Below are positions 1 to 33,099 of a stretch of DNA of 33,099 nucleotides, in pieces. The first letter of the stretch is position 1. Each line of letters begins with the position of its first letter. Below the pieces are notes generated by a model. That model was not told the DNA's origin. It ran no database searches and saw only the letters and a list, made by a program, of their open reading frames with translations. The position numbers and the translations under genes are program-made. Source of the DNA: an uncultured Selenomonadaceae bacterium (GTDB lineage Bacteria > Bacillota > Negativicutes > Selenomonadales > Selenomonadaceae); assembly GCA_905234505.1 (NCBI GenBank), contig CAJOIA010000016.1, forward strand, positions 1-33,099, given 5' to 3'.

Positions 1-99
1 AGAAGTGAAAGATGGAGCGCCGTATGCGTTGAAAGGCGCACGTACGGTGCGGAGCGGGGGAAAAGGCGGCGATAATTTCAAAGTCTTACCTATCGTTAT
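1..99 (+). mobile_element. Group II intron, 3' end (domains V and VI)
   Basis: Positions 17-50 form a 34-nt hairpin matching the bacterial group II intron domain V: GCGCCGTA pairs with TACGGTGC, a 2-nt bulge follows, then TGCGTT pairs with GGCGCA around a GAAA tetraloop. It differs from the common domain V sequence (as I remember it) at only about four positions. One pair has changed from A-T to C-G (nt 2 with nt 33), giving a CGC instead of an AGC catalytic triad, as in IIC introns. Downstream, CGATA (70-74) pairs with TATCG (91-95) as a plausible domain VI, and the sequence ends TTACCTATCGTTAT, a typical intron 3' end. From about 100 the minus strand resumes a methyltransferase reading frame, which fixes the junction near 99/100. 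The intron body and any reverse transcriptase lie outside the window. The GAAA loop fixes the orientation as plus, so the intron is antisense to the gene it interrupts. Confidence 0.75.
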
Positions 100-1742
100 A
101 CAAATAGAATTTGTACTGACAAATGCGCAATGAATTTTCGTATCTTGAATAAAATCAGCAGCCTTTTTGTACCAGCAAGCAACATAATCAACATCTTTGT
201 AAGTAAAGAATTTAGCAATATCATTAACTTGTTCACGACTGCGATAGCGTCTGCCGACAAAAGGCGGGTTACCGATAATGTAAGTGAGTTTGTCTTTCGG
301 CACAACGTCAGCCCAATCGATTTGCAAAGAATTGGCGCAGTGAATATTTTCATTGGAACTGAGCGGCAATTTTGGAGCGTCGCCGGTGATAATCTCGGTC
401 TTTTCGTGCATTTGGTGCTCGGAAAGCCACAGCGCAAGTTTGGTAATGGCAACAGCGAAATTGTTAATTTCAATGCCGTAAAATTGCTGGATAGAAACTT
501 TGATAGGGCGAATTATTCCGAATTGAAATTTGAGTTCGCGCAGAATGTCATTTTCCAATTTGCGCAGTGAAAGATAAGTTTCAGTTAGGAAATTGCCCGC
601 GCCACAAGCCGGATCTAAAAATATCAGCGCGGCAAGATCATCTTGCAGTTTGCAGAAAAGATTAACGCGGTTTTTGATATTAGCGCGTTTCGCCTGTTTA
701 AATCGTTTGTGAAGTTCATCGAGAAAAAGCGGGTCAATGACTTTATGAATATTTTCAACGCTGGTGTAATGCATACCGCCTGCGCGACGGTTTTCCTTGC
801 CGAGAATGGACTCAAACATTGCGCCGAAAATTGCAGGGTGAATAGTGTGCCAGTTAAAATTTTTGGTTTTGTCGAGCAGCGCGGCATATTTTTGTTAAAT
901 GCGGGCAAAGTAACTTTATCTTCAAACAATCCGCCGTTGACGTACGGGAAATTTTTTAAATTATCGTCGGTGATATTAGATCGGTCGCGCAGATTTAGCA
1001 CACTGAAAAGATTTTGAATGGCTTCATTGCGATTTTTAATGGGGAACCTGTTAATGTAATTAAAAAATTGATTATCGGAAAAAATATGCGAATCGCCCGC
1101 GTAAAAACAAAAAACCAGGCGAATGCAAATTTTAATGAGCGAATCGTTATAATCGGTCTGTTTGTTTTCCTCGTAGTTGTCAATGAATGCATTGCGTATT
1201 TTCTCAATGAGAATGGCGGCAGCTTTAGAGATTTGAACTTCGGGCTTGACATTATCATCATCAGGATCTACGAGGAAATTTAATCGTTTGTAATCGTAAT
1301 TGAGCTTTTCGAGTTTGATAATTTGCGGCTCCGGATAAAAATTATCGATGTCTTCAGCATTGTGCATATCATAAATCCAAAATTCTTGAAAGTTGCAAGT
1401 GATAATCCAACGCGGGCGTTCAGTGTAATTAAATTCGCAATAATAGCGGCGCGCCTGTTCAAAGGGCGTTAAAAGTGCGCCGTCCGATTGCAGATATTTT
1501 TTGGTTAAATCAATGCCATAGCTTTTCTGTTCGATTAAAATTTTTGTGCTGGGGATAATGGCGTCGATAAAATGACCGGCTAAACGGTGTTCAAATTTAA
1601 TAATCTCGAACGGCTTATTGAGACCGAAAACTTCATTGAGCAAAGTTGTCCAGAAATTTTGAGTATCGCTTCTTTCGTCGCCGCGTCTGTTCCAATTGGC
1701 AGAAAATTTTTTAGCGGCTTTGATTTGTTCTTTGTCATTCAT
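100..1742 (-). pseudogene. MmeI-like (type IIL) restriction-modification gene, frameshifted and intron-interrupted
   Basis: The first ~285 codons (ATG at 1742, GGAG seven bases upstream) encode an MmeI-type N-terminus. The segment FIDAIIPSTKILIEQKS fits the D...ExK nuclease motif, followed by the helical spacer. At 889-893 a run of five A on the coding strand replaces the six needed; the protein then runs off frame and stops at 624. Restoring one A continues the frame through HPAIFGAMFES, the SAM-binding motif DPACGAGNFLTE and the adenine-methyltransferase motif GNPPFVGRR, up to CAFVSTNSI at about 103. There the family similarity ends at the intron boundary. The target-recognition domain is missing from the window. 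The ATG lies four bases after the serine hydrolase stop, so the two were probably co-transcribed. A sequencing error could explain the frameshift but not the antisense intron. Very probably inactive. Confidence 0.8.
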
Positions 1743-1746
1743 AAGC

Positions 1747-2967
1747 TCACTCCAAAATAATATCGCAAATGGCGCTCATAATATTTTCCTCCCAAATAAA
1801 ATTGCCGCTGAATTTTCCAGCACTGCGCGAATCATCTTCAGAAATAGCCTCGCCATTCATCATATAAATAAAGCCTGTCTTAGTATTCGGCACAAAGAAA
1901 ATGCCCGACAGCATACCAAAAGCCGCGCCTGTGTGACCAATTAAATTTACCGCAAAATCTTTGCAAATGTACGTACCCAAGCCATAATTCAGCATGACTC
2001 CGCCGCAAGTATCGCCATTTCTGCCGTTATAAATCCAGTGCGATTTGAGCATTTCAGCAAGCGACTTTTCACTAAGAATTTGCCTGCCGCGAAATTTGCC
2101 GCCGTTCATCAACATTTCCAGCGCGTGAGTTAATTCTTCAAATGAAATTCTGAGCCCGCCTTGTGGTGAAAAAATTGTAGCATTCGTCCCTGCGCGATAA
2201 TCCTTCAAATTATAAACCGCTTGAAAATTTTCATCGTACGGATTCTGCAGCGAAATTGTATCTTTTTCCGGCTGAATACCCTGATAATCATCAGCTTTGC
2301 CGTACCAAGAGCCAAATTCATTCCAAACGCCGCGCGGATTTTTTTTCTGATAAATAGTTCCAAGCATTTCAAATTCAGCGCGCTCAAAACTACTCGGAAC
2401 ATAATCCGCCTTTGTATCCAACTGCGATAAAATATTTTCCCGCTGATAAATATCAAAGCGCTTGCCTGTCACCGCTTCAATAATCGTGCCAAGTAAACCG
2501 TAATTCAAATTGCTGTACTCAAAAAAATCTTCCGCCGCCGCAAAATGAGCGCCATCTTCAAAATATCTGCCGCCCACCGTGAAAAATTCTTCGACGCTGA
2601 CATTGGGCGGAATACTATAAATTTTGCCGTCGCGCAGTGTTGAAGTATGACTTGCCAGCATTCGCACGGTAATTTTTTTCTGCGGGAAATTCGGATTGCA
2701 TAAATTAAAATTTAAGTACCGGCTAATATCTTCATCGAGATTAATTTTGCCGCATTCAGCCAGTTGCAGAATTGTAAAAATCGTAAACATTTTTGAAACA
2801 GACGCCGCTCTAAATCTTGTCTGCCGCGTCACCGGCTTATCTAAATCAATATTGCGACGCCCTAAAAATTTTGAATAAACCTCCACGCCATTTTTGTAAA
2901 TAATGACTCCCAAGCCAGGAACCTTAACGCCGCTGTCGCCAATCATATTTTTCAATGCTTTGTCCAA
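1747..2967 (-). CDS. Serine hydrolase, class C beta-lactamase-like family
   Basis: Belongs to the beta-lactamase/penicillin-binding-protein fold (Pfam Beta-lactamase, PF00144). From the chosen start the nucleophile motif SVSK is at residues 56-59, the YSN motif at 151-153 and an HTG triad near residue 370 (GHTGAAFG), so all three active-site elements are present. I chose TTG at 2967 because AAGGGGG lies nine bases upstream. The longer open frame to 3090 would run through the promoter and the neighbouring divergent gene. The product is about 406 aa and I see no signal peptide. Family members include esterases, D-aminopeptidases and DD-peptidases; the substrate cannot be read from sequence. Its divergent neighbour is an M15 carboxypeptidase, so a role with D-amino-acid peptides is possible (inference). 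An extended -10 box TGCTATAAT (2993-3001) drives it. Confidence 0.85.
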   Translation of the reverse strand: MDKALKNMIGDSGVKVPGLGVIIYKNGVEVYSKFLGRRNIDLDKPVTRQTRFRAASVSKMFTIFTILQLAECGKINLDEDISRYLNFNLCNPNFPQKKITVRMLASHTSTLRDGKIYSIPPNVSVEEFFTVGGRYFEDGAHFAAAEDFFEYSNLNYGLLGTIIEAVTGKRFDIYQRENILSQLDTKADYVPSSFERAEFEMLGTIYQKKNPRGVWNEFGSWYGKADDYQGIQPEKDTISLQNPYDENFQAVYNLKDYRAGTNATIFSPQGGLRISFEELTHALEMLMNGGKFRGRQILSEKSLAEMLKSHWIYNGRNGDTCGGVMLNYGLGTYICKDFAVNLIGHTGAAFGMLSGIFFVPNTKTGFIYMMNGEAISEDDSRSAGKFSGNFIWEENIMSAICDIILE

Positions 2968-2968
2968 T

Positions 2969-2997
2969 TTGACGCGCCCCCTTGATTTTGTTATTAT
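2969..2997 (+). promoter_or_regulatory. Promoter of the M15 carboxypeptidase-opp operon
   Basis: TTGACG (2969-2974) and TATTAT (2992-2997) are separated by exactly 17 bases. They lie about 30 bases before the AAGGAGG ribosome site at 3013-3019. The site overlaps the minus-strand promoter of the serine hydrolase, so the two divergent units may compete. Confidence 0.65.
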
Positions 2998-3001
2998 AGC
3001 A
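2993..3001 (-). promoter_or_regulatory. Extended -10 promoter of the serine hydrolase
   Basis: On the minus strand this reads TGCTATAAT, a perfect extended -10 box, about 25 bases before the AAGGGGG site and the TTG start at 2967. No good -35 is visible, which is usual for extended -10 promoters. Confidence 0.6.
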
Positions 3002-3028
3002 AAGATTTTTTGAAGGAGGTAAATATTA

Positions 3029-3619
3029 TTGGAAGAAACATTCTGCATTTCTGAAATTGACAGAGAAATTTTTGCAAGGATTGACGGCAAATCCTACAAA
3101 AAAAATTGTCCTGTGCCGCTGTCAGATTTGCGATACTTGAAACTTCTGCATAAAAATTTGAGCGGCGAAACTAAAGCAGGCGAAATGATTTGCAATGTCC
3201 AAATTGCCGCCGCGCTGATTAATATTTTTGAAAAACTTTTCGCGAAGAATTATCCGATTGAAAAAATCCGGCTAATTGACGAATACGACGCCGACGATGA
3301 ACTTTCAATGCGCGATAATAATTCTTCGTGTTTTAATTTTCGTTACGTTTCGCACACAACCGAAATTTCGGCTCACGGCTACGGTTTAGCGGTTGATATT
3401 AATCCGCTGTATAATCCTTACATTAAATTTGTTGACGGCAAAAAAATTATCGAACCTGCCACCGCCGCCGATTTTGAAGACCGCGAAAAAATTTTCCCGT
3501 ATAAAATTGATGAGAATGATTTATGCTATAAACTTTTTACCGAGCACGAATTTTCTTGGGGCGGAAATTGGCTCGGTAAGAAGGATTATCAGCATTTTTT
3601 TATTGAAAGGAAGTATTGA
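3029..3619 (+). CDS. M15 family D,D- or L,D-carboxypeptidase (VanY/LdcB-like)
   Basis: A 196-aa protein with the peptidase M15 zinc signature: H116 and D123 in SAHGYGLAVDINPLYNPY and H189 in KKDYQHFF, which are the usual H-x6-D...H ligands. Enzymes of this family trim D-alanine or related residues from peptidoglycan stem peptides. No signal peptide is obvious, which is unusual for a wall hydrolase and would fit action on imported peptides (inference). The start is TTG at 3029, nine bases after a very strong AAGGAGG. It is the first gene of an operon with the oligopeptide transporter; its stop at 3619 is one base before the GTG of the binding protein. Confidence 0.85.
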   Translation: MEETFCISEIDREIFARIDGKSYKKNCPVPLSDLRYLKLLHKNLSGETKAGEMICNVQIAAALINIFEKLFAKNYPIEKIRLIDEYDADDELSMRDNNSSCFNFRYVSHTTEISAHGYGLAVDINPLYNPYIKFVDGKKIIEPATAADFEDREKIFPYKIDENDLCYKLFTEHEFSWGGNWLGKKDYQHFFIERKY

Positions 3620-3620
3620 T

Positions 3621-5273
3621 GTGAAAAAAGTTTTAATGATGGCGCTGCTGCTTTTGGCGGCGCTAATGTCGGGTTGCGGTGAAGAATCCTCCAACAGCGG
3701 CAAATTGAACGTTATGCTTCAATCCAATGTTGTATCTTTGGACAGCGCTCAAGCGACAGATTCGGCTTCTTTTGAAGTCATTGCTGATTGTATTGATGGA
3801 TTAATGCAGCTTGACGCGGACGGAAAAGTTATTCCGGCTCTCGCGCAGAGCTACGAAGTTTCAGAGGACGGCAAAATTTATACATTTCACCTGCGCGACG
3901 CGAAATGGGCAAATGGCGACGCAGTAACCGCAAATGATTTTGTATTTTCTTGGCGGCGTCATTGCGAAGAATCTACAAAGTACGCGTATATCATGGGCTC
4001 GACGGTTGCTTGCGTGAAAAATGCTGACGCTGTTATTAAAAAAGAAATTGCGCCAGAACAGCTTGGAGTTTCCGCGCCCGACGCTAAAACTTTTGTGGTT
4101 GAACTCGACGCGCCGGTTTCATTTTTCCCGTCGCTGATGTGCTTCCCTGCGTTTTATCCTATCAATGAAAAATTTTATAATGGTCTTGAAAAAAATACTT
4201 ATGGCACAAGCCCTGAAACTTTTTTGTCAAACGGCGCATTTATGCTGACTGAATATCTTCCTGGCGCGGCAAATATCCAACTTGCGAAAAATAATAATTA
4301 TTGGGACGCTTCTCGCGTTTCACTTGAAAATCTGCAATATCAAGTTGTTTCGTCGTCCGATAACGCTTTGACTGCTTTTAAAAATGGAACGCTCAACCTT
4401 GCTGTAATTAGCGGCAACCAAGTTGAAAATGTTAAAAATGACGCCGAACTTTCAAAGGATCTGCATACAATTCCCACGGGAATTTTGAATTACCTTTCGT
4501 TTAACCAAGACGCAAAAAATAATCACGGCGGCGCACTGGCAAATGTCAATCTTCGCCTTGCAATTTCAAACGCCATTGACCGCGAATCTTTGGTTGATAA
4601 TTACGTTACGAATGGCTCACAGGCAACCTATACCGCTATCCCTATTCGCTTTGCGGCAAATGCCCTCACTGGTGAATATTTCGCCTCCGACCAAAAACAA
4701 TTTGCTGACGTTGTAAGTTTCGACGTTGACAAGGCGCGCACATTTTTAGAAACTGCTAAATCTGAACTTAGCCGCGACAATTTTAATCTTGAAATGATCT
4801 ACGCCAATGACAGCGGCGATACCGTTGTTAGAGTCGCGCAGGCAATTAAATCTCAAGTGGAAGAAAATCTTCCAGGCGTGACGATGAACCTTCAACCGAT
4901 GCCAAAAGCTGAATATCTTGACAGAATCACCAGCAACAGCTATGACATTGCGATAACAAATTGGGCGCCGGATTATGACGACCCGATGACTTTCTTCACG
5001 CTGTGGACAACTGAAGGTTGCGAAATTGCCGAGCATTGGAGTAACGCCGATTACGATAAAATTATTGCCAACTGCACGACGGGCGAACTTGCCGCTAAAT
5101 ACAATGCGCGCTGGATTGCAATGTATGACGCTGAAAAAATTTTGCTGGACAATGCAGTTATCGCGCCGCTTTACACAAACGCTATCGCCGATTTAATTTC
5201 AAGCAATGTCAGCGGTATTGAATTTCATTCTGTGGCAATTGAGCGCGTTTATAAATCCGCTAAAGTGCAATGA
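3621..5273 (+). CDS. oppA: Oligopeptide ABC transporter substrate-binding lipoprotein
   Basis: A 550-aa member of the SBP_bac_5 (OppA/DppA/MppA) family. It starts at GTG 3621 with GAAAGGAAG just upstream; the longer frame from 3393 lies inside the previous gene. The N-terminus is a lipoprotein signal, MKKVLMMALLLLAALMSGC, with the lipobox cysteine at residue 19. Family hallmarks are visible: an early YTFHLRDAKWANGD block and the C-terminal ITNWAPDYDDPMTFF segment. It captures peptides outside the cytoplasmic membrane and hands them to the OppBC channel. Its stop overlaps the start of the permease (ATGA). Because a carboxypeptidase precedes it in the same operon, murein peptides are a reasonable but untested ligand. 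Confidence 0.93.
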   Translation: MKKVLMMALLLLAALMSGCGEESSNSGKLNVMLQSNVVSLDSAQATDSASFEVIADCIDGLMQLDADGKVIPALAQSYEVSEDGKIYTFHLRDAKWANGDAVTANDFVFSWRRHCEESTKYAYIMGSTVACVKNADAVIKKEIAPEQLGVSAPDAKTFVVELDAPVSFFPSLMCFPAFYPINEKFYNGLEKNTYGTSPETFLSNGAFMLTEYLPGAANIQLAKNNNYWDASRVSLENLQYQVVSSSDNALTAFKNGTLNLAVISGNQVENVKNDAELSKDLHTIPTGILNYLSFNQDAKNNHGGALANVNLRLAISNAIDRESLVDNYVTNGSQATYTAIPIRFAANALTGEYFASDQKQFADVVSFDVDKARTFLETAKSELSRDNFNLEMIYANDSGDTVVRVAQAIKSQVEENLPGVTMNLQPMPKAEYLDRITSNSYDIAITNWAPDYDDPMTFFTLWTTEGCEIAEHWSNADYDKIIANCTTGELAAKYNARWIAMYDAEKILLDNAVIAPLYTNAIADLISSNVSGIEFHSVAIERVYKSAKVQ

Positions 5274-6211
5274 CAAAATACATAGCAAAACGTCTCATAA
5301 TGTCGATCCTTACGCTTTTTGCAATAATTTTTGTGCTGTTCGTTTTAATCCGAATAATGCCAGGAAACCCGTTCCCTGTGGAAAGAATGAGCGCGGAAAT
5401 GATTTTGCAGAAAAGGCTTGAGTTGGGACTCGACAAGCCAATTTTGGTACAATTCGCCGATTATATGTCAATGTTAATGCATGGCAGTTTCGGAAACGGA
5501 ACTTCACTTTACAACGGCGCGCCGATAAAACCGATAATGTTAAAATGCCTTGAAAATTCGTTTAAAATCGGCGTGCTGTCAATATTATTTGGAACTTTGG
5601 TCGGGCTTGTAATTGGAATTGTGGCAGCTTTGAATCGCGGAAAATTTTTAGACGGACTCTGCACAATAATTTCAATTTTGGGCGTGTGTATTCCGTCCTA
5701 CGTATTTATGATTTTCCTGCAGTATTTTTTTTCGTACAAAATTCCGCTGTTTCCGTACTTTTTCGACCCGTCAAAATTTTTATCTTCAGCAGTAATGCCC
5801 GCGCTGTCGTTAAGTTTATTTGCAATTTCAACAGTCGCGCGCTTTACAAGAAATGAAATGGTCGAAGTTATAAATAGCGACTACGTAAAATTGGCAGAGG
5901 CAAAGGGTTTGTACGGTTTTCAATTAATACGCCGCCACGTTTTAAGAAATGCGCTGATACCAATCGTCACGGTAATTGCGCCGCTGGTTGTCGATTTATT
6001 AACCGGCGCGATGGTTATTGAAAAAATTTACGGTATAAATGGCGTCGGCAAATTAATGGTTGACGCAATCGCAGGGCAGGGCGTGGATTACAATTACGTT
6101 TTGGCGCTGGGAATTGTATTTTCCTCGCTTTATATCGGCGTAATGTTATTGCTTGATATTTTGTACGGAATAATCGATCCGCGAATCAGATTGGCGGCGA
6201 AGGACGGATGA
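5270..6211 (+). CDS. oppB: Oligopeptide ABC transporter permease, OppB/DppB type
   Basis: A 313-aa integral membrane protein. The N-terminus (YIAKRLIMSILTLFAIIFVL) is the typical first helix of OppB/DppB permeases, followed by the family's RIMPGNPF. The cytoplasmic EAA loop, contacting the ATPases, is VKLAEAKGLYGFQLIRRHVL around residues 205-225. Further hydrophobic segments occur near 100-130, 135-160, 235-260 and 280-300. The ATG at 5270 overlaps the binding-protein stop by four bases, implying translational coupling. It pairs with OppC as the heterodimeric channel. Confidence 0.93.
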   Translation: MTKYIAKRLIMSILTLFAIIFVLFVLIRIMPGNPFPVERMSAEMILQKRLELGLDKPILVQFADYMSMLMHGSFGNGTSLYNGAPIKPIMLKCLENSFKIGVLSILFGTLVGLVIGIVAALNRGKFLDGLCTIISILGVCIPSYVFMIFLQYFFSYKIPLFPYFFDPSKFLSSAVMPALSLSLFAISTVARFTRNEMVEVINSDYVKLAEAKGLYGFQLIRRHVLRNALIPIVTVIAPLVVDLLTGAMVIEKIYGINGVGKLMVDAIAGQGVDYNYVLALGIVFSSLYIGVMLLLDILYGIIDPRIRLAAKDG

Positions 6212-7200
6212 ATATGGAAAAAAATTACACGCCGCAGAAAACCGATTTTGAATTTATCTCCGGAAGAAACATTGACGTTGATACAAATTTTGCCTCTCAG
6301 GGTTATTGGCGGGGCGTTGCGGTTCATTTCTTCAGAAATAAATTTGCCGTGACCGGTTTAATTTTGGTCTGCGCGATAATGATTTTTGCAATTTGCGCCC
6401 CGCTGGTAAGTCCATACAGCTATCAGGAAATTATTTCAATCACGGGCGAGAATGGCAAAGAAATTGTTGCTAAAAGTTTGCCGCCGCAATTTGCCGGTGA
6501 AAATCAAAATTTGTTCGCGGATAAAACTTTTATTTTTGGCACAGACGACATGGGGCGCGATTTATGGACTCGAACTTGGCAAGGCGCGCGCGTTTCGCTG
6601 ATTATCGCGTTTGTAGCAATTTTCATTGATATGTTAATCGGCATGAGCTACGGATTAATTTCCGGATTTTTCGGCGGTAATATCGATAACGTAATGCAGC
6701 GTTTCATTGAAATTGCGGGCAGTATTCCCACGCTGGTTATTATTTCGATTCTGGCTATTTTTATGGATAAGGGCATTGGCTTGGTTATTGCGTCGCTCTT
6801 GATAACTGAATGGATTGGAATGAGCAAAATCGCTCGCGCAGAATGTTTAAAGCTGAAAGAGCGCGAATACGTTTTAGCGAGTCGCACGCTCGGCGCTGGA
6901 AGTTTCCACATAATTTTTAAACAGATTCTGCCAAATACAATCGGACCGATAATAACGCAGGTAATGTTTTCAATACCGGTTGCGATTTTCACTGAAGCTT
7001 TTTTAAGTTTCGTCGGCGTCGGAATTGTCTTGCCGCAATGTTCAATCGGCTCATTAATCGAAGCAGGCTTTAACAACATTACAATTTTGCCATATCAGAT
7101 TTTGCCGCCAATTTGCGTGCTGGCAATTTTAATGCTCGGATTTAATTTAATTGGTGACGGACTGCGCGAAGCACTTGCGCCAAAACTTGAGGATATGTAA
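6208..7200 (+). CDS. oppC: Oligopeptide ABC transporter permease, OppC/DppC type
   Basis: A 330-aa permease with the OppC N-terminal region (first membrane helix about residues 47-70, FAVTGLILVCAIMIFAICAP), then the family motif FGTDDMGRDLWTR near residue 110. The EAA loop (IARAECLKLKEREYVLASRT) lies near residues 207-227 and the C-terminus has GLREALAPKL. It overlaps oppB by four bases (ATGA) and oppD by one base (TAATG), so the transporter proteins are probably made in step. Confidence 0.93.
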   Translation: MNMEKNYTPQKTDFEFISGRNIDVDTNFASQGYWRGVAVHFFRNKFAVTGLILVCAIMIFAICAPLVSPYSYQEIISITGENGKEIVAKSLPPQFAGENQNLFADKTFIFGTDDMGRDLWTRTWQGARVSLIIAFVAIFIDMLIGMSYGLISGFFGGNIDNVMQRFIEIAGSIPTLVIISILAIFMDKGIGLVIASLLITEWIGMSKIARAECLKLKEREYVLASRTLGAGSFHIIFKQILPNTIGPIITQVMFSIPVAIFTEAFLSFVGVGIVLPQCSIGSLIEAGFNNITILPYQILPPICVLAILMLGFNLIGDGLREALAPKLEDM

Positions 7201-8240
7201 TGGAAAATATTTTATCGATAAAAAATCTGGATATAACTTTTCGAACGAATGCGGGCGATATTCATGCAATTCGCGGCGTGAATTTTAATTTGCCGCTCGG
7301 CAAAACTATTGCGCTGGTTGGTGAATCAGGCTCTGGTAAATCTGTTACAATGAAGGCGATTACCGGCTTGCTCGACAGCAACAGCATTATCAACCGCGGG
7401 AATATTTTTTACAACGGTGTTGACTTGCTGACTTTGCCGAAAAAAGATTTGCGCCAAAAAATTAACGGGCAACAAATTGCTATGGTTTTTCAAGATCCAA
7501 TGACAAGTCTTGATCCGACAATGCAAATCGGAGACCAGATTATGGAAGGTATGTTTCTGCATAAAAAAATTTCAAAATCTGAAGCGCGCGCAAGAGCCGT
7601 TAAACTTTTAAATTTGGTTGGGATAATCGACGCGGAAAAACGCATTCAAAATTATCCGCACCAACTTTCGGGCGGTATGCGTCAACGTGTGGTAATTGCG
7701 ATTGCTCTTTCCTGCGAGCCGAAAGTTTTAATCTGCGACGAGCCAACCACCGCCCTTGACGTGACAATTCAAGCGCGCATTTTAAATTTAATCAAGGAAA
7801 TTCAAGTGCAAATGGGTTTATCGGTAATTTATATCACGCACGATTTAGGCGTGGTTGCGAAAGTTGCCGATTTTGTAAACGTGATGTACGCGGGAAAAAT
7901 TATTGAAGTAGGAACTGTCGACGAAATTTTTTATGATCCGCGCCATCCGTACACTTGGGGGCTTTTATCGGCAATGCCGGATTTAGAAACTGAAGACGAT
8001 AGATTGTATTCAATTCCAGGCAGTCCGCCGAATCTTTTACACGAACCGCAGGGCGACGCATTTGCTGCGCGAAATAAATTTGCTATGAAAATTGACGAGA
8101 AAGCCGAACCGCCAATGTTCAAAATATCGGAAACGCATTACGCGGCAACGTGGCTACTTCACCCCGACGCGCCGAAAATCGAATTGCCGCCGGAATTAAA
8201 AGCAAGATTGGCGCGCTCAAGGAAGGCGGCGAATTTATAA
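7200..8240 (+). CDS. oppD: Oligopeptide ABC transporter ATPase, OppD/DppD type
   Basis: A 346-aa ABC ATPase. Walker A GESGSGKS is at residues 41-48, the Q-loop VFQDPMTSLDP follows, the signature is LSGGMRQR, Walker B VLICDEPTTALD and the H-loop YITHDLG. The C-terminal oligopeptide/dipeptide extension (HPYTWGLLSAMPD...IPGSPPNL) identifies the peptide-transporter subfamily. The cysteines usually found after this motif, which bind an iron-sulfur cluster in DppD/OppD relatives, are not seen. The start codon shares its A with the oppC stop. It works as a heterodimer with the next ATPase. Confidence 0.93.
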   Translation: MENILSIKNLDITFRTNAGDIHAIRGVNFNLPLGKTIALVGESGSGKSVTMKAITGLLDSNSIINRGNIFYNGVDLLTLPKKDLRQKINGQQIAMVFQDPMTSLDPTMQIGDQIMEGMFLHKKISKSEARARAVKLLNLVGIIDAEKRIQNYPHQLSGGMRQRVVIAIALSCEPKVLICDEPTTALDVTIQARILNLIKEIQVQMGLSVIYITHDLGVVAKVADFVNVMYAGKIIEVGTVDEIFYDPRHPYTWGLLSAMPDLETEDDRLYSIPGSPPNLLHEPQGDAFAARNKFAMKIDEKAEPPMFKISETHYAATWLLHPDAPKIELPPELKARLARSRKAANL

Positions 8241-8242
8241 TT

Positions 8243-9124
8243 ATGGCATTGCTCAGTGTCAAAAATCTTTATCAGCATTTTAAAATTTCGCGCAGTTTTA
8301 CGGTTAAGGCTGTCAACGGCGTATCGTTCGAGATTAACGCGGGCGAAACTTACGGGCTTGTTGGCGAAAGTGGCAGCGGAAAAACTACAATCGGGCGCAG
8401 TATAATTCGGCTGTACGACCCGACCGGCGGCGAAATTATTTTTAACGGCAAAAAAATTTCCGGCGATCTTGATAGCGAAACTAATAAAATGCTCCGGCAA
8501 AATATGCAGATGATTTTTCAAGACCCAATGTCGAGTTTGAATCCGCGTAAAAAAATTGGTGATATCATCGGAGAAGGGCTTGATATTCACGGGCTTTATT
8601 CCAATTTGAGCGAGCGCAACGAAATTATCAGCGGCATTTTGAAAAAAGTTGGATTATCGCCCGCTCACGCTGAAAGGTATCCTCAACAATTTTCCGGCGG
8701 ACAAAGGCAACGCGTTGGAATTGCGCGCGCATTGGTTATGAGTCCTAAATTGATTATCGCTGACGAATGTATTTCCGCGCTTGACGTTTCAATTCAGGCT
8801 CAGGTTGTTAATTTGATGAAGGACATTCAAGACGAAACTGGCTGCGCGTATCTTTTCATTGCACACGATTTGAGCATGGTTAAATATATTTCTGATAGAA
8901 TTGGCGTTTTGCACAAAGGCTATTTGGTTGAAACCGGATTGACGCGGGAAATTTTTTCTAATCCTATTCACCCATATACAAAGAGTTTACTGTCCGCCGT
9001 GCCGCATCCTAATCCGCGTGTTGAAAAGCAACGCCAGCTGATAATTTATGATTCGGCAAAAACGAATTACGAAAATGCTAAAATGTATTCAGTGAGCGAT
9101 ACGCATTTTGTTTTGAGTGAATAG
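8243..9124 (+). CDS. oppF: Oligopeptide ABC transporter ATPase, OppF/DppF type
   Basis: A 293-aa ABC ATPase. I chose ATG 8243, two bases after the oppD stop, because the frame upstream lies in oppD and this start gives the usual MALLSVKNLYQHF beginning. Walker A GESGSGKT is at residues 41-48, the Q-loop is IFQDPMSSLNP, the signature FSGGQRQR, Walker B LIIADECISALD (a cysteine follows DE in place of the common proline) and the H-loop FIAHDLS. At 293 aa it is a little short for OppF, with a brief tail after HPYTKSLLSAVPHPNP. It is the last transporter gene; a MutS-like gene follows ten bases later. Confidence 0.92.
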   Translation: MALLSVKNLYQHFKISRSFTVKAVNGVSFEINAGETYGLVGESGSGKTTIGRSIIRLYDPTGGEIIFNGKKISGDLDSETNKMLRQNMQMIFQDPMSSLNPRKKIGDIIGEGLDIHGLYSNLSERNEIISGILKKVGLSPAHAERYPQQFSGGQRQRVGIARALVMSPKLIIADECISALDVSIQAQVVNLMKDIQDETGCAYLFIAHDLSMVKYISDRIGVLHKGYLVETGLTREIFSNPIHPYTKSLLSAVPHPNPRVEKQRQLIIYDSAKTNYENAKMYSVSDTHFVLSE

Positions 9125-9134
9125 GAGCATTTAA

Positions 9135-10904
9135 TTGAACAGGGAATTTTACGACAACGAGCGCGAAATAGATTTGACGGAACAGCGGAATTTGTATCGG
9201 CGCGAAAAAAAAGTTAGTTGGGCGCGAATAGGCTTATTTGCGGCGACGATTTTAAGCTTTGCAATAGGCTGGGATTATTACCAAGCGGGCTATTGGGGCG
9301 CGGTAGTTTTATTTTTAATATTTATGCGGTTAGTAGGTTATCACGACGAAATTAAGCAGCGGCAGAAATTTTTAACCAGCCGATTAAATGTATTAAATTC
9401 TTACATAGTGAGAGCGCGCGGAACTTGGCGCAAACGCTCGCAGGACGGCAGCGCATATTTAAAAAATGACAGACCGCAAGATATAGATTTATACATATTC
9501 GGCGCAGGCTCAATCTTTCAATACATTTGCGCGGCACGAACAAAGCGCGGGCGTGACAGATTAGCAGAATTATTATCGCCAATGCCGCCGGAAGATTTTG
9601 CACCAGTACGAACGCGACAACACGGCGTAGCAGAATTATTACAGCGTCCAAGATTATCACTGGATTTGGAAGCTTACGCGCGCTTAATGCCGAACAATCA
9701 CGACACCACCGAATTAATACAATCAGTTGAAGAGCCACCGCCACCGCCGGACAAAATTTTATTACTGAGATTTTTGCCGTTGCCGATATTTATAATTCAA
9801 TGCGCCTTGACTTACAGAGGTTTTTTAGACGCGATACTTTTGCCGGTCGTACCGTTTTTATCGTTGCTATTGGCATTTGCAATGCTCAGGCGGACTTCAG
9901 AATTGTTAAAGCCGGTGCAAATCATTTCCAAAGAATTAAAATTATACCAGGCGATATTTGAGCGGCTGGAAAGTACAGATTTCAGTTCGCGCAGTTTGGG
10001 CAAGATTCGCGCAGATTTAACGGACGAAGTATCAGCGGCACAAAGTTTGAAAGAATTATCTTTGTTAATGAGTTTTGTAAATTCGCGAAGAAATCCAATG
10101 TTTTACATTTTAGGCAACGGTTTATTTTTGCTTGACTTTTTTTGCGCGGCGGCGTTTATTCAATGGCGGGAGACGGCGGCTAAACATTTGCGGAAATGGA
10201 TTGACGCTTGGTCAGAAGCGGAAGTTTTAATGAGCTTTGCTTCAATTGGGCAAACGCGCACAAATTATTGTTTTCCAAAATTATTGGACAGAGACACACC
10301 GCGAATAAAGGCTCGTAATTTAGCTAGTTTATTGATTGCAGACAAGAAGGCAGTGGCGAATGATGCGGACCTTCGCGCAGGGACGACGATAATCACGGGG
10401 GCGAATATGTCGGGCAAAACTACCTGGATAAGGACGCTGGCAAGTGCGGTATTATTGGCGTATGCGGGGGCGCCGGTTTGTGCTGAAAGTTTTTCAGTGA
10501 GCAAGATGGCGATTTTTACTTCAATTCGCGTTAACGATGATATTAGTCAAGGTATGTCAACGTTTTATGCGGAACTTTTGAGGATTAAGAGCATGATTGA
10601 GTACAGCGAAAATAAATTGCCGATGTTGATATGTATCGACGAAATTTTTAAGGGTACGAATGAAGACGATCGGATAATGGGCGCGAAGGAAGCGATTAAG
10701 CGGCTGACGAATGGGTTAAGCATAACGCTGGTGACGACGCACGATTTTGATTTATGCGCAATGGAAAACATTTCAAATGCGCACTTCCAAGAATATTATG
10801 AAGGCGACCAAATAAAATTTGATTTCAAAGTGCGCGAGGGGCGTTGTACTACGACGAATGCGAAATATTTATTGAAGATGGCGGGGATTTTGAAAAGTGA
10901 ATAG
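9135..10904 (+). CDS. Membrane-anchored MutS-family ATPase
   Basis: A 589-aa protein whose C-terminal third is the MutS ATPase domain: Walker A TGANMSGKTTW near residues 418-428, the ST-rich DDISQGMSTFYAEL loop, Walker B LICIDEIFKGTNEDDR and VTTHDFDL. The N-terminal mismatch-binding domain of MutS is absent. Instead there are two hydrophobic helices at about 34-70 and two more at about 208-252, so it is probably anchored in the membrane. Such MutS-related proteins are known in Firmicutes but their role is not established; mismatch repair should not be assumed. TTG at 9135 has AGGAG at 9123-9127, overlapping the oppF stop. It is the last gene of the operon, facing aspS tail to tail. Confidence 0.82.
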   Translation: MNREFYDNEREIDLTEQRNLYRREKKVSWARIGLFAATILSFAIGWDYYQAGYWGAVVLFLIFMRLVGYHDEIKQRQKFLTSRLNVLNSYIVRARGTWRKRSQDGSAYLKNDRPQDIDLYIFGAGSIFQYICAARTKRGRDRLAELLSPMPPEDFAPVRTRQHGVAELLQRPRLSLDLEAYARLMPNNHDTTELIQSVEEPPPPPDKILLLRFLPLPIFIIQCALTYRGFLDAILLPVVPFLSLLLAFAMLRRTSELLKPVQIISKELKLYQAIFERLESTDFSSRSLGKIRADLTDEVSAAQSLKELSLLMSFVNSRRNPMFYILGNGLFLLDFFCAAAFIQWRETAAKHLRKWIDAWSEAEVLMSFASIGQTRTNYCFPKLLDRDTPRIKARNLASLLIADKKAVANDADLRAGTTIITGANMSGKTTWIRTLASAVLLAYAGAPVCAESFSVSKMAIFTSIRVNDDISQGMSTFYAELLRIKSMIEYSENKLPMLICIDEIFKGTNEDDRIMGAKEAIKRLTNGLSITLVTTHDFDLCAMENISNAHFQEYYEGDQIKFDFKVREGRCTTTNAKYLLKMAGILKSE

Positions 10905-10920
10905 TGACTTTATAATCAAT

Positions 10921-10952
10921 AACAAAAAAAGAGCGCGCAAGGACGCGCGCTC
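10921..10952 (-). terminator. Rho-independent terminator of the aspS operon
   Basis: On the minus strand GAGCGCGC (10945-10952) pairs with GCGCGCTC (10931-10938) around GTCCTT, followed by seven T. It is the 3' end of repeat copy A. Confidence 0.85.
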
Positions 10953-11094
10953 CCGCGCCATTTTCAAGGATTGAAAATTTGCGCGGCTGTATATTATTTT
11001 TTTTATCACTCTCGTCTGATCTCGCGAGACCGATTCTACTGCGTTTTTCTTTCTTTGCTGGCGTTTCTTTATTTTTACAAAAAGAAAGAAATGC
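10921..11094 (-). repeat. Structured dispersed repeat, copy A (3'-UTR/terminator element)
   Basis: Read on the minus strand, this 174-bp element matches 28989-29196 nearly throughout, apart from a ~35-nt gap. In order it holds four parts. First is a T/C-rich arm TTTCTTTCTTT with a later AAAGAAAGAAA. Second is a hairpin with TCTCG (11025-11029) pairing CGAGA (11010-11014) around a CGAGATCAGA loop. Third is a hairpin CCGCGC...GCGCGG (10953-10986). Last is a terminator stem. It begins inside the last codons of aspS, so it is transcribed as the aspS 3' end. It has no credible reading frame. It could be a 3'-UTR-derived small RNA or a mobile non-coding repeat. Confidence 0.8.
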
Positions 11095-12874
11095 ATTTTT
11101 TAACAATAGTTTTAATGTAGAGTTCGCGGAGCTGTTTATCATCAACTTCGCTGGGTGCGTGGCTCATTGGATCGATAGCGCTTTGAGTTTTTGGGAATGC
11201 AATTACGTCGCGAATAGATTTTCTTTGTGCCATGAGCATAACGAGCCTATCAAGCCCAAATGCAATACCGCCGTGTGGAGGCGTGCCATATTCAAAAGCA
11301 TCCATTAAGAAACCAAATTTAGCGCGAGCCTCTTCCTGCGAAAGTCCAATAGCTTCAAAAACTTTTTCCTGCAAATCGCTCTGATAAATTCTTAAGCTGC
11401 CACCGCCAACTTCAACGCCATTCAAAACTATGTCATATGCATTAGCTTTGACTTTTTCCGGTGCAGTCAATAAAAATTCAATATCTTCTTCACGCGGCGA
11501 AGTGAAGGGGTGATGCATCGCTTTCCAACGTTTATCTTCCTCAACGTATTCAAACATTGGGAAATCGACAACCCACAGGAAACAAAGTTTATTTGCGTCA
11601 ATCAAATTGCGGCGGCGCGCCATTTCCAATCTAAGCTCACCTAACGCCTGCGCGACAACCGAAGGTTTATCACCAACAACTAAAAGTAAGTCACCAGTCT
11701 TAGCGCCGGTGGCTTTTTTAATTTGCTCAAAAGTTTCGTCGCTGTAAAATTTCTTGAACGGCGATTTAATACCTTCAGAGCTGTATTGAATCCAAGCCAT
11801 GCCTTTTGCGCCGTAAATCTTGCAATATTCGACGAGTTCATCAAGTTCGCGGCGCGGAATATCAGCGTAACCTTCAACGTTGATAACTTTGACCTGCCCG
11901 CCATTTTCCAAAACGCTGTTGAAAACTTTGAAAGTCGAGCCTTTGACGTACTCGGAAATGTCCTGTAATTCCATACCAAAGCGTAAATCTGGCTTGTCAC
12001 TGCCAAAGCGATTCATGGCTTCGTCCCAGCTCATTCTTTGAAATGGCGTCTTAATTTTAACGTCAAGAGTCGACTCAAAAATTTTCTTAATCAAGCCTTC
12101 CATGAGCGTCAAAATATTTTCCTGGTTAAGAAATGAAGTTTCAATATCCAGCTGAGTAAATTCGGGCTGGCGGTCGGCGCGTAAATCTTCATCGCGGAAA
12201 CAACGCACGATCTGAAAATATTTTTCAAAGCCGGAAACCATTAACAGCTGTTTAAAAATTTGAGGTGATTGCGGCAGTGCGTAAAATTGACCAGGATTTA
12301 AGCGACTCGGCACAAGAAAATCGCGCGCGCCTTCCGGAGTCGAACGGCAAAGCATCGGCGTTTCAATTTCCAAAAATCCATTTTCATCAAGATAATCGCG
12401 CATAATTTTAGTTACGCGGTGACGAAGCATAATATTCTGCTGCATTTCTGGACGGCGCAAATCCAAATAACGGTAGCGCAGTCTAACATTTTCATCGACG
12501 TCAACGCCATCTTGAATATAAAACGGCGGTGTCTTTGCTTTGTTCAAAATTCTAAGCTCATTAACGACAATTTCAATTTCGCCGGTGTCCATTTTCGGAT
12601 TGACGGTATCAGCACTGCGCGCGCGAACTTTGCCGCGAACGCCAATAACAAATTCATTGCGCAAAGTTTCAGCCTTTGAAAAATTATCGCCCATCTCCGC
12701 CGCGTCAAAAACTATCTGCACAATGCCGCTGCGGTCGCGCATATCCACAAAAATTAAGCCGCCGTGATCGCGTCTGCGCGAAACCCAACCGGCAAGCTGT
12801 ACTGTCTTTCCTTCGTCAACTTTGCGGAGCTCACCGCAATTAAAAGTGCGCTCCATTCCCTTAAGTGTCTCCAA
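11075..12874 (-). CDS. aspS: Aspartyl-tRNA synthetase
   Basis: A 599-aa class II synthetase charging tRNA with aspartate, of bacterial type. It has an N-terminal OB fold (GWVSRRRDHGGLIFVDMRD, about residues 27-45), class II motif 2 (FRDEDLRADRQPEFTQLD, near 216-233), an inserted GAD domain (about 290-420) and motif 3 (GIAFGLDRLVML near the C-terminus). I favour TTG at 12874, since AAGGAGG lies ten bases upstream; an ATG six codons in has only a weak site. The last residues, CISFFL, and the stop codon fall inside repeat copy A (10921-11094), so the tail is not the ancestral one. It is the third gene of the TPR-transglycosylase-aspS unit. Whether it also charges tRNA-Asn cannot be judged. Confidence 0.96.
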   Translation of the reverse strand: METLKGMERTFNCGELRKVDEGKTVQLAGWVSRRRDHGGLIFVDMRDRSGIVQIVFDAAEMGDNFSKAETLRNEFVIGVRGKVRARSADTVNPKMDTGEIEIVVNELRILNKAKTPPFYIQDGVDVDENVRLRYRYLDLRRPEMQQNIMLRHRVTKIMRDYLDENGFLEIETPMLCRSTPEGARDFLVPSRLNPGQFYALPQSPQIFKQLLMVSGFEKYFQIVRCFRDEDLRADRQPEFTQLDIETSFLNQENILTLMEGLIKKIFESTLDVKIKTPFQRMSWDEAMNRFGSDKPDLRFGMELQDISEYVKGSTFKVFNSVLENGGQVKVINVEGYADIPRRELDELVEYCKIYGAKGMAWIQYSSEGIKSPFKKFYSDETFEQIKKATGAKTGDLLLVVGDKPSVVAQALGELRLEMARRRNLIDANKLCFLWVVDFPMFEYVEEDKRWKAMHHPFTSPREEDIEFLLTAPEKVKANAYDIVLNGVEVGGGSLRIYQSDLQEKVFEAIGLSQEEARAKFGFLMDAFEYGTPPHGGIAFGLDRLVMLMAQRKSIRDVIAFPKTQSAIDPMSHAPSEVDDKQLRELYIKTIVKKCISFFL

Positions 12875-12903
12875 TTTATAATTACCTCCTTAGCCTGCAA
12901 ATA

Positions 12904-12924
12904 ATAATCAAAGCCACTGATTAT
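12904..12924 (-). other. Small hairpin between lytic transglycosylase and aspS
   Basis: On the minus strand ATAATCA pairs with TGATTAT around GTGGCTT. It is not followed by a long T run, so it may be an RNA-processing or attenuation site rather than a terminator. Weak support. Confidence 0.3.
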
Positions 12925-12925
12925 G

Positions 12926-13450
12926 TCAACCTTGCATCATTCTCTGTAGGCGATTGTAATTATTCACGACTTTCAAAACATATTGGCGCGTTTCACTGTA
13001 ATTTGGAATACCGCCGGCATTAATCACGGCTTGCGGACCTGCATTGTAAGCGGCGATGGCATATGCAAGAGATTGAGCTTGACCGGCAAAGCGATTGAGC
13101 TGCGTTTTCAAATACATTGCGCCTCCAACGACATTTTGAAGGTAATTGTGAGGATTTACGCCGATATTTCGCGCAGTTTCCGGCATTAATTGCATTAAAC
13201 CTATCGCGCCCACCGGACTCACCGCATTAAATCTGAAGTTGCTTTCGGTCTCCATTACCGCCGTTATCAGCATCGGGTCCACTTGGCACGTTTCAGCCGC
13301 ATACAAGATTGCCATCGCCAACCACGCAATTTCTTTTTCGCCGCTGTGGTAATAGCTGACTTCTTGCCGAATTACTTCATAAGGCTCGCGCGCTTCCGCC
13401 ACGTTTACTAATGAAACTGAAATTATTAGCGCTATCAAAAATTTTTTCAC
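12926..13450 (-). CDS. Exported lytic transglycosylase, SLT domain
   Basis: A 174-aa protein with a signal peptide (MKKFLIALIISVSLVNVAEA, cleavage after about residue 20) and a single SLT domain. The probable catalytic glutamate is E69 in METESNF. The family motifs GAIGLMQLMPETA (81-93) and AYNAGP (134-139) are present. Such enzymes cut the MurNAc-GlcNAc bond of peptidoglycan, leaving 1,6-anhydroMurNAc ends. There is no LysM or other wall-binding module. The start is GTG at 13450 with AGGAG about eight bases upstream. It lies between the TPR lipoprotein and aspS, probably transcribed with both. Confidence 0.92.
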   Translation of the reverse strand: MKKFLIALIISVSLVNVAEAREPYEVIRQEVSYYHSGEKEIAWLAMAILYAAETCQVDPMLITAVMETESNFRFNAVSPVGAIGLMQLMPETARNIGVNPHNYLQNVVGGAMYLKTQLNRFAGQAQSLAYAIAAYNAGPQAVINAGGIPNYSETRQYVLKVVNNYNRLQRMMQG

Positions 13451-13506
13451 TGCATTCTCTCCTAAAATATTTTCAATCAGTATTTCGTTAAAAAAATCGA
13501 GGCATT

Positions 13507-14172
13507 TTAATTCTCTAACATTGACTGCGCTGAATCCCGATTTTTTCTATACACTTCATTTGTCGGTTTTAATTCCAACGCCTTATTATAAAAATCCAGA
13601 GCCTTAAGATATTCGCCTTTAGCAAAATAAGCATTACCTAAATTATTCCAAATGTCAGCTTCTTTTGGCGAAATGTCAACCGCCTTGCGATAAAAATTAA
13701 TTGCCTCGTCGCGGTCTCCCTTGTTCTCATACGCCAAACCAATATTATTGAAAGCCATTCCATACTGCGGATTTAATTCAATCGCCTTTTGATAAAACTT
13801 AATCGCCTCGTCATAATCTCCCTTGTTGTTGTACGCCAAGCCAATATTATTCCACGCAACTTCAAATTTTGGATTTAATTCTGTGGATTTGTTAAGGTAT
13901 TCAATGGCTTTTGCGGAGTCTCCCTTGCTCAAAAATGCGCTGCCGAGATTATTCCACGCCACAGAATTTTTTGGGTCAAGTTCAGTTGCTTTGCGCGCAT
14001 ATTCTATCGCCTCGTCAAAATCGCCCATTTCTATGTAATTTTGGCTGAGTTCGTTCAGTTTGTCAATTTCAGAAGTACTTTCTTTGTCCAATTCAGCATT
14101 ATCGCATGCCGTTGCGCTAAATAAAATTGATATCAGCAGCATTGTTGAAAAAAGCCTAAATATTTTTTGCAT
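13507..14172 (-). CDS. TPR-repeat lipoprotein
   Basis: A 221-aa protein beginning with a lipoprotein signal; the lipobox SATAC places the lipidated cysteine at residue 23. The rest is about five consecutive 34-residue tetratricopeptide repeats (for example AWNNIGLAYNNKGDYDEAIK), from about residue 40 to the end. TPR lipoproteins are usually scaffolds for envelope complexes; no enzyme motif is seen. A promoter with 17-bp spacing lies at 14211-14239, making this the first gene of the unit leading to the transglycosylase and aspS. The site upstream of the ATG (GGCGGGT) is a poor ribosome site. Confidence 0.85.
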   Translation of the reverse strand: MQKIFRLFSTMLLISILFSATACDNAELDKESTSEIDKLNELSQNYIEMGDFDEAIEYARKATELDPKNSVAWNNLGSAFLSKGDSAKAIEYLNKSTELNPKFEVAWNNIGLAYNNKGDYDEAIKFYQKAIELNPQYGMAFNNIGLAYENKGDRDEAINFYRKAVDISPKEADIWNNLGNAYFAKGEYLKALDFYNKALELKPTNEVYRKNRDSAQSMLEN

Positions 14173-14210
14173 AACAGACCCGCCCTTTTGTCTTGAGAAA
14201 TTTGCAACAA

Positions 14211-14239
14211 ATGATAGACAAAAAATTAATTTTCGTCAA
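14211..14239 (-). promoter_or_regulatory. Promoter of the TPR - transglycosylase - aspS unit
   Basis: On the minus strand TTGACG (14234-14239) and TATCAT (14211-14216) are 17 bases apart, about 40 bases before the ATG at 14172 and directly after the hisS terminator. Confidence 0.6.
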
Positions 14240-14252
14240 TCTAAATTTGCAC

Positions 14253-14275
14253 AAAAAAAAGAGACTTAACGTCTC
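14253..14275 (-). terminator. Terminator of the fur-hemZ-PARG-hisS unit
   Basis: On the minus strand GAGAC (14271-14275), loop GTTAA, GTCTC (14261-14265), then eight T (14253-14260). It lies 26 bases after the hisS stop. The stem is short but the T tract is strong. Confidence 0.7.
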
Positions 14276-14300
14276 AATTTTTATTTGGGTGAATTATTTT

Positions 14301-15551
14301 TCAGCGAATGAAATTAATAATTTTGTCGGCAGAAATATTTTCCTGCGCGGCAGTTTCAAGATTTTTCACTGTCACAGTAGAATTTTTAACTTCATCTTCG
14401 CCGATAATCAGCGCGAATTTTGCGCCTGATTTAGCCGCCTGTTTCATTTGCGCTTTCATAGTGCGTTTGCCAAAATCCATTGTGACTGAAAAATTTTCGC
14501 GCCGAAGTTCTGTCAGCAAATGAAATCCCTGAACTTCAGCTTTGCTACCGGAAGTAACTATAAATGCGTCAAGAGCATTCGCCGCAGTTGGCAACATATT
14601 TTGCTTTTCCAGAGCGATTAAAATTCTCTCGATGCCCGCCGCAAATCCAATGCCAGGCGTAGGATTGCCGCCGATTTCTTCAATCAATCCGTCGTACCTG
14701 CCGCCGCCAGCAACCGCCGATTGCGCGCCCAATGGCAAGTACTGAATTTCAAACGCTGTCTTCGTGTAATAATCTAATCCGCGCACAAGCCGCCCGTCAA
14801 TTTGAAAATCAATATTCGCAGCCTTCAAAAATTCTTGAACCTTAGTAAAATGTTCTCGGCAATCGTCGCACAGGCAAGTTTCAATCTTTGGCGCATCTTC
14901 CATAAATTCCTTAGCGCCGTCAATTTTACAATCCAAAATGCGCATAGGATTTTTATCAATCCGACGCTTGCAATCGTCGCAAAGCTCATCAATATTATCA
15001 TTGAAGTAGTGCTGAAGTTTCTGGCGATAAACAGGGCGACATTTCGGACAGCCTACCGTGTTAATTTTCAAATTCAAATCGTTAAGCCCGAGATTTTTTA
15101 AAAAATCCCACGCCAGCAAAATAATTTCCGCGTCAACAACAGGATTTTCTTCACCAAGCGCTTCAACGCCAAATTGATGAAATTCTCTAAGTCTGCCAGC
15201 TTGCGGTCTGTCATAGCGGAACATTGAGCCGATATAAAAAAGTTTAACTAAACCGCCGTCCGCGTAAAGTTTATTCTGCAGATAGGCGCGAACAACTGAC
15301 GCGGTATTTTCTGGGCGTAAAGTTATTGAACGCCCGCCGCGATCTTCAAACGTGTACATTTCCTTATCGACGACGTCCGTACCTTCGCCGATACTGCGGT
15401 GAAAAAGTTCAGTGTGTTCGAATGTTGGCGTGCGAATTTCCGCGTAGCCGTAATTTTTGCAGATTTCGCGAATTTTATTTTCAATGTAAAGCCAGCTGTT
15501 AATTTGTTCCGGCAAAATATCTTTAGTGCCTCTCGGCGCATTTGTCAGCAA
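14301..15551 (-). CDS. hisS: Histidyl-tRNA synthetase
   Basis: A class II synthetase charging tRNA-His, about 416 aa. It shows APRGTKDILP at the N-terminus, RPENTASVVRAY, motif 2 (MFRYDRPQAGRLREFHQFG, near 110-130), the histidine-specific LVRGLDYYTKTAFE (near 255), AGGGRYDGL and motif 3 GIGFAAGIERIL, then an anticodon-binding domain. I favour TTG at 15551, seven bases after GGAGG. An ATG two codons upstream (15557) sits only one base from that site. A CxxC...CxxC cluster (CPKC, CDDC, CDDC; about 170-230) in the insertion domain resembles a zinc-binding site. It is the last gene of its unit and has a terminator at 14253-14275. Confidence 0.96.
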   Translation of the reverse strand: MLTNAPRGTKDILPEQINSWLYIENKIREICKNYGYAEIRTPTFEHTELFHRSIGEGTDVVDKEMYTFEDRGGRSITLRPENTASVVRAYLQNKLYADGGLVKLFYIGSMFRYDRPQAGRLREFHQFGVEALGEENPVVDAEIILLAWDFLKNLGLNDLNLKINTVGCPKCRPVYRQKLQHYFNDNIDELCDDCKRRIDKNPMRILDCKIDGAKEFMEDAPKIETCLCDDCREHFTKVQEFLKAANIDFQIDGRLVRGLDYYTKTAFEIQYLPLGAQSAVAGGGRYDGLIEEIGGNPTPGIGFAAGIERILIALEKQNMLPTAANALDAFIVTSGSKAEVQGFHLLTELRRENFSVTMDFGKRTMKAQMKQAAKSGAKFALIIGEDEVKNSTVTVKNLETAAQENISADKIINFIR

Positions 15552-15563
15552 AGTCATTCCTCC

Positions 15564-16373
15564 CTAGCTCAAAATTTCCTTAAAAGTTTCAAAGTTAGTC
15601 ATTTCGCGCGGAGTGCAATAAATGGCGAAAACAATTTCCTTAAAATAGCCGTCAAATTCGGGTAAAATTTTTTCGTAAGCCTGCGCGACGGTTCTAGGGT
15701 TATTCTGGAATGCGCCGCAACCGAAAGCGCCGGTTACAAAAATATCAACGCCATTAGCTGCAAGCACTGTTAACATATGGCGCGCGCGTTTTTTGTGAAT
15801 CTCGAACAAATCATAATCTTTCAGCAGAAATCGACTAAGATTAGGTGCGGCACAAGTTATAACTTCAACCTTAATCCAGTCATTTTTAGGCAAACGCTCC
15901 GGTATATCAGTATCGCTCTTGCAAACAATAATATTGGGCGTATAAATGCAGGCGTCAGTATAACGGCTGTCTCTGCGCGAATAGTGAAAATCATAGTAGC
16001 GTTGAAAATTTTCTTCGGTGTCGAGCACCGGATAAAGCGTCGAACAGCGACAAAGCGCCTCTTCCTGCGCGCGACTGCCATGAACAACGCCGCCGCCTGG
16101 ATTTGTTGCAGAGGCAAAATTATGAACAGCAATTCGAGCGTCAGGATTATCTTTGCGCAGATTAAAAGCCGCCTCGAATGTGCGCGCTTGAATTACAGAA
16201 ATTTTTGTGCTGTCAAATTTTTTTGCAGGCAACGCAGGATAACTTTCAGCATCATAAAAAATCGTACCGGCAATAGATTTTTCAATGGATCTTTGCAAAG
16301 TTGCGTCGCTACTATACCATTGCTGCGTATCAACAAAAACTTCAACCAATTCTTCCTTCGTCACGAACGACAT
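15564..16373 (-). CDS. Bacterial poly(ADP-ribose) glycohydrolase-like protein (TIGR02452/DUF2263)
   Basis: A 269-aa macrodomain-type protein with the PARG signature GGG...QEE: GGG at 93-95 and QEE at 103-105 in NPGGGVVHGSRAQEEALCR, followed by SRRDSRYTDACIYTPNI and GAFGCGAFQNNP. Enzymes with this signature remove ADP-ribose or poly(ADP-ribose) from proteins, with the second glutamate as the expected catalyst. I chose ATG at 16373, nine bases after GGAGG. The longer frame to 16598 only translates the 39-bp repeats of the upstream gene off frame. It overlaps the end of the HemZ-like gene by 32 bases, suggesting coupling, and is 7-13 bases from hisS. No ADP-ribosyltransferase is visible in the window, so the substrate is unknown. 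Confidence 0.85.
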   Translation of the reverse strand: MSFVTKEELVEVFVDTQQWYSSDATLQRSIEKSIAGTIFYDAESYPALPAKKFDSTKISVIQARTFEAAFNLRKDNPDARIAVHNFASATNPGGGVVHGSRAQEEALCRCSTLYPVLDTEENFQRYYDFHYSRRDSRYTDACIYTPNIIVCKSDTDIPERLPKNDWIKVEVITCAAPNLSRFLLKDYDLFEIHKKRARHMLTVLAANGVDIFVTGAFGCGAFQNNPRTVAQAYEKILPEFDGYFKEIVFAIYCTPREMTNFETFKEILS

Positions 16374-18666
16374 TAGCATTTGCCTCCTTGTTAAATTTCT
16401 TCTTGGACTTTTTAGATTTAAATTTGGGCTTTTTATTTTCAGCGGTTGGATTTTCTTTAACAGCGGAAGCGATTTCTTCAGCCGATGAATTTTCTTCAAC
16501 AGTGGCGGCAGTTTCTTCAGCCGATGAATTTTCTTCAACAGTGGCGGCGATTTCTTCAGCCGGTGAATTTTTTTCAACAGTGGCAGCAGTTTCTTCATCA
16601 GATGAATTTTCTTTCACAGTGGCAGCGTTTTCTTCAGCAGTTGGATTTTCTTTAACAGCGGAAGCGATTTCTTCAGCCGGTGAATTTTCTTCAACAGCGG
16701 CGGCAGTTTCTTCAGCCGATGAATTTTCTTTAACAGTGGCAGCGTTTTCTTCAGCCGACGAATTTTCTTCAACAGCGGAAGCGTTTTCTTCAGCCGGTGA
16801 ATTTTCTTCAACAGTGGCGGCAGTTTCTTCAGCAGATGAATTTTCTTCAACAGTGGCAGTGTTATCTTCAGCCGATGAATTTTCTTTAACAACAGCAGCG
16901 GCAGTTTCTTCAGCCGGTGAATTTTCTTCAACAGTGGCGGCGTTTTCTTCAGCCGGTGGATTTTCTTTCACAGTGGCAGCGTTTTCTTCAGCCGATGGAT
17001 TTTCTTTAACAGTGGCAGCGTTTTCTTCAGCCGATGAATTTTCTTTAACAGCGGCGGCAGTTTCTTCAGCCGATGAATTTTCTTTAACAGCGGAAGTGGT
17101 ATCTTCAGCCGACGAATTTTCTTTAACAGCGGCGGCAGTTTCTTCAGCCGGTCCATAAATTTCAGCTAAAATCTTTTCGCGGTTTTCAATGTATTTATCC
17201 ACGTCGCGCAGATAAGTTATCAAATCTTTAGCGTGGAAAGTGGACTGCAGACGCATATTTTCATTGTCGGGAACTTTTGTACTTGCCGCTGCACCTACGC
17301 CCAAAATCGTTTGCCGTTCATCCATAATCTGGATATTGTAAATTCCTTCCGCGCCGCGCTTGCAATAGCCGATATTTTCAATTTGCCCGCTGATATAGCC
17401 CTGCCTGTAAAGATAGTACGGCTGATAATTTTTCTCGCGCAGAAGTTTTTCCGCCACATAAGCCATCCGCTGAACTTCGGCGTCCGAAGGCAATTCAAAA
17501 TCTTCAATGTGCGAAATTTCCTCAGCAAGCATCGTCTGCAAAGGTGAGCCGCGTTTAATCGCCAGCGCGTGCAATGTCACATCGTCCGGATTGAGCGCCA
17601 AAACTTTTTTAACGCTATCTTTCACGTCATTAATATTTTCGCCAGGTAAGCCCAGAATCAAATCCATATTAATATTGAAATCGCCCGCCGCGCGCAATTC
17701 ATTAAAAGCCGTGATAACTTGCTCGGTGGAATGTTGCCGCCCAATTCTGTCCAAAGTTTTCTGCTGCATAGTTTGAGGATTGACGCTAACTCGCGTCACG
17801 TGGCAATTTTTCATAGCCGAAATTTTTTCAGCGCTAATCGTATCTGGACGCCCGCATTCAACGGTAAATTCTTCGACGCCGTCACTGTAAAACGCTGACT
17901 TAACTTTGCTCAGCATTTCGGCAAAAAATTTTTCAGGCAAAGCGGTTGGAGTTCCTCCGCCAACATAAATACTTTGAACTTTAAAACCATAACGCTTAAT
18001 TTCCGCCGCCGCCGCGTTAATGTCTTTAGTCAAAACGCTCATAAATTCAGCAACTTTTTCGTCGTTGGGCAAAACATTTGACGGAAACGAGCAATACAAG
18101 CAGCGCGTCACGCAAAATGGAATACCGACATACACGCCAATAATTTTTTCGCCGCCAGTTTTTAAAATTGGAATTTGGCGAATTGCCACTTCAGTTAACA
18201 AATAGGATTTATCATAACTGGTCAAATAATCTTCGTGCAGGCGACTAGAAATCTTACTGCAATCAATGACGCCGTACTTTGTCATCCCAAAACCGTCGCG
18301 CAGCCAGCGATGAATAATTTTTGTAGGTCTGACGCCGTGCATAATTCCATAGGGAACTCCTGCTAATTTTAAATCGCCGGTTAAAATTCTATACAGATTT
18401 TTTTTAATGAGCCTATGAATTTCAGCGCCGCGCCGCTCTTTCGGATTAATGCTGTCAATCTCGCTGAATTTTTTATCGACGCCGTTTTTGCGCACAGTTA
18501 AACGCGTCTTGACATTTTCGCTGCCAATCATATTCAGAATTTCAAATTTCTCAAAATCTGCCTCGCCGTCTTCAACTGTTTCAATGTGAAGTGCGCGCAA
18601 CACTTCACCAACAATTTTCACGATAACTTGATCGTTGCTGTTGAGCTTAAAATTTTTTATTTTCAC
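16342..18666 (-). CDS. hemZ: HemZ-like radical SAM coproporphyrinogen dehydrogenase with repetitive acidic tail
   Basis: A 774-aa protein. Residues 1 to about 505 match the Firmicute HemZ type of oxygen-independent coproporphyrinogen III oxidase-like enzymes: an N-terminal extension, then the radical SAM cluster motif CVTRCLYC (C185, C189, C192), VGGGTPTAL, the RVSVNPQTMQQKTLDRIGR segment and a HemN-type C-terminal region. HemZ proteins are assigned to anaerobic haem synthesis, though many relatives have other roles. Residues from about 507 to 741 are 18 repeats of 13 aa (consensus AEETAATVEENSS), followed by a lysine-rich end (KPKFKSKKSKKKF). Such a tail is foreign to the family and would roughly halve the relative size of the enzyme part. 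The start is GTG 18666, overlapping the fur stop (GTGA). Regulation by the upstream Fur protein is plausible. Confidence 0.88.
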   Translation of the reverse strand: MKIKNFKLNSNDQVIVKIVGEVLRALHIETVEDGEADFEKFEILNMIGSENVKTRLTVRKNGVDKKFSEIDSINPKERRGAEIHRLIKKNLYRILTGDLKLAGVPYGIMHGVRPTKIIHRWLRDGFGMTKYGVIDCSKISSRLHEDYLTSYDKSYLLTEVAIRQIPILKTGGEKIIGVYVGIPFCVTRCLYCSFPSNVLPNDEKVAEFMSVLTKDINAAAAEIKRYGFKVQSIYVGGGTPTALPEKFFAEMLSKVKSAFYSDGVEEFTVECGRPDTISAEKISAMKNCHVTRVSVNPQTMQQKTLDRIGRQHSTEQVITAFNELRAAGDFNINMDLILGLPGENINDVKDSVKKVLALNPDDVTLHALAIKRGSPLQTMLAEEISHIEDFELPSDAEVQRMAYVAEKLLREKNYQPYYLYRQGYISGQIENIGYCKRGAEGIYNIQIMDERQTILGVGAAASTKVPDNENMRLQSTFHAKDLITYLRDVDKYIENREKILAEIYGPAEETAAAVKENSSAEDTTSAVKENSSAEETAAAVKENSSAEENAATVKENPSAEENAATVKENPPAEENAATVEENSPAEETAAAVVKENSSAEDNTATVEENSSAEETAATVEENSPAEENASAVEENSSAEENAATVKENSSAEETAAAVEENSPAEEIASAVKENPTAEENAATVKENSSDEETAATVEKNSPAEEIAATVEENSSAEETAATVEENSSAEEIASAVKENPTAENKKPKFKSKKSKKKFNKEANANVVRDEGRIG
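16444..17148 (-). repeat. Eighteen 39-bp tandem repeats in the hemZ-like gene
   Basis: Eighteen units, each 39 bp except one of 42 bp (it encodes AEETAAAVVKENSS). They encode AEE(T/N/I)A(A/S)(T/A)V(K/E)EN(S/P)(S/P/T). Units vary at a few fixed positions and some blocks recur in the same order (AEEIASAVKENPT appears as units 13 and 18), pointing to unequal exchange. Since 39 is a multiple of three, unit gain or loss keeps the frame. Confidence 0.95.
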
Positions 18667-19133
18667 GTCGTCACCTTATTTCTACAGTCCGAGCAATACC
18701 CGAAAAATTTTACTTCGTGGTTGACAATTTCGAAATCAGCTTTCGCGGCAATGCGGTCTTCCACTTCGTCAAGCATATCTTCCTTGAACTCGATAACTTT
18801 TTTGCAATTTAAGCAAATCAAATGATGATGGCGATGAGTTTTGCCGTCGCCGCTGCTCAATTCATATCGCACGCAACCGTCATCAAAATTTACCTTCATC
18901 AAAATTCCGAGTTCGGTCAAAAGTTCGACATTGCGATAAACCGTCGCTAAACCAAAATCAAAATCTTTCTTGCGCAAAAGTTCATGAACTTCCTCCGCGC
19001 TCAAATGGTTACCTTGCTCGCTGTCAATGAAAACTTGCAGAATTTCTTTGCGTTGCGGCGTCATTTTATAATTATTTGCCGATAACTTGCCGCGTAAATC
19101 CTGCATTTTAAAGGATCGCTGGGTTTCGCTCAT
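18663..19133 (-). CDS. fur: Fur-family metal-dependent repressor
   Basis: A 156-aa regulator with a winged-helix DNA-binding part (MTPQRKEILQVF..., recognition helix GLATVYRNVELL about 61-72) and a metal-binding dimerisation part (THRHHHLICLNC, 99-110). Two CxxC pairs (C107/C110 and C147/C150) form the structural zinc site. The overall pattern is closer to Fur than to Zur, but PerR cannot be excluded. The ATG at 19133 is preceded by AGGGGG nine bases away. Its promoter is at 19167-19195. It is the first gene of a unit continuing with hemZ (4-base overlap), the PARG-like gene and hisS. I could not identify a clear Fur box at the promoter, although it is very AT-rich. Confidence 0.93.
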   Translation of the reverse strand: MSETQRSFKMQDLRGKLSANNYKMTPQRKEILQVFIDSEQGNHLSAEEVHELLRKKDFDFGLATVYRNVELLTELGILMKVNFDDGCVRYELSSGDGKTHRHHHLICLNCKKVIEFKEDMLDEVEDRIAAKADFEIVNHEVKFFGYCSDCRNKVTT

Positions 19134-19166
19134 TTGAAGTTCCCCCTAAATTCAATTATTGTGCAT

Positions 19167-19195
19167 ATTATAACAGGTTAGATAAAAATGTACAA
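19167..19195 (-). promoter_or_regulatory. Promoter of the fur-hemZ-PARG-hisS unit
   Basis: On the minus strand TTGTAC (19190-19195) and TATAAT (19167-19172) are 17 bases apart, 34 bases before the fur ATG. The -35 overlaps the T tract of the gmhA terminator. Confidence 0.7.
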
Positions 19196-19220
19196 AAAAA
19201 ATCGCCCTCATTTGAGAGCG
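19193..19220 (-). terminator. Terminator of the Ldt-polA-gmhA unit
   Basis: On the minus strand CGCTCTC (19214-19220), loop AAAT, GAGGGCG (19203-19209; one T-G pair), then ATTTTTTTT. It lies about 10 bases after the gmhA stop. Confidence 0.8.
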
Positions 19221-19229
19221 ACGCAAATT

Positions 19230-19886
19230 TTATTCGCCGAAAAACTCATTTTCAGCCGCAATACAAATCGCGTGGTAAATTGGAAGGTGAAATTCCTGGA
19301 TTTTGTAAGTTTCAGAGGCGGGCGCGCAAATCGTTATATCAGCGATATTTTTTAATTTGCCGCCGCTTTTGCCGGTCAGTGCAATAACTTTAACGCCAAT
19401 AATCTTAGCAACTTCCGCCGCATAAATCACATTTGCCGAATTGCCGGAAGTAGAAATTGCTAACAGAATATCGCCGCGCCTTCCTATACCGAAAAGCTGT
19501 TGCGCGAAAGATAAATTCGCCGCCTGGTCATTGGCAAAGGCAGTTGTCAGCGCAGTTTCACCAACAAGCGAAATTGCGGGCAATGCGCATTGCAAATTTG
19601 CTTTGAAATAGTCGGCGTCATTTGGAAAAATTTTTTCTGCGCGAGTAACAAAATCGGCGTCGAAATCTTCAATTCTGCGCGAAAGAATAAAGCCCTTCAT
19701 TAATTCGCCAACAATATGCAAAGCGTCAGCCGCAGAGCCGCCATTGCCGCAGGTTATTAATTTGTTGCCGCTATGAAAACTTTCGCAAATATTTTCAACA
19801 GCCGCATTTAAACTTTCGCGGCAAATTTCCAGCGCCGGATAACGTTCAATGAGCGTGTCAATCTTTTTAGCCGTAGTCTCTTTAAT
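19230..19886 (-). CDS. gmhA: Phosphoheptose isomerase (sedoheptulose 7-phosphate isomerase), apparent ATT start
   Basis: A SIS-domain enzyme that converts sedoheptulose 7-phosphate to D-glycero-manno-heptose 7-phosphate, the first step to the ADP-heptose of LPS inner core. Visible motifs are TCGNGGSAADALHIVGELM, the NDQAANLSFAQQLFG stretch, AISTSGNSANVI and HLPIYHAICIAAEN. The first in-frame ATG/GTG/TTG is a TTG at 19721, which would remove the conserved CGNGGSAADA loop, so it cannot be the true start. The frame is open up to a stop at 19899-19901. The best start is ATT at 19886, six bases after a run of G that could serve as ribosome site, giving about 218 aa beginning MKETTAKKIDTLIERYPAL, which resembles the usual GmhA N-terminus. 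It follows polA by 40 bases. Confidence 0.85.
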   Translation of the reverse strand: MKETTAKKIDTLIERYPALEICRESLNAAVENICESFHSGNKLITCGNGGSAADALHIVGELMKGFILSRRIEDFDADFVTRAEKIFPNDADYFKANLQCALPAISLVGETALTTAFANDQAANLSFAQQLFGIGRRGDILLAISTSGNSANVIYAAEVAKIIGVKVIALTGKSGGKLKNIADITICAPASETYKIQEFHLPIYHAICIAAENEFFGE

Positions 19887-19894
19887 AAAAATCC

Positions 19895-19929
19895 CCCCCT
19901 AACCACTAATCCCTAAACACTAACCCCTA
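19895..19929 (-). repeat. Heptamer tandem repeat array between polA and gmhA
   Basis: Five consecutive 7-bp units on the minus strand: TAGGGGT, TAGTGTT, TAGGGAT, TAGTGGT and TAGGGGG. The first three bases are the polA stop codon, and the last unit forms the G-rich presumed ribosome site of gmhA. The same heptamer family is found at 21331-21363. Confidence 0.8.
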
Positions 19930-22455
19930 CTTAGCTTCACTCCAATTTTTTCCGTGATGAATGTCTACGCTCAGCGGCACTTTCAAAGTGATAACATTTT
20001 CCATAGCCGCACGAACAATTTTCTCAACCTGCGCAAGTTCTTCAGCCTTAGTTTCAACAACAAGTTCGTCGTGAACCTGCAGGATAATGCGGCTTTGCAT
20101 ATCGGCAAGATTTTTTTCTGCGCGAATCATAGCAATTTTGATAATATCAGCAGCAGTGCCTTGAATCGGCGTATTCATAGCCATTCGCTCGGCAAGCCCG
20201 CGTTGATGAAAATTGGCGCTTTTAATCATTGGCAAAAAACGTCGCCGCCCAAAAAGTGTCGTAACGTAGCCGGTTTCGTGCGCCTGCGCAATAGTTTTGT
20301 CAAGAAATTCTTTGACCTTAGGATACCGCGCAAAATACAGGCTGATATATTCGCCAGCCTCTTTACGCGAAATGCGCAAATCCTTTGACAGCCCGTAATC
20401 GCTGATACCGTAAACAATACCGAAATTAACCGCCTTAGCTTTGCGGCGCAGGTCGGGCGTCATATTGTCGATTGACACGCCGAAAACTTCAGCCGCCGTC
20501 CGCGCGTGAATATCTTCGCCACTCAAAAACGCATTAATCAAATTTTCGTCGCCGGACATATGCGCCAAAAGTCGAAGCTCAATCTGCGAATAATCAGCTG
20601 ATAATAAATAATCGTACCCTTCGCCAGGTTCAAAAAACGCGCGAATTTCTCTGCCTTCTTCGGTGCGCACGGGAATATTTTGCAGATTCGGATCTGAACT
20701 TGAAAGCCTGCCGGTTGCCGTGACAGTCTGATTAAAATTCGTGTGCACTCGGTGAGTTTCAGGATTTATCAAAATTTTAATGCCGTCAAGGAAAGTTGAC
20801 TTCAATTTGGCGAGCGTGCGGAATTTGATAATTTCGTCGATAATCGGATGAATGTCGCGCAGATTTTCAAGCACTTCAGCATTAGTAGAAACGCCGGATT
20901 TAGTTTTTTTCCTGGTCTGCGTCACCGGCGGCAGATTCAATTTGTCAAAAAGAATTTCAGCCAATTGCTTTGGCGAATTGATATTGAATTTTTCACCAGA
21001 AAGCGCGTAAATATTTTCCTCGATTTTAGCAAGGCGGCGTTGCATATCGGCGGATTTTTCTTCAAGGCGGCTGGTATCGACATAAACGCCGCGCATTTCC
21101 ATTTTCGCCAAAACTGCAGTCAGCGGCAATTCCATTTCATAATAAATTTTGGTGAGATTAGCCGCGTCAAGTTTTTCAGCGTAAAGAGCGCCGAGCTTTT
21201 CAAGGGCGACAACTTCAGCGGCGGGCGAATCTGGCAGGCTCATATCAAATTCCCGCGTCAACAATTCAGCGCAGGAATATTCTTCGCGCTCAGGATACAG
21301 CAGATAAGCCGCAATCTCCACGTCGAATACTAGTGAATAGTGGTTAGTGGTTAGTGGATAGTGCTTTATTATTTTTTTTAAGCCGTGCACAGTGATTTTT
21401 TTCTCGCTGTTAAAAATTTCGACAAGCTGACTATCATTGACAGAAAAAATTTCGTCGCCCGCCTTAACAAAATTGCCCGCTACAGCCAGATTTTCCGCGC
21501 TAAAAATTTTATTCATATCGGTCGCGCTAATTTCCGGCACTTCCAAAATATTCTCGGGCGCGTCGTTCGTAAATTCAGCGAAAAGATTTTCAGTTGAATC
21601 ATAAATTTCATGGATGCGGCGCTTTGCAACTTTCAAGGCATAGCGATTGCAAAATTCATCCACGCGATTTAAATGCGGCGTGATTTTAAATTCCTGCGCG
21701 ACAAAATTAATATTCGGCACATTACAAATAATCTGCGCGAGTTTCTTACTGAGCCTTGCAATCTCAACATTGCTTTGAATCGCCGTGCGGAATTTTTTTT
21801 GAGAAATTTTATCGCTATTGGCAAGGACGTTTTCCAAATTTCCAAATTCCTGCAAAAGTTTCGTGGCAGTTTTAGGACCAACACCCGCCACTCCAGGAAT
21901 ATTATCTGAATCATCGCCGCACAAGCCTTTATAATCGACCAGAAGCGGCGGTGCAAATCCAAATTCGGCAGTGAATTTTTCTTTGTCGTAAATTTCAACG
22001 CTGGTATTTTTAACAAAAAGCACGCGCGTATTTTCATTAATCAGCTGAAAAGCATCGCGGTCGCCAGTCACAATGTCGACAAAAAAATCAGCCGACGCTT
22101 GAGCCGATAAAGTGCCGATAATATCGTCAGCCTCATAATTCGGCGCGGACAAAGTTTTAATTCCCATAGCTTTGGCAAATTCTTCAAGCATAGCCATTTG
22201 AGCAATTAATTCGCTCGGAGTTTTTTCACGCCCGCCCTTGTATTCAGGATAAATTTCAGTGCGAAAAGTTTTGCGCGAAGTGTCAAGCGCTATCGCCGCG
22301 TAATCTGGACTGTATTCGCGCAGAAGTTTTACCAATACATTTGAAAAACCGGTAATTCCGCCGGTAGGTTCACCGCTCGGCGCCGTCAAATTCGGCATAG
22401 CATAAAACGAGCGGTAAAAAATGCTGCTTCCATCAATTATTAGTAATCTCTGCAT
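19927..22455 (-). CDS. polA: DNA polymerase I
   Basis: An 842-aa family A polymerase that removes RNA primers and fills gaps. Residues 1 to about 290 are the 5'-3' exonuclease (LIIDGSSIFYRSFYAMP, ANYEADDIIGTL, YKGLCGDDSDNIPGVAGVGPKTA). The middle region keeps the exonuclease fold but I see no DEDD residues, so proofreading is probably lost. The polymerase domain has motif A SADYSQIELRLLAHM, motif B RRKAKAVNFGIVYGIS and motif C VHDELVVE (about 794-801). Residues about 365-375, HYPLTTNHYSL, are encoded by a heptamer repeat array. The ATG at 22455 has AGGA eight bases upstream and overlaps the end of the L,D-transpeptidase gene by 23 bases. Confidence 0.97.
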   Translation of the reverse strand: MQRLLIIDGSSIFYRSFYAMPNLTAPSGEPTGGITGFSNVLVKLLREYSPDYAAIALDTSRKTFRTEIYPEYKGGREKTPSELIAQMAMLEEFAKAMGIKTLSAPNYEADDIIGTLSAQASADFFVDIVTGDRDAFQLINENTRVLFVKNTSVEIYDKEKFTAEFGFAPPLLVDYKGLCGDDSDNIPGVAGVGPKTATKLLQEFGNLENVLANSDKISQKKFRTAIQSNVEIARLSKKLAQIICNVPNINFVAQEFKITPHLNRVDEFCNRYALKVAKRRIHEIYDSTENLFAEFTNDAPENILEVPEISATDMNKIFSAENLAVAGNFVKAGDEIFSVNDSQLVEIFNSEKKITVHGLKKIIKHYPLTTNHYSLVFDVEIAAYLLYPEREEYSCAELLTREFDMSLPDSPAAEVVALEKLGALYAEKLDAANLTKIYYEMELPLTAVLAKMEMRGVYVDTSRLEEKSADMQRRLAKIEENIYALSGEKFNINSPKQLAEILFDKLNLPPVTQTRKKTKSGVSTNAEVLENLRDIHPIIDEIIKFRTLAKLKSTFLDGIKILINPETHRVHTNFNQTVTATGRLSSSDPNLQNIPVRTEEGREIRAFFEPGEGYDYLLSADYSQIELRLLAHMSGDENLINAFLSGEDIHARTAAEVFGVSIDNMTPDLRRKAKAVNFGIVYGISDYGLSKDLRISRKEAGEYISLYFARYPKVKEFLDKTIAQAHETGYVTTLFGRRRFLPMIKSANFHQRGLAERMAMNTPIQGTAADIIKIAMIRAEKNLADMQSRIILQVHDELVVETKAEELAQVEKIVRAAMENVITLKVPLSVDIHHGKNWSEAK
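21331..21363 (+). repeat. Heptamer tandem repeat array inside polA
   Basis: 4.7 units of 7 bp on the plus strand: TAGTGAA, TAGTGGT, TAGTGGT, TAGTGGA and TAGTG. On the polA strand it encodes HYPLTTNHYSL, a loop before VFDVEIAAYLL in the degenerate exonuclease domain. Same family as 19895-19929 but opposite orientation. Confidence 0.85.
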
Positions 22456-23785
22456 GATTCATCCTCAACACTTCAACGGTTTCAATTTCCTCAATGGGAA
22501 TTTTCTTTTCGCGCACTTTTTTATCGGTGGATTTTTTATCGGACTTCTTATCAGATTTCTTATTGTCAGCTTTTTTCTTATCGGACTTTTTATCTTTGTC
22601 AGCTTTCTTCTTATCGGCTTTCTTATCTTTATCGGTTTTTTTCTTATCAGCTTTCTTATCTTTGTCAGATTTTTTCTTGTCAGACTTTTTATCTTTGTCA
22701 GCAGGTTTTTCCGGCGTCAATTCTTCAATCGGCTTATTTTTGTCAATGTCTTTAATTTTATCTTTCTTGGACTTTTTATCGAGTTTGGAATTTGCCACGT
22801 AGAATTTAAAAACTTTGCCGTCGGTTGGACTATCTGAAATATTTTGCAGCCCGCCATCAAGATTAAAAAGTACAATAGCATCATCTGCATTGCAGTAAAT
22901 TTGCGATTTGCTCTCAAAGCCGGTAACAGTGCCGTACTTGGTTTTTAATGCAGCTTCGTCCGCGCGCCATTCCAATTTAGTTTTAAGCGCCATTGCCACA
23001 GGCACAACCGGCAAATAATTAATATTATCGCGCTGAACTGCTTTTGCTAAAAATTTGCGTCCGTTGACTTCGACGTTATCAATGCGCTTGCCTTGCACTT
23101 CGATATTGTAAGGTTTACCAATGGCTGTAGGCGTTCCGTCCGACGCTTCAATTTTTTCTTCAATGCTAGCGTCGCTCTCGAAAGGCGCAACTCCATAAGG
23201 CTCAAGCCAGCGGTTAACATAGTCAACGTCAATATTTTGCCAGCCGTAGCCATCGGGATAAATCGAATAAACCACATTGCCATCAGCAATTTTTTCAACA
23301 ACTACGCGATTATAAGTTATATCGACCGGTGTTCCAACATCAACCGCGTCAAAAATTGTTTCAACGTCAGCCTCGCGCATACGCACACAACCATTTGAAA
23401 CATAACCGCCAATACTGTCGGGGCGATTTGTGCCGTGAATGCCGTAATTTCCATAAATCTGCATCCAGCGATAGCCCAGCGGATTATCTGGACCGGAAGA
23501 AACTATGTATTCTGGATCGTTCGGGTCAATCCACGGCGGATTTATTTCCTTCGCCACGATTTTAAAATAACCAACTGGCGTCGGTGTATAAGTTTTTCCT
23601 AAACCTAATGGATATTCGGCAATTTTTACGCCGTTTTCATAATAAGCCATAATTCGACTTGCCGCATTTATCGCAATTCGCTTTTCAATTTTAGGAGATT
23701 TAGCCGATTCTTCTGCATCTGCCGTTGAGCCAAAAAGCATCGACAATCCTAAAAATCCTGCCGCTAGTTTACCAAAAAGTTTCAA
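22433..23785 (-). CDS. L,D-transpeptidase (YkuD) with stalk-like domain and Lys/Asp-rich tail
   Basis: About 450 aa. It begins with a signal peptide (MKLFGKLAAGFLGLSMLFGS..., cleavage near residue 24), then a YkuD domain (about 35-160) with H117 in YGIHGTNRP and the catalytic C133 in GGYVSNGCVRM. The residue before GC is asparagine rather than the common histidine. Such enzymes make 3-3 peptidoglycan cross-links or attach proteins to the wall. Residues about 230-350 resemble a copper amine oxidase N-like domain common in Firmicute surface proteins. From about 365 to 430 runs a repeat of DKKSDKKKADK type, then an ordinary C-terminus. I prefer TTG at 23785; GTG at 23794 is possible but too near the AAGG site. 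It leads the polA-gmhA unit. Confidence 0.88.
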   Translation of the reverse strand: MKLFGKLAAGFLGLSMLFGSTADAEESAKSPKIEKRIAINAASRIMAYYENGVKIAEYPLGLGKTYTPTPVGYFKIVAKEINPPWIDPNDPEYIVSSGPDNPLGYRWMQIYGNYGIHGTNRPDSIGGYVSNGCVRMREADVETIFDAVDVGTPVDITYNRVVVEKIADGNVVYSIYPDGYGWQNIDVDYVNRWLEPYGVAPFESDASIEEKIEASDGTPTAIGKPYNIEVQGKRIDNVEVNGRKFLAKAVQRDNINYLPVVPVAMALKTKLEWRADEAALKTKYGTVTGFESKSQIYCNADDAIVLFNLDGGLQNISDSPTDGKVFKFYVANSKLDKKSKKDKIKDIDKNKPIEELTPEKPADKDKKSDKKKSDKDKKADKKKTDKDKKADKKKADKDKKSDKKKADNKKSDKKSDKKSTDKKVREKKIPIEEIETVEVLRMNHAEITNN

Positions 23786-23817
23786 CTCTAGCACTGCCTT
23801 TCAAAAAATTTTTCGCC

Positions 23818-23826
23818 ATTATAACA
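23818..23826 (-). promoter_or_regulatory. Extended -10 promoter of the Ldt-polA-gmhA unit
   Basis: On the minus strand TGTTATAAT, about 33 bases before the TTG start at 23785. No good -35 is visible. Confidence 0.55.
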
Positions 23827-23849
23827 CACGCCCTAATAAATTTGAAGGA

Positions 23850-25382
23850 TTGCGCGCCGCTCTAAAGAAATTATACGCGGTGATAGTTTTGAATAAGATT
23901 TTTGAATTGGGACTTGCGAGCGAGCTTGAGCTTTACGACGAAATTACCTGCAACGAAGAAACGGCCACCGGCGGCAATTCGTTTTTTGAGCGCTCATATT
24001 TCGGCACGCGCATTTTGATTTTGGCGGTGCGTTTTGGCGATGAAATTTTAATTGCGGGCAATACCATTTTGAATTTATCAGCCGCTCGCGCAGAAATTTT
24101 TGTTGCCTATGCTGATTACGATAAAAAAATGCTGAATGAAAATATTGAGGCGTTGAAAATTTTGGGCGTTGATTCTAAAAAAATTATTTATATGAATCGT
24201 GACCGGCTGAGTAAAGAGTTGAAGCGACTGATTCTGAAACTACGCGCGAATGTTATTTTTTGCGTCGATTATGATTCCGATTTGAAGTACCAAGATTTTT
24301 CCGCGCTTTTTGATAAAGTTCTCGGTGAAATTCTGAATGAGCACAGTAATTATCGCCCAGAAATTTATAAAAGGTTTGCCTGCGCGACGGCGTTAAATTG
24401 TCCGGCTGATTTTTATGCGCCTAATCTTTTGCCGGTCGAAAAACCAAAGTATGGCGTCACAAATCGCTATGACTTTGATTTAATTGGTCGCGTAAATTAT
24501 ATTTGGAATAACCGAGTGCGTTTTCCCGTTCCCGAGCATTGCAGAAAACCCTTGCTTAAAGATAATCCGCTGGCTGAGGCGATTTTTGCCTATAAAAAAA
24601 ATCATTGGTCGGTTCTTAGAATTTTAAATTCTGATGAAGTATTTTTTGAGCGGCGCACTGATAATCAGGCGTACTGCGCGAAGGTTTCAAATGTTAAAGT
24701 TTGCGATTTTAAAATGGTTCGGGACGATGTTTGCGCTGATAAGCAAATAACTTTTGAATGGACTGAAGCTGTTCAAGTACGGCGAATTGTGATTTATGGC
24801 AATTTGTTTGACGAAGAATCGGCGCAAATTAAAATTCGGTTGGCTCTGGAAAATGACATTAACAAGGAAAAAATTATTGAAGCTGAATTACCGAAATTTG
24901 GACGCCCGCTGATTTTGGACGTGGGAAAAATTTTTGTACTTCGCGCAGAAATTGAGGCGATTAAATGCGGTGAAGATTTTGGAATTGCTGAAGTTGAATT
25001 TTTCGCGCAGATTGAACCGATTAGAAAAATTTCACCGTTCATTAAAATGACGATTGGCGATAATTTTTTCTACCGCTATGATATACCCTGTGAAGTGGAA
25101 AAAATTTCGCTTGGTTTGTATCGTTTTCATGTGGACGAGCCGATTAAAATTACTGCAATGGGCGACGACGAAAATATTTTGACTGAAACTATTCAAGGCG
25201 ACGAAGAATTGATTTTGAATTTAGGCGCGGCTAATGAAATTATTTTAACGGCTGAAGTTATCAGCAATCCGAGTATTTACGACAAGGCGACGATTCGACG
25301 CGTAGGTGATTTGGCACAAATTCAATTAAAAATTTGGCAGTGGCTTGACAAAATGCGCATCCATAAAATTCGCAATATATGA
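23850..25382 (+). CDS. PIG-L/LmbE-like protein with degenerate active site and discoidin-like C-terminal region
   Basis: 510 aa. Residues about 50-260 follow the PIG-L (LmbE) deacetylase layout: the first strand and metal loop ILILAVRFGDE (55-65), IEALKILGV, RPEIYKRFACATALN and the family's RFPVPEHCRKPLLKDNPLAEAI. The zinc motif, normally AHPDDE, reads AVRFGDE here: histidine has become arginine and the first aspartate glycine. The usual downstream HxDH-type site reads DLKYQDF. All metal ligands but one appear lost, so deacetylase activity is unlikely. Residues about 275-385 (VRRIVIYGNLF...GIAEVEFFAQ) look like a beta-sandwich of F5/8 (discoidin) type. The start is uncertain: TTG 23850 touches its GAAGGA site. 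Its position before waaA-lpxK hints at an envelope role, which is inference only. Confidence 0.6.
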   Translation: MRAALKKLYAVIVLNKIFELGLASELELYDEITCNEETATGGNSFFERSYFGTRILILAVRFGDEILIAGNTILNLSAARAEIFVAYADYDKKMLNENIEALKILGVDSKKIIYMNRDRLSKELKRLILKLRANVIFCVDYDSDLKYQDFSALFDKVLGEILNEHSNYRPEIYKRFACATALNCPADFYAPNLLPVEKPKYGVTNRYDFDLIGRVNYIWNNRVRFPVPEHCRKPLLKDNPLAEAIFAYKKNHWSVLRILNSDEVFFERRTDNQAYCAKVSNVKVCDFKMVRDDVCADKQITFEWTEAVQVRRIVIYGNLFDEESAQIKIRLALENDINKEKIIEAELPKFGRPLILDVGKIFVLRAEIEAIKCGEDFGIAEVEFFAQIEPIRKISPFIKMTIGDNFFYRYDIPCEVEKISLGLYRFHVDEPIKITAMGDDENILTETIQGDEELILNLGAANEIILTAEVISNPSIYDKATIRRVGDLAQIQLKIWQWLDKMRIHKIRNI

Positions 25383-25383
25383 G

Positions 25384-25412
25384 TTGCAAAAAAACGCCGC
25401 GTCAAATAAAAT
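25384..25412 (+). promoter_or_regulatory. Possible promoter of waaA-lpxK
   Basis: TTGCAA (25384-25389) and TAAAAT (25407-25412) with 17 bases between, about 31 bases before the TTG start at 25444. Confidence 0.5.
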
Positions 25413-25443
25413 ACATTGATTGAAATTAAAAGGGGCGCTTGTA

Positions 25444-27939
25444 TTGCAGCTACTTTATAACCTCGCGGCAATTTTAGTCGTGATAATAATAATTCCGGTT
25501 TTTTTGGTACGCTCGATTAGAGAAAAAGGCTTCGTCGAACGAATAAAGCAAAGCTTAGGATTTTTTCCGGAAGGCGCGCTAGATCCTGTGGCGAAAAAAA
25601 ATTGCATATGGGTACACGCGGCTTCGGTCGGCGAAATTGTTGCAACCAGTCCGCTAATTAAAGAATTTCGGCGCGAATTCCCAAAATCGCCAATCTTAGT
25701 CTCGGTCGTCACAACTTCCGGCTACGAAATGGCTAACCGCATTATCAAAGACGCGGACAGCATAATTTATTTCCCGCTAGATTTACCATTTGTAGCGGCG
25801 TCGGTTTTGCGGCGAATTCACCCGCGAATTTTTTTAAACGTTGAAACGGAACTGTGGCCGAACTTTTTAAAAAACGCGCGGCAAATGCATATTCCGGTTA
25901 TGATGGTTAATGGCAGAATTTCAGATAAAAGCGTGCGACGCTATAAATATATGTTTTCAATTTTAAGCGATATGATCGGCACTGTGAAATTTTTTGCAAT
26001 GCAGTCGCAGATTGACGCAAATTACATAATGGAATTGGGCGCGCCAAAAAATTTAGTAACGGTTACCGGCAACACGAAATTTGACCAAACCTATACCGAC
26101 GTGACGCCGGAAGAACGCGAAAAAATTTTATCCGATATGGGCTTGAAAAATGCAGAGGGAATTTTTTTAGCAGGCAGTACTCATCGCGGCGAAGAAGATT
26201 TTGTTTTGCGTGCATTTAAAGGCGTTCGTGAAAATCATCCGCGCGCTAAATTGGTTATTGCTCCGCGCGAGCTTTTGCGCACCCGCGAAGTTATCAGCAT
26301 TTGCAAAGGCGCAGGTTTCAAAGTTGGTACTCGAACTGAATTGCAAAAGCGATCGCCTGCTGACGAAGATATTATCATTCTTGACACAATCGGCGAGCTC
26401 GGAAAAGTTTACAGCGTCGGCGACGTGATTTATGTTGGCGGCAGTTTGGTTACTCACGGCGGGCATAACATCCTTGAACCGGCGGCTCATGGCAAAGCTA
26501 TTATTGTTGGTTTGCATATGGAAAATTTTAAAGACACTCATGCACTTTTCAAAAATCGCAACGCCTGCATTACCGTTAACAATCCCGATGAACTTGTTGA
26601 AGAAACTAAAAAACTTTTCGACGACCCTAATCACCGAAAACAACTTGAAGATGAAACTTTAAAAATCGTCAAGGAAAATCGCGGCGCGTCCAGAAAATCC
26701 GCTGAACTTTTGCGCAAAGTTTTAACTGAATATGAAGCTAAGGAAAATTCGCGCCACCCTCGCACTACCCAGAAAATTGAAAATCTCCGCACTTATTTTA
26801 TTTATCTGATTCACCTCAAGGATGAAGAAATTCAGGGCGTCTTTTTAACTTTGCTGATGGCTGTAATGTATATTTTTTCGCTCATTTATCAGCAATTGGT
26901 AAATATCAAACTTTATTCTTACAAAATTGGGCTTTTGGGCAAAGAGCGGCTGAATTGTTACGTTATCAGTCTTGGGAATATAACGGTTGGCGGTACTGGT
27001 AAAACTCCGACGGCTCAGCGATTAGCGCGCGATATTCGTGATATGGGTTATCGTGTAGTTATTTTAAATCGCGGCTACAGGGCAAAATGGCATGGCAAAG
27101 TTGGCGTGGTTTCTGACGGGAAAACTTTGCAGATGGACGCGGCGGAAGCGGGCGACGAAGCTTATATGTTGGCTAAACATTTGCCGAACGTTCCGGTTTT
27201 AATCGGCGCTGAAAGAGCTGTTACCGGTAAATATGCAATCGAACATTTCGGCGCGGAAGTTGCTATTTTGGACGACGGCTATCAGCACTGGCAACTTATT
27301 CGCGATATGGATATTTTATTGGTTGACGCCATTAATGTTTTTGGCAACGGGCATTTATTACCGCGTGGTTCTCTGCGCGAATCTATGTCTCATATCAGTC
27401 GCGCAGATTTTTGTTTAATCACGAAGGTTGACCAAGCTGCAGCGGGCTCAGGTGAATATATTCGCGAAACCGTGCATAAGTACAACGCTAATGCCAAAAT
27501 TATTGAAAGCATTCACCAACCGCGTTGCTTTATTTCACTGGCTGAATGGTTTATTGACATGGCGAATGAAGGCATTGACATTGAAAATATTTCCGGCAAA
27601 AAAATTATGGCAGTTTCGGCGATTGGCAATCCTGCGTCATTTGAGCTTACGCTAAAAGATTTAGGCGCTGAAATTCTTGAGAGCATTCGTTATCCCGACC
27701 ACCACGAATATACTATTAAAGAAATGCGCGACGTACTTCAGCAGGCTGACGCGATTGGTGCTGACTCGATCATCATTACTGAAAAAGACGCTGTGAAAAT
27801 TCCTGCCGAATTTGCTAAAACCAATTGGAACATTCCCATTTTCGTGATTTGCGTTGAAGTTAAATTTCAATCTGGAGCCACTGAATTTCAAAATGAGCTT
27901 CGCCGTCGTTTAAGTGAAAAACTGGGCGCGCGTAAATAA
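25444..27939 (+). CDS. waaA-lpxK: Fused Kdo transferase (WaaA) - lipid A 4'-kinase (LpxK)
   Basis: A single 831-aa protein joining two successive lipid A enzymes. Residues 1 to about 430 are WaaA (GT30): a membrane anchor (LLYNLAAILVVIIIIPVFL), the catalytic glutamate in HAASVGEIVATSP (about residue 63), NVETELWPN, GGSLVTHGGHNILEPAAHGK. Residues about 450-831 are LpxK: a membrane helix near 472-490, P-loop VGGTGKTPTAQR (about 514-525), the signature DDGYQHWQLIRDMDILLVDA and the later ITEKDAVK. WaaA adds Kdo to the lipid IVA precursor, LpxK phosphorylates its 4' position; both act on the inner leaflet of the cytoplasmic membrane. TTG at 25444 is eight bases after AGGGG. The junction is in frame without any stop, so this is a true fusion. 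Confidence 0.95.
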   Translation: MQLLYNLAAILVVIIIIPVFLVRSIREKGFVERIKQSLGFFPEGALDPVAKKNCIWVHAASVGEIVATSPLIKEFRREFPKSPILVSVVTTSGYEMANRIIKDADSIIYFPLDLPFVAASVLRRIHPRIFLNVETELWPNFLKNARQMHIPVMMVNGRISDKSVRRYKYMFSILSDMIGTVKFFAMQSQIDANYIMELGAPKNLVTVTGNTKFDQTYTDVTPEEREKILSDMGLKNAEGIFLAGSTHRGEEDFVLRAFKGVRENHPRAKLVIAPRELLRTREVISICKGAGFKVGTRTELQKRSPADEDIIILDTIGELGKVYSVGDVIYVGGSLVTHGGHNILEPAAHGKAIIVGLHMENFKDTHALFKNRNACITVNNPDELVEETKKLFDDPNHRKQLEDETLKIVKENRGASRKSAELLRKVLTEYEAKENSRHPRTTQKIENLRTYFIYLIHLKDEEIQGVFLTLLMAVMYIFSLIYQQLVNIKLYSYKIGLLGKERLNCYVISLGNITVGGTGKTPTAQRLARDIRDMGYRVVILNRGYRAKWHGKVGVVSDGKTLQMDAAEAGDEAYMLAKHLPNVPVLIGAERAVTGKYAIEHFGAEVAILDDGYQHWQLIRDMDILLVDAINVFGNGHLLPRGSLRESMSHISRADFCLITKVDQAAAGSGEYIRETVHKYNANAKIIESIHQPRCFISLAEWFIDMANEGIDIENISGKKIMAVSAIGNPASFELTLKDLGAEILESIRYPDHHEYTIKEMRDVLQQADAIGADSIIITEKDAVKIPAEFAKTNWNIPIFVICVEVKFQSGATEFQNELRRRLSEKLGARK

Positions 27940-27958
27940 ATTTTTAGGAGTGAGCGAT

Positions 27959-28969
27959 GTGTTTAAAAAAATTTGTATGGCAATGATGTTAGTTTTCACG
28001 ACGCTATTTATTGGCGCTTGCAGCGAAAACACAGGGCAACCAAAACAATCCAATAACAAGTTAGTAATTTATACTTCAATGAAAGAATCGCTTATTGGCG
28101 GAATTATCGAAGGTTTTAAGAAAAAAAATCCTGGCATCGATATAGACTATCAATCGGCGGGCGCTGGCAAGATTATGGCGAAATTGGCGGCTGAACGTCA
28201 GAGCGGTCATTTGTTAGCCGACATTATTTGGACTAGCGAGGTTCCGGATTTCTACGAAATGAAAGAGCAAGGTATGCTTGAAAATTACACCCCATCAAAC
28301 TTCGCAGAGCTTTTAAATCCATTTGAAGATTATGATGGCTCATTTACAGCGGCGCGACTTGGCACTTTGGGAATTGTCATTAACACCGATAAAGTCACAA
28401 CGCCGCCTGCCACTTGGGAAGAAATTGCTACATCGGATATCTACAAAGATTCATTCGGAATTGCTGACCCTGCACTTTCCGGTACTGCTTTTATGAGCGT
28501 TGCCTTGCTTGAAAAACAATTCGGTTGGAATTATCTTGTCAGATTGCGTGAAAATGGCACTATTAAAAGCAAAGGCTCAGGCAGAGTCGTCGACGATACC
28601 GCAACCGGCGATTTAAATGCTTGTTTAGGCGTCGATTACATTACCGCCGCGAAAATTGACAAGGGCTCTAATCTGCAAATGGTTTATCCGCAAGAATTGT
28701 TAATGGTTCCAAGTCCTGTCGCTATTTTCAAAGACGCCCCCAATAAAGAAAATGCTAAAAAATTTGTGGATTACCTTTTAACAAAGGAAGCTCAGCAAAT
28801 GGTCGCTAATGCAGGTACCGTTCCTGTTCGTACCGATGTTGAAATGCCTGAAAAATATAATCTGCCCGCGCCAGAAATTGCCATTGAAACCGGTATAAAA
28901 ATTAACTATAACGATGTTATGTCCCATAAAGAAGAAATTGTTCAAAGATTTTCTGATCTCTTTAAATAA
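27959..28969 (+). CDS. Iron(III)/2-aminoethylphosphonate-type ABC substrate-binding lipoprotein
   Basis: A 336-aa binding protein of the FbpA/PhnS (SBP_bac_6-like) family. GTG at 27959 has AGGAG eight bases upstream; the frame from 27914 lies in lpxK. It has a lipoprotein signal, MFKKICMAMMLVFTTLFIGAC. The mature part shows LVIYTSMKESLIGGIIEGF, AGAGKIMAKL, ADIIWTSEVPDF, GTLGIVINTDKV and the tail VDYLLTKEAQQMVANAGTVPVR. No permease or ATPase gene is next to it, so it is an orphan that must use distant partners or act as a sensor subunit. The neighbouring opposing histidine kinase could be related, but that kinase carries its own binding domain. The gene is followed by repeat copy B and its terminator. 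Confidence 0.88.
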   Translation: MFKKICMAMMLVFTTLFIGACSENTGQPKQSNNKLVIYTSMKESLIGGIIEGFKKKNPGIDIDYQSAGAGKIMAKLAAERQSGHLLADIIWTSEVPDFYEMKEQGMLENYTPSNFAELLNPFEDYDGSFTAARLGTLGIVINTDKVTTPPATWEEIATSDIYKDSFGIADPALSGTAFMSVALLEKQFGWNYLVRLRENGTIKSKGSGRVVDDTATGDLNACLGVDYITAAKIDKGSNLQMVYPQELLMVPSPVAIFKDAPNKENAKKFVDYLLTKEAQQMVANAGTVPVRTDVEMPEKYNLPAPEIAIETGIKINYNDVMSHKEEIVQRFSDLFK

Positions 28970-28988
28970 TCATTAATATCGACATTAG

Positions 28989-29196
28989 GCATTTCTTTCT
29001 TTTTGTAAAAAGCAAGAAACGCCTGCGCGGTTTGCGAAAGCAAAGCGTGCTCTTTAGTACAAAGAAAGAAAAACAAAATAGGATCGGTCGTGAGAGATCA
29101 GACACGAGTGATTAAAAAAATAATATACAGCCGCGCAAATTTTCAATCCTGAAAATGGCGCGGGAGCGCTCATCCTTGAGCGCTCTTTTTTTTGTT
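28989..29196 (+). repeat. Structured dispersed repeat, copy B (3'-UTR/terminator element)
   Basis: A 208-bp element that starts 20 bases after the binding-protein stop and matches the minus strand of 10921-11094. It keeps the T/C arm and its purine partner (29061-29071). It has the hairpin TCGTG (29088-29092) / CACGA (29103-29107) with loop AGAGATCAGA, the hairpin CCGCGC...GCGCGG (29131-29162) and the terminator. It differs by about 35 extra bases forming a hairpin at 29025-29050. No reading frame is supported. Confidence 0.8.
29164..29193 (+). terminator. Rho-independent terminator behind the binding-protein gene
   Basis: GAGCGCTC (29164-29171) pairs with GAGCGCTC (29178-29185) around ATCCTT, followed by eight T. 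It is the 3' end of repeat copy B. Confidence 0.85.
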
Positions 29197-29205
29197 GTAT
29201 AGAAT

Positions 29206-31452
29206 TTATTTGCTGCGCAGAATTTCAGCCAGCGTTTCCATCATTTTTGGTACATCTAGCGGCTTCGCTATGTGGCTGTTCATCCCAGCTTCTCGCGCAG
29301 CTTTCACATCGTCACTAAATGCATTCGCCGTCATCGCGATTATCGGAATATTTGCCAGCTCAGTATTTTCCAATTTCCGAATCGCCCGCGACGCCTCATA
29401 TCCATTCATTACAGGCATTTGAATATCCATCAAAACAGCGTCATAATCGCCTGGTTTCGACGCCGCTACTTTTTCAACTGCCTCTTTGCCATTAACCGCA
29501 TAATCCACAGTAAAACCCGCGCCTTCCAAAAGCATTATCGCTATCTCGCGATTCACGTCAATATCTTCAACCAACAGCAATTTTTTTTGACTGAAATCTA
29601 TCTCACCGTCACTTCCTGTTGCCGTCGCCTCCTCGTCAATTATTTCATCCGATAGCTTAAATTTAACGTTAACAATAAATTCTGTGCCCTCATTCGGCGC
29701 CGTCACAACTTCAATATCGCCTTTCATCAAATCAATGATACTCTTGGTTATCGCCATCCCCAATCCAGTGCCTTGAATCTTGCTGACTGTCGAAGTCCTT
29801 TCCCGCTCAAACGCTTCAAAAACTTTCGCCGCAAATTCTTTTGTCATTCCAATGCCGGTATCCTTAACGTGAAATTCATATTCTCCAAAACCATCTGCAC
29901 CATCATTTTTCTGCGCGAGCGTCACTGAAATTTTGCCATCATTCGGAGTAAATTTATATGCGTTGCTAATCAAATTCAGCAAAACGCGATTCAGCCGGTG
30001 TTCGTCGCATATCACAAATTTATTTTTAACGCCCGAAGTATCCACTGTAAAGTTGATATTTTTAACTGTCATCTGCGTAATAAACATATCGTAGACATCG
30101 GAAAAAATTCTACAAATATTAGCCGGTGAATTTTCCAATTCCATCTTGCCGTTTTCAATGCGGCTCATTTCGAGGACGTCATTAATCAACGCTAATAAAT
30201 GTTGACTGCTGGCGTCAATTTTTTGCAAGAAATCAAACATTTTCGCGGGAACATCGTCGGGACAATGCGGGCGCGTGCAATTTTCGCAGAGCTTATGCAA
30301 TTTCTTAGAAAGTTCGACGTAACCGGTAATCGCATTCATCGGCGTTCGGATATCATGACTCATATTAAAAAGAAAAGTCGTCTTAGCTTTACTGCTTTGT
30401 TCGGCTAAATTTTTTGCTTCGATAAGTTCAGCCTGCCGCTCCTTGAGTTCGATTTGTTGACGGTTAATAGTATCAAGACTTTCTTGCATTGCTATCATAT
30501 GCGCGCGCTCAATATTTGCGTTGCGATATTGCACAACCACGTAAACCAGCAATAAAAATACAACCAGCGTTGCGATAATCATAGCCGCAACAAGCCACGG
30601 ACGATTTTCGAGCATTTCAATAAACGTCATATTTTCGTAATGCTGGCTAATCCATTTCCTGTGCAGGGCGTCAAGTCTGCCTTCCTGTTGCATTTGAATC
30701 AGCACGGCATTAATCTTCACGCGGAGCATAGTATCTTCGGGGTGCAAAACCATTGAGCCGTAAACGTGCGTCACCGCGTAACTTGGGTGAAAATCCGTCA
30801 ACTTAAATTCTTCGAGAAATTCATTGCCGACTTGGATCGGGCAAATAGCAAATTCGTATTCGCCGCTTTTCAGCGCTTCAAAAATTTTATGATACGAATT
30901 GACGTAAGAAATTTCATCGTCAAGTCCGAGTCCTGGCACTCTATGCAAAGAGGCAACGCGCCGCCCATATAAATCAGCGACAGAGGAAACGCTCGTTCGC
31001 CCATAAATGACATATTGCTTTTCAGTGGTTGGAATGGTCGAAATAATATCGCGCCTGCCGACAATTAAATCAGATTCCATATTCATAATCAAATCGGCTT
31101 TGCCTTCCTCGAAAATTTTGTTGGCTAAATTCCAGTCCATTAATTTCAAATCCAAATTCATCTGCAGGCGATTGGCAATTTCGTTAATCAGTTCCACGTC
31201 TAATCCGCTTGGGTTTCCGTACTTGTCAAAAAATGAATAGGGCGCATAATCCATATCTGTTACAACGTGCAAAGTTTTTTCAAAATTATTCTCTGGATAT
31301 ATTTCAATTTTCGGTTCGGGTTTAAATGCTTCTGACAAATATAAATATAAAATCACGAATAGCCCCACCAATATCGCCGGCAGGGAAAATAGCAAAAATA
31401 TCGTGTTGCTCTTCTTTTCAAAAAAGCCGTGCTGTGGCTTAGGGTTTTCCAT
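29206..31452 (-). CDS. Hybrid sensor histidine kinase with periplasmic SBP_bac_3 domain
   Basis: 748 aa. A membrane helix (about 18-40) leads to an extracytoplasmic amino-acid-binding-like domain (about 55-285: LHVVTDMDYAPYSFFDKYGNPSGLDVELINE split over its start). A second helix follows (about 288-312) and a coiled segment (320-355). HisKA has H367 in FNMSHDIRTPMNAI, then come the ATP-binding domain (N box NLISNAYKF, DTGIGM, GTGLGM) and a receiver (LLVEDIDVN, phospho-acceptor near D675 in AVLMDIQMPVMNGYEASR, ending SHIAKPLD). There is no HPt or output domain, so phosphate must pass to unlinked partners. The ATG at 31452 has AAGGAG eight bases upstream and an extended -10 box at 31488-31496. 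It lies against the direction of the LPS genes on both sides. Confidence 0.94.
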   Translation of the reverse strand: MENPKPQHGFFEKKSNTIFLLFSLPAILVGLFVILYLYLSEAFKPEPKIEIYPENNFEKTLHVVTDMDYAPYSFFDKYGNPSGLDVELINEIANRLQMNLDLKLMDWNLANKIFEEGKADLIMNMESDLIVGRRDIISTIPTTEKQYVIYGRTSVSSVADLYGRRVASLHRVPGLGLDDEISYVNSYHKIFEALKSGEYEFAICPIQVGNEFLEEFKLTDFHPSYAVTHVYGSMVLHPEDTMLRVKINAVLIQMQQEGRLDALHRKWISQHYENMTFIEMLENRPWLVAAMIIATLVVFLLLVYVVVQYRNANIERAHMIAMQESLDTINRQQIELKERQAELIEAKNLAEQSSKAKTTFLFNMSHDIRTPMNAITGYVELSKKLHKLCENCTRPHCPDDVPAKMFDFLQKIDASSQHLLALINDVLEMSRIENGKMELENSPANICRIFSDVYDMFITQMTVKNINFTVDTSGVKNKFVICDEHRLNRVLLNLISNAYKFTPNDGKISVTLAQKNDGADGFGEYEFHVKDTGIGMTKEFAAKVFEAFERERTSTVSKIQGTGLGMAITKSIIDLMKGDIEVVTAPNEGTEFIVNVKFKLSDEIIDEEATATGSDGEIDFSQKKLLLVEDIDVNREIAIMLLEGAGFTVDYAVNGKEAVEKVAASKPGDYDAVLMDIQMPVMNGYEASRAIRKLENTELANIPIIAMTANAFSDDVKAAREAGMNSHIAKPLDVPKMMETLAEILRSK

Positions 31453-31487
31453 GAAATTATCTCCTTTTATGAAAATTGTTATTAAAT

Positions 31488-31496
31488 ATTATAGCA
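31488..31496 (-). promoter_or_regulatory. Extended -10 promoter of the histidine kinase
   Basis: On the minus strand TGCTATAAT, 36 bases before the ATG at 31452; identical to the box of the serine hydrolase (2993-3001). Confidence 0.6.
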
Positions 31497-31540
31497 GTTA
31501 TTAATAAATTTTGTACAGAAAAATTAAACGCAACGCTATC

Positions 31541-31569
31541 TTGAAACATAATCTTTAATGAAATATAAT
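31541..31569 (+). promoter_or_regulatory. Promoter of kdsB-kdsA
   Basis: TTGAAA (31541-31546) and TATAAT (31564-31569) separated by 17 bases, 30 bases before the TTG start of kdsB. Confidence 0.7.
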
Positions 31570-31598
31570 CACAGCAAAAAGAAATGAGCTGAGTAATA

Positions 31599-32342
31599 TT
31601 GAACGCTATTTGTATAATACCTGCGCGATACGCCTCTACAAGGCTGCCAGGAAAGCCGCTTAGAGATATTTACGGCAAACCTATGATTTCGCGCGTCTAT
31701 GAGCGCGCTCGTGCGTCTAGGGCGGTTTCTGAAGTGATTGTTGCCACTGACGATGAAAGAATTTTTAAAGCTGTCGAAGAAAATTCCGGTAAAGCAATAA
31801 TGACTCGCGCAGATCATAAAACTGGCACTGATAGGCTTGCTGAAGTTGCCGAAAAATTTCCTGCGGTTGATTTAATCGTGAATGTGCAGGGCGATGAACC
31901 GCTGATTGAAGGCAAGTTGATTGACGCCCTCGTTGCCGAATTTGTCAATGATGAAACTTTGCAAATGGCGACGGTTGCAACTGAACTTTTTGACGAAGCC
32001 GAAATGAATAATCCAAACAACGTCAAAGTTACTTTCGACAATTACAATGACGCGCTGTATTTTTCGCGCTCGCTGATACCTTACCCGCGCAATAGTGGCA
32101 AGGCGAAAGTTTATAAGCACATTGGGATTTATGCGTATCGGCGAAATTTTTTATTGGAATATGCGAAAATGGAACCAACGCCGCTTGAGCAGGCTGAATC
32201 TTTGGAGCAACTGCGCGCGCTGGAAAATGGATATAAAATTCGCGTGATTATCAGCGATTGTCAATTTGTGGGCGTGGATACTGAAGAAGATTTGCGGCGC
32301 GTCAATGAAATTTACCGTGAGGCTGGTGAAAATCTTGCATAA
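31599..32342 (+). CDS. kdsB: CMP-Kdo synthetase (3-deoxy-manno-octulosonate cytidylyltransferase)
   Basis: A 247-aa cytidylyltransferase that activates Kdo with CTP for use by WaaA. The N-terminal nucleotide-binding motif is [16 protein letters not shown], followed by [29 protein letters not shown] and, late in the protein, [12 protein letters not shown] and the VGVDTEEDL motif. The length is usual for the family. TTG at 31599 is the only start that keeps the IIPAR motif near the N-terminus; the ribosome site is weak (GAG repeats about ten bases upstream). It overlaps kdsA by eight bases. Confidence 0.96.
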
Positions 32343-33099
32343 AATTAACATTGGAGATATCGAAATTGGCGGCGGCAAATTATTTTTGATGGCTGGTCCG
32401 TGCGTATTGGAAGGTTACGAGCGCAGTTTGAAAATTGGTCGGCGCGCTAAAGAAATTGCCGATAAATTAAATCTGCCTTACATTTTCAAGGCGTCTTTCG
32501 ACAAGGCAAATCGCTCTTCGATAAAAAGTTTTCGCGGTCCTGGTTTAGACGACGGGCTTAAAATTCTTGCGGCGATTAAATCTGAGTTGCAAGTTCCGAT
32601 TGTCACCGATATTCACGAAAGTTATCAAGCTGAGCCTATCGCGCAGGTGGCGGATATTCTTCAGATACCGGCGTTTTTGTGCAGGCAGACAGATTTACTT
32701 ATGGCGGCGGCGAAAACCGGCAAAGTTGTTAACGTCAAGAAAGGGCAATTTCTTTCGCCCAATGATATGAAAAATATTGTAGTCAAGCTTGAAGAATCCG
32801 GCACGCGAAAAATCATGTTGACGGAACGCGGCGCAAGTTTCGGCTATAATAATTTGGTTGTGGATATGCGCGGCTTGCCGATAATGCGCGGCTTTGGTTA
32901 TCCTGTGATTTTTGACGGTACTCATAGCGTGCAATTGCCAGGCGGCGGCGGTGAAATTTCGGCGGGTCAACGTGAATTTGTTGGATATTTGACGCGGGCT
33001 GCTGCTGCTGTTGGTATTGATGGTTTATTTTTGGAAGTGCATGACAATCCGGCGGAAGCTTTATCGGACGGCGCGAATATGATATATCTTGACAAGCTC
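32335..33099 (+). CDS. kdsA: Kdo-8-phosphate synthase (3' end beyond the window)
   Basis: Condenses phosphoenolpyruvate with arabinose 5-phosphate to Kdo 8-phosphate, the source of Kdo. 255 residues are present. Key segments are [83 protein letters not shown] and [12 protein letters not shown]. The cysteine in AGPC, where E. coli has asparagine, marks the metal-dependent class. Only a short tail should be missing past 33099. I chose TTG at 32335 ([14 protein letters not shown]); GTG at 32326 is an alternative. Confidence 0.95.

Follow-up and report, generated by a model that had tools for sequence, protein, structure and literature searches.

In the contig analysed here (the window, 33,099 nucleotides from an uncultured Selenomonadaceae bacterium), an open reading frame for the radical SAM enzyme HemZ continues far beyond its enzyme core, through a long tandem array and into the start of the next gene. 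The locus raises the question of whether this tail is a genuine part of the protein, how it arose and what it may do. The following features are concerned.

16342..18666, minus strand: hemZ ORF, 774 aa, GTG start; matches TIGR03994 with 455.6 bits, and the Radical_SAM Pfam family
17161..18666, minus strand: HemZ core, residues 1-502, with the CX3CX2C motif C185, C189, C192
16444..17148, minus strand: 18 tandem units AE(E/D)xAAxV(K/E)ENxx, 39 bp each except unit 7 (42 bp); acidic, predicted disordered
16396..16434, minus strand: basic block KKPKFKSKKSKKK at the end of the tail, assigned by sequence; alignable between two sister species and mostly the same in both
16383..16389, minus strand: AAGGAGG within the hemZ tail, a ribosome-binding-like site for the downstream gene, assigned by sequence
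16342..16373, minus strand: out-of-frame overlap of 32 nt between the hemZ end (NVVRDEGRIG-stop) and the start of the downstream gene
15564..16373, minus strand: gene for a TIGR02452 / microbial PARG-like protein, 269 aa if started at the ATG at 16373
18663..19133, minus strand: Fur-family regulator gene, with a 4-nt overlap with the hemZ start

The TIGR03994 HemZ profile spans residues 85-499 (model positions 2-400 of 401), its 455.6 bits comparing with a cut-off of 321.4. As the profile is matched almost end to end, the enzyme is complete and the tail comes on top of it. The three cysteines of the radical SAM motif are invariant among 39 aligned homologues; by score and motif, the core is a full TIGR03994 member. 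In an AlphaFold2 prediction made with a 39-sequence alignment, pLDDT is mostly high in the core up to about residue 504. It is about 36 for nearly the whole tail, low pLDDT being a prediction of disorder and not a proof, and the tail is thereby predicted to be intrinsically disordered. A preliminary description of this DNA had suggested that the 13-residue repeats form helices or a stalk. AlphaFold2 places no helix in the repeats and so lends the suggestion no support. Catalysis by HemZ is most likely unaffected by the tail.

The array starts at residue 507. Parsed unit by unit, it contains 17 units of 39 bp and one of 42 bp, running from 17148 down to 16444 and encoding 235 residues, after which comes AENKKPKFKSKKSKKKFNKEANANVVRDEGRIG. 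TRF delimits a 39-bp unit in 18.2 copies at 16438-17150, with a score of 909. All 18 units differ from one another, the most similar pair agreeing at 38/39. The Lys-rich end that follows occupies 16345-16443. The 18-unit tail of about 235 residues with a Lys-rich end, as first described, was thus located exactly to the base. No domain match was found when the tail was searched against Pfam, and a literature search on HemZ with tandem repeats returned nothing. The rest of the genome, searched with the repeat DNA, yielded a single further match, weak and 34 bp long (C54:5210-5243). It lies inside an ORF that appears ileS-like from its translation and is taken as a chance match.

With the start of the downstream TIGR02452 gene taken as the ATG at 16373, the final ~11 HemZ residues are an out-of-frame reading of that gene (32 nt, stop included). 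The VRDEG-like ending is therefore set by the neighbouring gene and not by HemZ. The same -32 offset is common to 12 genomes of the genus, including that of the window; in most of these the tail measures just 16-29 aa. Open in-frame sequence inserted 5' of the overlap is necessarily read as HemZ. A fusion of HemZ to the downstream gene by frameshift was considered and rejected: the overlap is of an ordinary kind and persists whether or not a tail is present.

The genus was sampled with 66 genomes, one per species, the named close matches being rumen Selenomonadaceae metagenome assemblies. A HemZ search matched in 65 of the 66, G043 giving only a weak, distant radical SAM match. Tail length was read in 63 HemZ rows, G043 being left out, and tails of 50-274 aa were found in 20 rows from 19 genomes. 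As no row has a tail of 30-49 aa, the count is 20 at either threshold (30 or 50 aa). The majority of HemZ proteins in the genus have no tail; since these work without one, the tail is dispensable in most of the genus. At 30 loci of other genera, HemZ extends 0-12 aa past the core, and 6-20 aa at six further loci. Parsimony on a tree of 65 rows, two outgroups included, requires 8 changes from a tailless ancestor. The search for tailed HemZ among relatives, proposed in the preliminary description, was productive, with 18 other genomes of the genus found. The tail is a recurrently gained, fast-evolving, genus-level feature of a known enzyme.

Repeat units are lineage-specific, and the sequence and length of the tail differ in nearly every species. 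TRF detects an array in 14 tails, with main periods of 18, 24, 27, 33, 36, 39, 48 or 90 bp, all multiples of 3. The 39-bp period comes with four different units (AEETAATVEENSS-type, EVPAEPVEEIPAA, EPEKIVEEIQEVI and ETEKIPEVEEKKS). The great variation of tail length among relatives bears out the earlier suggestion that 39-bp units permit in-frame length change. In one species (G037) the end of the enzyme's own core, TYQRDIERYIERREKILAEVYTST, which is its last helix, reappears in the tail in diverged form as NLIRDTVRYIERHEDILSEIYSTVE. At least one tail thus includes a duplication of the last helix, and this is one route of birth.

Composition varies less than sequence. Pooled tails contain 22% Glu and 8% Pro, versus 8% and 3.5% in the cores; they are rich in Ala and Val, and poor in Leu, Gly, Met and Trp, bulky residues being scarce overall. 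Nearly all tails are acidic and most close with a net basic stretch. Six of the 20 (G028, G044b, G026, G063, G037 and G034, the last cut by its contig) lack a net basic end, which makes the acidic-then-basic plan no more than a tendency. Where present, the basic end is encoded by differing codons among species, for example CGC CGA CGA CGA CGA in G059, and AAG for the most part in G051. The GC3 of the tail tracks that of the core (r = 0.83, 20 tails), as mutation pressure alone would also produce.

The best evidence on selection comes from the sister species G040 and G042, whose tails align over 97 codons with a dN/dS of 0.18 (0.09 in the core). Third positions hold 21 of the 35 differences. 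Fourteen amino-acid changes are seen, versus a mean of 23.2 when the same substitutions are placed randomly, a value this low being reached in none of 5000 trials; leaving out the overlap region (the last 15 codons) does not alter the outcome, the numbers then being 12 and 21.6. Stops occur in all five other sense and antisense frames of these tails. The other tailed pairs give dN/dS values of 0.24-0.77 from gappy and doubtful alignments. Within the array of the window, pN/pS is 0.59 in the hemZ frame, and 0.26 and 0.45 in two other frames, values that do not discriminate between frames. Purifying selection acts on the tail in the G040/G042 pair, and would by extension act on the remaining tails. 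Judged from these sequences, the tail looks real and translated.

The tail is rather likely a translated, disordered extension of HemZ, composed of an acidic spacer and a basic Lys tip and built by in-frame tandem duplication. A long acidic spacer of Glu, Ala, Val, Ser and Thr would grow by such duplications and end in a Lys block, with lengthening presumably through slippage or unequal recombination. The region from hemZ to where the overlapping gene starts would necessarily be coding, and in-frame insertions there would become HemZ tail. Selection may maintain the acidic-then-basic composition rather than the sequence. The basic tip, carried on a flexible spacer, could stick weakly and by charge to anionic lipid, to RNA or to an acidic partner; alternatively, the whole tail could be a solubility or excluded-volume tail. 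By analogy with other disordered tails, either a tether or a solubility role may be envisaged.

The explanation that competes best, possible although on the unlikely side, is that the tail is tolerated junk: the end of hemZ would be permissive, with its stop inside the next gene, slippage repeats would be weakly selected against, and the composition would be what a soluble tail tolerates. Hypervariable sequence and length are what it predicts, as are the several gains and losses reconstructed by parsimony, the absence of a tail from most species of the genus, and dN/dS values of 0.35-0.77 in several pairs. It accounts poorly for the clear constraint on the G040 and G042 tails, for a basic end that recurs in different codons, and for tails being either short or long, with none between 30 and 50 aa.

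A more specific proposal draws on the haem pathway. No match to PF01208 (HemE, uroporphyrinogen decarboxylase) or to PF00762 (ferrochelatase) was found in the 66 genomes of the genus, the controls being detected for both, and HemC was found in 62 of the 66. In the genome of the window, NirJ1 (697 bits, cut-off 650) adjoins NirJ2 (591 bits, cut-off 500) at L163:5605-7790, and related radical SAM genes recur across the genus. Together they point to a siroheme-based route, by which haem is probably made in the genus. With this route and neither HemE nor ferrochelatase, HemZ as a coproporphyrinogen dehydrogenase would be left without an evident substrate. Of the initial designation as a haem-synthesis radical SAM enzyme, the HemZ identity stands on TIGR03994, and the role in haem synthesis is doubtful. 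HemZ might then have left canonical haem synthesis while the siroheme NirJ1/NirJ2 route runs, and the acidic spacer with its basic tip might be a tether favoured by selection, holding the repurposed enzyme at a membrane, RNA or a partner, its length tuned by repeat number. This proposal is speculative and regarded as doubtful.

The tail of FtsZ, as reviewed (PMC9939409), combines a hypervariable disordered linker, whose flexibility, charge and length matter, with a conserved peptide. HemZ shares the succession of a folded core and a disordered linker of variable length and little sequence similarity, and may share a short terminal sticker. The two tails are not homologous, and the comparison is an analogy only. 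The terminal peptide of FtsZ is conserved and its partners are known, whereas the tip of HemZ is merely basic and the tail is missing in most species. The basic block of HemZ does align between sister species, and recurs, though not in all tails. As a compositionally biased stretch in a prokaryotic enzyme, the tail resembles the low-complexity regions of prokaryotes. The study of these regions stresses conserved ones (PMC6821194), unlike the HemZ tail, which is hypervariable and was gained repeatedly in one genus. Within TIGR03994, the sampled HemZ proteins of other genera have no tail, and searches of this genus did not find the canonical pathway partners.

Another explanation, considered very unlikely, takes the tail as regulatory DNA or RNA read as protein. 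On this view the tail would act on translation of the overlapping gene, by spacing or enhancement; an initiation region would be made up of the A-rich end and AAGGAGG, and the Lys block would be a by-product. The hemZ tail does contain the ribosome-binding-like site and the start of the TIGR02452 gene, and the overlap is conserved in the genus. Species nearly devoid of a tail nevertheless keep the overlap; tails also occur upstream of another gene (hisS in G031) and where no following gene was identified; the ends show no particular A-richness in G059 (0.36) and G051 (0.29); and in G040 and G042 it is the amino acids that are under purifying selection. An assembly artefact or chimera, to which the fragmented assembly (97 contigs) and the general proneness of long tandem arrays to assembly error (PMC6868369) could point, and by which the preliminary description supposed that the tail might be refuted, is highly improbable, given 18 units with no identical pair, 18 other tailed genomes with different units, and an intact reading frame and downstream overlap.

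With the tail read as a translated and disordered extension, one genus offers a natural series of a single enzyme: tailless, short-tailed and very long-tailed, with units that differ and a composition that stays similar. Such a series lends itself to studying how disordered tails originate, and whether it is their composition and length, not their sequence, that selection acts on. A further question, raised by the missing haem-pathway genes, is the job of HemZ in these bacteria.

Low-complexity tails had been supposed to be a trend in this organism. Partial sampling of its genome (433 kb) revealed five in-frame coding arrays, in HemZ, an L,D-transpeptidase, an alanyl-tRNA synthetase and two RTX-like proteins. 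In-gene arrays thus exist beyond HemZ, in the L,D-transpeptidase and the alanyl-tRNA synthetase for instance, and with five in 433 kb the trend is modest. Similar partial sampling gave four arrays in 400 kb of G031 (HemZ, an apparent L,D-transpeptidase orthologue and two others), and none in 400 kb of G098, from another genus. The preliminary description also mentioned an L,D-transpeptidase whose repeat tail is rich in Lys and Asp, and this was confirmed at 22433-23794 (YkuD domain, 33-bp repeat). In G031 the apparent orthologue (L254:8359-9636) carries a repeat tail of another kind, made of Lys/Ala/Glu. The alanyl-tRNA synthetase (L165:8259-11339, G000:C19) ends in a ~148-aa LEA/apolipoprotein-like tail of VKDAVAEKVDDAK repeats. 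Among 30 alanyl-tRNA synthetase loci, this tail occurs only in the species of the window and its two closest relatives (G040 and G042), with an almost constant length.

An intergenic array was also noted at L149:8387-8890 (G000:C2), with 3.2 copies of a 162-bp unit and 82% matches. Elsewhere in the window, the matches of the ORF at 624-1742 are limited to two domains of MmeI-type restriction enzymes, the N-terminal and the helicase-spacer domain, and it looks like a truncated remnant. At 25420-27939, a single ORF of 839 aa joins two lipid A enzymes, a KDO transferase (WaaA-like) and LpxK.
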